A program made the position numbers and the translations under genes. From Bacteroidales bacterium (GTDB taxonomy: Bacteria; Bacteroidota; Bacteroidia; Bacteroidales; P3), in the NCBI GenBank assembly GCA_017479705.1, contig JAFVCA010000037.1, forward strand, positions 1-64,000: a stretch of 64,000 bases of DNA, given 5' to 3'. The notes under the pieces were generated by a model. That model worked only from the letters and a program-made list of their open reading frames with translations. It searched no databases and was not told the origin of the DNA. Shown here piece after piece: positions 1 to 64,000 of the stretch; the first letter of the stretch is position 1, and every line of letters begins with the position of its first letter.

Positions 1-7
1 ATCGGAA

Positions 8-134
8 GATTTTATCCTGCAATTTGACCTATTGCCGATTTTTATTTGTTAAAATTTGTCTCAAGCACCTTGATTCTCGAAAACGCCAATAAACACTGGC
101 GTTTCGAAGGATTTTATCCTGCAATTTGACCTAT
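8..134. repeat. 25-bp direct repeat pair with hairpin between
   Basis: The 25 bases from 8 to 32 recur exactly at 110-134 (both begin GATTTTATCC and end TTGACCTAT). Between them AAACGCCA (81-88) and TGGCGTTT (97-104) form a perfect 8-bp inverted repeat. The window edge cuts the region, so a longer repeat array to the left cannot be excluded. No gene is visible in 1-240. A GAGCAC/GTGCTC hairpin at 190-209 lies downstream of the nitroreductase stop but lacks a T-run. Confidence 0.7.
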
Positions 135-240
135 AGACCGGAAAAAGGTGTGTAAAACGTTGTGGAGACGTTCTGGTAATAGGACAATGGAGCACTTGTG
201 GCGGTGCTCTGGGCGGGGAGGTGGGCTGGCGGTAAGGCTG

Positions 241-906
241 CTATTCGGCCCAGCGGAAGTTGTCCTTGCCGGCACCCAGCTCGAAGTGCAGTTTGGCGAT
301 GCCGAGATCCATGCCGGCAAAGGGTTTGGGCTTCGAGGTGGCTTGCACCGAGCCATCGGGGAGGAGGGCGAAGTGGAAGTTCTGCATGTTCATGGCCGAG
401 GGGGCCAGCATGGCGCACTCCACACCGCGGCGGAACCATTCAGGCTTGCCTTCCACGTCGGCAAAGGTTTCGATGGGCTTGCTTTTGTGTTGTCGCCCTT
501 GGTTGGTGCCGTGGCCGATGGCTATCACGGCCGCATACATCTCGTGGGGTTCGACTTTCACGTTCCTGTTCTTGCTGAACGAGCCGCCTACCCAGCAGGT
601 GTTGAGCCCCAGGGTCTGGGCCAGCAGGACGAGTTTCTCGCCTTCATAGCCGAGGTGCTCGTGCAGGTGGGGCAGGTCGCGCCCCACCATGGCGATATAG
701 TTCATGGCTCCGCTGAAACGGAGGAATTTGGAGAACAGGCCGGAGAAGGCTTTGGGCTCGTTGGTCACCAGTTGGAGGTGGAGCCCTTTGGCGGCATTGC
801 TTGCAGCGATTTGCTGGTTGAGGGCTTCCACCTGTGCGGGCAGCAGGGGACGGTTGCTGAACTGGCGCACGCTGTGGCGCGCAAGGATGGCTTCTTGTAT
901 TGTCAT
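241..906 (-). CDS. Nitroreductase family protein
   Basis: A 221-residue FMN-dependent nitroreductase-like oxidoreductase, probably cytoplasmic, using NAD(P)H to reduce nitro or quinone-type substrates. The N-terminus MTIQEAILARHSVRQF has the family's opening signature (I..RRSVR.F), and the C-terminal half has the GxGT-type loop (AIGHGTNQG) and a closing FHFELGAG strand. The frame is open upstream to 1131, but homology begins at the ATG at 904-906, so I use that start. It lies downstream of the vorB-type operon, separated from it by a terminator hairpin. The substrate cannot be told from sequence. Confidence 0.85.
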   Translation of the reverse strand: MTIQEAILARHSVRQFSNRPLLPAQVEALNQQIAASNAAKGLHLQLVTNEPKAFSGLFSKFLRFSGAMNYIAMVGRDLPHLHEHLGYEGEKLVLLAQTLGLNTCWVGGSFSKNRNVKVEPHEMYAAVIAIGHGTNQGRQHKSKPIETFADVEGKPEWFRRGVECAMLAPSAMNMQNFHFALLPDGSVQATSKPKPFAGMDLGIAKLHFELGAGKDNFRWAE

Positions 907-929
907 AGGGTTTTTCTTGATTAAATGAA

Positions 930-962
930 AAGCCAGAAGCTCCGTGAGGGGGCTTCCGGCTT
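930..962 (-). terminator. Terminator of the oxidoreductase operon
   Basis: AAGCCAGAAGC (930-940) and GCTTCCGGCTT (952-962) pair with one mismatch, and on the minus strand the stem is followed by TTTTCATTT. It lies about 40 bases after the stop of the gamma subunit and just upstream of the nitroreductase start, so it separates the two transcription units. Confidence 0.7.
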
Positions 963-1000
963 GATGGATATTGGGAGCGGAAGGGTCCGCATGCCAATGC

Positions 1001-1552
1001 TTAGAGAACTTGTACGGGTTCGATGATGCCCTTGCCGATTTCGATGGCTTCCTCGTTCTGGGGAATGAGGTTCCAGTGGCGCTGGGGCAGGGAGTGTTCG
1101 AGACCTTCGTGGATGTACTGCTTGTCCACAATGGGTTTCAGTTTCAGGAAGCCACCGAGGACGACCATGTTGAACACCTTGCTGATTCCCATTTCCTGAG
1201 CCTTGGCGGTGGCGGGAATCTTATAGATGTTGATGTCCTTGCGGGTGGGCTCGTGGGTGATACCATTGGGGTCGTAAATCAGCAGACCACCGGGCTTCAC
1301 GCTGTGCTCAAACTTGTCCAGCGACTGCTGGTTGAGGATGATGGCAGTGTCGAAGGTGTTGATGATGGGCGAACTGATGCGCTCGTCGCTGATGATGACG
1401 GAGACGTTGGCGGTACCGCCACGCATCTCGGGGCCGTAGCTGGGCATCCAGCTCACTTCTTTATCTTGCATGACTCCGGAATAGGCAAGAATCTTACCCA
1501 TTGAAAGGACGCCTTGTCCACCGAATCCGGCGATGATTATTTCTTCTGTCAT
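1001..1552 (-). CDS. 2-oxoacid:ferredoxin oxidoreductase, gamma subunit
   Basis: A 183-residue gamma subunit of a 2-oxoacid:acceptor oxidoreductase. The N-terminus holds the family glycine loop GFGGQGV (residues 9-15), and the body matches the pyruvate/ketoisovalerate oxidoreductase gamma fold through WMPSYGPEMRGGTANVSV. It is last in a four-gene operon (ferredoxin, alpha, beta, gamma), 23 bases after the beta gene, followed by a terminator. The complex decarboxylates a 2-oxoacid to an acyl-CoA and passes electrons to ferredoxin; which 2-oxoacid (branched-chain, 2-oxoglutarate or pyruvate) the sequence does not settle. Confidence 0.92.
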   Translation of the reverse strand: MTEEIIIAGFGGQGVLSMGKILAYSGVMQDKEVSWMPSYGPEMRGGTANVSVIISDERISSPIINTFDTAIILNQQSLDKFEHSVKPGGLLIYDPNGITHEPTRKDINIYKIPATAKAQEMGISKVFNMVVLGGFLKLKPIVDKQYIHEGLEHSLPQRHWNLIPQNEEAIEIGKGIIEPVQVL

Positions 1553-1575
1553 TGTTGTTTCGTTTTAAATGTTAA

Positions 1576-2427
1576 TTATTGCATCACGGTTAAGGGGTGG
1601 TCAACAGCCAGACGGGCCACGTCGACGTTCTCGACGAGCTTGCCGTCCACCTTGATGTCGCCGATGGGGTAGTTGGGCATCATGTTGTCTTCCATCCACT
1701 TGTTGGCCTGTACAGGGGTCATCTTCCAGCCGCTGTTGCAGTTGGACAGGATTTCCACGAAGCTGAGACCTTTCTTCAGTTTCTGGTTCTCGAAAGCCTG
1801 ACGGATGGCAGCTTTAGCCTTGCGCACGGCGGCGGGAGTCTGCACGCTCTGGCGGCTCACATAGTAGGTGCCGGGCAGGGTGGAGATGAGCTCGGTGATG
1901 CGCAGGGGGTAGCCGTTGAGGTCAACGCGGCGGCCGTAAGGGGTCGTGGCGCTCTTCATGCCGACGAGGGTGGTGGGAGCCATCTGGCCACCGGTCATGC
2001 CGTAGATACCGTTGTTGACGAAAATCATGGTGATGTTCTCGCCGCGGTTGCAGGCGTGGATGGTCTCAGCCGTGCCGATAGCGGCCAGGTCGCCGTCGCC
2101 CTGATAGGTGAACACGAAGGTGTCGGGGTTGAGGCGCTTGATAGCGGTGGCCAGTGCGGGGGCGCGACCGTGGGCAGCCTCCTGGAAGTCCACGTCGAAA
2201 TAGTTGTAAGCCAAAACGGAGCATCCGACGGGCGAAACGCCGACGGTTTTGTCCTGAATGCCCATCTCGTCGATTACTTCGGCGACAAGGCGGTGGGTGG
2301 TGCCGTGACCGCAACCCGGGCAGTAGTGCATGACTGCGTCGGTGAGAACTTTGGTCTTGGTGTAAACCTCGGTGTAACCTTGGTTCAGCAGCTCTTGTTT
2401 GCGAGCCTCTATATCTGTATTTGCCAT
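1576..2427 (-). CDS. 2-oxoacid:ferredoxin oxidoreductase, TPP-binding beta subunit
   Basis: The 283-residue beta subunit, which binds thiamine pyrophosphate and a 4Fe-4S cluster. Visible marks are CPGCGHG at residues 36-42, the TPP motif beginning GDGDLAAIGTAE and ending at the paired Asn of IFVNNGIYGMTGGQ, and a further conserved Cys in VSPVGCSV. It follows the alpha gene by 9 bases. Length is normal for the stand-alone beta subunit of three- and four-subunit enzymes. Confidence 0.94.
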   Translation of the reverse strand: MANTDIEARKQELLNQGYTEVYTKTKVLTDAVMHYCPGCGHGTTHRLVAEVIDEMGIQDKTVGVSPVGCSVLAYNYFDVDFQEAAHGRAPALATAIKRLNPDTFVFTYQGDGDLAAIGTAETIHACNRGENITMIFVNNGIYGMTGGQMAPTTLVGMKSATTPYGRRVDLNGYPLRITELISTLPGTYYVSRQSVQTPAAVRKAKAAIRQAFENQKLKKGLSFVEILSNCNSGWKMTPVQANKWMEDNMMPNYPIGDIKVDGKLVENVDVARLAVDHPLTVMQ

Positions 2428-2436
2428 ATTGATTTC

Positions 2437-3519
2437 TTATTTAATGATTTTGTTTTCAAGTGCTTCAAGAACCTCTGTCGGGGTGGGGATGATACCGCCG
2501 AAACGGCCGAAATGTTCGGTCTTAACGCCGCAGCTGGTAGCCAGCTTCACGTCCTCAATCATCTGGCCTGCGCTCATCTCGACGCAGAGGATGCCCTTGA
2601 CGTGCTTGGCAACTTCGGCCAGCTGTTTGGTGGGGAAGGGGAAGAGGGTGATGAGACGGAACAGACCCACCTTGATGCCCTTTTCGCGAGCCATCTGCAT
2701 AGCCTTCATGGCAATACGGCTGCTGGAACCGTAGGCCACGATGATGTATTCGGCGTCCTCGCAGTTCAGCATCTCGTAGCGGACCTCTTTCTCTTTCATC
2801 TCGGCATACTTAGCCTGCAGCTTGTGGTTGAACACCTCCTGACGGGCGGAGTCGAGTTCGAGAGAGGTGATGATGTTGTGGGGACGGTTGGCGGGTTTGC
2901 CCCAGGTGCCCCAGGGGGCGTTCTTGCGGCGCTCTTCCTCGGTCCAGCGGGGAACGTAGTCGCGGGTGTAGAGTTTCTCCATGCACTGTCCGATAGCACC
3001 ATCGGAGAGGATCAGCACGGGGTTGCGGTATTTGAAGGCAATGTCCCAAGCGTCGAAGACGAAGTCGTACATCTCCTGCACGCTGGCGGGGGCGAGGGTG
3101 TAGAGCTGGTAGTCGCCGTGGCCGCCACCCTTGACGCTCTGGAAGTAGTCGCTCTGCGAAGGCTGGATGGTGCCCAGTCCGGGACCGCCGCGCATCACGT
3201 TCACAATCAGGCAGGGGATTTCGGCGCCGGCCAGGTAGGTCAGGCCTTCCTGCATCAGCGAGATTCCGGGGGAAGAGGACGAGGTGGCCACTTTCTTGCC
3301 GGTGGCGGCACCGCCGTAGACCATATTGATGGATGCCATTTCAGACTCGGCCTGCAGAACAACCATGCCGGTGTCCTCCCAAGGCTTCTCGGCCATCAGT
3401 GTTTCCATAACTTCCGACTGCGGAGTGATAGGGTAGCCGAAGTAGCCGTCCGTACCACTGGCAATCATAGCGCGGGCAATAGCCTCATTGCCCTTCATCA
3501 GTTTCAGTTCTTTTGCCAT
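2437..3519 (-). CDS. vorB: 2-oxoacid:ferredoxin oxidoreductase, alpha subunit (VorB type)
   Basis: The 360-residue alpha subunit. The opening (LMKGNEAIARAMIASGTDGYFGYPITPQSEVMETL, with gaps read as GNEA...YPITP) is the pyrimidine-binding domain signature, and a transketolase C-terminal-like domain follows from about residue 240 (AYGSSSRIAMKAM). Bacteroidales relatives of this length are usually named 3-methyl-2-oxobutanoate dehydrogenase subunit VorB; this name is by family resemblance, and 2-oxoglutarate is an equally possible substrate. It sits between the ferredoxin-like delta and the beta subunit in one operon. Confidence 0.92.
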   Translation of the reverse strand: MAKELKLMKGNEAIARAMIASGTDGYFGYPITPQSEVMETLMAEKPWEDTGMVVLQAESEMASINMVYGGAATGKKVATSSSSPGISLMQEGLTYLAGAEIPCLIVNVMRGGPGLGTIQPSQSDYFQSVKGGGHGDYQLYTLAPASVQEMYDFVFDAWDIAFKYRNPVLILSDGAIGQCMEKLYTRDYVPRWTEEERRKNAPWGTWGKPANRPHNIITSLELDSARQEVFNHKLQAKYAEMKEKEVRYEMLNCEDAEYIIVAYGSSSRIAMKAMQMAREKGIKVGLFRLITLFPFPTKQLAEVAKHVKGILCVEMSAGQMIEDVKLATSCGVKTEHFGRFGGIIPTPTEVLEALENKIIK

Positions 3520-3541
3520 GTTTATTTCACTTTTTTCTTGT

Positions 3542-3760
3542 TTAACACTTGATTTTGTAGACGGAGATTACGCCGTCCGGGCACACCATAGCGCAGCTGG
3601 CGCAGCCGATGCACTTGTCATTTACGGTCTGGGTGTAGTTGTAACCCTTGCCGTTCACATTTTTCGATAACTCCAGGCAGTGCATGGGGCAGGCGGCGAG
3701 GCATACACCACAGCCTTTGCAATGTTCGGTATCGATCACGATTTGTCCTTTAAATGCCAT
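3542..3760 (-). CDS. 2-oxoacid:ferredoxin oxidoreductase, 2x[4Fe-4S] delta subunit
   Basis: A 72-residue bacterial-type ferredoxin with two complete cluster motifs, CKGCGVCLAACP in the N-terminal half and CIGCASCAMVCP in the C-terminal half. It is the first gene of the operon, 22 bases before the alpha gene, and serves as the electron-transfer delta subunit. A strong Bacteroidota promoter lies about 60 bases upstream. Confidence 0.93.
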   Translation of the reverse strand: MAFKGQIVIDTEHCKGCGVCLAACPMHCLELSKNVNGKGYNYTQTVNDKCIGCASCAMVCPDGVISVYKIKC

Positions 3761-3817
3761 AATATTAGTTTTATGTGATTAATAATTGTTGTAAATTGAT
3801 GTCAAAATTCCAATTTG

Positions 3818-3849
3818 CAAAGATACACTCTTTTTTTCAATTAGACAAA
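3818..3849 (-). promoter_or_regulatory. Promoter of the oxidoreductase operon
   Basis: On the minus strand TATCTTTG (-7, plus positions 3818-3825) is preceded by TTTG (-33, plus 3846-3849) with a 20-base spacer, the Bacteroidota housekeeping arrangement. It reads towards the ferredoxin-like delta gene. Confidence 0.85.
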
Positions 3850-4030
3850 TTAATTTTTGAACACCACGCATCTCTCTTTCTCTTTGCACCGACAGGCCGC
3901 TGGGAAGAGACCCTCTATATGTTTGTATTACACATTGCTGCATTGCTCAGTAGGCGTTAAATAAAATATGCCGTAGCATCGGCTGCTCAGAGATCGCAAC
4001 CGGCTGCACGCAAGTGGGGAGATAAAAAAC
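3850..4030. other. Intergenic region between delta subunit and outer-membrane gene
   Basis: Together with the promoter and terminator on either side this makes a 344-base gap (3761-4104). Apart from those two sites I see no gene, no RNA signature and no repeat in it. Confidence 0.6.
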
Positions 4031-4081
4031 TTTTTCACGACCCCCACAATGCTGGAAATGCACTATGGAAGTCGTGAAAAA
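4031..4081 (-). terminator. Terminator after the 259-residue outer-membrane protein
   Basis: TTTTTCACGAC (4031-4041) and GTCGTGAAAAA (4071-4081) are perfect 11-base inverted repeats around a 29-base loop. On the minus strand the second arm runs into GTTTTTTATC. It begins 24 bases after the stop codon of the gene at 4105-4884. Confidence 0.75.
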
Positions 4082-4104
4082 CGATTTTTGGAGCAAAACC
4101 CTTT

Positions 4105-4884
4105 CTACCACTTAAAGCCTACAGTTACCAGGCTTGTGATAAAAGAGGGAATGGTTTCGGACATCATGATTCCGGTGTCCAAATTGTCCATGGATAAACT
4201 ACTGCTGGCATTGATGGAGGAGAAGTCGAATGCCACATAGGTGTATTTGGCGTGGAGCGACACAAAGAAGGCGTCGCCCAGATAGTAAGTTACTCCTGCG
4301 GTGGCGTTGGCACCCAGGTACATGGAAAAGGGTGCGCCGCCGTTCTTGAATGTGTTGTCGATAGTTTCTACCGTTGTGCCATGAGCGTCGGTTGTCAGGC
4401 AGCTGGCTTTGGAACCGAATGTCACGCCCTCGGCAATGCCTATGCCCAGCGACACCGACAGCTTTTCGGGCTGGATGTAGTAAGCCAGGTACACGTCTTC
4501 GTTGGCGTTGATCTGTTTCGAGTTGTAGTCGTATTTGGTGTTGTACATCCCAGACTGGGTGGCTCGCGTGAAGTCGGCTGTCCACTTGTTGGGCGTATAG
4601 GTGGCCCAGACTTGGAATCCGAAACGGAAGTCGCCAGAGACGTCCTTCTCCCGCCCGCTGAAGATGCCGAATGAGGGGGCCATGTGGCGGGCAAAACTCT
4701 TTTCGTTGAATGCAATCGATTTGTCGGTCGAGAAAATGGGGTCTTTACCCATGGGGACGGCAATGCCGCCGCTGATGCCGAAACGCTGGTCACCGTCCCA
4801 GATGAAAAGCGTGACGCCCTGTGCACACACTTTGCCAATGCCCATAATGGCCAACAATACGAAAATAGATAGTGGTTTTCTCAT
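4105..4884 (-). CDS. Predicted outer-membrane beta-barrel protein, unknown function
   Basis: 259 residues with an N-terminal signal peptide (hydrophobic stretch then VCAQG) and a body rich in alternating strands such as FRFGFQVWATYTPNKW and ATAGVTYYLGDAFFVSLHAKYTYVAFDF. It ends in VTVGFKW, an aromatic C-terminus typical of barrels inserted by BamA. I recognise no specific family. It stands alone, with its own terminator; a weak -7 element (TATATTTG, plus 4985-4992) lies 100 bases upstream without a clear -33. Confidence 0.7.
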   Translation of the reverse strand: MRKPLSIFVLLAIMGIGKVCAQGVTLFIWDGDQRFGISGGIAVPMGKDPIFSTDKSIAFNEKSFARHMAPSFGIFSGREKDVSGDFRFGFQVWATYTPNKWTADFTRATQSGMYNTKYDYNSKQINANEDVYLAYYIQPEKLSVSLGIGIAEGVTFGSKASCLTTDAHGTTVETIDNTFKNGGAPFSMYLGANATAGVTYYLGDAFFVSLHAKYTYVAFDFSSINASSSLSMDNLDTGIMMSETIPSFITSLVTVGFKW

Positions 4885-5101
4885 AATTTGTTTGTTTTGA
4901 ATTGTTATTGCATTTTTCTATTAATATTTGATACTCAATGTGTTAGGGGGGGGTGATGCCAGTGCGTGAATCGCTCCGCAAGTGCAAATATACACTTTTT
5001 TTTGATTTCGGTGTATGTTTTTGTTCGTTTTTTATTCTCTTTATTGCAAAGAATGCAGGTTTAGGCACTCCTTTTCACTATGCGTCTTTTCTTCGCTTGT
5101 T

Positions 5102-5301
5102 TTTCACTATGAGGGTGTATAACAGACGAGCGTGGAGGGGAGGGCGGGAAATAGGCAAGGTGCTCTGTCCGGAGGGCGGTGGCTGCTGGGTTGTAAGGCT
5201 CTTCAACCCGAATTGGTCATGGGGAAACTCCGCCGTAGCCTGTTGGATTATACGTAACCTCACTCTTGGAGGGGCTGGAGGTATGACGCTGCCCCTTTTT
5301 T
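5102..5301 (+). ncRNA. Possible small RNA ending in a terminator
   Basis: The 682-base gap 4885-5566 has no gene. Within it GGGTTG/CAACCC (5188-5209) makes a hairpin that an outer GGCGG/CCGCC pairing can enclose, and GGGGC (5271-5275)/GCCCC (5291-5295) is followed by six T, a good plus-strand terminator with no gene before it. TTTTCACTATG occurs twice just upstream (about 5080 and 5101). I find no convincing -7/-33 pair, so the transcript and its start are a guess. Confidence 0.3.
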
Positions 5302-5536
5302 CATACCGTGCACACGTGTTATCCCAACAAAACTGTTCTTCCCATTCCGTAATCTTTACTTTCTATTTTGTTTGTGTTGGACAAATAATAGAGAAAATAA
5401 ATACAAGGTAAATACAAAATAAATAGCCGTGATGCAACAAATTGGAGAAGGCCATAACCGAATGACCGATTTGGGTTCAACAATCTGTGTGGAGAAAAAA
5501 GGAGGGCTGAAGGGCTGGTGAATGGTTTTTTTTTCG

Positions 5537-5544
5537 TATTTTTG
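5537..5544 (+). promoter_or_regulatory. -7 element of parE
   Basis: TATTTTTG fits TAnnTTTG and lies 22 bases before the parE ATG. No clear -33 TTTG is present 19-20 bases upstream. The site also rules out the upstream in-frame ATG at 5522 as the start. Confidence 0.6.
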
Positions 5545-5566
5545 CAGTCGCAAAAACCCCTTAATC

Positions 5567-7486
5567 ATGGAAGAAGACAACATCCCGATGGCCAACGAGG
5601 CAGTTGATTACAACGACGATAGTATCATTCATCTTGAAGACATGGAACACATCCGGCTGCGTCCGGGTATGTATATCGGCAAGCTGGGCGACGGCTCGTC
5701 GCACGACGACGGCATCTATGTCCTCATCAAGGAGGTAATCGACAACGCCATTGACGAGTTCACGTCGGGGTTCGGCCGCAGGATTGACATGACCATCAAT
5801 TTTGCCGAGCGCAAGGTGAGCATCCGCGACTACGGGCGCGGCATACCGCTGCGCAAGATGGTGGATGCCGTCAGCAAGCTGAACACGGGTGCCAAGTACG
5901 ACAGCAAGGTGTTCCAAAAGTCGGTGGGTCTGAACGGCGTGGGCACCAAGGCGGTGAACGCGCTGAGCAGCTGGTTCCGTGTGCAGTCCTTCCGCGAGGG
6001 GAAGACCCGCATTGCCGAGTTTGCCGAAGGAAAGCTGACGGCGGACAGCGGTGTGCTGGAACACCCGCTGCCCGAAGGATCTGAAAGCACAGGCACGCTG
6101 GTGGAGTTTGTGCCGGACACGAAGCTGTTTGGCAACTTCCATTTCATCAGCGAGTATGTGGAGCGTCGCGTGTGGAACTATTGCTACCTGAACCGGGGGC
6201 TGACCTTCTACTATAACGAGCGCCGCTACTACTCCAAGAACGGGTTGCTGGACTTGCTGCAAAACAACATGGAGGGCGAGCCGCTGTACCCCGTCATCCA
6301 CATCAAGGACGACGATTTCGAGGCGGCCTTCACCCACGTCAACGGTCAGAACGGCGACTACTATTATTCCTTCGTCAACGGTCAGCACACAACCGAGGGC
6401 GGCACCCACCAGAGTGCTTTCCGCGAGGGGTACGCCCGCGTGGTGAAGGAGTTCTACAATAAGAAGGAGTTCTCGCCCGAGGACATTCGGCAGGGGTTAG
6501 TGTGTGCACTCTGTGTGAGGATTCAGGAGCCCGTCTTCGAGGCGCAGACCAAGACCAAGCTGGGCTCCACCCATCTGGCTCCCAACAACCAGGACGGCAC
6601 CAACGACAGTCCGTTCTTGAAAACCTATGTGCTGGACATCCTGAAAAGGCATTTGGACAATTACCTCCACATCCATACCGAGACGGCCGATGCGCTGCTG
6701 GAAAAGATTCAGCGCAACGAGAAGGAGCGCAAGGACATAGCCGGCATCAAGAAACTGGCCAAGGAGAGCAGCCGCAAGGCCAGTTTGAACAACAGCAAGT
6801 TGCGCGACTGCCACGTGCATTATAATACCAACCACCCGCGGAGGCTGGAGAGCACCATCTTCATCACCGAGGGCCTCTCGGCCAGTGGCAGCATCACCAA
6901 GAGCCGCGATGTGGACACGCAGGCCGTTTTCAGCCTCCGAGGCAAGCCCCTCAACACCGTCTCGCTCGGCAAGGCGAAAATCTATCAGAACGAGGAGTTG
7001 AACCTGCTGCACAATGCATTAGATATTGACGACGGCATGGAGAACTTGCGCTACAACAATGTGGTCATTGCTACCGATGCCGATGTGGACGGGATGCACA
7101 TCCGACTGTTGTTGCTAACCTTTTTCCTGAAGTTCTATCCTGAGTTGGTGCGCACGGGGCATGTCTATATTTTGCAGACCCCGCTGTTCCGCGTGCGCAA
7201 CAAGCAGAAGACCCTCTATTGCTACAGCGACGAGGAGCGTGTGGAGGCCATCAACAGCATCAGCAACCCGGAGATTACGCGATTCAAAGGTCTCGGCGAG
7301 ATTTCGCCGGACGAGTTCAAGGGTTTCATCAACCAGGATATGCGTCTGGACCCCGTTATCCTGCACAAAGATTTCGACACGCAAGGAGTGCTCCGCTTCT
7401 ACATGGGGCAGAACAGCACGGAGCGCCGCCAGTTTATCATGCAGAACCTGCGCGTGGAGGACGACGAGAGTATCGTCGTGGCATGA
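5567..7486 (+). CDS. parE: DNA topoisomerase IV subunit B
   Basis: 639 residues. The GHKL ATPase half shows [12 protein letters not shown], the Asn of [10 protein letters not shown] and the YGRGIP loop; the TOPRIM half shows EGLSASGS and [10 protein letters not shown], as in type IIA topoisomerase B subunits. Overall wording ([21 protein letters not shown]) follows the Bacteroidota ParE subfamily rather than GyrB, which lacks that insertion. With ParC it decatenates replicated chromosomes. parC is not adjacent: the next gene is convergent. Start taken at the ATG after the promoter. Confidence 0.93.
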
Positions 7487-7567
7487 CGGTGCAAGGGGTG
7501 ACGCAACGCCGCTGGCCTGAACGGTAGCACCGCCGCAGGTAATGGGAAAGATGTTTGATCTTGGGCG

Positions 7568-9820
7568 CTATTGCAGGGGGATGAGCCTTACGTAGTCGAG
7601 GATGGCTCGGTTGATGTTGTCCGGGTTCATGTTTTGGTTGTCCAGCTCGTAGATAAGTACCAGCGACTGCTCGCCTTGTTTCAGCTTCAGCACTACGGGA
7701 GTGCTGTATCCCCAGTTGTTCCAGAGGTCTTTGCCCCGTTGCGGGAAGACGACGCTGCCTACACGTCTGCCGTCGTACCACAGCATGCGGGTGGCACAGC
7801 TGTTGCCCGTGGTGGGGCTGCCGGAGCCGTTGGCATAGCGGAAGTCAATCAGATAGGTGCCGTCGGCGGGTACGTTGAGCCTTAAATCGATGCGGGTGTT
7901 GCTGGTCGAGGTGATTTCCACGGCACCGTTGCCGCTGTATCCCTGACAGCTCTTGAGGGTGGTTGGCTGGGCAAAGGCCGCCATGTCGAAGTGGCGTTCG
8001 TTGTCTATGCCAAAACGGACAAGGGGTTCGCTGGCAAAGCTTTCCGCGCCCAAAGAGTCCACGGCGACAACCTGGTATTCGGCAAATCCCTCATCGTCGG
8101 GGATGTCGTAGTAGTTGCCGTCGATGTTGCTTTCGGGCTGGATGGCAATGGGGCTGCCGTTGCGGAGTATCTTGTACTCCTTGGTGCCCTGCACTTGCTG
8201 CCACGACAGGCGCGTGGCTCCGTCTAACCAGGCCTGTGGCATGCGGGGAGAATGGCTCACGGGCTCGACCATGTGGACATCGTAACGGGAGAACTGGTCG
8301 TTCATCACTATGCGTACGCTGTGCCGGCCATTGATCATGGACGAGACAAAGGGCTCTTTAAGTTTCTTTCCGTCAATATAGAAGGCACTCACGCGGTCGC
8401 CAAACCCTTGGATGGTAATGTCGAGGATGGCTTTGCGGTATTTGAGATTGGTGAGTTGCTTCTTGGACATCCAGCCCTTCGGAACCAAGGGTTGGAAGGT
8501 GATGCCCTCCTCAGTCATGTTGATGCCGGCAAAGACGCGCAGAGGGATGCTGAGGTTGGCGGCCACGCTGAGCAGGGCGCTGCTGGAGTTGTAGGCAGTG
8601 TTGCAGGTGCCGTTGGTGGCATCGGTGTTCTCCATGTTGGTGGCCATGAGGGCTGTGGTGCGGTAGACCGACGCGAGGCCGTGGGTGACGGCCTGTGGGC
8701 AGCGGGTCAGGGCCGAGGCCCAGAGCCAGTAGGCCTCTGTATGTGGCCAGATGGCATTGTTGTGGAGGGTATAGATGTCGGGGATTTGAGGATTGAAGCA
8801 GGTCATGCCATAGGGCGACGAGGGAATGCTGTTCACTATCCGTTGGGCGCGCTGGGCGTCGGCTATGCCAAAGATGATGCACAGGGCTTCGCCAAGGGTC
8901 TCGCTGCGAGTGGAGACCGTCTTGTTCACCCTGCCGTAGAGATATTGCCCGTAATAGCCCACGCTCTCAATCCACAGGTGGTTGTTGATGCCCTCCTTGA
9001 TGGCGTCGGCAACCTGTTTGAAATGGGCGGCAGCCCCACCGTCGCCGCACAGTTGAGCCATGCGCGAGGCAATCTCGTTGGCACGGAAAAAGAGGGCGTT
9101 ATTGCTCAGACACTCTGACTGGGCAATGTCAGCCGGCTGCATCCAGGAGGGGTAGATGTCCTTGCGGCAGTAGGGGAGGGAGGCTTCGCCGTAGACCAGC
9201 CCAGTGATGTGGTCGTAAATCATGGCTTCGTCTTGTGAAAGACTGTGGCGCACCACTTCGTAACTCTGCTTCAGCCAGTCCTTGTCACCCGTGGCAAGAT
9301 AGACTTCCCACGCTCCGAGCGCCCACACGGCGCGGTCTGTTGTCACGGGCCAGGAGCCGCCGGTGCCGTCGTCCTGCACTATGCGGCCTTGCGACACACG
9401 TTTCATCAGGCTGCTCTGGGCGGCTTGGGGGTCGATAAGCGCCAGGGAGAGGAGCGACGAGTAGCCCAGATGGTGGGTCTTGGCGGCGGGCTGGTTGGCG
9501 TTTGCTTGCCAGTAGTTGCCTTTGTCCCACAGGTTTGCCAGCTCTTCAAGGGAGAGGTTGTAGAGCGTGTTGCTCGCCATTATCTCGCAGTTGAATTGGG
9601 GATAATTGTTTGTGACCACTTTCTGGAGCCATTTCCGCTGGTCCAAAGTGCTTGTAAGGGCATTGTCTGCAACAAATTCCGCGTGGTTCTTCCCGTCCAC
9701 CACTTTTCGGGGGTAAAGCGAGAAAGATTCCGAGGTGTAGAGCGGAGCATCCTGTGCCATTGCGGCAGGGATGGATAGTATAATAATCAGTATGATAGAA
9801 AGTTTTCTCAACATGCACAT
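7568..9820 (-). CDS. Secreted (alpha/alpha)6-barrel glycoside hydrolase-like protein
   Basis: 750 residues, signal peptide first (LSIILIIILSIPAAMA). Residues about 60-460 look like an (alpha/alpha)6 toroid of the GH63/GH37/MGH1-like type, with GGSWPVTTDRAVWALGAWEVY, SWMQPADIAQSECLSNNALFF and HNNAIWPHTEAYWLWA resembling acid/base and substrate-loop regions. A beta-sandwich, an FN3-like segment (LSWQQVQGTKEYKILRNG) and a C-terminal carbohydrate-binding-like domain (GTYLIDFRYANGSG) follow. Probably periplasmic or surface, acting on alpha-glucosides or mannosides; substrate unknown. Start could be the third codon (MLRK). Confidence 0.75.
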   Translation of the reverse strand: MCMLRKLSIILIIILSIPAAMAQDAPLYTSESFSLYPRKVVDGKNHAEFVADNALTSTLDQRKWLQKVVTNNYPQFNCEIMASNTLYNLSLEELANLWDKGNYWQANANQPAAKTHHLGYSSLLSLALIDPQAAQSSLMKRVSQGRIVQDDGTGGSWPVTTDRAVWALGAWEVYLATGDKDWLKQSYEVVRHSLSQDEAMIYDHITGLVYGEASLPYCRKDIYPSWMQPADIAQSECLSNNALFFRANEIASRMAQLCGDGGAAAHFKQVADAIKEGINNHLWIESVGYYGQYLYGRVNKTVSTRSETLGEALCIIFGIADAQRAQRIVNSIPSSPYGMTCFNPQIPDIYTLHNNAIWPHTEAYWLWASALTRCPQAVTHGLASVYRTTALMATNMENTDATNGTCNTAYNSSSALLSVAANLSIPLRVFAGINMTEEGITFQPLVPKGWMSKKQLTNLKYRKAILDITIQGFGDRVSAFYIDGKKLKEPFVSSMINGRHSVRIVMNDQFSRYDVHMVEPVSHSPRMPQAWLDGATRLSWQQVQGTKEYKILRNGSPIAIQPESNIDGNYYDIPDDEGFAEYQVVAVDSLGAESFASEPLVRFGIDNERHFDMAAFAQPTTLKSCQGYSGNGAVEITSTSNTRIDLRLNVPADGTYLIDFRYANGSGSPTTGNSCATRMLWYDGRRVGSVVFPQRGKDLWNNWGYSTPVVLKLKQGEQSLVLIYELDNQNMNPDNINRAILDYVRLIPLQ

Positions 9821-9834
9821 ATATTTTTACGGTG

Positions 9835-9842
9835 CAAAGATA
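9835..9842 (-). promoter_or_regulatory. -7 element of the glycoside hydrolase gene
   Basis: TATCTTTG on the minus strand, 15 bases before the start codon at 9820. The -33 position reads only as an A/T-rich stretch, so the match is half-complete. Confidence 0.55.
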
Positions 9843-9904
9843 CACAAAAAAAGTCATATATAGAGAAAAATGATGCGCACATTGCTTTTATCACGCTCTT
9901 TTGC

Positions 9905-9971
9905 AGGTCGGGGGACCTTATGGACGCACCGATGCGCGAATCGGTTTCGAGTGCGTTCACGTCTAAACGTG
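9905..9971. repeat. Three consecutive short perfect hairpins
   Basis: AGGTC-GGGG-GACCT (9905-9918), ACCGAT-GCGCGA-ATCGGT (9928-9945) and CACGT-CTAA-ACGTG (9958-9971) stand in a row in a divergent intergenic region, so they are not gene terminators. They could be protein-binding sites or part of an untranslated RNA. Confidence 0.5.
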
Positions 9972-10061
9972 TGGTTGCGAGAATCGATGCTCAAACCACC
10001 CTGTTCGATTGCCCAATTGTCCATTTTTTACATTTTTTTTCAATTATTGGATTTAATTTCG

Positions 10062-10069
10062 TATCTTTG
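10062..10069 (+). promoter_or_regulatory. -7 element of the small acidic protein gene
   Basis: TATCTTTG 34 bases before the ATG at 10104. The -33 region is T-rich without a clean TTTG. Confidence 0.6.
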
Positions 10070-10103
10070 CATTTCGAAATAACCTTTCAAAACATTACCG
10101 ATT

Positions 10104-10355
10104 ATGTCAGATACTGATTTAGAAGACAGGATTGCTACCGAGCTTTGTGATGTGCTCGACGAGCCAGAGGCCTATATGGGCTGCGTGCTTGGCATCAACA
10201 AGAAAACCCTCGAAGTCACCGTGGCCAGCCCCTCCTCGCTCACCAAGGACTTCGCCACCTACCCCATCGACTCCTTCCTCACCAACAATGATGAGGGCGA
10301 CATTGACCTCGACCTTGCCGAAATCAGCTATGTCGCTTCCCGCCACGAAGGTTGA
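10104..10355 (+). CDS. Small acidic conserved-looking protein
   Basis: 83 residues, strongly acidic (DTDLEDRIATELCDVLDEPE), with a second half that ends in EGDIDLDLAEISYVASRHEG. No signal peptide or membrane segment and no family I recognise. Its last 26 bases overlap the start of the broken glycosylase gene, so the two were translationally coupled before the element inserted. Confidence 0.7.
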   Translation: MSDTDLEDRIATELCDVLDEPEAYMGCVLGINKKTLEVTVASPSSLTKDFATYPIDSFLTNNDEGDIDLDLAEISYVASRHEG

Positions 10356-10467
10356 CCATCCTGTCGAGAGCCATCCTTTGCAGCCCTTTCTGCCTCCCAA
10401 CGCACGGCTGCTGATGCTGGGCAGTTTTCCGCCGCCCAAGGCTCGTTGGTGCATGGACTTTTTCTAA
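10330..10467 (+). pseudogene. Uracil-DNA glycosylase family protein, 5' part (45 codons)
   Basis: Residues 1-45 of a glycosylase of the uracil-DNA/deoxyinosine glycosylase superfamily: LPPNARLLMLGSFPP carries the family's GSFPP loop (residues 31-35), and the frame stops at CMDFF with a TAA made by the inserted element. Joining base 10466 to base 19822 restores the family's FYPN motif and an unbroken 204-residue frame with the fragment at 19820-20299. As integrated, it is likely inactive; excision would repair it. Confidence 0.88.
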
Positions 10468-10492
10468 ACAAATAATTTTAGGGTGTCAACTA
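10465..10492 (+). other. Left attachment junction (core TA plus P arm)
   Basis: Core TA at 10465-10466, then arm AACAAATA-ATT-TTAGGGTGTCAACTA to 10492. The arm overlaps the -33 of the recombinase promoter, so binding of the recombinase here could repress its own gene. Confidence 0.85.
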
Positions 10493-10507
10493 TTTTGCTT
10501 ATATTTG
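10477..10507 (+). promoter_or_regulatory. Promoter of the large serine recombinase
   Basis: TATATTTG (10500-10507) fits TAnnTTTG; TTTA (10477-10480) is a three-of-four match to the -33 with a 19-base spacer. It lies inside and just after the attachment arm. Confidence 0.6.
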
Positions 10508-10538
10508 CAACTCGAAACAACATTAAAACGATACAAAT

Positions 10539-12236
10539 ATGAGCAAAAAAGCCATTGGTTATGTGAGAGTTTCAACCACAAAGCAGGACTTGGATAGACA
10601 GAAGAATATGATAGAAGAGTTCTGCATTTATAAGAATTACCGTCTCATTAAAATTATTAGCGACCAAGTTTCTGGGGCAGAACTTGAACGTGAAGGCTAT
10701 CTTGAATTGCTTGAAACTAAAAAAAACGATGCTGACATTATCGTAATGACAGAAGTCTCTCGTTTGTCAAGAGTAGATGATGTTGTGGAGCCTTTAGGGC
10801 ATATTAATACCATGCTCCGAAAGGGAATTGATATTGTCTTTCTTGAAAACAACATATACAATAGCAGAGTGCTTGAAGGCGGAAGACGGTTGACTATTAC
10901 AGAAGTGCTTACCCTTGTCATTGAGCTGGATGCAGCAGCAAAAGAACGGAGAAAAATTGTTGGACGAATGATGTCTGGACGAAAATCAAAGTTTTTATCA
11001 TTCCCTAACATGTGCATCGGAAAAGTTCCTTTTGGTTATGCAAAGGTTGACAACCCTAATTATACACTCCATGTTACTCCAAAATCCTTTTTGGAAAGAA
11101 ATGAGAATGCAGATGTTGTTAGAAATATCTTTGAATGGATAATTGGAGGTTCAACTCTTAAAGATGTTGCATTAAGACTACAGCAAATGGGCATTAAATC
11201 AAACAGGGGTGCTGATTTTGACACGAGCCTTGTTTCAAATATTGTTCACAACGAAATATACAAAGGTGTCTGGAGGTTTTCTGGCAGGATAATAAAAGGT
11301 GATGCAATAGTTGATGAAGACACTTGGTTAAAAGCACAAGAAGCCTTAAAAAGCAACAGATTGAAAAATGTTATTCGCAATGTAAATTTCAACCCTCTTA
11401 AGGGGATTCTTAAGTGTCCTTGCGGAAAATCAATGTACATCGTAACAAACCGTACAAAAAGTAATAGAGTGCATAAACAGTACCGATGTGCGGTTAAGAA
11501 GAATCGTTACAATGAAACAATCTGCAATAACGGTGGAGCAGATGTTGATGTTATTTTAAATGCAGTATGGAACGCAGTATCATGTAGCATATCTAACAAG
11601 GAATTTCTAAATAAATCCAATGATGAAATCAAAAGGATTGATGAAGAAATTGCCCTCATAAAGAAAAACATTTCTTTTAACGAAAAGAAACTAAAGGAGA
11701 TTCAAAAGCAGCAACAATCATTATCAAAAGCAATTGGAAAAGCAGAAAATGAAAGATTGTTTGAAATGCTATCATCCCAATTTGAACAACTGGTTACAGA
11801 AGAGAACTCTATAATAGAGACCAACAAAAAAAATAATGACAATAAAATACAATATGAAGCGCTGAAACGACAACTCTCTTCAAAGACCGTTATTGAAAAT
11901 CCAACTGATGAAGAAAAAGCTCGTCTATATCAGCAATTATTAAGCAAAGTTGTTTACTATAGCGAAGTAATGCACAGAGGGTTTCTTGTTATCGACTTTA
12001 AGAACGGACTGCGGCTTATATATTTAATCCTCGTCAGTCAAAAGAAATCATATATTCAAATGCCTAATACTTTTAAGTTCAATGAAAAAACAAGGAAGGT
12101 GGTTGTTGAATCTTATAAATCTGTTACTACTGGCACAGAATACCCATTCTCATTTGACAGCCAAGTGAACGAGTACAACACGGTTGAAGTTGAGAAAAAC
12201 TTTCCCGACATCTGCAATGAAAACAGACTACATTGA
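10539..12236 (+). CDS. Large serine recombinase (integrase of the element)
   Basis: 565 residues. Resolvase-type catalytic domain with the nucleophile at Ser12 (GYVRVSTTKQDLDRQ) and the SRLSR motif; recombinase domain from about residue 160 (GKVPFGYAKVD, NEIYKGVW); a Cys-rich zinc ribbon (CPCGKSMY, YRCAVKK, then another Cys); a long charged coiled coil at about residues 360-450. This is the architecture of large serine integrases, which join attP and attB across a 2-bp core without tyrosine intermediates. It is the first gene inside the left end and surely moves this element. AT-rich like the rest of the element. Confidence 0.95.
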   Translation: MSKKAIGYVRVSTTKQDLDRQKNMIEEFCIYKNYRLIKIISDQVSGAELEREGYLELLETKKNDADIIVMTEVSRLSRVDDVVEPLGHINTMLRKGIDIVFLENNIYNSRVLEGGRRLTITEVLTLVIELDAAAKERRKIVGRMMSGRKSKFLSFPNMCIGKVPFGYAKVDNPNYTLHVTPKSFLERNENADVVRNIFEWIIGGSTLKDVALRLQQMGIKSNRGADFDTSLVSNIVHNEIYKGVWRFSGRIIKGDAIVDEDTWLKAQEALKSNRLKNVIRNVNFNPLKGILKCPCGKSMYIVTNRTKSNRVHKQYRCAVKKNRYNETICNNGGADVDVILNAVWNAVSCSISNKEFLNKSNDEIKRIDEEIALIKKNISFNEKKLKEIQKQQQSLSKAIGKAENERLFEMLSSQFEQLVTEENSIIETNKKNNDNKIQYEALKRQLSSKTVIENPTDEEKARLYQQLLSKVVYYSEVMHRGFLVIDFKNGLRLIYLILVSQKKSYIQMPNTFKFNEKTRKVVVESYKSVTTGTEYPFSFDSQVNEYNTVEVEKNFPDICNENRLH

Positions 12237-12575
12237 TACATTCGATGGCGGTCACTTATATACACTACACCATTGTAGGGATTGTTTTCTTACGACACAA
12301 GAGCATGAATATATAATGATTCTCAATTAATTACTAAGAATGTGTTTAAAATGATAAAACGATTAATAATCCACCGTTCTTAATATACAATAAGACCATT
12401 ATTGCCCCCCTCCATCATTTACTGAATTGACAGGTGCGACAGAGTGGACTACACCCTTAGTCCCCCCACTATTCTTGACTATAAAAAGCATTCTTTTACT
12501 TAATTCGTAGGAAGTAGTAAAACGTTTGCTTTATGTCAGAAGTAAATAGTACAAACCTTTTAAATTTCACACATC
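12237..12575. other. 339-base gap after the integrase gene
   Basis: AT-rich, stops in all frames. It holds a small CTACA/TGTAG hairpin near 12277 and no clear promoter: a TTTG at about 12527 lacks a matching -7. No repeat or RNA gene seen. Confidence 0.5.
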
Positions 12576-13607
12576 ATGTCAAATTCAGTGATGAGTCTTG
12601 CACCCTCAACAAAGGTGCTTCGTCAGTTCTCCAATGTTGAGGACGTTCCTTTTGAGGAAATCGTAGAAACCGTAGCCGTTAATGAGTCTTCAAGCATCAA
12701 TTTTCTGGAGTCAAACACCAGCGAAATCACGATGGCAGACCTCTCTAACGACTGCATCGTTCCCACATGGGGCAACCAAGAGTTGACAATTTCACATCAA
12801 GATTTTATCAGCACCGTGCGTGAAGCCGCTGTCGATTTCTACCGTGGGGAAAGATTGAATGCTCCTGCAATCAGAGTGAGCCACGAAATCAAAGGACGCA
12901 TTCCTTCGGCATTGAGCAAGAAACCTTCCGAGCTTCTGCCGACCGACAAAACCAAGTTCTACCAACGTCTTGCGTTTGCGTTCACCATCCCGACCATCTA
13001 TGAGACCATAGACGGCAAACGGATGGAGTTATGCGTTGGAGGTGTCCGAAACTACAACGACCTTAACCTCTACCGTGCTGCGAAGGGCTTCGAGAAGTTC
13101 AGCGTCTTCGTGGGCTGGAGAGTCAACGTCTGTTCAAACCAAGTGCTTACAGGCGATGGCTTGAAATACCAGTTGGAAGTGTCCGACCTTAACGACCTCT
13201 ACCGCCAGTTACTCATTCTCTTCAACAGTTATTCCCCTGCAAAGGATTTCTACCTAATGAAGAGTCTGACAGATACCCACATCAGCGAATCGCAATTCGC
13301 CCAAATCGTAGGAAGGTGTCGCCTTTACCAAGCCCTTCCACCACAGGCACAGCGTTCTATTCCACGCTTGCTTATCACAGACAGCCAGATTAACAACTGC
13401 TGTCGTGAGTTTTACAGCAACCCCAACTTTGGAGCAAAGGAAAATAGCATCAGCATGTGGGATTTTCACAACCTGCTAACAGAGAGCAATAAGAGTTCTT
13501 ACATAGACTCTTATCTGCAACGTGCATTGAACGCTACAGAGGTTAGTGTCGGCATCAACAATGCCCTTCGTGGCTACAATGACCGTTACGATTGGTTTTT
13601 GAGTTGA
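12576..13607 (+). CDS. DUF3871 family protein
   Basis: 343 residues, soluble. From about residue 95 it matches what I know of DUF3871, a family found on Bacteroidales mobile elements: IKGRIP, a KFYQRLAFAFTIP strand, VGGVRNYNDLNLY, the FVGWRVNVCSNQ region, QIVGRCRLYQALP and a C-terminal LxxANKSSYIDSYL-like stretch. Function is unknown in the family; it resembles plasmid-carried DUF932-type proteins of unproved role. It stands upstream of a strong terminator, as its own transcription unit. Confidence 0.75.
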   Translation: MSNSVMSLAPSTKVLRQFSNVEDVPFEEIVETVAVNESSSINFLESNTSEITMADLSNDCIVPTWGNQELTISHQDFISTVREAAVDFYRGERLNAPAIRVSHEIKGRIPSALSKKPSELLPTDKTKFYQRLAFAFTIPTIYETIDGKRMELCVGGVRNYNDLNLYRAAKGFEKFSVFVGWRVNVCSNQVLTGDGLKYQLEVSDLNDLYRQLLILFNSYSPAKDFYLMKSLTDTHISESQFAQIVGRCRLYQALPPQAQRSIPRLLITDSQINNCCREFYSNPNFGAKENSISMWDFHNLLTESNKSSYIDSYLQRALNATEVSVGINNALRGYNDRYDWFLS

Positions 13608-13629
13608 GCCATTCTCAACCCTCAATGTT

Positions 13630-13690
13630 ACAGTCCTTCACTTGTTACAGTTTAAATCTGCAACCGTAACAGGTGAAGGGCTGTTTTTGT
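13630..13690 (+). terminator. Terminator after the DUF3871 gene
   Basis: A 19-base arm from 13630 (ACAGTCCTTCACTTGTTAC) pairs with the arm ending in GGGCTGT at 13684 with only G-U exceptions, followed by TTTTTGTTTT. It lies 23 bases after the stop at 13607. Confidence 0.88.
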
Positions 13691-13714
13691 TTTACCTTAA
13701 ATCTTTGACTTAAA

Positions 13715-14380
13715 ATGAAACAATCAGCCGTAATTTATGCCAGAGTCTCATCGACTACCGACAGACAGGACACCCAAAGACAGGTGCAAGACCTTCTCTC
13801 ATTCGCGGAGTCAAACAAGATAATCGTGGAAAAAGTCTTTGAAGAGCATATCTCTGGAGCGAAAAAGAATGAAGAAAGAGCCGTTTTGAGCGAGTGCCTG
13901 GACTATTGCACCGCCCATTCTGTGAAATTCTTACTTCTGTCAGAACTTTCACGTTTAGGCAGGTCAACGCTCCAAGTGTTACGCTCGCTTGAAAAACTGC
14001 ATGAAGCACACGTTTCCGTCTTCATTCAGAACCTCGGACTCTATTCCCTGCAACCCGATGGGAAGGTCAATCCCATTGCTTCCATCCTTATCACGGTGCT
14101 TGCTGAAATGAGCAACATTGAACGTTCAAACATTCAGTACCGTTTGGCGAGTGGTCGCGCTCAATATGTGGCAGCAGGCGGCAAACTTGGACGCAAAGAG
14201 GGCTATACAAAGCCAGTCGAGCAACTGAAAGCGGAATATAAAGAAGCCATTGCCCTGTTGAGGAAGGGCTATTCCATCAGAGCCGTTGCGAAACTGCAAG
14301 GAGTCAGTCCGACAACAATTCAGAAGGTAAAAACCATGTTTGTGGATGGCACAATAGAGACAAAGTCGCCCAAAGAGTGA
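13715..14380 (+). CDS. Small serine recombinase (resolvase/invertase type)
   Basis: 221 residues. N-terminal resolvase domain with the catalytic serine at 12 (YARVSS) and a SELSRLGRSTL motif; C-terminal helix-turn-helix (AIALLRKGYSIRAVAKLQGVSPTTIQKV). Size and layout match DNA invertases and resolvases rather than the integrase. It could resolve dimers of an excised circle or flip a segment; no inverted pair of sites was found near it. Second serine recombinase of the element. Confidence 0.92.
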   Translation: MKQSAVIYARVSSTTDRQDTQRQVQDLLSFAESNKIIVEKVFEEHISGAKKNEERAVLSECLDYCTAHSVKFLLLSELSRLGRSTLQVLRSLEKLHEAHVSVFIQNLGLYSLQPDGKVNPIASILITVLAEMSNIERSNIQYRLASGRAQYVAAGGKLGRKEGYTKPVEQLKAEYKEAIALLRKGYSIRAVAKLQGVSPTTIQKVKTMFVDGTIETKSPKE

Positions 14381-14482
14381 GATTGGCATTATTTTCACTT
14401 TGCTTTTGGGAAAATACGACACTATGGTTATACTTGACTATGGGCATCAAGCCCAGCCGAGGAATAATTTTCATATTGTTTG

Positions 14483-14508
14483 GGAGGGCAGAAATGCCCT
14501 CCTTTTTT
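14483..14508 (+). terminator. Terminator after the small recombinase
   Basis: GGAGGGC (14483-14489), loop AGAAAT, GCCCTCC (14496-14502), then six T. A textbook intrinsic terminator. Confidence 0.92.
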
Positions 14509-14728
14509 ACAACATGCGATAGTGCATCACCAAAACAGGAGCGGTAATGCCACTTTCAGTAACACCATTTAAAGATGGTTGCATTCATTAGAAAAATATC
14601 AACTATAAGCCGTCTTAAAAATCGGGGGTAATATATAATATATTATACTCACCTATTTTTATTTACAGATAAACCTAAACATTTCATTTCCAGATTAACT
14701 ATTACCAAAATTAAAACATCAAAGCGAC
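14509..14728. other. AT-rich gap before the small-ORF cluster
   Basis: With the preceding stretch this is a 348-base gap (14381-14728). Apart from the terminator I see only AT-rich sequence (for example near 14620-14650), with no clear promoter, gene or repeat. Confidence 0.5.
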
Positions 14729-14899
14729 ATGCAAGAGTTTATTATGACATACCCATTAAACCGCCTTTTAAAAGAACTGAAAGAAGAGTGCGGACAAAGT
14801 GAGATTACCACAATGCGCCACCTCGCAGAGTGCAAAAGCAAAGGGCTTTTGGATTACGACAATGAGTTAATTTACATCTGCTATGTGGATATTTTTTAA
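14729..14899 (+). CDS. Small hypothetical protein, 56 residues
   Basis: Begins MQEFIMTYPLNRLLKELKEE and ends CYVDIF. Helical, no signal peptide, no family recognised. It overlaps the start of the next ORF by 17 bases, which suggests coupled translation; that coupling is the main support for it being real. Confidence 0.5.
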   Translation: MQEFIMTYPLNRLLKELKEECGQSEITTMRHLAECKSKGLLDYDNELIYICYVDIF

Positions 14900-15398
14900 T
14901 GATGGAATTAAGGAGTTGAAAATACCAGTCCTCACCACTCTTTTAAGAACCATGTGGAAAACACAGCGGGCTGGGCATAGATTAAGCCAGCCGGATTTGG
15001 TTGAAGGGAAACAAAAGACAGAAACCCTTTCCTTACACCTCAAATCGGCTTGTTTAGCAGGGGTTATCTACAAAATAAAGGGGAACGCAATCCCAATTAA
15101 TGACGGCTTCATTTCAGAGCCAAACGAATACATACCACTTAACCCCACTCATAAGATAAACATTGCGGAATACAGTGAAATAAACGAAGCGTTCTCGTTT
15201 GCTCTACAAGAAACACTTGGTGTTAAACAGACCAAGTATTATAAGGACAAATTCAGCCCAATAGCACCTGCAGACATTAATATTCAGATAATGACACACG
15301 AAGATTGGGGCAATTATAGACTTGCATACTCATTAGAAGCCCCTCAACTCGGAGTGCCAAGAGTAATATGCTTTACAAAACCACATTACGGATTATGA
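14883..15398 (+). CDS. Hypothetical element protein, 171 residues
   Basis: Soluble, no signal peptide and no known domain. Starts MWIFFNDGIKELKIP; the middle contains KTETLSLHLKSACLAGVIYK and the end is rich in Pro and aromatic residues. Its stop overlaps the next start (ATGA at 15395-15398), so the three ORFs 14729-15607 form one operon. Role unknown. Confidence 0.6.
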   Translation: MWIFFNDGIKELKIPVLTTLLRTMWKTQRAGHRLSQPDLVEGKQKTETLSLHLKSACLAGVIYKIKGNAIPINDGFISEPNEYIPLNPTHKINIAEYSEINEAFSFALQETLGVKQTKYYKDKFSPIAPADINIQIMTHEDWGNYRLAYSLEAPQLGVPRVICFTKPHYGL

Positions 15399-15607
15399 TA
15401 CAGCAAGAAGTAAAACAAATATTTCACTGTGGAGAGCGAATCACCAATGAGGAAGCGAGACGCAGACTCCGCACCATATTCGACAGATACGACATCAACA
15501 GAAAGCCCAAAGCAACAGACCTTCTGCTTTATGGCATCAAGACCAAACGCATAGCCATCAAGCAAGGAGAAAAACGAGTTGAGGGAGTGGCTATTCTTTC
15601 GACTTAA
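15395..15607 (+). CDS. Small basic hypothetical protein, 70 residues
   Basis: MIQQEVKQIFHCGERITNEE then an Arg/Lys-rich helix and a short beta tail. I choose the ATG of the ATGA overlap over an upstream ATG at 15368. Basic charge and the small helical fold would suit nucleic-acid binding, but nothing identifies it. Confidence 0.55.
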   Translation: MIQQEVKQIFHCGERITNEEARRRLRTIFDRYDINRKPKATDLLLYGIKTKRIAIKQGEKRVEGVAILST

Positions 15608-15755
15608 ACAGTACAGTTTATTTTAGTAGCCATCAAAAAGAAGAACAAACCAGCCGTACCAAGAATCTCAAAAGAAAGCAAATCCATGCGGAATAATCTG
15701 TTTCCAATACCTTTCTTTATGATATTGATTCAGAAATGAGGTCATAATGTACCGA

Positions 15756-16391
15756 CTAATCCAATTCACTCTCTTTGATTTCACCCGAACCATCGCATTT
15801 ATCACAATCTTCAAGAAAATAGCCCCTGCCCCCACACGCATTGCATTTGGTTGAATAAGTGTTTAGATTGGTTTGATAATCCCCCAAACCCGAACCTTGA
15901 CATCTGGGGCAGTTATTCCACCCCTTTCCTCCACATTCCTGGCAAGCATAATAACCGTCGTTGCCACAAAGGAAACAAAATTCATAGCCGTTGCCAGAGC
16001 AATTGGGACAATTAATCCACTCACCTACACCACCAAGGCTATAATAAATCAACCCAATCCCTCCACACCTGCTACACTGGATTTTTCTACCACCACAGTT
16101 GGAACACTTTTGATACCCCCTACCATAACATACAGTACAAGTTAATCGGTGTTGCCCATTGCAAGTGATACATATTGACCTCTCTGTCACCATGGACGTT
16201 CCCTGAGTAGAGCCAGCGCCATTACATAAAAAACACTCTCTTGTTATTTGACCACTGCCATCACATTTGTCACATTCCACAATCTTATCTATCTTCTCTT
16301 TGGCAGGAGTTACTTCTTCATTCGATTGCCCTTGGAAGCAAGCCGCATTCAGTAGGGATGCGGTTATTATGACAAGTACGCTTTTCCTCAT
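15756..16391 (-). CDS. Cys-rich lipoprotein with DnaJ-type zinc-finger repeats
   Basis: 211 residues. A signal peptide ends in a lipobox (LLNAACF), so the mature protein should be lipid-anchored. From residue 38 on it is a run of CxxCxGxG-type repeats (CDKCDGSG, CFLCNGAG, CTVCYGRG, CSRCGGIG, CPNCSGNG, CQECGGKG, CPRCQGSG, CNACGGRG, CDKCDGSG), as in the zinc-binding centre of DnaJ but with more repeats and no J domain. It probably binds several zinc ions. Last gene of a three-gene minus-strand operon, 9 bases after its neighbour. Role unknown; a surface chaperone-like or redox role is only a guess. Confidence 0.75.
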   Translation of the reverse strand: MRKSVLVIITASLLNAACFQGQSNEEVTPAKEKIDKIVECDKCDGSGQITRECFLCNGAGSTQGTSMVTERSICITCNGQHRLTCTVCYGRGYQKCSNCGGRKIQCSRCGGIGLIYYSLGGVGEWINCPNCSGNGYEFCFLCGNDGYYACQECGGKGWNNCPRCQGSGLGDYQTNLNTYSTKCNACGGRGYFLEDCDKCDGSGEIKESELD

Positions 16392-16400
16392 TTTGCTTTT

Positions 16401-16709
16401 TTACAAAGTACAAGGTTTGCCAAACAGGGCATACACATCTCGTAGTATGTCCTTGCTATAGATTGCTGGAACATCAGTTCCTGCATATCTTATTATCCCT
16501 TCTTCATTTATAACTAATCCATTGGTGGCGAACCTACAAACGCTCAACTTTAATCCGAACTTGTAAAACGTTATCTTCTCGGTGTCAATCACAGCTTTAC
16601 CAACAAGTCCGACCTGTTGTTTTTCTATTGCAATCAACTCTTGGATTCTAAACAGTGTGATGTCGTTGGCGACACCACGCACTCCATAGGTCTTTTCTAA
16701 CTTAATCAT
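16401..16709 (-). CDS. Hypothetical element protein, 102 residues
   Basis: Begins MIKLEKTYGVRGVANDITLF. Mixed alpha/beta composition, no signal peptide, no family recognised. Its start overlaps the upstream stop by 4 bases and its stop is 9 bases from the Cys-rich lipoprotein gene, so it is the middle gene of an operon. Confidence 0.6.
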   Translation of the reverse strand: MIKLEKTYGVRGVANDITLFRIQELIAIEKQQVGLVGKAVIDTEKITFYKFGLKLSVCRFATNGLVINEEGIIRYAGTDVPAIYSKDILRDVYALFGKPCTL

Positions 16710-17089
16710 GCGAATTTGGGATATAATAATTGATACAATTCATAATTATCTGGAGTTGTCGGCGCAAACGTTCCCGAATATTCAATAGTCTTTCCAAACA
16801 ATGAACATTTTATATTTGCGCCAAAACGATAAACGATGTTCCCGTACTCCTTATAAAAATTGGGGAAACTATCTATGCGTCCAGATGTCGCAGCAAGTTC
16901 TGGACGCAGACATCTGCCGAAATCAATACGATTGTTGAATATTACTATGTCCGCGTTAGGATTGGCAGATAGTAATAATCCATTCTCTAACGTTCCCGAT
17001 AAAGCCATACACGCTGCTCTTGAAATGTGCTTTACAGAGGAATCCATCTTAATTTTTAGAACATTTAAGTCAATATAAAATCCGTCCAT
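16706..17089 (-). CDS. Hypothetical element protein, 127 residues
   Basis: Begins MDGFYIDLNVLKIKMDSSVK; beta-rich with several Cys and aromatic residues (YRFGANIKCSLFGKTIEYSG). No family recognised. I choose the ATG at 17087-17089 and not the upstream one at 17146 because the conserved leader motif ends 7 bases before it, the spacing seen in the other three copies. First gene of a minus-strand operon with a leader of about 310 bases. Confidence 0.65.
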   Translation of the reverse strand: MDGFYIDLNVLKIKMDSSVKHISRAACMALSGTLENGLLLSANPNADIVIFNNRIDFGRCLRPELAATSGRIDSFPNFYKEYGNIVYRFGANIKCSLFGKTIEYSGTFAPTTPDNYELYQLLYPKFA

Positions 17090-17096
17090 TCTTTCT

Positions 17097-17124
17097 ACCC
17101 TATACCGTGTCGGGCGCAACCTTT
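17097..17124 (-). promoter_or_regulatory. Leader motif, copy A
   Basis: On the minus strand AAAGGTTGCGCCCGACACG, then GTATA, then GGGT, ending 7 bases before the ATG. GCCC and GGGT can pair (one G-U) around an 11-base loop starting GACACG. Same layout as copies at 26219, 26756 and 58582. Confidence 0.75.
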
Positions 17125-17404
17125 GTTCACGGCTCGGTGAGGTCAACCATTAACAAGAAAAAGTGGAGCCATCCAGTTCGCCCTATCTCGGATAGTTGGG
17201 CTTGGACTCCCATTGTTTGTTGCATAAAGAAGATAAGGTTTCTTGAATAACCCCACTTGCCGTATGTCGCTAAAAAACGAATACAATACAAGTGAGAAAT
17301 CATTTGCCTTATTCCGTCTTTATGCTTTAGTGAAGTGTCCAAGTTCACTATCCACGGAATAGAGAAAATGCGCTTTCTCTCGGTCTTTCTACCTGTTGAA
17401 AGAC
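17125..17404 (-). ncRNA. Structured 5' leader of the three-gene operon
   Basis: Between the promoter and copy A. On the minus strand it can form GTCTTTC/GAAAGAC at the very 5' end (plus 17383-17404), AGAGAAA/TTTCTCT (17361-17380), TAGTGAA/TTCACTA (17328-17350) nested inside ATTCCGT/ACGGAAT (17311-17360), and a CTATC-CGA-GATAG hairpin inside GCCC/GGC near 17190. All stems are perfect. An ORF crosses the region but starts upstream of the promoter. Confidence 0.5.
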
Positions 17405-17408
17405 GGTG

Positions 17409-17439
17409 CAAAGATACAAACTTTTTCTCATTCGGCAAA
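17409..17439 (-). promoter_or_regulatory. Promoter of the three-gene operon
   Basis: Minus strand: TATCTTTG (plus 17409-17416) and TTTG (plus 17436-17439), spacer 19. It is back to back with the plus-strand promoter at 17446-17476, six bases apart. Confidence 0.85.
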
Positions 17440-17445
17440 AAAGTT

Positions 17446-17476
17446 TTTGCCATGTGCGTTTTTATTCGTACCTTTG
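17446..17476 (+). promoter_or_regulatory. Promoter of the paired lipoprotein genes
   Basis: TTTG (17446-17449), 19-base spacer, TACCTTTG (17469-17476); the ATG follows at 17499. Confidence 0.87.
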
Positions 17477-17498
17477 CATCCGCATAAAGAAGGATAAA

Positions 17499-18326
17499 AT
17501 GAAATACGCTTGGACTATACTAATAGCCTTGACGGTGCTTGTTTCGTGCAATCACATGGAGCATCAAAACGAGGTGTCCTACAGTCAAGACAGCCTTGTT
17601 GAATGGTACAACTCGGTCTTCACTACAAGCGAGACTGATACCACTTTTTCTATACCCGATTACGTCTTGAAATCGGACTGGATGCAGCGTTATTCCCTGT
17701 ACATTGACAGGCATTTTACAAGAAATGGTGACATTTGGATTGAGAACAAAGCGGACAATCCCTTCGATTGCCGTTACTGGACGTTGGCTTATGTTGACAA
17801 TGATACCATCCCCGAAATGCTCCTTTATGGCGGATGCAATGCTTCGGCATCAGTCATACTTACTCAACACAATGGCGAGGTTTATGTGTCACCCAGAGGA
17901 TTGTTTTCCTACATTAAAGGCAGCGGGCTGTTACATTCGCAGTTCCGATTCGATGATGAAACTTGGGGTGAGGTTTACGAAATGACGGATGGAAGGTTTG
18001 TTGAAAGGTGCAGTTACAATTGCTCCACCGTTCTCATTGACACGAGCGACATTGACAAGTTTAGTTTAAGCAAAGAAGACCTGACATGCTATCAGATAGG
18101 TGACAGTACTGTCTGGGTGAACGAGATAAAACTGAATGACAAAAGAATCGGTACATGCTACGGACATAACCAATGGAACGGCAGTTCCGCTTTCTTCAAA
18201 GTAAAACAAACATTGGATTCCCTCTATTACTCCAAAGGAATCAGCAATTACTTTCCCCTTACCTCGAGAAGAATAACAATTGACACAATAACGATTAATA
18301 ATCCACTATTTCACCGCACAAAGTAA
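17499..18326 (+). CDS. Lipoprotein, paralogue 1 of a tandem pair
   Basis: 275 residues. Signal peptide with lipobox LVSC. The centre has WTLAYVDNDTIPEMLLYGG, an Asp-rich loop before an IPE motif like those of surface lipoproteins with calcium-loop repeats. The next gene repeats this as WTLAFVDDDNIPEMVLL, so the two are paralogues. I chose the ATG after the promoter; the ORF is open 93 bases further up. Role unknown; likely in the outer membrane. Confidence 0.75.
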   Translation: MKYAWTILIALTVLVSCNHMEHQNEVSYSQDSLVEWYNSVFTTSETDTTFSIPDYVLKSDWMQRYSLYIDRHFTRNGDIWIENKADNPFDCRYWTLAYVDNDTIPEMLLYGGCNASASVILTQHNGEVYVSPRGLFSYIKGSGLLHSQFRFDDETWGEVYEMTDGRFVERCSYNCSTVLIDTSDIDKFSLSKEDLTCYQIGDSTVWVNEIKLNDKRIGTCYGHNQWNGSSAFFKVKQTLDSLYYSKGISNYFPLTSRRITIDTITINNPLFHRTK

Positions 18327-18334
18327 AATACCTT

Positions 18335-19057
18335 ATGAAACAGTCAATAATACTTGCCCTCTTCGCCCTAATCATGGTGAGTTGCGGAAGCAACACATCA
18401 ACTATAGACAATCAACCGACCGAAATTTGCGTTTGGGAGAATGGTCAATGGGCTACCGATTGGATGGAAGCATACGTTGATTACTTTGAAAATGCCGTTT
18501 TGGAATATAACGGTGCGAAGGTGAAAGATGTTTTTCTGCAATGGACGTTGGCATTCGTTGACGATGACAACATACCCGAAATGGTACTTCTTTGCTCTGG
18601 TGAAGCCTATGGTAATTTGGTTTTGAGTTATTATGCTGGAAAGGTGTCAGAGTGGACTTCTTGGCGATGCAACACGGATTACATTCCCCGTAGCGGTTTG
18701 ATATGCAACCAAGACGGCAGCATGGGCGAATATTGGGATAAAGTGACACGTCTGAAAAAAGGTCAGTTCACAGAGATTTACAACCATACAGACATGCTTT
18801 ATCAAGGACATGACACCGTAGGAACAAACGAGTTCTACTGCATCTTCAACGGAGAGAAAACCCTGCGTGTGGGCGATGAAATGGACTGCCATCAATACGA
18901 CAGCAAGAAAAACGACTTGTTCCCCTCTGCTGGTCGAGTCAATATCAACGCTTCTCTCAATGCCCTACCAACCGCCATCCTTCACAAAGACTGGCAACCC
19001 TCTCCATCTGACAATGTTTCTCTATCAGAGAGCAGATTAACAGTTTCGGTTTTATAA
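18335..19057 (+). CDS. Lipoprotein, paralogue 2 of a tandem pair
   Basis: 240 residues. Signal peptide with lipobox MVSC; VDDDNIPEM motif shared with the gene 8 bases upstream, as are an NGEV/AGKV-type strand and the CNxDYIPRSGL segment against YVSPRGLFSY. Same operon, ended by the terminator at 19076. Function unknown. Confidence 0.75.
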   Translation: MKQSIILALFALIMVSCGSNTSTIDNQPTEICVWENGQWATDWMEAYVDYFENAVLEYNGAKVKDVFLQWTLAFVDDDNIPEMVLLCSGEAYGNLVLSYYAGKVSEWTSWRCNTDYIPRSGLICNQDGSMGEYWDKVTRLKKGQFTEIYNHTDMLYQGHDTVGTNEFYCIFNGEKTLRVGDEMDCHQYDSKKNDLFPSAGRVNINASLNALPTAILHKDWQPSPSDNVSLSESRLTVSVL

Positions 19058-19075
19058 AATGGTGACACATATAAA

Positions 19076-19107
19076 AAGGTGTCCCATGCGTAGGACACCT
19101 TTTTTTT
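19076..19107 (+). terminator. Terminator of the paired lipoprotein operon
   Basis: AAGGTGTCC (19076-19084), loop CATGCGTA, GGACACCTT (19093-19101), then a run of T. Confidence 0.92.
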
Positions 19108-19195
19108 GCGTTATTTGATTGCAACAATAGAAAACAATACAGAGACGAAAAACTGATTTGCATTTTGCCATCGCGTAAAGATTTATTAAAATCTT

Positions 19196-19226
19196 TTTGT
19201 CGTTCAAGTTTTTTTTCGTAACTTTG
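19196..19226 (+). promoter_or_regulatory. Promoter of the 141-residue protein gene
   Basis: TTTG (19196-19199), 19-base spacer, TAACTTTG (19219-19226), 28 bases before the ATG. Confidence 0.87.
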
Positions 19227-19254
19227 CAGCCATGTTAATTTAAAAACATAACAT

Positions 19255-19680
19255 ATGGCAACATTAAAAGAAAGGGCAATTAAAGCAATTGTTGATGACA
19301 CTTTCAGTAATGAAGAGTTACGTTTCATTTGTGAACAAACTTTCTATGCAAAGAAACTTCGTGAGGCTATGGTTCTTATTTCAACTATGGAAGTCGCGGA
19401 TGACTACATAAACGATACTTTCTACTCAGACGCAATGGAAGAAATTGAAGAAATGAGAGCGGAATTTTTAAGGAGGAAGAAAGAAAGTGATTCTCAAGAA
19501 GCAATTAAGCCTTCTGAAAAGGAAGTACAAAAAAGTGAACAAGACTCGCCAGTTATTGAACAAATGCATCCATTAACAAAACCTAAAAAAGTGAGAAATC
19601 TAAGCGAAGAAACTCGAAAGAAGTTCGCTGAAAATGCAGCGAAAGCAAGGGCGGCAAAAGCAAAGAAAGCAAAAAAATAG
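19255..19680 (+). CDS. Hypothetical protein with Lys/Ala-rich basic tail
   Basis: 141 residues in three parts: a helical, mildly acidic N-terminal 75 residues, a Ser/Glu/Lys linker, and a C-terminal tail reading NAAKARAAKAKKAKK. The tail resembles the disordered DNA-binding tails of histone-like proteins. No signal peptide. Last gene of the element, 140 bases from its right end, with its own good promoter. Might bind DNA; not recognised. Confidence 0.65.
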   Translation: MATLKERAIKAIVDDTFSNEELRFICEQTFYAKKLREAMVLISTMEVADDYINDTFYSDAMEEIEEMRAEFLRRKKESDSQEAIKPSEKEVQKSEQDSPVIEQMHPLTKPKKVRNLSEETRKKFAENAAKARAAKAKKAKK

Positions 19681-19793
19681 TAATGGACTTGCAGGTGTTT
19701 TCTATAAAATGCTTCCGCTTCTTGGAAACACCTATGAGATTATCGAGTTTTCTAAATGAAAGAATATATGAGAATGGTATGTTTAACATATAT

Positions 19794-19821
19794 TAGTTGA
19801 CACCTAATTTCTATTTGTTTA
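19794..19821 (+). other. Right attachment junction (P' arm plus core TA)
   Basis: TAGTTGACACCTAA-TTTC-TATTTGTT (19794-19819) is the inverse of the left arm; the core TA is 19820-19821, followed by CCCCAACCGC of the interrupted gene. Confidence 0.85.
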
Positions 19822-20299
19822 CCCCAACCGCACCAATATGATGTGGGAGATTTTCGGCCTTGTATTCTTTGGCGACCACAATCGGCTGGTGGATGTGGAG
19901 AACAAGACTTTCCGCAAGGACGACATCATCCGGCTGCTCAACCGGCAAGGCATTGCCATCTTCGACACGGCCCGTGCCGTGCGGCGGCTCTCTGGCAACG
20001 CCTCCGACAAAGACCTTGAAATCGTCGAAAAGACAGACATCCCTGCCCTCCTGTCCCGTATCCCCCTGTGCCACGACATTGTCTGCACCGGGCAGAAAAG
20101 TTTCTCCGTCTTCACGGAGGACTATGGAACGCCCGTCCCAGCCATGGGCAAAAGCGTCGAGCTCACCGTCGCCGGTAGGCCTCTCCGTCTTTGGCGGATG
20201 CCCTCCACCTCCCGCGCCTACCCCATGCCCCTTGCCGAGAAGGCAAGCTACTACCGCGCACTCATGCAGCAAGTGGGCTGCATGATAATTGAAAATTGA
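19820..20299 (+). pseudogene. Uracil-DNA glycosylase family protein, 3' part (159 codons)
   Basis: Continues the frame of the 5' part: YPNRTNMMWEIFGLVFFGD, then KTFRKDDIIRLLNRQGIAIFD, the VCTGQKSF region and a C-terminal LWRMPSTSRAYPMP, all as expected of the family's second half. The FYPN motif is split exactly at the junction. It has no start of its own apart from an internal ATG at 19838, and lacks the GSFPP loop, so it should be inactive alone. Confidence 0.88.
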
Positions 20300-20358
20300 G
20301 CGGAGAACCTCCGCAGGTACTAATTTTTAATTATTAATTTTTAATTTTCAAGGTTTTC
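20300..20358. repeat. REP-like repeat, copy 1
   Basis: GCGGAG-AAC-CTCCGC hairpin (20300-20314), then AGGT and AT-rich sequence ending in a TTTCAAGGTTTTCAATTTTC stretch. Copy 2 is at 27932-27992. Here it lies between convergent genes. Confidence 0.75.
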
Positions 20359-20376
20359 AATTTTCACCTTTCAATT

Positions 20377-21354
20377 CTAAGAGTTTTTCAGCACAATCTT
20401 CGTGATTTCCGGCATGGCTCCGATGCGGGCGGGGAAAATCGTCTCGCCCAGCCCTATGTTGATGTACAGCAGTTGTTTTCCCTTTCGGTACAGCCCCTTC
20501 GACTGCTTGTAGAAATGTCCTATCGGGCTCCAGCCCAACAGGGAGAACTGCATGGCGTGCGTATGCCCCGACAGCGTCAGCGGCACATCCTTGCCTATCA
20601 CCCCCATGTCCCAGTGCGTCGGGTCGTGGCTCAGCAATATGTGGAACATCCCCTCGGTGCCGTGCATCGCCTTCCAGAGGTCTCCACGCTTGGGGAAATG
20701 CGGCGATGTGCTTGTATTCTCCACGCCCACAATGGCTATCGAGTCCCCTCCGCGGTGCAGAATCGTATGCTCGTTGACCAACAGCCGCCATCCCATTGCG
20801 CGCTCCCGTGCCATCACCTCCTCCTTCCCCTCCTCAGGTGTCAGCGCACTGTCGCTTTGGCTTATATAAGGGCAGTAGTCATGATTGCCAAGTATCGATA
20901 CCACGCCGTCCCGTGCTTTCAGTCTGCGCAGTATCCCTTCCGTGTAGTCCAGCTCGTCCGGCGAGATGGTCACAATATCACCTGTAAAGGCTATCAAGTC
21001 CGCATCCATGTCGTTCACCCTCTCCACAGCCCGTTGCAGCGACCCCGTGCGGTAGCGGAACGAGCGCGAATGGATGTCGCTCAGCTGCACGATAGTGTAG
21101 CCGTCAAACGCCTTCGGCAGATTGTCGAAAGCCAGCTCCACCGTATTGACACGGTAGCAGTTGCGCTCTATCAAAATGCCGTAGCCCATCAGCACCGCCG
21201 GCACCGCCAACGACAGCAGCCCCCAGGCAAAGCACCGACGGAAAGACCATCCGACAATCCAAGCCAGCAACCCGGCCACAGCCAAGTCCACCACCACCAG
21301 CGCCACCCAGCAAACCAGTAAGATGACACCCACAGAAACAACTTCAGTATACAT
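20377..21354 (-). CDS. Membrane-anchored metallophosphoesterase
   Basis: 325 residues. One or two N-terminal membrane segments, then a calcineurin-like metallophosphoesterase domain with the full motif set: LSDIHSR, FTGDI, GNHDY, LLSHDP and SGHTHAMQ. The closest general family is the YkuE/YaeI-type membrane-bound phosphoesterases, which act on lipid-linked pyrophosphates or phosphoesters outside the cytoplasm. Substrate not visible from sequence. 75 bases from the next gene. Confidence 0.88.
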   Translation of the reverse strand: MYTEVVSVGVILLVCWVALVVVDLAVAGLLAWIVGWSFRRCFAWGLLSLAVPAVLMGYGILIERNCYRVNTVELAFDNLPKAFDGYTIVQLSDIHSRSFRYRTGSLQRAVERVNDMDADLIAFTGDIVTISPDELDYTEGILRRLKARDGVVSILGNHDYCPYISQSDSALTPEEGKEEVMARERAMGWRLLVNEHTILHRGGDSIAIVGVENTSTSPHFPKRGDLWKAMHGTEGMFHILLSHDPTHWDMGVIGKDVPLTLSGHTHAMQFSLLGWSPIGHFYKQSKGLYRKGKQLLYINIGLGETIFPARIGAMPEITKIVLKNS

Positions 21355-21429
21355 ATTCTATTCTATTTCTATTCTATCAAATCTATCATCTCTATCAAAT
21401 CCAAACGCACTCTCCCCCCCCTAAAAGAC

Positions 21430-22176
21430 CTAATCCATCATCAAAGCCAGCACCATAAACCCCGCAATCAGCGAGTATGTGGCCAGCTTCTGGTAGCCGT
21501 GGGCATGCGTTTCGGGAATCATCTCGTCGCTCACCACATACAGCATTGCGCCACCGGCAAAGGCCAGCATCACCGGCAGCAATTGGGCTGAGATGGCGCC
21601 CATGCCGTATCCTATCCACACTCCCACAACCTCTAATAGCGCAATGGCTAACGAAATGACGAAGGCCCGCCCCTTCTTCACCCCTGCCACCAGCAGCGGG
21701 GCAATCACCACCATCCCTTCAGGGATGTTCTGCAGTGCTATGCCCAGCGTCACCGCCCAGGCGTCGCCCGTCTCCTCGGCGTTGAATCCCACGCCCGCCG
21801 CCATACCCTCAGGCAGTTTGTGCAGGGCTATGGCCATCACAAACAGCAGTATGCGGTTGATGGAGGCATTGTTGCGGTGCTCCTCTTGGTCGAGGCCCGT
21901 AATCTTGTGCATGTGTGGGGTGACGAGGTCCAGCACATTCAGAAACAGGGCACCCGCGGCAACCCCTATCACTGGCAGCCACCAACTGCCGTGCCCCGCT
22001 TGCTCCACCGCCGGCACAATCAGGCCCAGCGTGGCCGCTGCCAGCATGATGCCTGCGCAGAAACCCAGCACCGCGTCATTCCATTTGTGGGGCAACTCCT
22101 TGATTCCAAATCCTATCAGCGCCCCTATCACTGTGGCTACACTCAGCCCTGCGGCGCTCAACCATACCTGTGTCAT
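21430..22176 (-). CDS. ZIP family divalent metal transporter
   Basis: 248 residues, about eight membrane helices. The helix with HKLPEGMAAGVGFN and the one with GIALQNIPEGMVV carry the paired His/Glu metal ligands of ZIP permeases, and a short His-bearing loop (VTPHMHKITG) lies between. ZupT-like in size; imports Zn or Fe. The frame is open upstream, but the signature begins at the ATG at 22174-22176. No linked regulator seen. Confidence 0.88.
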   Translation of the reverse strand: MTQVWLSAAGLSVATVIGALIGFGIKELPHKWNDAVLGFCAGIMLAAATLGLIVPAVEQAGHGSWWLPVIGVAAGALFLNVLDLVTPHMHKITGLDQEEHRNNASINRILLFVMAIALHKLPEGMAAGVGFNAEETGDAWAVTLGIALQNIPEGMVVIAPLLVAGVKKGRAFVISLAIALLEVVGVWIGYGMGAISAQLLPVMLAFAGGAMLYVVSDEMIPETHAHGYQKLATYSLIAGFMVLALMMD

Positions 22177-22542
22177 CCTTCTTTTGTCTCTTGAATATGT
22201 TAAATCGTTGGCGGGCAGCAATCCGTGCGCCCGAACTTTGCTGCCAGCAATAAACTCTCACCTAACGTCAATCCACATGTTTTATTGCCCCCGCGAAGTG
22301 TTAAATCGTCCATCATTCCCGATGCCCGCACCCGCCTCGTCCCCTGTTGCCCCAATCGTTCATTGTCATTTCCCGTTCATTTGCCGTTCACTTCTGCTTC
22401 CGTTGATGGAGAAATGGTGCGCTATCCGTCCGCCAAGTGTGGTGAAAGGAGTGGAGAAAGGTACAGCGTGGACAGGCGGCGCACCCTTTTGTCACCAATA
22501 GCAGGGGGGGCGTAATCACAGCTGGCGGTGAGCCCTTTAGGC
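22177..22542. other. Gap between ZIP transporter and sigma factor genes
   Basis: 446 bases in all (22177-22622) between divergent genes. It ends in the sigma-factor promoter and the first copy of a short GC-rich hairpin repeat; otherwise I see nothing. Confidence 0.5.
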
Positions 22543-22547
22543 ACCGA

Positions 22548-22688
22548 CGGCGGCGCGCCGCAAAAAAAAAATTTGTTTGACTGTAACAAAAATGGTATTT
22601 TTGCATCCAATTAGGGCAGAAGATGCGATTAAGACCACATATCCAACCTACCGGCGGCACGCCGTTAAACACTACCGACGGTGCGCCG
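22548..22688. repeat. Three GC-rich hairpin repeats, two of them inside coding sequence
   Basis: CGGCG-GCG-CGCCG (22548-22560), CGGCG-GCA-CGCCG (22652-22664) and CGACG-GTG-CGCCG (22676-22688, one mismatch), each preceded by ACC or TACC. The last two code for part of the N-terminal extension of the sigma factor (GGTPLNTTDGAP). Confidence 0.6.
22572..22603 (+). promoter_or_regulatory. Promoter of the ECF sigma factor gene
   Basis: TTTG (22572-22575), 20-base spacer, TATTTTTG (22596-22603), 20 bases before the ATG. Confidence 0.83.
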
Positions 22689-23171
22689 ACCGCCGAGGCA
22701 TTCATCGACTTGGTGAAGCGTCACGAGGCACTGATATACAAGGTGTGCCTCACCTTCACGCGGCAGCGGCGGGACGAGGTGGAGGATTTGAAGCAGGACA
22801 TACTCTGCAACCTGTGGCGGGGATTCGGCACCTTCAGGGGCGAGAGCAAGGCCACCACCTGGATATATAAGGTGGCACTGAACACCGGCTTGCAGTACTA
22901 CCGCAGCAACAAGCGCAGGCCCGCCTTCGACGAACTGACCCCGCAGATGGCGGAGACCTTTGTGGACGAGGACGACCAGCAACAGTTGAAGAGGCTGTAC
23001 GAGCTCATACACCGGCTGGCCGACGAGGAGCAGAAGATGGTGTTTATGTACTTGGACGGCATGAGCGGGAAGGAGATGGCAGAGGTGCTGGACACTACCG
23101 AGGGGAATGTGAGAATAAAAATGTATCGAGTAAAAGAGAAACTGAAAAAAATGGCACAATATGAAGACTAA
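22623..23171 (+). CDS. ECF-type RNA polymerase sigma factor
   Basis: 182 residues. Region 2 begins around residue 25 (LVKRHEALIYKVCLTF, then DLKQDILCNLWRGFGTFRGESKATTWIYKVALN) and region 4 at about 115-175 (EEQKMVFMYLDGMSGKEMAEVLDTTEGNV). The first 22 residues are a Gly/Thr/Pro extension encoded by GC-rich hairpin repeats and are probably not part of the fold. Stop overlaps the next gene by 11 bases. It likely controls this cluster or the outer-membrane genes downstream. Confidence 0.92.
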   Translation: MRLRPHIQPTGGTPLNTTDGAPTAEAFIDLVKRHEALIYKVCLTFTRQRRDEVEDLKQDILCNLWRGFGTFRGESKATTWIYKVALNTGLQYYRSNKRRPAFDELTPQMAETFVDEDDQQQLKRLYELIHRLADEEQKMVFMYLDGMSGKEMAEVLDTTEGNVRIKMYRVKEKLKKMAQYED

Positions 23172-23802
23172 CGATTTCGACCTGGACGAGATGCAGCGGC
23201 TGTGGCAGAAACAGAGCCGTGCGGCTGAGGGGCACAGCCTCATCAGCGAGGAGGAGGTGCGGCGCGCCATGCAGGGCACCCGCAAGGCCGAGGTGCGCCC
23301 GCTGTACCTGTGGCGCAGGGTGGCGGCCGTGGCGGCCGTGGTCGTGGTGGCTGGGATGATGCTGTGGCAGTGGCCCTTCGGCGCTAAGGGCAACGGGGAC
23401 TTCATGTCCGCCGAGGTGAAGATGGAGCCGCTGTCCCGTGAGCAGGTAGAGGTTGACGGGGAGCGTCCGTCCGCTGAGCCCGCCCCCGCGGCTGAGCCGG
23501 GTAGGGCAGTGCAAGCCGGGCGGAAACCGCTGCTGGTGGCCCACGCAGCACCGCAGGTGCCGCAGACGGAGACAGCCGCCGAGGCCTCGCAGTCGGCGCT
23601 CGCGGAGCCTTCGGCCCCCGCCGAACTCCCGGACAACACCCTTTTGGCTCAGGCCGAGGTGCCGCGCCACGCGGCATGGCCCAACAGGAACCGGCAAGTG
23701 GACACCATCGTGGTGCATACCAACAGGCTGGTGCACTTCGACGCCCCGAAGCGCAAGTCGCTCTCCGAAACCCTTTTCGAGCCGTTGCTGGCCAGTCTGT
23801 AG
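23161..23802 (+). CDS. Probable anti-sigma factor
   Basis: 213 residues, one membrane helix at about residues 56-72 (VAAVAAVVVVAGMMLW). Cytoplasmic N-terminal part (DFDLDEMQRLWQKQS), periplasmic part low in complexity, Ala/Pro/Glu-rich. Overlap with the sigma gene and single-pass topology are those of anti-sigma factors; no zinc-binding HxxxCxxC seen. Annotation rests on context. Confidence 0.65.
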   Translation: MKTNDFDLDEMQRLWQKQSRAAEGHSLISEEEVRRAMQGTRKAEVRPLYLWRRVAAVAAVVVVAGMMLWQWPFGAKGNGDFMSAEVKMEPLSREQVEVDGERPSAEPAPAAEPGRAVQAGRKPLLVAHAAPQVPQTETAAEASQSALAEPSAPAELPDNTLLAQAEVPRHAAWPNRNRQVDTIVVHTNRLVHFDAPKRKSLSETLFEPLLASL

Positions 23803-23946
23803 CGGGAGGTTGGAACGTTTGGAGTTAAGAATTAAAAATTAAGAATTAAAAGCCTTGAAAATTAAAATTGATTCACGAATTAACACATTCGCACATTCAC
23901 ACATTCAAAAAAGATTTACGAGTTTACGAATTAATAATGAATTGTC

Positions 23947-25422
23947 ATGAATAAGTTGAGAAGAACGAAGAGAACCGCTGTGGGCATGATGATGCTGGCG
24001 ACGCTCGTTGCGGCGGCGTGGCCCGCGGCGGCGCAGTACCAACCCGCCAAGATGGTGCAGCAGTTAGACGAGCTGAGTGCCTTTAAGCATTTGATCGTGA
24101 TAGCGTGGTCGTGTAGCCATGTGTCAGTGATACAGGATACGGTGGATTATGTCGAGTTTCGCTTGTACAATGCTGCCGACACGGCCTCCCTGCCCGACGG
24201 ATTAGTGCATGTGGTTCCCCTTGAGTATGGGGGTGGAATCCTCTATGTTCAGGGCTTTCCCACGGTGCTTGGCGTGGTGTTGCATCTTAAAACAAAAAAT
24301 CTCAGTCTGTCCGCAGAGGGCTATAGCGAGGTGACGCTTTCGCCCCTTAATGCAAGAGACTCCCTTGTGTATGAAGACCTTTCGCTCCAGGCCGAGATGC
24401 ACGGCACGCTTAGGGTAGACCGCCATATACACGCCGAAAACATTTCGCTGAGTGCTTTAGACCTTGGTTTGGTTGTGTGCAATGGATACAGGAGCCCCAA
24501 TTTTTTTGAAGAGAAATACCGGGGAGGAGAAATCTCTGTAGCCTTTCGCAATGGAGAGTATGACAAAAATCTGTATGACTCAAGAAGTGTGCGAGGGAAT
24601 ACTCGCTTGGCCATACACCGTTACAAGCCCATAGAGCGGGTGCACCTCAGTCTGCTGGGCGGTTTCCACAATTGGGGTACAAGTTCGCTGAACGGCCTGT
24701 CCGGGACGGAGTATGTGTTTGACTACCGCACGGTGGCCTACTGGGAGCGCACGGCGTGGGAGGATGCCGCCTCGGTGCGTACCACGGTAGGCAATGTGCA
24801 AGCGGAGCTGACATACGACATCGTGGCCCGCAGAAACTTCGCCATAGGGGTGGGTTTGGGCTACGAGCGGAACGAGTACAGGTTGCGCCACCCTTTTGTG
24901 TCGTATGTCGAGGGAACGGACATCGCCGTGCAGACGGACAAGATCAGAACCACGTTGACCAACTATACGGGGTTCTCCATCCTGCCGGAGATTGGCGAGA
25001 TAAGGTACTGGCGCCAAACTATCGACGGTGCATGGACAAGCCGCTTTGTGACCAACTATGCCACTCTGCCGATATGCTTCACTTACTATGCCGACCAGAA
25101 CCACCGGAAGGGGTTCCACGCGGGCGTGGCTGTGGTGCCGGGCATGGCCTTGAGTAAGGGACGGCTGGTGCGCCATTTTGACGCCACGGGCGGCAGGGTG
25201 CCGGCTTCCTATTCACCTGCTGGCGACACCACGTGGGGCACACTTCGGTACGACATACATGACGTGCAGGAGGTGAAGGTGAACGCCAAGGTGGATGTGA
25301 GGTTGACGGTGGGATGGGCCAACTGGAGTGTGTTTCTGCAATTTTCCACCGTCCCGGTCATTGCCGACGACCGGACATTGGGACTCTACCCCATGAAACT
25401 GGGCGCAAGGATAAGCCTTTGA
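23947..25422 (+). CDS. Outer-membrane protein with adhesin-like head and barrel
   Basis: 491 residues. Signal peptide (VGMMMLATLVAAAWPAAAQ). Residues about 40-190 are short repeated strands with small residues (GYSEVTLSPL, HIHAENISLSALDLG), like GIN/DUF2807 head domains. From about 215 alternating aromatic strands (VHLSLLGGFHN, RNFAIGVGLGYERNEYRLRHPF) suggest a beta-barrel ending in LGARISL. Follows the anti-sigma gene after 144 bases of AT-rich sequence and may belong to its regulon. Precise function unknown. Confidence 0.6.
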   Translation: MNKLRRTKRTAVGMMMLATLVAAAWPAAAQYQPAKMVQQLDELSAFKHLIVIAWSCSHVSVIQDTVDYVEFRLYNAADTASLPDGLVHVVPLEYGGGILYVQGFPTVLGVVLHLKTKNLSLSAEGYSEVTLSPLNARDSLVYEDLSLQAEMHGTLRVDRHIHAENISLSALDLGLVVCNGYRSPNFFEEKYRGGEISVAFRNGEYDKNLYDSRSVRGNTRLAIHRYKPIERVHLSLLGGFHNWGTSSLNGLSGTEYVFDYRTVAYWERTAWEDAASVRTTVGNVQAELTYDIVARRNFAIGVGLGYERNEYRLRHPFVSYVEGTDIAVQTDKIRTTLTNYTGFSILPEIGEIRYWRQTIDGAWTSRFVTNYATLPICFTYYADQNHRKGFHAGVAVVPGMALSKGRLVRHFDATGGRVPASYSPAGDTTWGTLRYDIHDVQEVKVNAKVDVRLTVGWANWSVFLQFSTVPVIADDRTLGLYPMKLGARISL

Positions 25423-25480
25423 AGAAATCAAAAATTAAGAATTAATTATTATGGCGGCCTTTGGCCGCAAATGCGTAAAG

Positions 25481-26149
25481 ATGAAAAAGACTGTATTGAT
25501 ATTAATGGCCTTGATGGCTGCGGCCACGGGCTGGTGCGGCGGGGAACCCCCGTTTGTGATAAAAAGCGAATCTCCACGGGTGACAAAGAACGCGCCGCCG
25601 TCGGAGATGAAAAGCCTACCCTTTTGGAAAAGAATAACGGTGGGCGCTGAGTTTGTCCATAACATCACCAAGGGTTACTATTACGGCAACAACAGCATAC
25701 TGCTGGACCACCCTCACAACAGTGTGGACATACGGGTGGGGTGTGATTTGAACAAGTACTGTACGGTTGCCTTGCATGGTGGGCTGCGCATGTGCCACCG
25801 TGGGGTGGAGGGTGATAATATGGTGGAGACGGACAATTACTCAGGCTCTATGAGCAGGTCTATCTATGTGAATGAGCCTTACCTCATGATGGGCATCGAG
25901 GCGCACCTGCATCTGCTGCCTTTGGTGGGTGTGGAAAGCCCGTGGTACGATGTGTATGCTATAGGTCGGGCGGGGTATACCACGCAGGACCTTGGCCTGA
26001 CGGTGGGACTTGGCTTTGCCTTCTGGCCTTGGAAATGGGGCAGTGTGTTCGGCAGCGTGGGGGCTGGAAGTCTTGGGGTTTCGACTGGTTTCAGGGACGA
26101 GTCGTGGCCGCATTTCCAGCTGCGCACAGGGGTCAGCGTAAGGCTGTGA
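25481..26149 (+). CDS. Predicted outer-membrane protein, unknown function
   Basis: 222 residues. Signal peptide (TVLILMALMAAATGWC; the Cys could make it a lipoprotein but the context is not canonical). Barrel-like strands follow: YCTVALHGGLRMC, YDVYAIGRAGYTTQDLGLTVGLGFAF, VFGSVGAGSLGVSTGF, ending in RTGVSVRL. Start chosen at MKKTVL instead of the upstream in-frame ATG at 25451 because of the signal peptide. 58 bases after the previous gene. Confidence 0.65.
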   Translation: MKKTVLILMALMAAATGWCGGEPPFVIKSESPRVTKNAPPSEMKSLPFWKRITVGAEFVHNITKGYYYGNNSILLDHPHNSVDIRVGCDLNKYCTVALHGGLRMCHRGVEGDNMVETDNYSGSMSRSIYVNEPYLMMGIEAHLHLLPLVGVESPWYDVYAIGRAGYTTQDLGLTVGLGFAFWPWKWGSVFGSVGAGSLGVSTGFRDESWPHFQLRTGVSVRL

Positions 26150-26218
26150 TTGGATGTGGATTGATGCAGAAATCGATTTACTCATTCAGAATACATTAAA
26201 TTAAAAATAATCACTTTT

Positions 26219-26246
26219 AAAGGTTGCGCCCGACACGTATCAGGGT
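26219..26246 (+). promoter_or_regulatory. Leader motif, copy B
   Basis: AAAGGTTGCGCCCGACACG, TATCA, GGGT, ending 7 bases before the ATG at 26254. Same stem possibility as the other copies. No promoter could be placed between it and the preceding gene, so it may be read from upstream. Confidence 0.75.
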
Positions 26247-26253
26247 TAAAGAA

Positions 26254-26649
26254 ATGAAAAAGTTTATGGCAATGTTTTTGGTGGCAGCATCGCTGCTCGT
26301 GGTCTCCTGCAAAAAGGAAAATGAAACGGTGAAATTGGCCGGCACCAGCTGGAAGTCGTCTCTGTCGGTTGGAAACTTCCAGGCCGACTATCAGATTTCG
26401 TTTATCACTGATACAACGGGAAGGTTGGATATGGCGATTATAGAAGCTGGAGAGCCGGACGTTGAGACGGTCCAGTTTACCTACACCTTTGACGGCAGGA
26501 AGAACGGCACCATGGTTTTGGAAGATGAGCCGAATAGCTTCACTTATTCAGACCAAGGTTCGGATAATAAGCCGACAATCACCATAAGCCTTTCGCCAGA
26601 AATGGCAAGTGAGATGGGTGTTAGCACGCTGGTGTTCCACAAGCAATGA
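26254..26649 (+). CDS. Small lipoprotein with lipocalin-like strands
   Basis: 131 residues. Lipobox VVSC at the end of the signal peptide, then KLAGTSWKSSLSVGNFQ (the opening of many Bacteroidales lipocalin-like lipoproteins), repeated beta strands and a closing STLVFHK. The GTxW start suggests DUF4923/lipocalin-like type, by eye only. The leader motif ends 7 bases before this ATG, supporting it over the earlier ATG at 26224. Confidence 0.7.
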   Translation: MKKFMAMFLVAASLLVVSCKKENETVKLAGTSWKSSLSVGNFQADYQISFITDTTGRLDMAIIEAGEPDVETVQFTYTFDGRKNGTMVLEDEPNSFTYSDQGSDNKPTITISLSPEMASEMGVSTLVFHKQ

Positions 26650-26683
26650 GCCAGCATGGTTTAATTCTTTCAAAAAAAATGTG

Positions 26684-26691
26684 TACCTTTG
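26684..26691 (+). promoter_or_regulatory. -7 element before the next lipoprotein gene
   Basis: TACCTTTG, with TTTA at 26660-26663 as a three-of-four -33 at spacer 20. Start of transcription would be near 26697, giving a leader of about 95 bases. Confidence 0.65.
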
Positions 26692-26755
26692 CAGTCTACA
26701 TGTTGGTAATACTCTTTTATAGAGGATTCCGCAGATAGTTGGTGTATAAACATTT

Positions 26756-26783
26756 AAGGGTTGCGCCCGACACGTATCAGGGC
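26756..26783 (+). promoter_or_regulatory. Leader motif, copy C (compensating base)
   Basis: AAGGGTTGCGCCCGACACG, TATCA, GGGC, ending 8 bases before the ATG at 26792. Here the 3' arm reads GGGC and pairs perfectly with GCCC, whereas the other copies have GGGT with one G-U. Confidence 0.78.
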
Positions 26784-26791
26784 TTTGAAAG

Positions 26792-27154
26792 ATGAAAAAA
26801 ATACTGGTTATTGTGGCCATGGGAATTGCCATGGTATTGTTTGCAGGTTGTACTGGTTACAACAGAATGACTTATAACACGATGAATCAAACGAAGGTGG
26901 TGCTGGACAAGGCCAACTTCGAGGTGATCGGTCAGGTGGAAGGTGTGTACAGCACGGAGTATATCTTTGGTATTGGTGGACACACGAAGGCCGCAATGCG
27001 CGAGAATGCTGCCCAGCAGATGTACAAGAACGCCAACCTGAGAGGTAGCCAGGCAATCATCAATGTGACTTATTCGACGTCTCACCGTACTATCCTTGGC
27101 GTGTACAGCGAGTATACGGTGACGGCTTACGGCACGGTGATTGAGTTCAAGTAG
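26792..27154 (+). CDS. Small lipoprotein, DUF6567-like
   Basis: 120 residues. Signal peptide with lipobox FAGC, then TKVVLDKANFEVIGQVEG, an Ala/Asn-rich helix (AAMRENAAQQMYKNANLRGSQAIINV) and a strand pair ending TVTAYGTVIEF. That order resembles Bacteroidales lipoproteins of the DUF6567 type, and the C-terminal part resembles the lipoprotein at 58617. Followed by a strong terminator shared with adk. Confidence 0.7.
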   Translation: MKKILVIVAMGIAMVLFAGCTGYNRMTYNTMNQTKVVLDKANFEVIGQVEGVYSTEYIFGIGGHTKAAMRENAAQQMYKNANLRGSQAIINVTYSTSHRTILGVYSEYTVTAYGTVIEFK

Positions 27155-27200
27155 TCTTCACCCTGACAAGTGGAGGCTTGCCTCCGATAGGGAAAATGAG

Positions 27201-27229
27201 AAGGGCGACCATCGAGAATGGTCGCCCTT
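27201..27229. terminator. Terminator between lipoprotein and adk (both directions)
   Basis: AAGGGCGACCAT (27201-27212), loop CGAGA, ATGGTCGCCCTT (27218-27229). It lies between convergent genes and can serve both. Confidence 0.85.
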
Positions 27230-27250
27230 GTTGTTGGTCTGTGTGTGTGG

Positions 27251-27910
27251 CTACTGTTCCAAGAGGTGTTGCAGTATGCGGCACAGACGGGTGTTGGTCT
27301 CGGTAATCTCGCCACTGCCGTCGACGGAGACGAGCCGGCCGGAGACTTTGTAGTAGTCAAGGACGGGGCGCGTCTTGGCTTCGTATTCTTCCAAGCGGTG
27401 GCGGATGACGGCTTCGTTGTCGTCGCTGCGGTTGGAGATTTGGGCACGCTCATGGATGCGCCGCACCAGCTCTTCCTGTGGTACGTCGATGCTGATGACA
27501 CGGTCCAGCCGACGGTTCTTTTTCTGGAAGAGGAATTCCAGCATTTGGCATTGCTGCACGGTGCGGGGGAAGCCGTCGTAGATGATGGAGGGTTGTGGCT
27601 GTTCGGGCAACGGGTCGTCAGGGCCAAGGCCACAGGCACGACGCAGACGGAGTTCGTCCCACTCGTCGAGGAGCTGGTTGCGGCCGCTGTCGAGGGCTTT
27701 GGCGATGAGGCCGACGACGATGTCGTCGCCCACCAGGTCGCCACGGTTCATGATGTCCTTGACGCGAAGGCCAAGGGGAGTGCCTTCGGCCACTTCGTGC
27801 CGCAGCATCTCGCCAGTTGAGAGGTGGATAAGGTCGAATTTCTCGGCCAGGAGAGAGGCCTGGGTCCCTTTGCCGACGCCCGGGGCGCCGAATAAGATGA
27901 TGTTCTTCAT
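27251..27910 (-). CDS. adk: Adenylate kinase
   Basis: 219 residues. P-loop GAPGVGKGTQ near the N-terminus, then LSTGEMLRHEV, YDGFPRTVQQ and a C-terminal RLEEYEAKTRPVLDYY. Interconverts ATP + AMP and 2 ADP. The core before the Pro-rich segment carries a longer loop (about 25 residues, DSGRNQLLDEWDELRLRRAC) than the E. coli enzyme, ahead of IIYDGFP. Convergent with the lipoprotein gene. Confidence 0.94.
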   Translation of the reverse strand: MKNIILFGAPGVGKGTQASLLAEKFDLIHLSTGEMLRHEVAEGTPLGLRVKDIMNRGDLVGDDIVVGLIAKALDSGRNQLLDEWDELRLRRACGLGPDDPLPEQPQPSIIYDGFPRTVQQCQMLEFLFQKKNRRLDRVISIDVPQEELVRRIHERAQISNRSDDNEAVIRHRLEEYEAKTRPVLDYYKVSGRLVSVDGSGEITETNTRLCRILQHLLEQ

Positions 27911-27931
27911 GGGGATTGAGGTCTGTGTAAT

Positions 27932-27992
27932 GCGGAGAACCTCCGCAGGTTTTAATTTTTAATTTTTATTTTTCAGGGTTTTCAATTTTCAT
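27932..27992. repeat. REP-like repeat, copy 2
   Basis: GCGGAG-AAC-CTCCGC (27932-27946) followed by AGGT and AT-rich sequence ending TTTTCAGGGTTTTCAATTTTCA, as in copy 1 at 20300. It lies between adk and the end of the C1 peptidase. Confidence 0.75.
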
Positions 27993-28006
27993 GCCCGTTT
28001 GCCCGG

Positions 28007-29236
28007 TTACTTGATGTTGAGTTTTTTCTTCATGTCCGGGGAGAGGGCGTCCTTGTGGATGAGGATGGTGATGGTCTTGTAGCGGAAGTAGGCTTTGCTG
28101 GCATAGAACATGCCTTTGTATTCGCCGTTGTAGGCACCCCAGCTGTTTTTGACCATGTAGTACTCGTTGCCGAGTTGGTCGTGGGCGGTGCCGTAGATGA
28201 GCATGAGGTGGTCGTCGTTGGTTTCGTGGTTGTCCCAGCCTAATTGGCGTTCCTGCGGGGTGACCCATCGCTGCGGGGTGGGACGGGAGGCGGATTCGTC
28301 CTGAATCTCTTTGGCGGTCATGCCTGTCCAGTGGGCGAGGTCGCTGCCTTTGAGGTCAGGGGCACTCATGTTCACTGCGGGCAGTACGCAGAAACCGTTG
28401 CGGGAGTTTTGACGGAAACCGGGCTCGCTGACGTCGCTGTCCCAACCGACGGGATAGCCGTGGGCAATGGCATAGTCGGCAATGGCTTGCAATTCGTCGA
28501 GGGGGACATTGTAGGAGATGTCGTGACGCCAGTTGTCGGGGCTTTCGACAGCAAAACAGGTGTAATAGGGGTAGTGCAGGAAGGAGGTGATTTGGATGTA
28601 GTCGTCGGCCCGGAGCCCTGTGGAGGCGTAGAAGGTCTGGGGTGTGTAGCTCTTGCCTTGGTAGGTGAACTTCTCTGGCGGCACGCCGAGGTAGACGTCG
28701 TGTACGGCGCGGATGGCTTTCATGCAAAGCAGCTGGTAGTTCTCATCACTTTGCAGACTGCCATTGCCCGCAGCGGCTTTGACCATGGGGTTGACCATAG
28801 AGCTGAGCTCGCTGTGGTTGGAAATGGTGTCGCGATACATGGCTCCGGGGCGCATCAGCTCTTCGGGCACCAGACCGTAACGTTCCATGCAATGAAGCAG
28901 GTCGCCGAAACAGCCGCCTTGGCTGAAGCCGATGTCGCCATGGGTGCGAATGGAGGCCATGGCGCGGTCCATGTAGTCCCAATAGGCGGTGTACATCTCG
29001 CTGAAGTCGTAGGTGCCTTTGCCCATGCGCAGCAACTCGGCCTCGATGAAAGCGGTGCCGCTATAGTCCCAACAGGTGCCGGCTTTGCCTTGGTTTTTGA
29101 CGGGTGTCACGGGGAGTTCCTTGACAATGGTGAATTTGTAACCTTCGTTGTTATTGCTGTTTTGAGCCAATTGGGTCTGTGCGCAGATGGCGGTACTACC
29201 CAGTGTTGCAGCAAGGATTAGGATGGCTTTTTTCAT
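28007..29236 (-). CDS. Secreted C1 family cysteine peptidase (aminopeptidase C-like)
   Basis: 409 residues from the ATG at 29234-29236 (the ORF runs further but the signal peptide begins here). Signal peptide, then the active-site Cys in NQGKAGTCWDYSGTAFIEAE, His in ETNDDHLMLIYGTAHD and Asn in MVKNSWG. Homologous to bleomycin hydrolase/aminopeptidase C (papain clan), Bacteroidales-typical. Probably periplasmic peptide processing. A -7 element TATCTTTG lies at plus 29261-29268. Confidence 0.88.
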   Translation of the reverse strand: MKKAILILAATLGSTAICAQTQLAQNSNNNEGYKFTIVKELPVTPVKNQGKAGTCWDYSGTAFIEAELLRMGKGTYDFSEMYTAYWDYMDRAMASIRTHGDIGFSQGGCFGDLLHCMERYGLVPEELMRPGAMYRDTISNHSELSSMVNPMVKAAAGNGSLQSDENYQLLCMKAIRAVHDVYLGVPPEKFTYQGKSYTPQTFYASTGLRADDYIQITSFLHYPYYTCFAVESPDNWRHDISYNVPLDELQAIADYAIAHGYPVGWDSDVSEPGFRQNSRNGFCVLPAVNMSAPDLKGSDLAHWTGMTAKEIQDESASRPTPQRWVTPQERQLGWDNHETNDDHLMLIYGTAHDQLGNEYYMVKNSWGAYNGEYKGMFYASKAYFRYKTITILIHKDALSPDMKKKLNIK

Positions 29237-29466
29237 GTTGATGTCATTTTTTTCAAAGTGCAAAGATACGCAAAAAAAATTGATAATTGAAAAACATGAT
29301 GATTCGAAAGATGAAAAATGAGGGGCGATTTTTTTTCGACATGTCAAAAAAAAATCCGATATTTGCATAGGAACTTTTATATCAATATATTGTGAAATAA
29401 AAACCACATTTTCAATCTTTCCCCGAAAAACACGGAATAACATATAAACCCTTAAAATTATATAGT

Positions 29467-29778
29467 ATGTCAATTACAATTTTGAACGAAATCGACAAAG
29501 CCAAGGTATTGGTTGACGGAATGAGGAAGAACCTGGACAAGGCAAAGCAATTGGGTATTGATTCCCAGACTTTGAACCGTCTGGAAAAAACCTTCACTGT
29601 GCTGAAAACTAAAGATGACGAGCTGGATGCCCTGCGCCGGCAGGCTACCCTGAAGGTGAAGGAGAACAATGAGCTGCTGGCTGACATGAAGTCCCAGATG
29701 CTCGCAGTGCGCAAGGCTGTGAAGGAGAATTACCCCCAACAGGAGTGGATTGACTTCGGCGTGCAGGACAAACGCTGA
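29467..29778 (+). CDS. Small coiled-coil protein, conserved in Bacteroidales
   Basis: 103 residues, all helical, heptad-rich (LDALRRQATLKVKENNELLADMK), with a family-typical ending EWIDFGVQDKR. Proteins of this size and ending recur in Bacteroidales genomes with no assigned role. A near -7 (GATATTTG) lies about 105 bases upstream. Followed by a strong terminator. Confidence 0.75.
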   Translation: MSITILNEIDKAKVLVDGMRKNLDKAKQLGIDSQTLNRLEKTFTVLKTKDDELDALRRQATLKVKENNELLADMKSQMLAVRKAVKENYPQQEWIDFGVQDKR

Positions 29779-29803
29779 GGACGCTCCACCACCGCTGATG
29801 ATT

Positions 29804-29838
29804 AAAAAGGTCTGTCGCAGAGGGCGGCAGACCTTTTT
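29804..29838. terminator. Terminator between coiled-coil gene and TolC gene
   Basis: AAAAAGGTCTG (29804-29814) pairs with CAGACCTTTTT (29828-29838). Shared by the convergent genes. Confidence 0.9.
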
Positions 29839-29859
29839 AATTGGGATTCTGGGGGAAGA

Positions 29860-31131
29860 TTACATGCCAAACTGGCCTGTGCCGGCGCATCGCTCCAGCT
29901 CTATCCGGGCGGACATGCAGCTGTGAAGGCATTCGGCGTAAGCTTGTTGCAACTCGTTGTATGTGTGCTGGGCACTGATGACTTCAAGGAGTGACGTCTC
30001 ACCACGCTGATAGGCGTACATCTTTCCATCCAGTACTTGACGGGCATTATGGATGATGACGGTGTTGTAGTCGGCAAGACGGTCGATGGCTGAGCGGTAG
30101 TTGTTATAGGCCTTGATTATTTCGGCCTGAGCCTGTTGCCGCAGTATGTCGGTCTGCATGTTTGCTTGCTGGGCTTTGTATTGGGAGGAGCGGATGTCGC
30201 CGCGGTTGAGGTTGGAGACTGGCAGGGGAATGCTGACGCCCACGGTGTAACCGATGAATTCGGGCGCAGGGGCTTCCTCATTGCGCACGCGGGTGTTGTA
30301 GTTGACTCCGAGGGCAAGGTCAATGTCCGGCATGCGTTCACGGCGCACTTGCGTCAGTTCGCTCTCGGAGGCAAGGGCAAGATGGCGTTGCTGGGCGATG
30401 TCCTGGCGAAGAGTGTCAGCTCCTTGCAGGAGGCTCTGTAGGTTATAGTTCCGCAGGGGGGCGGCAAGGGTGCCAGCCAAAGCATTTGTAGACAGGGATG
30501 GCTTGCCCATCAGCAGATCCAGTTCGACCAGGGCGTTGCGGTAGTCGACTTGCAGGGCAAGGTATTCCTGCTTGGCGATGTTGGCCTCGAGGCGTGTCTG
30601 CATGACGTCGATTTCGGACAACTCGCCTGTGGCGTGGCGAAGGCTGTCACTATGGTAGAGCGCCTGCATGTTCTCAGCATTCTGACGGCCGATTTGGGCA
30701 AGGTCGCGTGCCAGCAGGGCATCGATGAATGCCAGTGTGGCCTCTGCTCGCAGGTCGAGGGCAAAGAGTTGAAGGCCTGCGTCTGTGGCGTCGAGGTTGT
30801 GTCGGGCCACGGCGATACGTGCAGCCCGCTTGCCGAAGGAGATAGTCTTTCCCAACTCGAAGCTAAGTGATTGCCCCATGGCAATGTCCCAGTCGCTGTT
30901 GTTGCCGTATTCGGCAGAAAGGGTGGGGTCCATGAATTTCTTGGCCGCAGAGAGATCGGCTTGCGACACGGAGAGATCCAGTTTGGCAGCAGCGTAGGAG
31001 AGGTTGTGTTCCATGACGCGATGGATGAATGTTGAGTAGTCCAGCTCCTGCCCCCGGAGGGTCGCACCTCCACAGGTGATGAGTACGGCAAGGGTGGCGC
31101 ATCGCCACTGATGTTTAAAGGATGTTTTCAT
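29860..31131 (-). CDS. TolC family outer-membrane efflux protein
   Basis: 423 residues. Signal peptide, then the long helices and paired strands of TolC/CusC proteins (LSVSQADLSAAKKFMDPTLSAEYG; GEISEIDVMQTRLEANIAKQEYLAL-like segment; VGVSIPLPVSN). It forms the outer-membrane channel of the metal efflux system. Its start overlaps the end of the RND pump gene by 4 bases; last gene of the operon. Confidence 0.93.
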   Translation of the reverse strand: MKTSFKHQWRCATLAVLITCGGATLRGQELDYSTFIHRVMEHNLSYAAAKLDLSVSQADLSAAKKFMDPTLSAEYGNNSDWDIAMGQSLSFELGKTISFGKRAARIAVARHNLDATDAGLQLFALDLRAEATLAFIDALLARDLAQIGRQNAENMQALYHSDSLRHATGELSEIDVMQTRLEANIAKQEYLALQVDYRNALVELDLLMGKPSLSTNALAGTLAAPLRNYNLQSLLQGADTLRQDIAQQRHLALASESELTQVRRERMPDIDLALGVNYNTRVRNEEAPAPEFIGYTVGVSIPLPVSNLNRGDIRSSQYKAQQANMQTDILRQQAQAEIIKAYNNYRSAIDRLADYNTVIIHNARQVLDGKMYAYQRGETSLLEVISAQHTYNELQQAYAECLHSCMSARIELERCAGTGQFGM

Positions 31132-34100
31132 GATTTTGCGGGGATATTATCGTTGGGTTGTGAAGGGTTTTTGTCGGCAGAGCGCTGTTCGGCCCGGAGT
31201 TCCATCATGTAGTAGAGCGAGGGGAGTATGAAGAGTGTGACGATGGTGGCAAAGATAAGACCGTAGACGATGACTGTCGCCAAGGGACGCTGCACATCGC
31301 TGCCGATGCCTGTGGAGATGGAGGCAGGGAAGAGACCCAGCACAGCCACGGAGGCGGTCAGGAGGACGGGTCTCATGCGGTGCGAGGCACCCTCGATGAC
31401 GGCTCGTCGCAGCCCTGTGCCACGCTCTCGCAGGTGGTTGATGTGCGAAATCATGATGATGCCGTTCTGTATGGCCACGCCGATGAGGGCAATGAATCCG
31501 ACGGCGGAGGAGACATTGAGGGTCATGCCGCGGATGTTGAGGGCGGCCATTCCGCCAAACAATGCTAATGGCACAACAACCATCAACAGACCTGCCTGAC
31601 GCACCTTGCCAAAAGCAAAGATGAGGAGGATGAACATGACCATGAGGGCTAACGGCACCACCAGACCCAAGCGGTTGAAGGCGCGGTTGCGGTTCTCGAA
31701 TTGGCCGGCCCAATGGAGGGTGGTCTTGTCGTGGTCGAACTGGATGTTCTTGGCTATCTGCTTGTCGGCCTCGGCGACAAAGGTGGTGAGGTCTGCTCCG
31801 CGCAGGTTGATGCGCACCAGCGTGTAGCGGCGTGCCATCTCGCGCATGATGGTGCTGGCACCAAGGTCCATCTTGATGTCCGCCACGGCGGAGAGGGGCA
31901 CCTTTGCCCCGTCGGCAGTGGTCAGCAGGAGGTTGCCTATGCCCTCAGGGGTGTTGCGGTACTGCTCGGCGTAGCGGCAGGTGATGTCGTAGACCTTGCT
32001 CCCCACATAAATCTGTGAGATGGCGCGGCCACCAATGGCCAGCTCGATGAGTTCGGCCACGTCGGAGACATTGAGGCCATATTGGGCAATGCTTTCGCGG
32101 TTGACGGAGATTTGTAGTTGGGGTGTGGGCGGCTCTTGGTCCACTGCCACGTCGGTGGCGCCCTTGATGCCTGCCACCACATGTGCCACCTGCTCGGCCA
32201 CGCGGCGGCTCTCGTCAATGTCGTCGGAGTATATCTTCAGTGCCAGGTCACTGTGCGTGCCGGCTATTTGGTCCATCACCATGTCGATGATGGGCTGCGA
32301 GAAACCGGCCGAGTAGCCCGGCATCTGCTCAATGGCGGCCGCCATGGCCTCCACCAGCTCCGCTTTGGTGCGTCCGCTTTTCCACGTGTTGTAGGGCTTC
32401 AGGCCTATGCCGGCTTCCACGTGCGAGAGAGAGAAACACTCGGCACCCTCGTCGTCGCGTCCCAACTGCGTCATGACGTAACTGGTCTCGTCAAAGCTGC
32501 TGAGCACGTGGCGCAGGTCGTCGGACATTTTTTTGGACTGCTCGATGCTGAGGCCGGAGGGGAGCTGCACTTGCACCCAGATGGAACCCTCGTCAAGCGG
32601 GGGCAGGAAGTCCTTGCCAACAGTGAAGGAGAGGGCTATCGAGCCGCACAGGATAACCACAAGGGTGGCCAGTACGGCGCGTTTCTTCTCAAGGATGGCA
32701 GCAATGTGGCGGTTGTATGAATTGTTGAGTTTCTCAAGCCATTTGTTGTGGTAGAGTTTGCGTGGTTTGCGGTAGGCCATGTAAGAGAGGCCGGGGGTAA
32801 GCAGCAGCGCGGTAAGCAGTGCGCCGATGAGGGCGTAGCCCACCGTGTAGGCCATGGGGGTGAAGAGCTTGCGCTCCACGTGCTCAAAAGCAAACAGCGG
32901 CAGATAAGCGGTGATGATAATGATGGTCGAGAAGAAGATGGAGCGGGCCACCTCGCGGGCGCGCTGTTTCACGTCGTCCGTGGAGAGCTCCAGCTCCGGA
33001 TGTCGTTCGCGCTTTTTGAGGATGTTCTCCATCATCACGATGGCTCCGTCCACCAGGATGCCGAAGTCTATGGCTCCCAGCGAGAGGAGGTTGGCCGGAA
33101 TGCCAGTGAGCTTCATCAGCACAAAGGCCACCAGCAGGGCAATGGGGATGGTGACGGCCACGACCAGCGAGCCGCGGAAGTTGCCCAGGAAAATCATCAG
33201 CACAACAATGACCAGCAGCATGCCGATGAGCAGTGTGTGCGAGACGGTTTTGAGGGTTTCGCCCACCAGACTGGTGCGGTCCAGGAAGGGATGGATTTCT
33301 ACCCCTTCGGGCAGGATTTCGTTGTTCAGCTCGTCGATGGAGGTGTGTATGCGGTCCAGAACGTCCGAAGGGTTCTCACCGCGCAGCATCTGCACAATGC
33401 CTTCCACGGCGTCGTCATAGTCGCGCGTGTCGTCGCTGTAGCCCAGCACGCCCTTGCGCTCCAGGGTGCCGTATTTCAGCTCGCCCAGCTCCTTCAGGTA
33501 CACCGGCGTGCCGTCCACGGTTTTGACCACAATGTTGCCCAAACCTTCAAGGTCGCTGATAAGGCCGATGCCGCGCACCACATAGCTGAGGCTCCCTTCT
33601 GACAGGATGCTGCCGCCCGCGTTGAGGTTGTTCTGCTCAATCTTCTCCGTGATGTCGCTGAGCGAGATGCCGTACTCCATGAGCCGTTCGGGCGAGAGTT
33701 CAATCTGGTATTGTGTGGTGATGCCCCCATAGTTGCTCACGTCGGCCACGCCCGAGATTTGACGCAGGTAGGGGATGATGGTCCACTTGTGGATATCGGT
33801 GAGGCTGCGGAGGTCGTGGCTGCCGTCAGGACTCTCGACGATGTAGCGGAATATCTCGCCAGTGGGGGCAGTGAGGGGGTTCAGCTCCGGCACTGCTCCG
33901 TATGGCAGGTCGATGCCCACCAAGCGCTCCGTGACGCGTTGCCGCGCCCAATAGTCGTCCACACCATCGTCAAAAACAAGGATGACGGTGGAAATGCCGA
34001 AACTGTTCTTGCTGCGCATGGTAGTGAGGTTGGGGATGCCGCTTACGGCACGCTCAACGGGAATGGATATTTGCTGCTCAATCTCCTCCGTGGCCAGTCC

Positions 34101-34262
34101 GGGCACCTGGGTGACCACCTGCACGGTGGTGTCCGAGATGTCGGGGTAAGCATCGATGGAGAGGGCGTTCCAGGCTATCACGCCCGCAATGCCGAGCAGG
34201 AGGAAAATAACTATCGATATGGCTCTGTGGTCTATGGCCCAGCCTACTATTTTTTCAATCAT
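31128..34262 (-). CDS. Heavy-metal RND efflux pump, CzcA/CusA family
   Basis: 1,044 residues, 12 membrane helices and two periplasmic loops. The fourth helix has DFGILVDGAIVMMEN, with Asp, Asp (six on) and Glu (seven on), as in CzcA-type pumps for Zn, Co, Cd or Ni; CusA-type Cu/Ag pumps lack that first Asp arrangement. N-terminus VGWAIDHRAISIVIFLLL is typical. Expelled metal from periplasm or cytoplasm across the outer membrane with the adaptor and TolC partner encoded beside it. Class of metal inferred from that motif only. Confidence 0.94.
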   Translation of the reverse strand: MIEKIVGWAIDHRAISIVIFLLLGIAGVIAWNALSIDAYPDISDTTVQVVTQVPGLATEEIEQQISIPVERAVSGIPNLTTMRSKNSFGISTVILVFDDGVDDYWARQRVTERLVGIDLPYGAVPELNPLTAPTGEIFRYIVESPDGSHDLRSLTDIHKWTIIPYLRQISGVADVSNYGGITTQYQIELSPERLMEYGISLSDITEKIEQNNLNAGGSILSEGSLSYVVRGIGLISDLEGLGNIVVKTVDGTPVYLKELGELKYGTLERKGVLGYSDDTRDYDDAVEGIVQMLRGENPSDVLDRIHTSIDELNNEILPEGVEIHPFLDRTSLVGETLKTVSHTLLIGMLLVIVVLMIFLGNFRGSLVVAVTIPIALLVAFVLMKLTGIPANLLSLGAIDFGILVDGAIVMMENILKKRERHPELELSTDDVKQRAREVARSIFFSTIIIITAYLPLFAFEHVERKLFTPMAYTVGYALIGALLTALLLTPGLSYMAYRKPRKLYHNKWLEKLNNSYNRHIAAILEKKRAVLATLVVILCGSIALSFTVGKDFLPPLDEGSIWVQVQLPSGLSIEQSKKMSDDLRHVLSSFDETSYVMTQLGRDDEGAECFSLSHVEAGIGLKPYNTWKSGRTKAELVEAMAAAIEQMPGYSAGFSQPIIDMVMDQIAGTHSDLALKIYSDDIDESRRVAEQVAHVVAGIKGATDVAVDQEPPTPQLQISVNRESIAQYGLNVSDVAELIELAIGGRAISQIYVGSKVYDITCRYAEQYRNTPEGIGNLLLTTADGAKVPLSAVADIKMDLGASTIMREMARRYTLVRINLRGADLTTFVAEADKQIAKNIQFDHDKTTLHWAGQFENRNRAFNRLGLVVPLALMVMFILLIFAFGKVRQAGLLMVVVPLALFGGMAALNIRGMTLNVSSAVGFIALIGVAIQNGIIMISHINHLRERGTGLRRAVIEGASHRMRPVLLTASVAVLGLFPASISTGIGSDVQRPLATVIVYGLIFATIVTLFILPSLYYMMELRAEQRSADKNPSQPNDNIPAKS

Positions 34263-34317
34263 AAGGTTCTAATTGAGGTTTAATGTATGGGTTGGCAGGA
34301 TGCACCATCGGTTGTGA

Positions 34318-35457
34318 TTAGTGCTTGTCGATGAGGTAGAAGGCCCCTTCGGAGATGATGACGTCCCCGACGTTCAGCCCTTTGATGACGCGCAGCCGTT
34401 GCTCGTCAATAGACTGCACCTCGACGCGGGTGCGCACAAAGGAGTTTTCCGCCACGCGGCGCAGCACGTAGCGCCCCTTGTCGCTCTGCAGGACGGCCTG
34501 TTTGGGCAGGACGATGCTGTTGCGGCTGTGTATCTGCATGCGCACTTGGGCATACATGTTGGGCAGCATCAAGTGGCGCGGGTTGTTGCACTCTATGATG
34601 GTCTCCACGGTACGTGTGTCGGGGTCGAGGATGCCGCCCACGTATGCCACGTGGCCGGTCACCACGCTGTCCGGCCGGGCCACCAAGTTGACGGACACTC
34701 CCTCAATGCCGTTGATGAAGGGGGCGTCCATCTCGCTCACGTTGGCTTTGACCCACACTTTGTCGAGGTCGGCAACAACAACCTTTGTGGCAGCGTCCTC
34801 CTTGATGTACTCGCCGATGACGAGGTCGTTTTTAAGCACCTGTCCCGATATGGGCGAACGGACTATCATCGGTTGTCCGACTTCAGCATGCTTTATGTCT
34901 ATCTGGTATTCCTTGGCCACGGCCACGGCGTGGCGGTACTCCTCTACGGCTAACGAGTAGGCGGTCTTGGCTTCGTCCAGCTCCTTGACCGATGCCACCT
35001 TGTTGTCGTGCAGGTCCTGCGTGCGGTCCAGTCCGCGTTTGGCCATGTCCAGCTCCGACTTGGTCTGTATCAGCCGTTTCACCACCTCGGAATAATCGGA
35101 TGAGGAGATTTCGAACAGCGGTGTTCCGGCCTTGACGGTCTGCCCAATGCGCACCAGCGAGCGCACCACGCGCCCGGCAAACGGGGCCGCCACCTCGGCG
35201 TAGGCGGAGGGAATGGCGCGCACCACACCCGTGGTGGAGAGTGTGGCAGAATAGGAGGATTCGTCAACGGTGTCGCACACTAAGCGGGGGGCAATGGTGG
35301 AGGTGGGTGGAACCACCAGCGTGTCGCCCTGTACGGTAATCTGGCTGTCGGACACGCCGTCGGCATTGTCGGCAGAGCCGTGGCAACCGGCCAGCAGCCC
35401 TGCACACATCAGGAGATAAAGGTATTTCTTCATATTCAGAAATGATGATTTGTTCAT
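34318..35457 (-). CDS. RND periplasmic adaptor lipoprotein (CzcB/CusB type)
   Basis: 379 residues; start could also be the ninth codon (MKKYLYLL). Lipobox LLAGCHG. The hairpin helix (LDMAKRGLDRTQDLHDNKVASVKEL) is flanked by lipoyl half-motifs (VRSLVRIGQTVKAGTPLFEI and PMIVRSPISGQVLKND), then beta-barrel and membrane-proximal domains. First gene of the operon; links pump and TolC. Upstream lies a perfect palindrome that may be its operator. Confidence 0.93.
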   Translation of the reverse strand: MNKSSFLNMKKYLYLLMCAGLLAGCHGSADNADGVSDSQITVQGDTLVVPPTSTIAPRLVCDTVDESSYSATLSTTGVVRAIPSAYAEVAAPFAGRVVRSLVRIGQTVKAGTPLFEISSSDYSEVVKRLIQTKSELDMAKRGLDRTQDLHDNKVASVKELDEAKTAYSLAVEEYRHAVAVAKEYQIDIKHAEVGQPMIVRSPISGQVLKNDLVIGEYIKEDAATKVVVADLDKVWVKANVSEMDAPFINGIEGVSVNLVARPDSVVTGHVAYVGGILDPDTRTVETIIECNNPRHLMLPNMYAQVRMQIHSRNSIVLPKQAVLQSDKGRYVLRRVAENSFVRTRVEVQSIDEQRLRVIKGLNVGDVIISEGAFYLIDKH

Positions 35458-35522
35458 TTTTGTTCTTCTGTATCAGTTCGTTCTGTATGTATATGCATTT
35501 TTTCTTATGCACATTGCGACTG

Positions 35523-35530
35523 CAAAGATA
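35523..35530 (-). promoter_or_regulatory. -7 element of the efflux operon
   Basis: TATCTTTG on the minus strand, 65 bases before the adaptor start. No -33 TTTG; a regulator may be needed. Confidence 0.6.
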
Positions 35531-35567
35531 CTATTATTTCTTGAATTATGAGAAAAAATTATTGATA

Positions 35568-35587
35568 AACGATAAATTTTTATCGTT
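35568..35587. promoter_or_regulatory. Palindrome upstream of the efflux promoter
   Basis: AACGATAAA-TT-TTTATCGTT, two perfect 9-base arms, about 40-60 bases upstream of the -7. Position and symmetry suit the binding site of a dimeric (metal-responsive) regulator. The rest of the gap up to the tRNA (35588-35813) shows nothing else. Confidence 0.5.
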
Positions 35588-35813
35588 CATGGCATACTGT
35601 TGGGCTCCTTTTGGCTCGTACAGGCTCCGCTCCTTCCTGCATTTTTGGCTCTCGTTCCGAGGAGCTGTTGCCCAATGGGAATGGGGTAAATGAACGGTAT
35701 ATGTTGGGGAAGTAGCCCCGAAAGAGCGGAGGAAGGGCGAAGGCGGATTTCGGTTGCAGGGTGCATAGGAACAGCAGTTGCGGAACGCGCCTATGGCGGC
35801 GGGGATAAAAGAA

Positions 35814-35839
35814 AAGGACAACCCGTTTGAGTTGTCCTT
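35814..35839 (-). terminator. Terminator of tRNA-fMet
   Basis: AAGGACAAC (35814-35822), loop CCGTTTGA, GTTGTCCTT (35831-35839); minus strand continues TTTTCTTTTATC. Four bases after the tRNA 3' end. Confidence 0.9.
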
Positions 35840-35842
35840 CTT

Positions 35843-35917
<75 letters not shown>

Positions 35918-35946
35918 CTCTGTTATTTCTGTCTTGAAATCGTTTG

Positions 35947-35977
35947 CAAAAGTACTACTTTTTTGCGACATGGCAAA
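35947..35977 (-). promoter_or_regulatory. Promoter of tRNA-fMet
   Basis: Minus strand TACTTTTG (plus 35947-35954) and TTTG (plus 35974-35977), spacer 19. Confidence 0.85.
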
Positions 35978-36060
35978 ATGCTGTCGGCGGTTTGGCATGA
36001 AATTAACAAATCGTGTTTTAGAAATCAGGTTGTTATGAATTGACTTTAACATAGGGCAAA

Positions 36061-36099
36061 AGCATCCCCCACGGGCAAAAAGGGCTCGTGGGGGATGCT
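36061..36099 (-). terminator. Terminator of dsbD
   Basis: AGCATCCCCCACG pairs with CGTGGGGGATGCT; on the minus strand the stem is followed by TTTTGCCC. It lies 34 bases after the dsbD stop. Confidence 0.9.
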
Positions 36100-36132
36100 G
36101 AATTGTAAAAATTGGGCTGCTTCGATGCAGCG

Positions 36133-38193
36133 TTATTTCATGTTTGAAAGACCTTCGTTGAGGAAGGCGATGAATTTCTGCACGTCGCGGTCGTATTTGT
36201 AGTTTTCCTTGGTCAGCACTTGGCCGTCGGCGTTGATGATGACGTAGTAAGGTTGGGCGTTCATGTTGTACATGCTCTTTTCGTAGTAGAGGTTGCGGCG
36301 GCCGAGGGTTTTCAGGACACGGCCGTTGTTGTCGGTTACCCATTCGGATTCGGGCAGGTCGATGGTGTTCTCGTCCACGTAAAGGCCGCACATGACGTAT
36401 TTGGTGGTGAGGATTTCTTTTACCTCTTCGTCAGTCCAGACGTAGTGTTCCATTTCGCGGCAGTTGGCGCAGGTCTTGCCGGTGAAGTCGATGAAGATGG
36501 GTTTGTTGACCTTTTTGGCGTAGGTTTTGGCCTCTTCGAGGTCGAAGAAACCGTTGAAGCCGGTGGGCATGTGCAGTTTGTCGGCATACTTGCGGGGGCC
36601 GAGGTCGTCGGGTGTGGCGCCGGGCTGGACGGCGATGGTGGAGGCGTGTTCCTCGACGGTGCGCTCAATGTTGAAGTCCTGCGTGTGCATGGGGGGCAGG
36701 AAGCCGGAGATGGCTTTGAGCGGAGCGCCCCACAGACCCGGAATCATGTAGACGACGAAGGCAAGGTCGATGATGGCCAAGAAGAGGCGGACGACACCGA
36801 TGTGCGGCAGGTCTTCGTCGCCTTTGAATTTGAGCTTGCCGAGCAGGTAGAGGCCCATGAGGCCGAAGATGACAATCCAGAGGGCGAGATAGGTTTCGCG
36901 GTCCAGCAGATGCCAGTTGCAATAGAGGTCGGCCATGGAGAGGAATTTGAGGCCGAAGGCCAGCTCCAAGAAGGCGAAGACGACTTTGACGGTGTTGAGC
37001 CACCCGCCGGACTTCATGTTTTTCAGCACGGAGGGGAACATGGCCAGCAGTGTGAAGGGAGCGGCAAACCCGATGCCAAAGCCCAACATGGTGATGAGGG
37101 AGACCCAACGGTCGGTGGTGCTGGTGGAGAGGCTGACGAGTGCTGCGCCCAGAATGGGGCCCGTGCAGCTGAAGGAGACGAGCACGGTGGTCAGGGCGAT
37201 GAAGAAGGGGGCCAGCAGACCGCCTTTGTCGGCTTGCTCGTCGGACTTGTTAATCCATTTTTCGGGCATCTTGATCTCGAACAGACCGAAGAAACTGAGG
37301 GAGAAGATGAGGAAGATGACAAAGAAGATGAGGTTGGGAACCCAGTGGGTGCCGATGAAGTAGAGGGCTTCGGGGCCGAAAATGAGCGTCAGGATGGCAC
37401 CCAGCACGGCGAAGAGGAAGACGATGGAGAGGCCGAAGAACCATGCCTGACGGCGGGAGGCGCGCTTGTTGTCGGTGCTGTTCATGAAGAAGTTCACGGT
37501 CATCGGTATCATGGGGAAGACACAGGGAGTAAACATGGTGAGGAGGCCACCCAGCAACGCCAGCAGGAAGACCACGATGAGGGACTGGTGCTTCTCTTCG
37601 GGCTGGGCGCTGTCGGTGTCGGCCGGGGCTTGGGGGGCAGCGGCAAGGGTGTCCTCGCTGGCCTGGGCTGACGCGACAGCGGTGTCAGCGGCGGGCTCTT
37701 GCTCTTCGGCAATGTTGCCCTGCGCGGGCAGTTGTGCTTTGGCTCCCTTCACGGAGAAGGTGAAGTCGCGGTCGTCGGGGGCAATGCAGGAGCCATTGTT
37801 GCAAAGCTGGTAGCTGTAGGTTCCCTTCACCTTGAAGTCCTTCTCGGACTTGCGGAGAATCTTTTGGCGGAAGACCACGCGGCCTTCGAACGAGCGGACT
37901 GTGCAGTTGAAGTCTTTGTCGAACTCCTCGTGGGGTTTGGGTTCGCTGACGCCGCCGATGCGCTTGTAGTCGGCCGAGGGGGTGAACTCAAAAGCAATGG
38001 GGAAGGGGCCGTTGGGGTCGGTGTGCTGGGAATAGAGGTGCCAGCCTTGGTCCAACTGGGCGGTGAAGACCAGCTCCGACTCGGTTTCGTTGAGGTCTTT
38101 GACGGAGAATGACCATTTGACGGGGTCTTGAATCTGGGCCGTGGCCATGAGGGCGAGGCTCAGCACAAGCATGAAGGATAAGATTTTTTTCAT
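36133..38193 (-). CDS. dsbD: Thiol:disulfide interchange protein DsbD
   Basis: 686 residues. Signal peptide, N-terminal DsbD-alpha-like domain (QLDQGWHLYSQH, with the Cys pair around YQLCNNGSC), Glu/Ala-rich linker (about 160-205), eight membrane helices at about 205-490 with Cys in MFTPCVFPMIPM and FSCTGPILG, and a C-terminal thioredoxin-like domain with CANC at about 573-576. Moves electrons from cytoplasmic thioredoxin to periplasmic partners. Terminal Trx motif CANC differs from E. coli CVAC. Next gene upstream is the propeller protein. Confidence 0.93.
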   Translation of the reverse strand: MKKILSFMLVLSLALMATAQIQDPVKWSFSVKDLNETESELVFTAQLDQGWHLYSQHTDPNGPFPIAFEFTPSADYKRIGGVSEPKPHEEFDKDFNCTVRSFEGRVVFRQKILRKSEKDFKVKGTYSYQLCNNGSCIAPDDRDFTFSVKGAKAQLPAQGNIAEEQEPAADTAVASAQASEDTLAAAPQAPADTDSAQPEEKHQSLIVVFLLALLGGLLTMFTPCVFPMIPMTVNFFMNSTDNKRASRRQAWFFGLSIVFLFAVLGAILTLIFGPEALYFIGTHWVPNLIFFVIFLIFSLSFFGLFEIKMPEKWINKSDEQADKGGLLAPFFIALTTVLVSFSCTGPILGAALVSLSTSTTDRWVSLITMLGFGIGFAAPFTLLAMFPSVLKNMKSGGWLNTVKVVFAFLELAFGLKFLSMADLYCNWHLLDRETYLALWIVIFGLMGLYLLGKLKFKGDEDLPHIGVVRLFLAIIDLAFVVYMIPGLWGAPLKAISGFLPPMHTQDFNIERTVEEHASTIAVQPGATPDDLGPRKYADKLHMPTGFNGFFDLEEAKTYAKKVNKPIFIDFTGKTCANCREMEHYVWTDEEVKEILTTKYVMCGLYVDENTIDLPESEWVTDNNGRVLKTLGRRNLYYEKSMYNMNAQPYYVIINADGQVLTKENYKYDRDVQKFIAFLNEGLSNMK

Positions 38194-38227
38194 GATAAAT
38201 GGGGATTCGTTATTGCTGTGTTTATGT

Positions 38228-39535
38228 TTATTTCAGGGTGAACTTGGCGGTGCGGGTGCCGTTCTTGCTTTTCACCTTCACGGTGTAGGTGCCTTTCTTC
38301 ATCTTGGAGATATTGATGTGGCTGCCGTTGATGTAGCGGGGCACCGAGCGGACTTTCTCGCCTTTGGCGTTGAGGAAGGTGACCTGTGCCTCCGGGGCGT
38401 TCATGGTGATGGTGAGGTAGCCTTCTTCAAGGTTAGGTGTCAGCTTGATGCGGTCTTCGGCTTCGGGGGCCTCGGCCTTGGGTTTGTCGGCTTTGCTGCC
38501 TTTGCCGGGCGTTGGCTCGGAGGCTGCGGCAAGGTCGTCGGGTCTGGGAGTCTCGTTGTTCTCGGCCAGCGCGGGTTGTGCCATGGTGTAGTCCGAAAGG
38601 CAGTAGAGACCCTTCTCGTCGGTGCCGAACCAGATGTTGCCACTGCGGTCAATGGCTATGTTCTGGTACATGCAACGGGGCAGCTTGTCGCCGCCGCGGA
38701 AGGTGTCCCAGCGTTCATTGCAGTCGAATACGGCCACGCCGCCGTCGGTGGCCATCCAGAGGTGTCCTTCCTTGTCGAAAGCCAGGTCGTTGACTTGATT
38801 GCCGGGGATGGGGCTGTTGTCGGTGTGGTAGATCTTCCAATTCTCACCGTCAAAGCGGCAAAGGCCTTCGAGGGTGCCTATCCACTTCACGTTCTGTTTG
38901 TCGATGGCTATGGAAAGCACTATGTTGTGGGCAATCTTCGAGTTCTTGGTGGTGTAGGAGGTCCAGCGGTTGCCGTCGAAGACGCAGAGACCGTCGTTGG
39001 TCCCAATCCATTTGCGGTCGCGATTGTCTACCACCACACAGAGGATGAAGTCGCTCAGAAGTTCGCTGTCGTTGGCTGTGTACTTGTTCCAGTTTACGCC
39101 GTCGTAGGATACAAAGCCGCTCAGGGTTACTCCAATCCATTTTGTGCCCGCATGGTCGACGGCGATGTCGCGGATGTACTTCATGTTAAGGCGGCGGGTC
39201 TCCTCGTTGTGCTCATACCAGCGGTTGCCGTTGAATTCGATGACGCCATAGTCGTCGGTGCCAATCCAGAGGGTGTTGCCCTCGGAGAGGAGGCAGTTGA
39301 CAAACTGGTTCTTGAGCTTTTCGTTGAAGTCGGAATAGTCCGTCCAGCTCCCGTTGCGGAAGCTGTTGAGACCTTGCGTGGTGCCAACCCACAGGTTGCC
39401 CCGGTTGTCGACGTTGACGGCAAGGATGTTGTTGCCCGTCAGGTCCGAGTTCTTGGTGGTGTAGTTGGTCCATTTCTGGGCCATGGCTGCGGAGGCGAGC
39501 AGTAGCGTGATGGCTATAGTGAGAGTCTGTTTCAT
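38228..39535 (-). CDS. Secreted beta-propeller (two-component-regulator-type) protein
   Basis: 435 residues. Signal peptide, then at least six repeats of the Reg_prop type (ITGLNS-like: VDNRGNLWVGTTQGLNSF, EGNTLWIGTDDYGVIEF, NRDRKWIGTNDGLCVF, KQNVKWIGTLEGLCRF), as in hybrid two-component sensors, but with no membrane or kinase part. The linker is Lys/Pro/Glu-rich (about 335-360), then a beta-sandwich ending ARFTLK-like KFTLK. Secreted, possibly by type IX secretion. Ligand unknown. Confidence 0.75.
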   Translation of the reverse strand: MKQTLTIAITLLLASAAMAQKWTNYTTKNSDLTGNNILAVNVDNRGNLWVGTTQGLNSFRNGSWTDYSDFNEKLKNQFVNCLLSEGNTLWIGTDDYGVIEFNGNRWYEHNEETRRLNMKYIRDIAVDHAGTKWIGVTLSGFVSYDGVNWNKYTANDSELLSDFILCVVVDNRDRKWIGTNDGLCVFDGNRWTSYTTKNSKIAHNIVLSIAIDKQNVKWIGTLEGLCRFDGENWKIYHTDNSPIPGNQVNDLAFDKEGHLWMATDGGVAVFDCNERWDTFRGGDKLPRCMYQNIAIDRSGNIWFGTDEKGLYCLSDYTMAQPALAENNETPRPDDLAAASEPTPGKGSKADKPKAEAPEAEDRIKLTPNLEEGYLTITMNAPEAQVTFLNAKGEKVRSVPRYINGSHINISKMKKGTYTVKVKSKNGTRTAKFTLK

Positions 39536-39583
39536 TCAGATGGTAGCATTAGTTTAATTGTGACAGCGAACGCCGTGCGGTGT

Positions 39584-40852
39584 TCAGGTTTTGTGTTTCT
39601 CCTTCTTGGCGGCGGGAAAGAGGATGTTGTTAAGGATGAGACGGTATCCCGGCGAGTTGGGGTAGAGGGAGAGGTCTGTGGGCGGGTCGCCAACATAGTG
39701 GCGGTAGTCCTCCGGGTCGTGGCCGCCGAGGAATGTCCAGGTCCCCTTGCCATACTCGCCATGCAGGTAGCGCACCTCGTTCAGGGCTTTGTTCTCGCCC
39801 AGGATGAGGGCGGAGGACTTGACGCACTCGCGGCGGAAGGCTGTGGTCTGCCCCATGAATCCGTGGATGATGCGCGTATGGTTTTGGGTGAGCATGGTGG
39901 GCACCCAATCCCATTTGGCGGAGAAGTCGAAGAGCGTGAAGAAATCATTCTTCTCGTTCACTGCACGCAGACGCGAGCGGTCGTCGATGTCGATGGTGGA
40001 AATCTCATATTCGTAGGGGTTGGTGCTCAGGCGGAAGTCCTTGAAGGCAAAGGTTTTACTGAAGTCCAACTGCTGCTGGGCATCGGGCTGCATGGGGTCG
40101 CCGTCAAACATTACGTCGCAGATGTCCACGTTCTCCGCCGCAAGAGCCACGTCGTAGCTGTCCGGAGCCGAGCACATGGCAAAGAGGAACCCTCCGCCCA
40201 TCACAAAATCGCGTATCTTGTGAGCCACAGCCAGTTTCAGCTGGCTCACCTTCTGGAACCCTAAGCGGGTCGCCGTGGCCTCCTGAGTGCGCACGTCCTC
40301 GATGTACCATTGCTGGTTGCGGTAGTTCCCCCAGAACTTTCCGTACTGCCCCGTGAAGTCCTCGTGGTGCAGGTGAAGCCAGTCGTAGGAGGGCAGTACC
40401 CCGGCAATCACCTCGTCGTCGTACACCACGTCGTAGGGGATTTCGGCGTAGGTGAGCACCAGCGTCACGGCATCGTCCCAGGGCAGTTTGTTCTTTGGCG
40501 AATAGACGGCGATGCGGGGAGCTTTCTGCAACTTCACAGCATCCATGTTGACCGACGGGTCGGCAATCTCGGCCAGGATGGCGCTGGACTGGCCGTCGGC
40601 AATCACCTCGGCGCTTACGCCCCGCAGACGGCACTCCTTTTCCAGCAGGTCGGCATACTTCATCATGAAACTGCCGCCGCGGTAGTTGAGCAGCCACGTC
40701 ACCTCCACCTCGCGTTGCAGGGCGTAGTAGGCCACGCCGTAAGCCTTGAGGTGGTTCTTCTGCACCTCATCCATGGGGATGAGCAGGTAGCTTGCCCGTG
40801 CCTGTCCGAGGCCGAGCAGCAGAAACAGCGATACTATGATACATTTTCTCAT
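39584..40852 (-). CDS. Secreted conserved Bacteroidales protein, unknown function
   Basis: 422 residues, signal peptide (VSLFLLLGLGQARAS) followed by YLLIPMDEVQKNHLKAYG and an alpha/beta fold with RGGSFMMKYADLLEKEC and MGGGFLFAMCSAPDSYD. Close relatives are often named asparagine synthetase B, but I see no glutaminase Cys1 or ATP-PPase motif, so that name is unsupported here. A glutamine-amidotransferase-like fold (GGGFLFAMC as nucleophile elbow) is possible. Role unknown. Confidence 0.65.
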   Translation of the reverse strand: MRKCIIVSLFLLLGLGQARASYLLIPMDEVQKNHLKAYGVAYYALQREVEVTWLLNYRGGSFMMKYADLLEKECRLRGVSAEVIADGQSSAILAEIADPSVNMDAVKLQKAPRIAVYSPKNKLPWDDAVTLVLTYAEIPYDVVYDDEVIAGVLPSYDWLHLHHEDFTGQYGKFWGNYRNQQWYIEDVRTQEATATRLGFQKVSQLKLAVAHKIRDFVMGGGFLFAMCSAPDSYDVALAAENVDICDVMFDGDPMQPDAQQQLDFSKTFAFKDFRLSTNPYEYEISTIDIDDRSRLRAVNEKNDFFTLFDFSAKWDWVPTMLTQNHTRIIHGFMGQTTAFRRECVKSSALILGENKALNEVRYLHGEYGKGTWTFLGGHDPEDYRHYVGDPPTDLSLYPNSPGYRLILNNILFPAAKKEKHKT

Positions 40853-40972
40853 GCAAACCTCTATAACGCGACACTCCGTTTATTATTGTGTCCCACCCGC
40901 CCCACGCCCCCATTTTTTTTGCTGCTGGAATCGTCTCGTCACTGGACAGGTTGCAAGCAGACTTCTGCTGAG

Positions 40973-41006
40973 AAAAAACGAAGGCGCAGCCGGGGCTGTG
41001 CCTTCG
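40973..41006 (-). terminator. Terminator of tRNA-Leu
   Basis: CGAAGGCGCAG and CTGTGCCTTCG pair with one wobble around CCGGGG; on the minus strand the stem is followed by TTTTTTC. Confidence 0.9.
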
Positions 41007-41015
41007 TGGGGTTTG

Positions 41016-41100
41016 TGGTGCGGATAGGGGGACTCGAACCCCCACTCCGTGAAGAACCAGATCCTAAGTCTGGCGCGGCTACCAATTACGCCATATCCGC
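41016..41100 (-). tRNA. tRNA-Leu (TAG)
   Basis: Minus strand: GCGGATA acceptor pairing TATCCGC, anticodon loop CTTAGGA in stem CCAGA/TCTGG giving anticodon TAG, long variable arm (class II), T loop TTCGAGT, encoded CCA. A -7 element TATCTTTG sits at plus 41149-41156. Confidence 0.93.
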
Positions 41101-41676
41101 ATGGTTCTCAGTGTTGTTGCCAGGGGTGGGCTCCAGCGTATGAGATTGCAAAGATACACTTTTTTTCTCATACTTTGATTTTTTTTGTTTGCTCTTGTCG
41201 GCATTGGCTCCAAAGGGCTTGATTCTGATGGTGTGAGGTGCTGGTGCGGGTAGGTGGCGTGTGAAGAGGTCGGCGACGAGGTCCTTGTCCGCCGGGAGCC
41301 ACTGGACGCTTTGCAGTGTGTCCGCTGTGAGCCAGTGCGCGGCGAGGTGTTCTTTGAGGGTGAAGGTGTCGTGGAGGAGGTGGCAGAGGTAGCAGTGCAT
41401 GGTGAGGTGGAAGTCGGGGTAGTCATAGTCGAAGGTGGTGAGGTAGCGGTCGGTGACGATGTCGGTGTCCAGTTCTTCCTTCAGTTCGCGGGCGAGGGCT
41501 TGCTGGTGTGTCTCGCCGGGTTTGACTTTCCCGCCGGGGAATTCCCACCAGCCTGTCCATGGGCCGTAGCCCCGTTGGGTGGCGAGGACGGCGCCGTTGC
41601 GGTGCAACACGGCGGCGACTACTTCAATCTGTTTGAGGGGTTGTGATGGTGGTGTGGGTGCGGAGGTTTGTGGCAT
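41086..41676 (-). CDS. NUDIX hydrolase (MutT type) whose frame runs into tRNA-Leu
   Basis: 196 residues from MPQTS. Nudix box GGKVKPGETHQQALARELKEELDTDI complete; IEVVAAVLHRNGAVLATQR is the usual opening. Likely hydrolyses oxidised nucleoside triphosphates. The fold should end near LFTRHLPA; about 48 extra residues (Lys- and Ser-rich, ending in ENHADMA) follow before a stop that lies inside the tRNA-Leu gene, across the tRNA's promoter. Either the tail is natural but odd or the true stop was lost. The earlier ATG at 41745 is less likely. Confidence 0.8.
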   Translation of the reverse strand: MPQTSAPTPPSQPLKQIEVVAAVLHRNGAVLATQRGYGPWTGWWEFPGGKVKPGETHQQALARELKEELDTDIVTDRYLTTFDYDYPDFHLTMHCYLCHLLHDTFTLKEHLAAHWLTADTLQSVQWLPADKDLVADLFTRHLPAPAPHTIRIKPFGANADKSKQKKSKYEKKSVSLQSHTLEPTPGNNTENHADMA

Positions 41677-41751
41677 GGGTGTTGTGGTTGAAAAAATGCT
41701 CTGCCACAGGGTGACAGAGCACAAAAACAAAAAATTATGAAACAAATAGAT

Positions 41752-42801
41752 TTACTGTATGTCGTTCTTGTCGAGGGGCTGGGAGAGGAGGTTGGTGAAG
41801 TTGCCGGCGGAATCGAATTCCATGCGGGTGTATTTGAGTTTGTTGCCCAGTCCGCGGACTTTCTGGCTGATGACTACATAGGTGTAGGGCTTGGGTTTCT
41901 TGCCGTCGATACGCCATTTGGAGTCGTAGGTGTAGACGATCATGCGCTCGATTTTGTAGCTTTCGCCTTTGTATTTTTGCTGAAGGTATTTGACGATGGC
42001 AGCGGTGTAGTGGTTTTTGTCGAGCACTTTGCCTGTCATCATGTGTGCCTCGGAGATTGCGTCGTAGACTTCTTCCATTTCAACGCCTTGGCGGTTGATG
42101 TAGTATGCCACGACGAGGTTGGGGACGCGGTTGACCCATTCGGGGCCTTCAACGACTTTGGAGGGAGGGCAGATTTTGGTGAAGTGGGCGGTGATGCCGG
42201 AGGTGGTATCGATGCTGACGACTTCGGGCACATCCTCGACGGGAGCGGGACGCTTGCCGCCTTTGTTGCTCTTCAGGTTGCGGAGGTGTTCGTCGTCAAC
42301 GTCGTCGTCGGGATTGTTGAGGGTGTAGAATTCGCGCTTGACGGCATCGGGGTCGGGGGCGTTGCTTTTCTGCAGACGGCCGCGGGGGTCGAAGATGAGT
42401 TCGTTGTCGTCGTAGCCGACGCCGGTTTTGACAATCATCATGCGGTAGTATACGTCGCCGTCCATTTGCTCGACATAGTCGATGGAGCGGATGCGGTAGC
42501 CGGGATAGTTGTCAATGAAATAGCGGTTCATGGCTGTGGGGCAGTCTTCCTGTTTGGTGGGGAAGGAGCTGTACTGCCAGTCGCCGTTGTGGGTGAAGTA
42601 GGCACGGCCGTGTTGGCCGTCGTAGACAAATTCGGCCACATATTGTCCGGGTGAACGATACCAGGTCTTCACCTTGTAGGAGTCGTACTTTCTGTCCAGT
42701 GCATTCAAAACGGATTTGGGCACCTGGGTCTCTTTAATCTTGGTCTGTGCCATGGTCGTCAGCGGCAGGACAAGAAGGAGCAAAAGAACAATCTTTTTCA
42801 T
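41752..42801 (-). CDS. Secreted protein with PepSY-like domains
   Basis: 349 residues. Signal peptide, then two regions of the PepSY-like/BLIP-like type (VPKSVLNALDRKYDSYKVKTWYRSPGQYVAEF and AMNRYFIDNYPGYRIRSIDYVEQ), a charged linker, and a C-terminal unit with VKYLQQKYKGESYKIERM. Such proteins are secreted and of unknown role. It precedes the NUDIX gene. Confidence 0.7.
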   Translation of the reverse strand: MKKIVLLLLLVLPLTTMAQTKIKETQVPKSVLNALDRKYDSYKVKTWYRSPGQYVAEFVYDGQHGRAYFTHNGDWQYSSFPTKQEDCPTAMNRYFIDNYPGYRIRSIDYVEQMDGDVYYRMMIVKTGVGYDDNELIFDPRGRLQKSNAPDPDAVKREFYTLNNPDDDVDDEHLRNLKSNKGGKRPAPVEDVPEVVSIDTTSGITAHFTKICPPSKVVEGPEWVNRVPNLVVAYYINRQGVEMEEVYDAISEAHMMTGKVLDKNHYTAAIVKYLQQKYKGESYKIERMIVYTYDSKWRIDGKKPKPYTYVVISQKVRGLGNKLKYTRMEFDSAGNFTNLLSQPLDKNDIQ

Positions 42802-42929
42802 CTATTCAAAATATTTTGCCCTCAAAAACGAGATATTTGTTTTTTTATTGTTTCAAAAGTTAAAAAAATATTCGACGCTTGTTGTAAAGTATTGTATATG
42901 CGGGTTTGGCGTGACGATAATATTTCCTC

Positions 42930-44225
42930 TTATTGTTTGAAAAGCACGTCTTTGCGGTCGGGGCTGATGGAGACGGCCATGACATGGACGCCGGTGGCTA
43001 TTTCGAGTGCATCGAGATAGTTGAGGAGGTTTTGGGGCAGCGCTTTGTAGTCGGTGATGCCTTCGAGGCTTTGTTTCCAACCGGGGAAGGAGCGGAGGCG
43101 GGGTTTGATTTCGACCTCGTTGAATTCGAAGGGGATTTCGTGGGTGGTGTGGCCGTCGATGTCGTAGTCGGTGCACATCTTTATTTCGTCGAAGTCGTTC
43201 ATGACGTCGGGCTTGGTGACGAAGAGGTCGGTAACACCGTTGAGCATGCAGGCGTAGCGGAGGGCCGGGATGTCAATCCATCCACAGCGGCGGGGGCGGC
43301 CGGTGGTGGCGCCGTATTCGTGGCCGAGGTCGCAGAGGAGTTTTCCGGTCTCGTCAAAGAGTTCGGTGGGGAATGGACCGGCACCTACGCGGGTGCAGTA
43401 GGCCTTGCTGATGCCCATGACGCGGCCGATGCGCGAGGGCGCGACACCCAGGCCGGCACAGACACCGGCGGTAATGGTGCTGGAGGAGGTGACGAAGGGG
43501 TAGGAGCCGAAGTCGATGTCGAGCATGGAGCCTTGGGCCCCTTCGGCAAGGACGCGCTTGCCCTCGTCGAGGCAGTGGTTGATGAAGTATTCGCTGTTGA
43601 TGAGCTGGAACTGCTTGAGGAGCGAGAGGGATTCGAGCCATGTCTTTTCGTATTCGTCAATGGCCATGCCGTCGATTTTGAAGGAGGCGATGTCGAACTT
43701 GAGGGTGTGAGCTGTTTGCAGGTGCTGGCATTTGAGGAGCTCGTATTTCTCGCGGAAGTCGATGGCGGTAATGTCGCCCACGCGGAGGCCGCAACGCGCA
43801 ATCTTGTCGGTATAGGCCGGGCCGATGCCTTTGAGGGTGGAACCTATCTTGGCGTTGCCTTTGGCTTGTTCGTTGGCGGCGTCGAGGAGGCGGTGGGTCG
43901 GGAGGATGAGGTGGGCTTTTTTGGAGATATAAAGGTTTTTGGTGGCGTCGACACCACGTTGGCGCAGGGCTTCGACTTCGTGTTTGAAGATATTGGGCTC
44001 GATGAGTACACCGTTGCCGATAACGTTCAGTTTGTCTTCGTGGAAAATGCCGGAGGGTATGATGTGCAGAACGTGTTTGGTGCCGTTGAATTCTAAAGTG
44101 TGGCCGGCGTTGGGGCCTCCCTGAAAGCGTGCAATGACATCATAGTCGGGAGTAAGGACGTCGACAATTTTGCCCTTTCCCTCGTCTCCCCACTGGAGAC
44201 CCAGCAGAACATCTACATTGCTCAT
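42930..44225 (-). CDS. purA: Adenylosuccinate synthetase
   Basis: 431 residues, complete. GLQWGDEGKGKIVD at the start, NAGHT, SMLDIDFGSYPFVTSS, GVCAGLGVAP and the C-terminal TGRPRRCGWIDIPAL are PurA landmarks. Makes adenylosuccinate from IMP, aspartate and GTP on the way to AMP. -7 element TATCTTTG at plus 44269-44276; no clear -33. Confidence 0.95.
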   Translation of the reverse strand: MSNVDVLLGLQWGDEGKGKIVDVLTPDYDVIARFQGGPNAGHTLEFNGTKHVLHIIPSGIFHEDKLNVIGNGVLIEPNIFKHEVEALRQRGVDATKNLYISKKAHLILPTHRLLDAANEQAKGNAKIGSTLKGIGPAYTDKIARCGLRVGDITAIDFREKYELLKCQHLQTAHTLKFDIASFKIDGMAIDEYEKTWLESLSLLKQFQLINSEYFINHCLDEGKRVLAEGAQGSMLDIDFGSYPFVTSSSTITAGVCAGLGVAPSRIGRVMGISKAYCTRVGAGPFPTELFDETGKLLCDLGHEYGATTGRPRRCGWIDIPALRYACMLNGVTDLFVTKPDVMNDFDEIKMCTDYDIDGHTTHEIPFEFNEVEIKPRLRSFPGWKQSLEGITDYKALPQNLLNYLDALEIATGVHVMAVSISPDRKDVLFKQ

Positions 44226-44418
44226 AGTAATATGACTTATATTAAAGTTAGTGTTTCAATATCGTATGCAAAGATACGACTATTTTTTCAATTGGATAAA
44301 TTTTTTCTTTTCCAGAAGGCTTGTTTGGTGCCTATCGCTCCATGTTTCTGATGTTTAGCGCGGCTGTCCGTCTTGGCCAAAAAGACCGGGGAAGCACCAT
44401 GGTTGAGGGTGGGAAGGG

Positions 44419-45069
44419 TTATTCTTTGTCGCGCTGATGCTTGAACCACTCAACAAATTCGGGCAGGTCGTCGAGGGGACGGAAGCCGGATTTGAAGGGT
44501 TCTTTGGGCATGGGGCAGAGCTCGACATAGCCGATGAGGGTGGTGCAGTCGAACTCGCCGATGAGGGCTTCGATGGTGACGTAGACACCGACAAGGAGGT
44601 CGTCGTCTTCGAGTTGGTCACGACGGGGGCTCATGCCGTTGGCGAGGTCTGGCAGGGCTACGCGAAGGCCGATGATGTCAGGCTCTTCATCATTCTGGAG
44701 TTGCATGAAGGCCATCTTGGCGGTTTCGAAGCGGTATTTGTCAAAAAGTACTTTGAGGTTCTTGCCTTTGGGTTGGCGGAAGGGGATGAACTCCCACCAG
44801 TCAATGTCCGGCGCATTGTCGGTGAGTGCCACGACGTAGCGGAACAGGTCGAAGTCGCCTTCGGCACTGAAGGTGAGGGTGCGGCCTTGGGCGGTCTGTT
44901 CGCCAATCTCGAAGGTGAGACCGTCGCAGTAGGCGGTGAGCTGGTGCTGCATCTCGTCGAGGAGTTGCTGGCGTGCGGGCTCGTCGAGGTCGTTGAGCAT
45001 GGTGAGCCGTTCACTGTTGGCTTCAAACCAGTTCCAGAATAATTCGGGATGAATGTTGTCAGGGTTCAT
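44419..45069 (-). CDS. Conserved-looking cytoplasmic protein, 216 residues
   Basis: No signal peptide. Acidic; N-terminus MNPDNIHPELFWNWFEANSE is followed by an alpha/beta domain (GRTLTFSAEGDFDLFRYVVALTDNAPDIDWWEFIPFRQPKG), which resembles DUF695-type proteins. The real start is the ATG at 45067-45069, just after murB (11 bases). Role unknown. Confidence 0.65.
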   Translation of the reverse strand: MNPDNIHPELFWNWFEANSERLTMLNDLDEPARQQLLDEMQHQLTAYCDGLTFEIGEQTAQGRTLTFSAEGDFDLFRYVVALTDNAPDIDWWEFIPFRQPKGKNLKVLFDKYRFETAKMAFMQLQNDEEPDIIGLRVALPDLANGMSPRRDQLEDDDLLVGVYVTIEALIGEFDCTTLIGYVELCPMPKEPFKSGFRPLDDLPEFVEWFKHQRDKE

Positions 45070-45080
45070 GGGAATGGGGA

Positions 45081-46082
45081 TTAAAGGATGATTGCTTCTT
45101 TTTCGAGGGTGACGCCGAAGCGCTGGCGCACGTCGGCGGTGACGGCATCGGCCAGGGCCACCACTTCGCCGCCGGTGCAGCCGCCCAGATTGACGAGGAC
45201 GAGGGCTTGCTTGTGGTACACGCCGCAACGGCCTAAGGAACGGCCTTTCCACCCGGCGCGTTCTATGAGCCATCCGGCCGCCAGCTTGTAGCCGTCGGGG
45301 ACGGGGAAGGCAACAATGTCGGGATATAGGGCTTTGAGTTGTTCGTAGTGCTCAGGGGTGACGATGGGGTTTTTGAAGAAACTGCCCGCACTGCCGGTCT
45401 CTTCAGGACGGGGCAGCTTGCTCCAGCGGAGGGCGGCAATGGTGTCGGCCAGCTGGGTGGGAGTGGGATGGACAGTGCCCGCCGCGGCCAGGGCATCGGC
45501 CAGGGCTTTGTACTGGATGGAGGGAGCGAAGTCTGAGCGAAGACGGAAGGTAACGGACCAGACGATGTATTGACCTTTGAGCTCCTCTTTGAAAATGCTG
45601 CTGCGGTAGCCGAAGTGGCATTCGGCATTGGTGAAGATGCGCTCCCTGCCTGTGGCGGCATGGATGGTGCGGACGGAGTGGATGATGTCTTTGGCCTCGA
45701 TGCCATAGGCTCCCACGTTCTGAACGGGAGCGGCACCGACAGTGCCGGGTATGGCTGTGAGGTTTTCTGCGCCATGCCAGTGGTTGGCAATGCAGTGGCG
45801 GACAAAGGCGTCCCACTCCTCGCCAGCAGCGGCCTCAATCAGTAGGCTGCCTGTTGCAGGGTCGGGGTCCAAAAGATGGATTCCTTTATTTTCGAGGTGG
45901 AGGATGGTGCCGCGGTAATGGGAGGTGAAGACGACGTTGCTTCCCCCGCCAAGAATGAAGAACGGGGTGTTGGCCAGGGAGCCCTCGGCAATGAGGTCGA
46001 GGAGTTGCTGCTTGTCGGTGACGACAAGGTAGCGGTCGGCTGTGGCTGGGAGGGCAAAGGTGTTGTATATCATGGATGCCAA
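45081..46082 (-). CDS. murB: UDP-N-acetylenolpyruvoylglucosamine reductase
   Basis: 333 residues (start possibly the fourth codon, MIYN). FAD domain with LGGGSNVVF, YAGIPGTVGAAPVQNVGAYG (read as IPGTVGAAPVQNVGAYG) and RSSIFK; the third domain carries the Ser acid of GSAGSFFKNP and Glu region near LVNLGGCTGGEV. Reduces the enolpyruvyl product of MurA to UDP-MurNAc. Eight bases after the patatin gene, so probably cotranscribed. Confidence 0.94.
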   Translation of the reverse strand: MASMIYNTFALPATADRYLVVTDKQQLLDLIAEGSLANTPFFILGGGSNVVFTSHYRGTILHLENKGIHLLDPDPATGSLLIEAAAGEEWDAFVRHCIANHWHGAENLTAIPGTVGAAPVQNVGAYGIEAKDIIHSVRTIHAATGRERIFTNAECHFGYRSSIFKEELKGQYIVWSVTFRLRSDFAPSIQYKALADALAAAGTVHPTPTQLADTIAALRWSKLPRPEETGSAGSFFKNPIVTPEHYEQLKALYPDIVAFPVPDGYKLAAGWLIERAGWKGRSLGRCGVYHKQALVLVNLGGCTGGEVVALADAVTADVRQRFGVTLEKEAIIL

Positions 46083-46090
46083 AAGAGGGT

Positions 46091-48388
46091 TTAGAATACG
46101 TAGCCGATGTTCAGGTACAGTCCTGCGCGGCGGGTGAAGTCGTTCCAGTTGAAGTCGAGCGAGATGGGGCCGAGAGGGCTGTTGTAGGCGGCGCGGAGGG
46201 CAAAGCCGAAGTTGAATTTATGGGTGGCATCGACGTGGCCGGGCCAGTCGGATGAGTAGATGACGTTGGGCATGAAGTAGAGATAGACCTTGTTGAAAAG
46301 GCGGTAGCGGACATCAACACGGGCAATGGCTGCAAAGTCGTCAACACGGATGGGGCGGATTAGACCCATGAAGGCCAGTTGGTGGTCCAGATAGCGGCCG
46401 GGGATGCTGCCACCGACCAGGTTGTCGTACCAAGCGGAATTTTTGCCCAACACCAAACGGGCATTGAGCTGGGGAATGAAGGTGAGTTTGGGGTTGGCCT
46501 CCAAATAGGTCTGGGCGGAGAGGCTGAAGTCGAGGAAACTGAGGTCCATTTGCTTGAAGAGGTAATTGTTGTCGATGTGCCAGCCCATGTCGGCACTGCC
46601 GTAGAAACCGCGTGTGGCGAAGTAAGGATTGTCGAGATTGTCGAAAACACTGTGGAAGAAGGCCCCGAAGAATCCCTTTGCATGGTCGAAATGGAAGATT
46701 CCGTCGTACAGCACATTGTCAAGAGAGAAACTGCCCAGATTTGAGTAGATGTCCTCGTCGAGGCCGAAAGCAAAGGTGATGTCGCGGAGGTGGAATTCGG
46801 AGATGAAGAGGCTGAAGTTGTGGTGGTTCACCTTCCAGACGGAGTAGGCCGAGGTGTCGGAGGCACTGAGGTTGAGCGTGCTGTTGTGGTAGCGATAGGC
46901 GAAATTGACATCGCCGAGCCCCATGTTGCACCATGACAGTTTGGTTCCCAGACGGATGTTGTAGTTGAGGTTGGCGTCTATGCCCAGTTTGAAGCCTGAG
47001 AGCTTTTGCTCGTTGATGCCGATGTGGAGGAGGAGGGCTGCTTTCTCCTGTGAGTCGTAGCGGAAGCCAAGGGAGAGCAGGTGGGGTTCGGCAGGCTCGA
47101 AATTGATGACCAGGCGGTAGGCATCCAGCTTGGGGTTGGGGGAGCGGTTGGTGCTGTCGGGATAGAGGTTGTAGAGGATGCTGGAGTAGGCTTCGGTGCC
47201 CATCAGGAGACCGATGGCCCGTTGGATTTCATTGATTGTGGAGAAGGAGCCGCTGCGGAGACCGCCTTTGTTGATGAGCCAGTTGGCGTCGGAGCGCAGC
47301 ACTCCGCGGTAGTAGACGGTGGAGAGCCAGATGGAGTCGTCAGGTTGCAGGGCTTTGACGCGCGGGGCTTGCAGGGTTTTGTGGCAGGGGCCGTATTGTT
47401 CGAGTATGGCCTTCAGCGCCAACAGCTCCTGGCGGTGGGCTTTGGCGCAGAGGTAGCCCCGCATCACCATGGTGTCGATGGCGCTCTTGCTAAAGCTGAG
47501 CATGTTGTAGCCAGTGATGTCGGGGTGCATGTATATGTTGCAGAGTTTGCGGTTCTCGCTGCGGTTGTTCTGGACGGCAATGCTGAGGTATTGTGACAAT
47601 TGCTGCGGGAGGGATTTCATCTCTTCGGGGTCGGTGCGGAGCTCTTCGGCCAGTTCGATACCGATGACATAGTTGGCTCCCATCTTCAGGCAGAGGTCTA
47701 CGGGGAAGTTGTTCACCATGCCGCCGTCGGCTAACAGGTGCCCGTCCCATTCCACGGGCGAGAAGACGCCGGGGATGGCCATACTGGAGCGGATGGCTTT
47801 AGGGAACAGGCCGTGGTCGAGAATCACGGAGTCGCCAGTTAGGATGTCTGTGGCAACACAGCTGAAGGGGATGGGTAGTTTGTGGAAGTCCATGGTGTCG
47901 TTGTAGCCCACGCTGAGTCGGCTGAAGAGGTTGATGAGACTGGCACCATTGATGACACCACTGGGCAAGGTGGAGAGGATGTTGAAGGAACGCTCTTCGA
48001 AATTGCCAGACCCAAAGGGGACGGAAAAGAGGTAGGTGCTTCGGCGGGCACGGATGGTGGAGGACTGGTAGTAGCGGTCCACGTTGTTGCTCATGTAGAT
48101 GGACCAGTCCATGTCGGCAATAAGGTCGGCCATCTCGTCGGGGGTGTAGCCCAGTGAGTAGAGCCCGCCGATGATGGAGCCCATGCTGGTGCCAGCCACG
48201 TAGTCTACAGGGATACCAATCTCCTCAAGGTATTTCAGCACTCCGATGTGGGCAGCACCTTTGGCACCGCCGCCACTGAGGGCTAATCCCACCTTGGGGC
48301 GTTGACTTGTTTGTGTGTCGGGGCTTTGTGCAGAGGCGTTGGTCAGCACCACAAGGAGGGGGAGGAGTATGAGGAGCGCTTTTTTCAT
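46091..48388 (-). CDS. Patatin-like phospholipase with C-terminal outer-membrane barrel
   Basis: 765 residues. Signal peptide; patatin domain about 30-320 with GGGAKGAAHIGVL, GTSMGS (Ser nucleophile) and DGGMVNNFPVD (Asp); POTRA-like middle about 340-400; 16-strand-type barrel in the last half ending LNIGYVF. This is the PlpD/FplA-like class: lipase passenger tied to a BamA-type translocator (type Vd) . Site of action is the outer membrane or outside. 13-base gap to the next upstream gene. Confidence 0.88.
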   Translation of the reverse strand: MKKALLILLPLLVVLTNASAQSPDTQTSQRPKVGLALSGGGAKGAAHIGVLKYLEEIGIPVDYVAGTSMGSIIGGLYSLGYTPDEMADLIADMDWSIYMSNNVDRYYQSSTIRARRSTYLFSVPFGSGNFEERSFNILSTLPSGVINGASLINLFSRLSVGYNDTMDFHKLPIPFSCVATDILTGDSVILDHGLFPKAIRSSMAIPGVFSPVEWDGHLLADGGMVNNFPVDLCLKMGANYVIGIELAEELRTDPEEMKSLPQQLSQYLSIAVQNNRSENRKLCNIYMHPDITGYNMLSFSKSAIDTMVMRGYLCAKAHRQELLALKAILEQYGPCHKTLQAPRVKALQPDDSIWLSTVYYRGVLRSDANWLINKGGLRSGSFSTINEIQRAIGLLMGTEAYSSILYNLYPDSTNRSPNPKLDAYRLVINFEPAEPHLLSLGFRYDSQEKAALLLHIGINEQKLSGFKLGIDANLNYNIRLGTKLSWCNMGLGDVNFAYRYHNSTLNLSASDTSAYSVWKVNHHNFSLFISEFHLRDITFAFGLDEDIYSNLGSFSLDNVLYDGIFHFDHAKGFFGAFFHSVFDNLDNPYFATRGFYGSADMGWHIDNNYLFKQMDLSFLDFSLSAQTYLEANPKLTFIPQLNARLVLGKNSAWYDNLVGGSIPGRYLDHQLAFMGLIRPIRVDDFAAIARVDVRYRLFNKVYLYFMPNVIYSSDWPGHVDATHKFNFGFALRAAYNSPLGPISLDFNWNDFTRRAGLYLNIGYVF

Positions 48389-48400
48389 GTGTAGGGATGG

Positions 48401-49531
48401 CTATTGTTTGACAAGTCGGATGGTGCGGGTGTCTGTTCTCGACAGGATGGACAATAGGTATATGCCTGGGGCAAGATCCCTCATATCAATGATGGAGGTG
48501 GGCTGATTGAGTTTGCACGCCCGCAGCCGGCGACCATTGATATCGTAGAGTACGGCATCGAAACAGTGGGCGGGTCCGTCAACTACAATGGTGGCTTCGG
48601 TTGTGGTAGGATTGGGATAGACGGTGATTTGCGTTTTGTGTTCGGGGAATTGGAAGTTGATGCCGGCTGCCACGGTGTCGACCTGTGTGGTGTCCACCTG
48701 AGTGGTGTCGTTATGCAGGGTGTCGACCTGAGTGGTGTCGGATTGCGTGGTGTCTATGGGGCATTGACGCAGCCAGTAACAGATGGTGTCGTACACCACG
48801 GTCTGCACTACGTTGCGGATGGTTTGGGCAACACGCTCGTCGATGCCGGGGTTGTAGGTGATGGGTTGTGGCGATTTGCGGAATATGAGCGTGTAGAAAG
48901 CACATGCAGCGGCATAGCTCCCCTCCAATGAGGGATGGCTGCCGTCGCCGGCATAGAGGTGGATGTCGTCGAAATTTGTGCGGATGTGGCGCCACACGCG
49001 CCCCACAGGGCAGATGGAGGCGTCGTAGGTGCGCCCCATGTACATGTAGCGTTCATAGAGAAGGCTGTCCATGCCCTCGTAGGTGGCCAACGGGGGGAAC
49101 ACAGTACCGTTTTGAGGGTCGCCGTTTTCGCGTCCCCATGTCATGTAGAGCATGGCTTCGCCGTTCAGGTTGTTGGCATAGACGGAGTCTATCAGCTGCT
49201 GGGCATAGGGGAAACATTCTGCTTCGACCTGAAACTGAGGGAAAGAGGGCAGCTGGCTCTGCTCCTGTAGCACCACAACGTCCCATCCGCCTTCGCGTAT
49301 CAGGTCCATAGACCTGTTGGTGCAGTGCTGCTGAAAGGTACACCCTCCGGGGGTGTTGCTTTCGTATTCCACACGGTCGCCCATGCTTTGGGCCACATTC
49401 TGGACCAGCAAGGGGAGGTTGTTGACCTCCGTATAGCTGTTGCCGATAAATAGCACCCGTTTGCTGTCCCCTTGGGTCCAGCCTATGTGGACGAGGCACA
49501 ATGCAAAAACGAGCAAGATGATTTTTTTCAT
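48401..49531 (-). CDS. SGNH hydrolase (DUF4886-like) with type IX sorting domain
   Basis: 376 residues. Signal peptide; FIGNSYTEVNNLP carries the Ser of the SGNH/GDSL box, with DVVVLQEQSQ and GDGSHPSLEGSY (the His region). Residues about 258-290 are a Thr/Gln/Asp tandem repeat (DTTQVDT and variants). The last 80 residues (ITVYPNPTTTEATIVV ... GIYLLSI) are a Por secretion-type C-terminal sorting domain. Hydrolyses esters or acetyl groups on carbohydrate, outside the cell. Confidence 0.85.
   Translation of the reverse strand: MKKIILLVFALCLVHIGWTQGDSKRVLFIGNSYTEVNNLPLLVQNVAQSMGDRVEYESNTPGGCTFQQHCTNRSMDLIREGGWDVVVLQEQSQLPSFPQFQVEAECFPYAQQLIDSVYANNLNGEAMLYMTWGRENGDPQNGTVFPPLATYEGMDSLLYERYMYMGRTYDASICPVGRVWRHIRTNFDDIHLYAGDGSHPSLEGSYAAACAFYTLIFRKSPQPITYNPGIDERVAQTIRNVVQTVVYDTICYWLRQCPIDTTQSDTTQVDTLHNDTTQVDTTQVDTVAAGINFQFPEHKTQITVYPNPTTTEATIVVDGPAHCFDAVLYDINGRRLRACKLNQPTSIIDMRDLAPGIYLLSILSRTDTRTIRLVKQ
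48673..48765. repeat. Degenerate tandem repeat coding for the TTQVDT linker
   Basis: Units of about 15-30 bases built from GTCGACCTGAGTGGTGTC and variants repeat through the hydrolase linker. Repeat number could vary between strains. Confidence 0.7.
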
Positions 49532-49546
49532 ATAGTCAGTGTTGGT

Positions 49547-50998
49547 TTAATTGTCATGGGATTGTTCTGGCTTGATGGGTCCGTTGGGTCCGCGCTCTTT
49601 GCGGGGTTTACGTTCGGGCGGTACGTAGCCAGGGACAAAGACCTTACGCTGGTTGTAGAGCAGGATGGCTGAAAGGGCGGCACCCAGCATGTCGCTGATG
49701 GTGCAGCTGCACCATACGCCGGAAAGGCCGTCGCCGCCTAAGCCAATGTACACCAGCGGAACCAGAAACATCATGGGGATTAGGAAAATAAACTGGCGTG
49801 AAAGACTGGTGACAATGGCAATCCAAGGCTTGTCAATAGACTGGAAGAATTGTGAGTTCGTCACCGTGAAGCCAATGAGCGGAGCCATCACCAGCAGATA
49901 GCGCATGGCGGGCACGGCTATCGTTATCAGCTGCGGGTCGTCGTTCATCATCATTACCAACATCTTCGGGATGATGAGGGCGAGCAGCATGCCCACAATG
50001 CCTGTCCCGACATTCCATTTCAGCGAGAGGGAGTAGACATGCTTGAGCCTGAGGTTGAGCCCTGCGCCGTAGTTGTACCCGGCAATGGGCTGCATGCCTT
50101 GGCAGATGCCCATCATAATCATGAACACAATCATCGAGACCCTGTTGACCACTCCGTATGCACTCACGGCAAGGTCGCCGCCGTAGGTAAGCAGCTGGTG
50201 GTTCAGCAGTGCCACCACTGCACATGAGGCCACGTTCATGGAGAAGGGGCTCACGCCGATGGCAAGGATATTCTTGATGATGTACATCTTGGGTTGCCAG
50301 CAGTGCCGTTTAAAGCGGATGAATGATTTGGGATTTGTGAAGTGCAGGACAGCCAGCAAGGCCGAGAAGGCCATGGAGATTGTGGTGGCCCAGGCTCCGC
50401 CGCGGATGCCCCAGCCTAACCCGACAATAAACAGGGCGTCGAGGGCAATATTGAGCAGTGCGCCGCTCACCTGGATCCACATCGATTTAGATGCGTATCC
50501 CGAAGCGCGTATCAGCCCCGAAAGGTTGAATGTTAGAGTGGTAAGGAACATGCCGGGGAGCACAATGTCCATGTAGTCCTGGGCCATGGAGATGGTGGTG
50601 GCCGATGCCCCAAAAAGGGCCAGGATGGGGCGCATGAACAGGTAGCCCGCCGAGACAAACAAGGCTCCAAAGAAAAAGGTCAGAATCATGCTGTTGCCCA
50701 GAATCTTCTCGGCCCAGCGCACATCCTTTCTTCCCAGCACGATGCTCATGCGGGCTCCCGCTCCGGCACCCACCAGCGACCCGAAGGCGTGGATGATGTT
50801 CATGATGGGGAGCGTGATGGCAAGGGCGGCAAGAATCAGTGCCCCGTTCTCCACATGGCCGAGGAAGATGCTGTCCACCAAGTTGTAGACTGTGGCAATG
50901 ATTTGTGTCACCACGGCGGGCAGCGTGTATTTCCACAGCAGCGAACGGATGTTCCGTGTGCCTAATTCTTTGGTCGTGTCTTTTGTCTCGTTGCTCAT
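49547..50998 (-). CDS. MATE family efflux transporter
   Basis: 483 residues, 12 membrane helices, in two homologous halves; the first starts at about residue 20 (LLWKYTLPAVVTQIIATVYNLVDSIFLG), as do MATE/DinF-type Na+- or H+-driven multidrug transporters. Its ATG is directly at the stop of the M20 gene (no spacer), so the two are one operon. Substrate unknown. Confidence 0.9.
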   Translation of the reverse strand: MSNETKDTTKELGTRNIRSLLWKYTLPAVVTQIIATVYNLVDSIFLGHVENGALILAALAITLPIMNIIHAFGSLVGAGAGARMSIVLGRKDVRWAEKILGNSMILTFFFGALFVSAGYLFMRPILALFGASATTISMAQDYMDIVLPGMFLTTLTFNLSGLIRASGYASKSMWIQVSGALLNIALDALFIVGLGWGIRGGAWATTISMAFSALLAVLHFTNPKSFIRFKRHCWQPKMYIIKNILAIGVSPFSMNVASCAVVALLNHQLLTYGGDLAVSAYGVVNRVSMIVFMIMMGICQGMQPIAGYNYGAGLNLRLKHVYSLSLKWNVGTGIVGMLLALIIPKMLVMMMNDDPQLITIAVPAMRYLLVMAPLIGFTVTNSQFFQSIDKPWIAIVTSLSRQFIFLIPMMFLVPLVYIGLGGDGLSGVWCSCTISDMLGAALSAILLYNQRKVFVPGYVPPERKPRKERGPNGPIKPEQSHDN

Positions 50999-52210
50999 CT
51001 ATCTGCTTTTCTTGATTTGTTGTTCAAGGGCCATGAAGGCATTGTAGGCCACAAACCCTCCAGCCAGCTCCATGGACCGCTCGTCTACCATCAGGTCGGG
51101 GCGGTGCAGGTTGCTGTAGGGCGTTCCGGGAATGTGGATGCCCACGCGGAAATAGCAGGAGGGTATCTTCTGGGCAAAGAAGGCGAAGTCCTCCGCCGTC
51201 ATCCGCAGGTCCAGCCAGTCCACCTGCTCTTCACCCACAAAGGCCACGCCGTTGTCATGCACCTGTTGGGTGCATTCGTCGTCGTTGATGACGGGCGGGT
51301 AGCCATAATCGATAAAGAGGTCGCACTCGCTGCCCATGCTTTCTGCAATGCCGCAGCTGATTTTGCGTATCTTCTCGTGGCAGTCCAATCGCCATTGGGG
51401 GTCGAAGGTGCGGATGATGCCCTCCATCTTTACCTCGTCGGGGATGATGTTGGTGCGGCCTTCGCCGATGAATTTGCCAAAGCTCAGCACCGTGGGCATC
51501 ATCGGGGCAGCGTTGCGGCTCACAATTTGCTGCAACGCCACCACTATGTGGGAGGCTATCAGTATCGGGTCCACGCTCATGTGGGGTGTGGCTCCGTGGC
51601 CGCCCTTCCCCTTCACGGTCCAGTACAGCTCGTCGGTCGAGGCCATATAGCGGCCTTTCTTCATCCCGATGCGGCCAAAGTCCATTTCGGGCAGGCAGTG
51701 GAAGGAGTACATCTCGTTGGGCATCACCTCGTCGAACAAGCCGTCCTCCATCATCATGCGGGCTCCGCCGGGATACATCTCTTCCGACGGCTCAAAAATC
51801 AGCATGATGCTGCCGTTCAGTTGTTCGCGTATGGTTGTGAGTATCTTGGCTGCACACAGCAACGAGCTGGTGTGCATGTCGTGCCCACAGGCGTGCATCA
51901 CTCCCGGATTCACCGATGCAAAGGGCAGCCCGGTGGCTTCGGTCAGCGGCAGTGCATCGTAGTCGGCGCGCAGCCCCACGCAATAGCCGTCGGGATTCTT
52001 CCCGCCGCGAATCATTGCCATCACGCCCGTCTTGCCGATGCCCGTGCGGGGCTCCAGCCCCATCTCCCGCAGCCTTTCGGCCACGAAAGCCATCGTGCCG
52101 TACTCCTGCTGGCTCAGCTCCGGGTGTTGATGCAAGTGGCGCCGCCACGCTATCACCTCATCCCGATACTGGTGCGAAAGCCCCTTGATGGTATCAATGA
52201 TATTCTCCAT
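50999..52210 (-). CDS. M20 family amidohydrolase
   Basis: 403 residues. Metal-binding HACGHDMHTSSL, the EPSEE pair and RTFD... region, with a dimerisation domain between; the family includes hippurate hydrolase and N-acyl-L-amino-acid amidohydrolases. Cytoplasmic. No signal peptide. Substrate is not identified by sequence. First gene of a pair with MATE. Confidence 0.9.
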   Translation of the reverse strand: MENIIDTIKGLSHQYRDEVIAWRRHLHQHPELSQQEYGTMAFVAERLREMGLEPRTGIGKTGVMAMIRGGKNPDGYCVGLRADYDALPLTEATGLPFASVNPGVMHACGHDMHTSSLLCAAKILTTIREQLNGSIMLIFEPSEEMYPGGARMMMEDGLFDEVMPNEMYSFHCLPEMDFGRIGMKKGRYMASTDELYWTVKGKGGHGATPHMSVDPILIASHIVVALQQIVSRNAAPMMPTVLSFGKFIGEGRTNIIPDEVKMEGIIRTFDPQWRLDCHEKIRKISCGIAESMGSECDLFIDYGYPPVINDDECTQQVHDNGVAFVGEEQVDWLDLRMTAEDFAFFAQKIPSCYFRVGIHIPGTPYSNLHRPDLMVDERSMELAGGFVAYNAFMALEQQIKKSR

Positions 52211-52243
52211 TAGTAGATTAGTCTTGATAGTGTGTTCTTATAG

Positions 52244-52939
52244 TCAATTATTGTTTATTTGATTTTGAAACATTCCTGTAAATTCTCGGCTGTCATCAGT
52301 CCAGGAGGAAACATCTATTCCATGCATTCTGGCTTCAGCAACCTCTTCCCAACGTCTTCTCCGTTTTTCAACCAAATCGCGACGGCCATTCAGGCTCAGT
52401 ATATCAATTGTCGTCATTCCACGAGGGTCTTCAGTCCCATCAATCTCTTTAGGCAAGGCCACCCATCTATTGAATTCAATATGGTTGGCAGGGTCTTCTT
52501 CGGCAGGGTTGATAAGCAATGGCTCTTCTTGTGAAATGTCTTTGTTGGCAATATTTCTTTGGTTTTCATCCAATAGAGGGAATTTGTTCCTCTTGTGGCT
52601 TCTGTTGCACTCCGAACAACTTAATAGTAAGTTGTTCCAGTCGTATGCCAGCCACCAGTAGCCAGGTTCTCTTAGCTCTCCTGTCGTGGCATCTACATGG
52701 CCTCCTTTAGGACGGAAATGTTCTATATCACCAAAGTCGCCATTCAAATACCGCTCACAATAAGCACACTTTTGTCGGTGGCTTGTTTTTAAAGACCTCT
52801 TAACATCGGCATGGTTATATATGTTGGAGTTGAAATTGAGGTCAATGCCTTGAGCAAGGTCGTTCTCCAATTGCACCAGTCCTGCTGCTGCCTGGGTGGC
52901 TAATATGTTAGGACAATCCCCTTTGTGTATTCTCCGCAT
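52244..52939 (-). CDS. ptuB: HNH endonuclease PtuB (Septu system)
   Basis: 231 residues. The HNH core has CAYCERYLNGDFGDIEHFRPKG (first Cys pair and the catalytic His) and LLLSCSECNRSHKRNKFPL (second Cys pair and Asn), the pattern of TIGR02646 nucleases, which include PtuB of Septu and retron Ec78 systems. It follows the ATPase gene by 12 bases. In Septu the PtuA ATPase holds PtuB until phage infection is sensed. The end (MFQNQINNN) looks complete. Confidence 0.85.
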   Translation of the reverse strand: MRRIHKGDCPNILATQAAAGLVQLENDLAQGIDLNFNSNIYNHADVKRSLKTSHRQKCAYCERYLNGDFGDIEHFRPKGGHVDATTGELREPGYWWLAYDWNNLLLSCSECNRSHKRNKFPLLDENQRNIANKDISQEEPLLINPAEEDPANHIEFNRWVALPKEIDGTEDPRGMTTIDILSLNGRRDLVEKRRRRWEEVAEARMHGIDVSSWTDDSREFTGMFQNQINNN

Positions 52940-52951
52940 GATTCTGATTCT

Positions 52952-54256
52952 TTATGAGTTTAGGACGGTTCTTAACATATCGGCATATACACTCATTGCT
53001 GCTACAGGCTGATTATGCAGCCGTCTGTCTAATTCGGCCAGTCGTCTTTGTTGTTGCTCTGACAGATTCCGTCTTTGTAATAATGACAGCTGTTCTTCTT
53101 GTAGCAACTCGATTTCTTGTCGTTGAATACTATCCATACCAAAAAGTTCGCTCAGAAGAAGTAATCCTGCGTCGTAGTCTTGGTAAGTGTCCAACGGCAT
53201 GTTGTGGATTCTGTTGCCATCAAGATGTAAAACTTGTGCAATGTTAATGGCGCCGATTACAACTACGGGGCTGTGGGTAGTGACAATGAATTGTACGTTA
53301 GGGAAAACCTCTTTCAAACTGCGAAGAATGGTCCTTTGCCAGCTCGGATGCAGATGAAGGTCGATTTCGTCAATCAGTACGATTCCCGGTGACTGGAGCG
53401 GATCTTCCATTCCGGGGTTGGCTTCGGCCATGCGAGAGGCAATATCAGCTACCATGGCTGTAATAATCTTGTAGCCGTCACTGAACTGTGTAAGCCTCAT
53501 TTCTCGCAACGTATTCCCGTCACCATCTATTTCGTCAAGAACAAACCGTAGCGGATGTATTTCTGTTCTCGGATTCCGATATTTTTCCCCTACGAGTTGT
53601 TCCACAGCTCGTCGTACACATTCCAGTACAGGTAGTTTGTAACTAAAGTCTTGCAAGACACCCTGTTGTCGTCGTTCTTCGTCTTCCATTGTGTCAAACC
53701 ATGCTTGGAATCGTTTAAACTCGGTATTCGGGGTCATTGCGTTGGTGTAGCAATCCCACCTCTCGTATTCTCGTTGAAAATTGCGTCTCCGCTCAGGAGC
53801 CTTTATCTGTCCGCGGCCAGTACCATAATAAGCTAAAATGGGAAGGATAACGCTCTCCTCATGTAAAATGCTGTTTCTTAACCCAAGGGCATAAGACCTC
53901 ATTTCGGTAAGAGCTGAGGTTTGCGCAGCATCTAATCCTCTCCTGTTGCGGACTACGGAGATGGTTTCGTTGGTTGCAGTATCAATGAAGTCTGCCGACA
54001 ATGACAAGTATGGGGATAGCCTTCCGTTTTCTGTCAAATGAATATCTGTGTCCAAAATGGTTCGCCCTCTGTGCCTTCCAGAAAATGTAGAGGTATAGGG
54101 GTCTACCAGTGAGGCGATAGCATCTAAGACGGTGGTCTTTCCGCAGCCATTGTTTCCTAACAAGATTGTAATATTCTTTTGGGAATCAAAATCGGCTGCA
54201 ACCCTCGGTTCTCCGAACAATCGCATATTCATCAATTCCAGGTGGCGTAGTCTCAT
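52952..54256 (-). CDS. ptuA: AAA/ABC-type ATPase PtuA (Septu system)
   Basis: 434 residues. SMC/OLD-like ATPase: Walker A LLGNNGCGKTTVLD (about 32-45), Walker B GIVLIDEIDLHLHPSW and the His-switch FIVTTHSPVVV. The C-terminal third is a charged coiled coil (QRQEIELLQEEQLSLLQRRN). Adjacent HNH nuclease makes the Septu pairing. The two genes are more AT-rich than their neighbours, as expected of a horizontally acquired defence island. Confidence 0.85.
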   Translation of the reverse strand: MRLRHLELMNMRLFGEPRVAADFDSQKNITILLGNNGCGKTTVLDAIASLVDPYTSTFSGRHRGRTILDTDIHLTENGRLSPYLSLSADFIDTATNETISVVRNRRGLDAAQTSALTEMRSYALGLRNSILHEESVILPILAYYGTGRGQIKAPERRRNFQREYERWDCYTNAMTPNTEFKRFQAWFDTMEDEERRQQGVLQDFSYKLPVLECVRRAVEQLVGEKYRNPRTEIHPLRFVLDEIDGDGNTLREMRLTQFSDGYKIITAMVADIASRMAEANPGMEDPLQSPGIVLIDEIDLHLHPSWQRTILRSLKEVFPNVQFIVTTHSPVVVIGAINIAQVLHLDGNRIHNMPLDTYQDYDAGLLLLSELFGMDSIQRQEIELLQEEQLSLLQRRNLSEQQQRRLAELDRRLHNQPVAAMSVYADMLRTVLNS

Positions 54257-54294
54257 GATTCTATTATTTTGTCATTGTATGACGAACGGTACAA

Positions 54295-57200
54295 TTATGC
54301 TTTAATGATGCTAATTAATGTAGGTTGTCCCTCGATAATCTCGATGGTGGTTCCATTCTCGACTGTGGGCAGCAGTTGCAGACGGGTGCAGAGGGTTTCG
54401 GCGCAGATGTAGTCTATATGTTGTTTCACCGCGTCGTCCCATTCGCCGCTTTGCAGGTCGATGGTGATGCGGTCGGTGACGTCGAACCCTTCCTTGCGGA
54501 TGTTCTGGATGCGGTTCACCAGCTCGCGGGCTATGCCTTCGGCCTTCAACTCGTCGCTCACCACGATGTCCAGTGCCACGGTCAGGCTGCCGTCGTTAGC
54601 CACCACCCAGCCGGGGATGTCCTGTGTGGCTATCTCCACGTCGCTGAGCAGTATCTCCACAGGCTGTCCTTCGACGGTCAGGTCGCAGCGGCCTGCGGCT
54701 TCGAGGGCGTTGATCTCCTGCTGCGAGAAGTTCTGTATTGCGGCACTGATGGCTTTCATTATTTTGCCATAGCGGGGCCCCAAGGTCTTGAAGTTCGGTT
54801 TGATGCGTTTCACCAGGATGTCGTTGTCCGGTGCCAGGAACTCAATCTCCTTGATGTTCAGCTCGGAGCAGATGAGGTGCTGTACACGCTCCACCTGCTG
54901 GCGGAAGTTCTCGCTTTGCACGGGCAGCATAATCTTGGCCAACGGCTGGCGCACGCGCAGATTGCTCTTCTTGCGCAGCGAGAGTCCCATCGAGCATATC
55001 CGCTGGGCCAGTTGCATGCGCTCCTCCAAAGCCTTGTCAATCATCTCCTCATGTACCACGGGGAATGCCACGTGGTGTACCGATGCGGCCTCAATGCGGT
55101 GGGTGACGCTGTTCAGGTCTTGGAACATGCGTTCGCTGAAGAACGGGGCGATGGGCGACATCAGGCGGGCCAATGTCTCAAGGCAAGTATAGAGCGTTTG
55201 GTAGGCTGATACCTTGTCCTCCGTCATATCTCCCTTCCAGAAACGGCGGCGGCTGAGGCGCACATACCAGTTGCTCAGGTTGGCGTCCACAAACTCCTGT
55301 ATGGCGCGGCCCGCCTTGGTGGGCTCGTAGTCGGCAAAAGCGTCGTCCACGTTCTTCACCAGGGTGTTCAGCTCGCTCAATATCCAGCGGTCAATCTCCG
55401 GGCGGTTGCCAAAGGGAATGTCGGCCTCCTTGTACTCGAAACCGTCGATGTTGGCATAGAGGGCAAAGAAGCTATAGGTGTTGTACAGCGTGCCGAACAG
55501 CTTGCGGCGCACCTCGTCAACCCCCTCGATGTCGAACTTCAGGTTGTCCCAGGGCTGGCTGTTGGTAATCATATACCAGCGGGTGGCGTCGGGACCTTCT
55601 TTCTTCAGGGTCTCGAAGGGGTCCACGCCGTTGCCCAAACGTTTGGACATCTTGTTGCCGTTCTTGTCAAGCACCAGGCCGTTGCTTATCACGTTCTTGA
55701 ATGCCACGCTGTCAAAGCACATCGTGGCAATGGCGTGCAGGGTGTAGAACCAGCCGCGGGTTTGGTCCACGCCCTCGGCAATGAAGTCTGCCGGGAACTG
55801 GCTCTCCTTCAGTGGTTCGCCCATGTAGTGTATCTGTGCGTAGGGCATGGCACCGCTGTCAAACCACACGTCAATCAGGTCAGGTTCGCGCATCATGCGG
55901 CGGCCTGTGGGCGACACCAGCACCACGTTGTCAATATAGGGTCTGTGCAGGTCGTATTTCTCCTCGCGGTAGGGGTTGCTATCCATCATTCCGGCGGCCA
56001 CGGCCTTGTCAATCTCCTTGCGCAGCTCCTCTATGCTGCCGATGCAAATCTCCTCCTTGCCGTCCTCGGTGCGCCAGATGGGCAGTGGGGTGCCCCAATA
56101 GCGGCTGCGGCTCAGGTTCCAGTCCACGATGTTCTCCAACCAGTTGCCGAAACGGCCAGAGCCTGTGGCTTCGGGTTTCCAGTTGATGGTCTTGTTCAGC
56201 TCAATCATGCGGTCGCGCATGGCCGTGGTGCGGATAAACCAGCTGTCCAGCGGGTAGTACAGCACGGGCTTGTCCGTGCGCCAGCAGTGGGGATAGCTGT
56301 GGGTGTGCTTCTCGCTCTTGAACAGCTTGCCCTGCTCCTTCAGCATCACCACTATCTCCACATCCAAGCTCATGTCCTTCTCCGTCTTGGTGGGGTCGAA
56401 GGCGTTCTTCACAAACTTGCCGGCATATTGGCCGTAGAGCTCCAGGTCCACATTCCCTTTGACCCATTCGGGGTCCAGGTCTTCCACTTTCCAGAATTTG
56501 CCGGTGCGGTCCACCATGGGGGCCTGTTTGCCGTCGGTGTCGTACATCAGCAGGTCGGCAATGCCGCCTTTCTTGGCCACGCGGGCGTCGTCGGCACCGA
56601 AGGTGGGAGCGATGTGCACTATGCCCGTGCCGTCCTCGGTGGTGACATAGTCGCCCAGAATGATGCGGAAGGCCTCATGCTGCTCGGCGGTTCTGTGGGT
56701 CTGCTCGGCGGCGTTCACCACCGTGGGCTTCACCCAGGGTATCAGCTGTTCGTAGGCTATGCCTTCCAGCGCGGTGCCTTTGCACTCACCCAATACCGTG
56801 CAGTGCAGCAGTTTCGACTTCTCTTCGGGCTCGCCCTCGGTGAAGAAGTTGCCCATCAGGGCCTTGGCCATCACGATGCGGCAAGGGGTGCCGTTGTAGG
56901 GGTGGGTGGTCTCCACCAGCACGTAGTCGATGGCGGGGCCGACACACAGGGCGGTGTTCGACGGCAGGGTCCACGGCGTGGTGGTCCATGCAATAGCGTA
57001 AGTGGGCATGTCGGACAGGTCGGCAAACAGCGGGTATCCCGACAGGTCAGACACCAGTCTGAACATGGCCACACACGTGGTGTCCTTCACGTCGCGGTAG
57101 CAGCCCGGCAGGTTCAGCTCGTGGCTCGAAAGGCCCGTGCCCGCGGCGGGGCTGAAGGGCTGGATGGTGTAGCCTTTATAGAGCAGCCCTTTGTCGTAGA

Positions 57201-57696
57201 GCTTCTTCAGCAGGAACCAGAGGGTCTCGATATATTCGTTCTCGAAGGTGATGTATGGGTGTTTCAGGTCCACCCAGTAGCCCATCTGCTTGGTCAGTTC
57301 GTCCCAAAGGTCCTTGTATTGCAGCACCTCCGTGCGGCAGGCCTGGTTGTACTCGTCAACGCTTATCTTCTTGCCGATGTCCTCCTTGGTGATGCCCAGC
57401 TTCTTCTCCACGCCCAGTTCCACGGGCAGGCCGTGGGTGTCCCAGCCCGCCTTGCGGTCCACGAAGTAGCCCTTCTGTGCCTTGTAGCGGCAGAACACGT
57501 CCTTGATAGTGCGGGCCATGACGTGGTGGATGCCCGGTTTGCCGTTGGCCGACGGGGGGCCGTCGTAGAATACGAACGAGGGATGCCCCTCGGCAAGCTG
57601 CTGCCCTTTCTCAAAAGTCTCGTTCTCTTCCCAAAAACGGCGTATCTCCTCGCCAATCTGGGTCATGTTAAGCTGTTTGTACTCTTTGTAACTCAT
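54295..57696 (-). CDS. ileS: Isoleucyl-tRNA synthetase
   Basis: 1,133 residues from MSYKEYKQ (the frame is open to 57786, but the family begins here). Class I motifs GIHHVMA (HIGH-like) and NKMSKRLGN (KMSKS). Editing (CP1) domain between, anticodon-binding helix bundle after; C-terminal extension normal for Bacteroidota. Charges tRNA-Ile. -7 TATCTTTG on the minus strand at plus 57784-57791. Confidence 0.95.
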   Translation of the reverse strand: MSYKEYKQLNMTQIGEEIRRFWEENETFEKGQQLAEGHPSFVFYDGPPSANGKPGIHHVMARTIKDVFCRYKAQKGYFVDRKAGWDTHGLPVELGVEKKLGITKEDIGKKISVDEYNQACRTEVLQYKDLWDELTKQMGYWVDLKHPYITFENEYIETLWFLLKKLYDKGLLYKGYTIQPFSPAAGTGLSSHELNLPGCYRDVKDTTCVAMFRLVSDLSGYPLFADLSDMPTYAIAWTTTPWTLPSNTALCVGPAIDYVLVETTHPYNGTPCRIVMAKALMGNFFTEGEPEEKSKLLHCTVLGECKGTALEGIAYEQLIPWVKPTVVNAAEQTHRTAEQHEAFRIILGDYVTTEDGTGIVHIAPTFGADDARVAKKGGIADLLMYDTDGKQAPMVDRTGKFWKVEDLDPEWVKGNVDLELYGQYAGKFVKNAFDPTKTEKDMSLDVEIVVMLKEQGKLFKSEKHTHSYPHCWRTDKPVLYYPLDSWFIRTTAMRDRMIELNKTINWKPEATGSGRFGNWLENIVDWNLSRSRYWGTPLPIWRTEDGKEEICIGSIEELRKEIDKAVAAGMMDSNPYREEKYDLHRPYIDNVVLVSPTGRRMMREPDLIDVWFDSGAMPYAQIHYMGEPLKESQFPADFIAEGVDQTRGWFYTLHAIATMCFDSVAFKNVISNGLVLDKNGNKMSKRLGNGVDPFETLKKEGPDATRWYMITNSQPWDNLKFDIEGVDEVRRKLFGTLYNTYSFFALYANIDGFEYKEADIPFGNRPEIDRWILSELNTLVKNVDDAFADYEPTKAGRAIQEFVDANLSNWYVRLSRRRFWKGDMTEDKVSAYQTLYTCLETLARLMSPIAPFFSERMFQDLNSVTHRIEAASVHHVAFPVVHEEMIDKALEERMQLAQRICSMGLSLRKKSNLRVRQPLAKIMLPVQSENFRQQVERVQHLICSELNIKEIEFLAPDNDILVKRIKPNFKTLGPRYGKIMKAISAAIQNFSQQEINALEAAGRCDLTVEGQPVEILLSDVEIATQDIPGWVVANDGSLTVALDIVVSDELKAEGIARELVNRIQNIRKEGFDVTDRITIDLQSGEWDDAVKQHIDYICAETLCTRLQLLPTVENGTTIEIIEGQPTLISIIKA

Positions 57697-57916
57697 TTGA
57701 CCTATATATAATTTCTTTTTATCTTTTATTATTATACACATTAATAACACTTTGCGCCTTGTCGGCACAAAGGATCTATTCTGCAAAGATACGAAAAAAA
57801 AACGTTTCGGTGAGAACCTTTTTTTACAGCCTGAAAGAAATGTGGGTGCCCTTCAGCACGTGGGCACCCACATGTAAGGTTTGTGATGTGGAATCCAGGC
57901 TTGGAGCGTCACTCCT

Positions 57917-58140
57917 TCACCATCCGTTTTGTGGCAATGCCCTGCGAGGTTCGCCGTACTCGCCTGTCTGGTTGCAATAGCTGCGCACCAAGGCGAAATA
58001 GATGGTCCCCACCTCAAACCCCGTCAGGGTCACGGTGGGGGCGGTGACGGTGGTGATTGTGAAGTCCTCCCATCGGTCGGTCACCTTGCCGAAAGCCACC
58101 TCCCATGGGCCGCCGTCGCCCGAATCCCATATATTTATTG
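57917..58140 (-). pseudogene. Fragment of a secreted FN3-domain protein
   Basis: The C-terminal part of a fibronectin type III-like domain as in type IX-secreted proteins: WDSGDGGPWEVAFGKV, TVTLTGFEVGTIYFALVRSYCNQTGEYG, ending LPQNGW. It breaks off near 58140; the sequence to the right (58141-58204) is AT-rich and not coding-like, and the IS1595-type transposon follows. Probably what is left of a larger gene. A TATATTTG at plus 58196-58203 may be an accidental -7. Confidence 0.55.
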
Positions 58141-58204
58141 AATTGTGTAATAGTTTGATTTTTAGTTTATTTTTTTGTATAATTCTCCTACACTGCAAAT
58201 ATAA

Positions 58205-58237
58205 ATATTTTTGGTAACTATATATTTCTTTACACCA
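58205..58237 (+). repeat. Left end of IS1595-type transposon: target duplication and TIR
   Basis: ATATTTTT (58205-58212) is the 8-bp target duplication; the element begins GGTAACTATATATTTC and the TIR runs to about 58237. Confidence 0.82.
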
Positions 58238-58247
58238 TTTTTTTACT

Positions 58248-58270
58248 CTACAATTTATAACGAATTGTAG
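58248..58270 (+). terminator. Hairpin with T-run at the left of the transposon
   Basis: CTACAATT (58248-58255) and AATTGTAG (58263-58270) pair perfectly, then GCTTTTTTA. It could insulate the element's promoter from outside transcription. Confidence 0.6.
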
Positions 58271-58321
58271 GCTTTTTTATTGCGTTGTGAAAAAAGTTTT
58301 TCGCATTTGAAAGAAATGTTG

Positions 58322-58329
58322 TATCTTTG
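58322..58329 (+). promoter_or_regulatory. -7 element of the cargo transcript
   Basis: TATCTTTG; the -33 region has TTTTTC, not TTTG. Transcription would start near 58335, at the first base pair of the leader's first hairpin. Confidence 0.7.
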
Positions 58330-58333
58330 CAGT

Positions 58334-58608
58334 CGGTTTACGAAGAGTTGGTAAACCATAAATTGTTAATAACGAAGCGTTATGCTCGACTTGCTGATAG
58401 GAACGTGAGAAATTTCTATGAGAATGCAAGGTTGGTATGGCGGTTCGCGCATGTATATAGCGTGGACTGGTATCCATTTCTGCATTCAAGGTAATTCTCA
58501 CGACCTCTATCAGAGAAGTGGCGTAAACAGGCCACGCTTCTTTGATATTAAAACCGCTGTCTATTGGTGCTGGGGCAGTTAAAAGTTGCGCCCGACACGA
58601 AACAGGGT
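58334..58608 (+). ncRNA. Structured 275-base leader RNA before the cargo lipoproteins
   Basis: Five hairpin units can be drawn. H1 GGTTTAC/GTAAACC (58335-58357). H2 ATAACG/CGTTAT (58369-58383). A long arm of stacked stems: CTGATAG/CTATCAG (58394-58400, 58507-58513), CGTGAGAA/TTCTCACG (58404-58411, 58495-58502), AATGCA/TGCATT (58423-58428, 58481-58486), ATGG/CCAT (58437-58440, 58474-58477). H4 AGAAG+TGGC with GCCA+CTTCT (58514-58541). Last the GCCC/GGGT motif stem. No ORF spans it; I know no matching RNA family. Confidence 0.6.
58582..58608 (+). promoter_or_regulatory. Leader motif, copy D
   Basis: AAAGTTGCGCCCGACACG, AAACA, GGGT. Ends 8 bases before the ATG at 58617 (and 2 before that at 58611). 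By spacing with the other copies the second ATG is preferred. Confidence 0.75.
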
Positions 58609-58616
58609 ATATGCTT

Positions 58617-59045
58617 ATGAGAGCAAAACGATTTTGGTTGCTGCCGTCAGTAGTTGCAGTCTTACTAACAGGCTGTGAATCTTCGTCTTTTTCCTCTAAG
58701 ACGTATAGGACAATAGAAACAAATAGAACGATTGTGTCTGAGCCTCTCGTTGTTGAATATGATACCATATACGATAGTCGAGTCTCAGACACGTTGATTT
58801 ATAAAACCACCGAAAGTTCACGCTCCAACAATTATTTGTATGAAAAACGCCTTGCAGTAGCCGATTGCATCAGACACCACAACGTTGATGTATTAGTTAA
58901 TGTATGCTATGATGTCAAAGACGAAGATGGAAAGATAATCATTATTGTTTCTGGACTACCTGCGAAGTATAAACGTATTCGACCAGCAACAAAAGATGAC
59001 TTGTGGATGTTACAATTTATCGAAATAAACAATACAAACAAATAA
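58617..59045 (+). CDS. Cargo lipoprotein 1 of the transposon
   Basis: 142 residues from MRAKRF. Lipobox LLTGCES. Middle part Ser/Thr-rich with IVSEPLVVEYDTIYDS; C-terminal part AVADCIRHHNVDVLVNVCYDV, SGLPAKYKRIRP, like Bacteroidales lipoproteins with an A..A..aDvlV strand and a GYPAxYKxFR end, the family that the gene at 26792 also resembles. Start by leader spacing; alternative ATG 6 bases earlier. Next gene 1 base away. Confidence 0.7.
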   Translation: MRAKRFWLLPSVVAVLLTGCESSSFSSKTYRTIETNRTIVSEPLVVEYDTIYDSRVSDTLIYKTTESSRSNNYLYEKRLAVADCIRHHNVDVLVNVCYDVKDEDGKIIIIVSGLPAKYKRIRPATKDDLWMLQFIEINNTNK

Positions 59046-59046
59046 A

Positions 59047-59421
59047 ATGAAGTACATACGTATTTTTGCAGTAATTGCAGCAAGCATGATTTTCTTGCTT
59101 TCATCATGCACAAAAGAGGAAAGTATTAACAGGAATTACACTGTAACATTCAATGGCTCTTACGGCTATTCAACAACCATTAGAGTATTTGAATGTAACG
59201 AGAACGGAGATAAGATTTTCGATACTTCAAGGGATTTTTCACAAGGGGAGACAAAATCATTCACCGCACAGCCAGGCACTAAAAAAATGAAACTATACAT
59301 TCATACCGAAAGTATGTTTGGCGATATTCGCGGTTATGTACAAAGAGTGTACTACCTCACAACAAGCCCAACATCAATAGTTGTGGATGACAACACAACT
59401 ATTGGTCCCAATGAGCCTTAA
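59047..59421 (+). CDS. Cargo lipoprotein 2 of the transposon
   Basis: 124 residues. Lipobox LLSSCTK. Beta-rich (TVTFNGSYGYSTTIRVFE, TKKMKLYIHTESM), short. No family recognised. Follows lipoprotein 1 by one base, so same operon. Cell envelope, role unknown. Confidence 0.7.
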   Translation: MKYIRIFAVIAASMIFLLSSCTKEESINRNYTVTFNGSYGYSTTIRVFECNENGDKIFDTSRDFSQGETKSFTAQPGTKKMKLYIHTESMFGDIRGYVQRVYYLTTSPTSIVVDDNTTIGPNEP

Positions 59422-59424
59422 TTA

Positions 59425-59458
59425 AAGAAAGAGCCGTCATTCCGACGGCCCTTTCTCT
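59425..59458. terminator. Terminator between lipoprotein 2 and KilA-N gene
   Basis: AGAAAGAGCCGTC pairs with GACGGCCCTTTCT around ATTCC (mismatch near the base). Convergent genes share it; the KilA-N stop codon is inside the stem. Confidence 0.88.
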
Positions 59459-60375
59459 TCGTTGGGGTTATAGTTGAGTGCTTTTGTCAATGCCTTGTCG
59501 AAATCTGTTTTATTCTCCTCTTCAATATATGTTTTGTCATCAAGTTTCTTTAGTGATTTAATATAGTCGTATTGTTCCAAATGAGCACGTTGTTGTTCTG
59601 CCGTTTCCTTTAATACTTTGTATCTTGTTTCTCTATCCATCCCCTGTTTCATCAATATTGCATTTAATGATTCGAGGTTTGATAAGATGGCCAAGTCATT
59701 AATACTCGCCATGTCTCGGATATTCTCACCGTTTAACACTCTTTCTGGATTAAATTCACGCCAAGATTTAGCGGTACAGCCAAACATTATCAGATTAAGC
59801 ATATCCGCCTCGCTTGCGTAAATCCATTCGTCCTTTTGACTACTTGATTTATGTGGAATGACGTATTTCTTTACAGCGTCAGTATGCAATGTGTAGTTCG
59901 CTTTTGATAGCACTCTTTTGACATTCCACTCGAGATTGTATTGATTATTTTCTACTTCTTTTAACCGCTGATACTCCTTTACGATGTATAACTGGAATAC
60001 AGGACTTAGCCACATGCCAAAATTAAAAGCAATGTCTTTATGGGCATAGGTGCCGCCATATTTGCCGGAACGTGAGACAAGACCAATGGCGTTTGTAGAA
60101 TTAATCCATTTTTGAGGAGAAAGCGTAAATCTGTTTAAACCAGCTTCTTTCATAAACCCCTCGAATTCGAGGGGTTTAAAATTTGGGTTATGCAAAATCT
60201 CCCATGTTCCGAGATATTCCATTGTGTTTCTATTTCTTATCCAATTCCCTATAACGCCGGACGGTTCATTGTCTTTATATCTCGCCATATCAGTAAGGCA
60301 AATATAGTCTTCTTCGTTTTGCATTGTTATGGCTATTTCCAGACCTTGAACTTTTAGAATTGATGTTTTAACCAT
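59437..60375 (-). CDS. KilA-N domain protein, passenger of the transposase
   Basis: 312 residues. KilA-N DNA-binding domain at the N-terminal half: ICLTDMARYKDNEPSGVIGNWIRNRNTMEYLG, then GKYGGTYAHKDIAFNFGMWLSPVFQLYIV. C-terminal half: charged helices, RETRYKVLKETAEQQRAHLE. Its start overlaps the transposase stop by 8 bases, so the two are one operon. KilA-N proteins are common in phages and as DNA-binding accessory proteins; a role in transposition control is a guess. Confidence 0.85.
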   Translation of the reverse strand: MVKTSILKVQGLEIAITMQNEEDYICLTDMARYKDNEPSGVIGNWIRNRNTMEYLGTWEILHNPNFKPLEFEGFMKEAGLNRFTLSPQKWINSTNAIGLVSRSGKYGGTYAHKDIAFNFGMWLSPVFQLYIVKEYQRLKEVENNQYNLEWNVKRVLSKANYTLHTDAVKKYVIPHKSSSQKDEWIYASEADMLNLIMFGCTAKSWREFNPERVLNGENIRDMASINDLAILSNLESLNAILMKQGMDRETRYKVLKETAEQQRAHLEQYDYIKSLKKLDDKTYIEEENKTDFDKALTKALNYNPNEEKGPSE

Positions 60376-61282
60376 ATATCAGTTGTTTGTATGTTAATCT
60401 ATGTTCTATGTTTCTTAGTAAGAGATTGAATCTACCACACTCTGTATAGTCGCGAGTGTTGTATCTGTACACAAACTCGTCTACATACTTTTGTAAGTGC
60501 GACTTTGAAATGTAGTGATATATTCCAATCTCTCCACGCTTTAATAACGACCAAAAGCCCTCTATAGTATTTGTATAGACATTTTCTCTCACAAATTCAT
60601 ACTCTTTATGCCTGACGATTTCATGTTGGAAGAGTTGTTTGAGGGAGTTGTAGCCGCGCCACTCATCAGTATAGATGATGGCTTGCTTGACAAATCTTAC
60701 CACTTCTGCGGTCAGAGTCTCGCTTGAAGTATCTTTTACCACCATAGCGTTAAGTTTGCCTTTTCGCTCAACCATTCCAAACACAGGGGTCTTGTCTTGA
60801 CCGCTTCTTCCTTGCGAGTGCTCAACCTTTTTGTCAGCATGGCGATTCTTATTCTTACCTCCGACATAGGTCTCGTCTAATTCAACTGTATTGTTGAGGT
60901 CGTTGTTGTTCTCAATACCGAAACACTTTCTGATACGATGAAGCATGAACCAAGCCGTCTTTTGAGTAACGTCTATATCGCGGCTCAACTGAAGTGAAGA
61001 TATGCCTTTCTTGTGAGAAGTGACAAGATATATGGCAACAAACCATTTGCGAAGAGGAATCTTCGTGTTGTCAAAAAGAGTGTTGGTTTTGACATTGAAA
61101 TACTTTCCTGTGTTTTTGCAGCGGTAGCGATTGTTTTTGCACTTATAAACAACCGAAGTCGGGTCGAAAGGGCTTACAACATCACCATCCCAACGCAACC
61201 ATTCAAGATGTTCAATGCAACTTTGCTCATCCTTGAATGTATCCAAAAGTTCAACAACTGATTTGAAGTTAGTTACATCCAT
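60368..61282 (-). CDS. IS1595 family transposase
   Basis: 304 residues. N-terminal zinc ribbon (YKCKNNRYRCKNTGKYF), then the ISXO2-like DDE domain: VELDETYVGGKNK (first Asp), IIYTDEWRGYNSL (second Asp), NTIEGFWSLLKRG (Glu). Catalyses DDE transposition of the element bounded by TIRs at 58213 and 61367. Good promoter just upstream, within 100 bases of the right end. Confidence 0.95.
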   Translation of the reverse strand: MDVTNFKSVVELLDTFKDEQSCIEHLEWLRWDGDVVSPFDPTSVVYKCKNNRYRCKNTGKYFNVKTNTLFDNTKIPLRKWFVAIYLVTSHKKGISSLQLSRDIDVTQKTAWFMLHRIRKCFGIENNNDLNNTVELDETYVGGKNKNRHADKKVEHSQGRSGQDKTPVFGMVERKGKLNAMVVKDTSSETLTAEVVRFVKQAIIYTDEWRGYNSLKQLFQHEIVRHKEYEFVRENVYTNTIEGFWSLLKRGEIGIYHYISKSHLQKYVDEFVYRYNTRDYTECGRFNLLLRNIEHRLTYKQLIYG

Positions 61283-61304
61283 ACTCGTATCTATTTACAA
61301 ATGC

Positions 61305-61336
61305 AAAGATATGAATAATTTTACACATGACAAAAT
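61305..61336 (-). promoter_or_regulatory. Promoter of the transposase operon
   Basis: Minus strand TATCTTTG (plus 61305-61312) and TTTG (plus 61333-61336), spacer 20. Confidence 0.85.
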
Positions 61337-61342
61337 TATTCT

Positions 61343-61375
61343 ATGTAAAAATGTATATAGTTACCATATTTTTTT
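61343..61375 (+). repeat. Right end of IS1595-type transposon: TIR and target duplication
   Basis: TGTAAAAATGTATATAGTTACC ends at 61367 (split here as two overlapping parts, ending TATATAGTTACC); ATATTTTT follows at 61368-61375. Confidence 0.82.
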
Positions 61376-61683
61376 TGTATTTTCGTTTTTTTTTGCTGAG
61401 ACGGCCTAAAGTGTCCTTTTTTGTGTGGGTTGCGGGCTGTGCGGTGTAGGGCGCTGCTGTCCGCACCGTTTGCCATGTTTTTTTGTGGGGTCGGACTTGC
61501 TCCGCTCCTTATTTTAAGTGTGGAGGACATTTGGCTTCTCATTTGTCCCTCAAAGAAGGAATAAATGATGGGCAAGTGGTTTGAAAATGGACGGTAGGGA
61601 GTGGAGGAGGCTTTGACATGGGCGCAGGGGGCGGCGGGCGGTGGAGCGGTGTGGTGCGGAGCGGCTGAGGGGACAGAAAGGGA
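61376..61683. other. Gap between transposon and mreB terminator
   Basis: 308 bases with no gene, no promoter and no repeat visible beyond the A/T-rich left part. Confidence 0.5.
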
Positions 61684-61712
61684 GGACGCACCGCCGGCGG
61701 GGCGGTGCGTCC
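61684..61712 (-). terminator. Terminator of mreB
   Basis: GGACGCACCGCC (61684-61695) and GGCGGTGCGTCC (61701-61712), perfect 12-base stem. On the minus strand followed by TCCCTTTCTG, a weak T-run. Confidence 0.75.
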
Positions 61713-61739
61713 AAGGGTTTGTATGCTGTGGTGCAGCGG

Positions 61740-62765
61740 TTAGCGGATGAGGAAGGAGAACTTGGAGAAGTTCTTGAGGGCGATGCCGGTGCCGCGGGCC
61801 ACGGCGCGGAGGGGGTCTTCGGCAATGTGGACCTGGAGCTTGGTCTTGGAGGAGATGCGCTGGTCCAAGCCGCGGAGCAGGGAGCCGCCGCCGGCGAGGT
61901 AGATGCCGGTGCGGTAGATGTCGGCAGCCAGCTCGGGCGGGGTGGCGGAGAGGGTGTCGAGGATGGCCTGTTCGATGCGGGCGATGGATTTGTCGAGGGC
62001 GTGGGCAATCTCTTTGTAGTTGACGGAGATTTCCTTGGGGAGGCCTGTGAGGAGGTCGCGGCCCAGGGTGGGGTAGTCCTCAGGGGGGTCGTCGAGCTCG
62101 CTGACGGCGGCGCCGACTTTGATTTTCACTTGCTCGGCGGTGCGCTCGCCGATGACCATGTTGTGCTGTTTGCGCATGTATTCGACGACGTTCTCATTGA
62201 ATTCGTCGCCGGCCACGCGGATGGAGTTGTTGCAGACGATGCCGCCGAGGGAGATGACGGCAATCTCGGCAGTGCCGCCTCCGATGTCGACAATCATGTG
62301 GCCTTCGGGTTCGAGGACGTCGATGCCAATGCCGATGGCGGCAGCCATGGGCTCATGGATCATGCGGATTTCCTTGGCGCCGGCTTGCTCGGCGCTTTCG
62401 CGCACGGCGCGTTCCTCGACGTTGGTGATGCCTGAGGGGATGCAGATGACCATGCGCAGCGACGGGGGCATGAAGGAACGGTTGATGTTGGTCATGCCGA
62501 TGAGCTCGCGGATGAGGTGCTGGGCCATCTCGAAGTCGGCGATGACGCCGCCGCGCAGGGGCCGCACGGTTTCGATGTTCTTGTTGTCGGTCTTGCCGGC
62601 CATCATCTGGGCGCGTTTGCCCACGGCGATGATGCGGTTGTTGTTGCGGTCGACGGCCACGATGGAGGGCTCGTCGACGACTACTTGGTCGTTGTGGATG
62701 ACGATGGAGTTGGCTGTGCCAAGATCCATTGCTACCTCTTTGTTAAAGAATGAAAATAAACCCAT
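61740..62765 (-). CDS. mreB: Rod shape-determining protein MreB
   Basis: 341 residues, complete. Actin-fold phosphate loops DLGTANSIV (about 14-22) and DIGGGTAEIAV, adenosine motif LAGGGSLLRGLD. Forms membrane-bound filaments that guide cell-wall growth. MreC/MreD and PBP2 would be expected downstream, but here mreB is followed by its terminator and the transposon region. 67 bases after purH. Confidence 0.95.
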   Translation of the reverse strand: MGLFSFFNKEVAMDLGTANSIVIHNDQVVVDEPSIVAVDRNNNRIIAVGKRAQMMAGKTDNKNIETVRPLRGGVIADFEMAQHLIRELIGMTNINRSFMPPSLRMVICIPSGITNVEERAVRESAEQAGAKEIRMIHEPMAAAIGIGIDVLEPEGHMIVDIGGGTAEIAVISLGGIVCNNSIRVAGDEFNENVVEYMRKQHNMVIGERTAEQVKIKVGAAVSELDDPPEDYPTLGRDLLTGLPKEISVNYKEIAHALDKSIARIEQAILDTLSATPPELAADIYRTGIYLAGGGSLLRGLDQRISSKTKLQVHIAEDPLRAVARGTGIALKNFSKFSFLIR

Positions 62766-62832
62766 TTATACTCTACTGTTTTTTTCGGATTGATGATGTG
62801 TGTTATACGTAAAAAATTGAAAAAAGTTTCGT

Positions 62833-64000
62833 TTAGTGCTTAAAATGCCTGTAGCCGGTGATGGCCATGCCCATGTGGTTTTTTTCGCAGTAGTCGATGG
62901 AGTCTTGGTCGTGGATGGAACCGCCGGGGTGGGCCACGGCGGCGATGCCGGCCTCATGGGCAATCTCTACGCAGTCGGCAAAGGGGAAGAAGGCGTCGCT
63001 GGCCATGACGGCGCCGTTGAGGTCGAAGCCGAAGGACTGGGCTTTGGCAATGGCCTGGCGCAGGGCGTCGACGCGGGAAGTCTGGCCGGTGCCGCTGGCG
63101 CAGAGCTGGCCGTTCTTGGCAAGGACGATGGCGTTGCTCTTGGTGTGCTTGACGAGGATGGTGGCAAAGGCGAGGTCGGCGGCTTGCTGCGGGGTGATGG
63201 GGGTGGAGGTGACGCTCTTGGCCATGTCGGCAGCGGTGGGGACGATGGTGTCGCGGTCCTGCACAAGGATGCCGTCGAGGGCATTGCGGAACACTTGGGG
63301 GCTCATCTGGAAGGCGTTGCGCTTGAGGATGATGCGGTTTTTCTTGCCGCGGAGTATGGCGAGGGCGTCGTCGTCATAGTCGGGGGCTATACAGACTTCG
63401 AAGAAGATTTTGTGCATTTCTTCGGCCACGTCCTTGGTGACGGGACGGTTGGTGACGAGCACGCCGCCGAAGGCGGAGACGGGGTCGCCGGCCAGGGCGT
63501 CGGTCCAGGCTTGGAGCAGGGTGGGACGGGTGGCGAGGCCGCAGGCGTTGTTGTGCTTGAGGATGGCGAAGGTGGTGTCGGCGTAGTCGTCGATGAGTGC
63601 ACAGGCGGCGTCGATGTCGCCGATATTGTTGTAGGATATTTCTTTGCCGTTGAGCTTGGTGAAGCAGGCTTCGAGGTCGCCGTAGAAGCAGCCTTTCTGG
63701 TGGGGGTTCTCGCCGTAGCGGAGGGTGTTGGCCTTGGAGCCGCTGAGTTTGAAGAGGGGCAGCTGCTCCTCGCGGTTGAAGTAGTTGAAGATGGCGGTGT
63801 CGTAGTGGGAGCTGACGTTGAAGGCGTAGGCGGCGAAGTGGCGGCGCTGCTGGAGGGTGGTGGAGCCGTCCTGCTGGGTGTAGAGCTGGAGGAACTCGGC
63901 GTAGTGGTCCACGGCGGGGACGATGACTACGTCCTTGAAGTTCTTGGCGGCGGCACGGATGAGGGAGATGCCTCCGATGTCGATTTTCTCGATGATGTCC
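62833..64000 (-). CDS. purH: Bifunctional purine biosynthesis protein PurH (3' part)
   Basis: The frame continues to the window edge, so the N-terminal part (about 130 residues) is missing. Visible: IEKIDIGGISLIRAAAKNF of the IMP cyclohydrolase domain, then the AICAR transformylase domain with LRYGENPHQKG, LKHNNACGLA, KHTKSNAIVLAK and the end GITGYRHFKH. Performs the last two steps to IMP. The gene beyond is not in the window. Confidence 0.95.
   Translation of the reverse strand, partial: DIIEKIDIGGISLIRAAAKNFKDVVIVPAVDHYAEFLQLYTQQDGSTTLQQRRHFAAYAFNVSSHYDTAIFNYFNREEQLPLFKLSGSKANTLRYGENPHQKGCFYGDLEACFTKLNGKEISYNNIGDIDAACALIDDYADTTFAILKHNNACGLATRPTLLQAWTDALAGDPVSAFGGVLVTNRPVTKDVAEEMHKIFFEVCIAPDYDDDALAILRGKKNRIILKRNAFQMSPQVFRNALDGILVQDRDTIVPTAADMAKSVTSTPITPQQAADLAFATILVKHTKSNAIVLAKNGQLCASGTGQTSRVDALRQAIAKAQSFGFDLNGAVMASDAFFPFADCVEIAHEAGIAAVAHPGGSIHDQDSIDYCEKNHMGMAITGYRHFKH

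Follow-up and report, generated by a model that had tools for sequence, protein, structure and literature searches.

The 64,000-nt window analyzed here (Bacteroidales bacterium, GenBank assembly GCA_017479705.1, contig JAFVCA010000037.1, positions 1 to 64,000) contains a transposon spanning 58213 to 61365, which holds a folded RNA element, two small cargo genes, a KilA-N domain gene and a transposase gene (Table 1). The original prediction, made from the letters of the window, had proposed a structured RNA inside an IS1595-type transposon, and this location is borne out by the PF12762 transposase, the terminal repeats and a perfect 8-bp duplication. No TnpB or IscB family was detected in the four proteins scanned from this element, namely the IS1595 transposase, the KilA-N protein and the two small proteins. 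Positions 57917-58198 (-) read by eye as a fragment of a larger secreted-protein-like ORF, apparently interrupted close to the transposon's left end.

Terminal repeats and 8-bp duplications that mark the RNA as an IS1595 passenger were found at four loci: the window, L122, L154 and L155. L122 (UBA3816) is a related IS1595-type element with the same RNA, a different lipoprotein gene and a perfect duplication. L154 and L155, whose genomes belong to the window's class but lie outside its order, have similar ends and perfect 8-bp duplications, with RNA and transposase inside. L200 has GGCAAC/GGTAAC ends with TTCATTAA flanking both sides (read by eye), and the ends of L203 are similar. By tblastn, a transposase lies near the RNA at six distinct places: the window, L122, L154, L155 (=L176), L175 (=L200) and L181 (=L203). 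Among 80 loci found by an exact sequence pattern, mostly 8 kb long, only L122 shows one. No IS1595 transposase was found by tblastn at most RNA loci examined, the flank often being ~1.5 kb, and because many of the loci searched had only that much flank, some transposon carriers may be missed. We rejected IS1595 as a universal carrier of the RNA, since the transposase occurs at few loci.

Table 1. Features of the transposon and its RNA element, in window positions.
Feature	Positions	Strand	Basis or remark
Left 8-bp target-site duplication ATATTTTT	58205..58212	.	identical to 61366-61373
Left terminal inverted repeat, GGTAACTATATA...	58213..58240	.	ends alike in L122, L154, L155
Promoter -7 box TATCTTTG (predicted)	58322..58329	+	sequence; box frequent upstream of copies
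5' hairpin GGTTTAC/GTAAACC	58335..58357	+	fold; sequence varies among copies
Conserved RNA core	58372..58543	+	covariance-model R1 match, 161.8 bits
P1 5' strand GAAGCGT, partner 58534-58540	58374..58380	+	paired cells 97.4% (A1), 95.3% (A7)
P1b 5' strand TATG, partner 58522-58525	58381..58384	+	97.2% of cells paired (A1)
PK1 5' strand CTTGC, partner GCAAG 58426-58430	58390..58394	+	family permutation test
P2 5' strand, partner 58495-58512	58395..58411	+	strongest covariation; A7
P3 5' strand GAAT, partner ATTC 58484-58487	58422..58425	+	family test; window strands placed by eye
P5 hairpin CGGTTCGCGC/GCGTGGACTG	58441..58469	+	95.9% of cells paired (A1)
P2 3' strand	58495..58512	+	A1, A7 pair counts
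Alternative local hairpin GTGG...CCAC, terminator-like	58518..58535	+	excludes P1b/PK2
P1 3' strand ACGCTTC	58534..58540	+	A1, A7 pair counts
Hairpin H2, loop GGTGCTG facing core CAGGCC (PK2)	58557..58578	+	by eye; imperfect in window
Short pre-start motif GTTGCGCCCGACACGAAACAGGG	58585..58607	+	motif counts in window and genome
Cargo gene 1, predicted lipoprotein (by eye)	58611..59045	+	without Pfam match
Cargo gene 2, predicted lipoprotein (by eye)	59047..59421	+	ORF list, family scan
KilA-N domain gene, beside transposase	59437..60375	-	PF04383, E 1.8e-21
IS1595-family transposase	60368..61282	-	PF12762, E 2.9e-43, for 60371-61282
Right terminal inverted repeat	61338..61365	.	end GGTAACTATATA at 61365
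Right 8-bp target-site duplication ATATTTTT	61366..61373	.	identical to left copy

The proposed anatomy of the RNA was borne out. The promoter-like box TATCTTTG is present, and all four named stems were located: CTGATAG 58394-58400 with CTATCAG 58507-58513, CGTGAGAA 58404-58411 with TTCTCACG 58495-58502, AATGCA 58423-58428 with TGCATT 58481-58486, and ATGG 58437-58440 with CCAT 58474-58477. No sense ORF of at least 60 aa fills 58334-58608, the stretch said to hold none; an antisense ORF of 171 aa (58277-58792) overlaps it. The claim that this stretch folds is likewise upheld, the predicted fold of 58334-58617 reaching -98.7 kcal/mol versus -74.2 ± 4.8 for dinucleotide shuffles (z -5.09), with 0 of 200 shuffles matching it. 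Some details required revision. The conserved part is the core at 58372-58543 plus a 3' hairpin, not the whole of 58334-58608, and the fold drawn by eye had overlooked the closing stem P1 and the pseudoknots, one of which, PK1 (CTTGC/GCAAG), partially competes with the AATGCA/TGCATT stem. A hairpin precedes the start codon (CCC..GGG, 58591-58607), its distance being 3 bases to the ATG at 58611 and 9 to that at 58617. The 5' hairpin reads GATTTC/GAAATC in many other copies.

Homologues were collected to evaluate this fold. A blastn search with 58300-58630 matched 36 of 61 genomes (own genome counted); many copies are 69-81% identical over the core, and a good part of the listed matches cover the promoter end or 3' motif only. 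The consensus fold was derived from A1, a sequence-only MAFFT alignment of 28 copies. Across its 27 distinct rows and 36 named pairs, 95.7% of 958 cells are paired, falling to 33-50% when partners are slid by 1-3 columns. Two-sided changes affect 15 pairs and 96 cells, compared with 9.5 and 27.5 after shuffling; for further pair types, the real value was reached by 33 of 500 shuffles. A7, the basis of covariance model R2, comprises 52 copies with distant ones added and has 95.8% of 1848 cells paired (slid controls, 33-50%), with two-sided change in 29 of 36 pairs and in 265 cells versus 76.3 shuffled, counts that lean towards the model because A7 was fitted to the structure. Covariation is strongest in P2, where two-sided change affects 13 of 15 pairs in A7 and the copies carry such variants as GTGAGAA/TTCTCAC, GTAGGAA/TTCCTAC, CTGAGAA/TTCTCAG and CTAGGAA/TTCCTAG; P1b has one such pair in A1 and four in A7. 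Sequence retained with pairing lost, the outcome named beforehand as fatal to a structured RNA, was sought among the homologues, and the opposite was found, pairing being kept while sequence changes. The alignments show that the predicted ~170-nt core (P1, P1b, P2 and P5, together with P3 and PK1) retains its pairs via compensatory changes, and the P1-P1b-P2-P5 fold with such changes is present in the R1/R2 leader family. At least one copy, L013, is missing the P1 5' strand.

The variable helices were assessed by permutation, exchanging the two strands between sequences (60 permutations for PK2, 30 for PK1, P3 and P4), in 83 non-redundant copies (<90% identity) drawn from 131 with enough flank, the window being represented by L122. 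A separate merging of duplicates reduced 134 copies to 114. At least five Watson-Crick pairs form in P3 in 80 of the 83 copies (permuted 35.2, max 51) and in PK1 in 70 (permuted 47.4, max 54), PK1 reading CTTGC/GCAAG in the window and GTTCTTGT/ACAAGAAC in L153. P4 is weak (25/83; permuted 15.2, max 21). PK2, between the core 3' end and the H2 loop, forms perfect 5-mers in 45/83 (permuted 19.9, max 26), for example GTACC/GGTAC (L021), GAGCC/GGCTC (L014), AACCC/GGGTT (L154) and GTCCC/GGGAC (L156), and under a relaxed rule in 64/83 versus 40.7 (max 49). In another 41 copies, taken from two distant families, it did not reach significance (24 versus 18.2, max 24; strict rule, 13 versus 10.6, max 16). 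H2 is missing from several subgroups, and the window's own PK2 is imperfect, CAG-G-CC facing GG-TG-CTG by eye. These tests show that PK2, as a predicted pairing, can join the core 3' end to the H2 loop before the start codon in many copies.

The family extends well beyond the window. At E 1e-3, model R1 matched 109 of 120 genomes in the genus; in the family, with the genus counted, it matched 152 of 190, in 11 of 12 genera and with up to 14 matches in a single genome. In a phylum sample of 395 genomes it matched 11 (E 1e-4). R2 matched 48 of those 395 (E 1e-5, own genome counted), in 23 of 171 genera and including four genomes outside the class. Within the families to which G544 and G215 belong, it matched 97 of 148 and 59 of 121 genomes, respectively; G544 and G215 were themselves among the sources of its copies, and the E-values of both models are rough. 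An exact pattern gave 82 stretches in named genome records, of which 80 were retained as loci; judged by record title, most are MAGs of ruminant-gut Bacteroidales and Prevotella, and the set includes Prevotella sp. AGR2160 (L090) and Xylanibacter ruminicola SIG140 (L131). Using blastn, the window copy found no match in plasmid or phage records, and distant copies gave nothing for three in plasmids and for one in phages; a narrow search of IMG/VR with one exact pattern also returned no match. L059, L133 and L134 each hold two RNA copies, which in L133 and L134 head separate ORFs, and L204:4001-4361 has two back to back, the second weak at 27 bits.

Most copies also share a layout. Of the near copies (n=67, the non-redundant copies other than L152-L170), 60 have the Bacteroidota -7 box TAnnTTTG in the 110 nt that precede the core, where 5.0 were expected from simple shuffles, with a median of 31.5 nt from box start to core. 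The predicted order of promoter, RNA and ORF applies to most copies: of 133, 125 have an ATG ORF of at least 50 aa whose start lies no more than 150 nt behind the core (median 51 nt), leaving 8 without one. In the non-redundant set, such a start follows 77 of 81 cores. The corresponding figures are 47.8% for random positions and 44 of 78 for the upstream side read antisense, a comparison that is lenient because internal ATGs count. The close spacing bears on whether the element might instead be an independent small RNA with its own promoter, freed by termination or cleavage and acting in trans beside an incidental neighbour gene. The promoter box, the strong compact core, the several copies per genome and the few copies lacking a close ORF would all suit such an RNA, but we consider it unlikely given the ORF starts just behind the core and the predicted PK2 pairing that can link the core with the pre-start hairpin in many copies.

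The genes behind the RNA are diverse. Scanning 118 of 124 distinct downstream proteins (6 left out) yielded 57 Pfam families (E 1e-3), with even the most frequent found in just 4 proteins, and revealed no common pathway among the 118, a point of difference from most metabolite riboswitches. Lipoproteins, by a simple lipobox rule, account for 21 of 66 downstream proteins, compared with a share of 8.6% among the 279 remaining ORFs (100 aa or longer) from the same loci, an almost fourfold enrichment (Fisher 5e-6), and a signal or membrane segment is found in 37 of 66 versus 22.9%. Sigma-70 factors, RibD_C and CD225 proteins also occur. In the two distant families, 124 neighbour proteins from 40 loci (set A9, with 29 of 153 proteins left out) include HTH regulators, redoxins and phage-type integrases. 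At L101:837-4034 the RNA precedes a ZorA2-ZorB2-ZorE2 operon of the anti-phage Zorya type (PADLOC E 1.4e-181, 1.9e-78 and 1.1e-84). A general link to defence genes was rejected, as PADLOC on the 118 proteins gave this ZorA as its one clear case and otherwise weak or generic hits; four apparent MzaA hits proved to be sigma-70 proteins, for which RpoS and RpoD gave the best NCBIfam E-values.

A short motif, GTTGCGCCCGACACGnnnnAGGG, stands just before start codons at 17098(-), 26221(+), 26758(+) and 58583(+), these four window matches with at most 3 mismatches comparing with 0.01 expected. The genome has 9 matches at up to 1 mismatch, versus 1 for the backward control. This motif follows only some RNA copies, CSGACACG being present in 15 of 131 leaders. 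A different leader of ~290 nt, at window positions 17098-17410 (-) and at L149 and L150, ends in the same motif. It has a promoter box and sequences of the kind GAGAAAGCGCATTTT and GGGAGTC.A.GCCC, as well as GGATGGCTCCACTTT; read by eye, the hairpin that follows has a GAGCC-type loop with which this leader's GGCTC can pair. We regard it as a possible second class of leader that shares the 3' platform.

Comparison of flanks revealed exchange of cargo behind the RNA. Six loci (L127, L107, L169, L091, L114 and L098) occupy one chromosomal site, L114 being recognized by its upstream flank and L098 solely by the downstream one, and the genes behind the RNA differ except for related ones in L107 and L091. 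At a second site (L020/L119 and L034/L119), flanks are 91-95% identical and the RNA only 68-72%, and here RNA and gene seem to have moved as a unit. Since the two sites differ in this way, the RNA sometimes stays while the gene changes, and sometimes both seem exchanged. The same RNA thus precedes unrelated genes, also at one site across species and in IS1595-type transposons.

Both sites would also be expected of a folded DNA recombination or insertion site, akin to attC, through which cargo cassettes are exchanged. We judge this most improbable, given the character of the stems: 227 of 1771 pairs are G-U (12.8%) and these are kept, G-U even being the commonest pair at three P5 positions in A7, and the opposite strand could not form the same fold because its equivalents are A-C. 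Correspondingly, opposite-strand model matches, where reported, score 19.8-28.1 bits, compared with 106-175 bits for full-length sense matches and 72 for the truncated L023. Furthermore, attC is located 3' of its gene, whereas this element follows a promoter box and precedes its gene. The core does not behave as coding sequence either: whichever frame is read, no more than 4-10 of 83 copies are open throughout, and core length varies from 152 to 186 nt with the three phases evenly filled (26, 31 and 26 of the 83).

The chief rival to a cis-acting leader is attenuation, in which the GTGG...CCAC hairpin and a U-rich tail would stop transcription early and P1, sharing the 3' strand, would serve as antiterminator. 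The terminator-like match at 58518-58535 does overlap the P1 3' strand, and 24 of the 67 near copies have at least 7 T in the 10 nt around and after the P1 end. Five consecutive T, on the other hand, occur in only 9 of the 67, 6 of 16 copies in L152-L170 and 9 of 41 in set A8, so that no conserved U run follows the stem in any of the three sets. H2 and PK2, lying downstream of the supposed stop, would act too late. The hairpin and the P1/P1b/PK2 set are mutually exclusive, with covariation in the latter, whereas the hairpin pairs hardly vary. We rejected intrinsic termination as the main role on account of the weak U tract across copies; attenuation stays only a rival because this run is poorly kept, and we hold it to be doubtful.

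The element matches no known RNA family, in keeping with the original prediction. At gathering cut-offs, two tRNAs were the sole Rfam 15 matches anywhere in the window. With the limit relaxed to E 10, the element returned only mir-29 on the other strand (E 7.3), a meaningless hit, and eight distant loci searched at E up to 5 gave no match at the element. The family is absent from Rfam 15. We recognized no description of it in the open-access literature searched, and Bacteroid* does not appear in the main text of PMC11109978 and PMC8632094, two genome surveys of structured RNAs. Structured RNAs of Bacteroidota have come from comparative genomics before: Table 1 of PMC2864571 lists Bacteroid-trp, Bacteroidales-1 and Bacteroides-1 (RF01692-RF01694) and Flavo-1 (RF01705), which share this origin with our element, though none matches it, and Flavo-1 in L152 (7697-7803) lies away from the element. 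For Flavobacterium psychrophilum, PMC9723704 describes 64 5' regions as structured. A structured RNA within a transposon also has precedent in the RAGATH-18-derived guide RNAs that accompany IS607 TnpB (PMC11061315). From these the present element differs in its IS1595-type transposase (PF12762), in four proteins without a TnpB match, and in an RNA that heads cargo genes, mostly with no such transposase nearby.

Further parallels are orphan riboswitch candidates and other structured 5' leaders, which likewise combine a conserved pseudoknotted fold, a position between promoter (here a predicted one) and start codon and many copies per genome; the element differs in that its downstream genes share no pathway and its switching is a prediction. 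Second-messenger riboswitches of the c-di-GMP type occur in many copies per genome before diverse surface genes. The element resembles them in copy number and in the diversity of surface genes, but has no Rfam match. An RNA that cleaves itself, or is catalytic in some other way, and so shortens the mRNA at its 5' end could account for the large fold, two pseudoknots and many invariant bases; with no Rfam ribozyme match even at E 10, we give this little credence.

Overall, we conclude that the window element is a member of a Bacteroidota-wide family of folded RNAs and probably a cis leader that controls the gene behind it. As a working model, the mRNA would start roughly 10-45 nt before the core, which may sense a small molecule, an ion or a protein. 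In Bacteroidota, translation relies less on Shine-Dalgarno pairing than on leaders that are open and A-rich. A closed core, with P1 and PK2 formed, would hold H2 and so set ribosome access at the start codon, the state of the sensor core being transmitted through H2/PK2. From sequence comparison, then, the leader is predicted to be switch-like, and the cargo genes behind it would likely be swappable, making the RNA a portable control unit into which they plug. More tentatively, we propose a phylum-wide switch RNA for a global signal, such as a second messenger or stress cue, that has been borrowed by mobile, surface and even defence genes. If so, cargo would come and go behind a plug-in controller, and whatever lands there would join one hidden regulon.

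Such a pseudoknotted ~170-nt RNA would mark out a regulon of envelope and mobile genes, most of them unstudied, in common gut and rumen bacteria. The copies and the two covariance models provide ready material for probing and make the ligand question directly testable, and the IS1595-type transposons with their target duplications illustrate one route by which a regulatory RNA can travel with its cargo.
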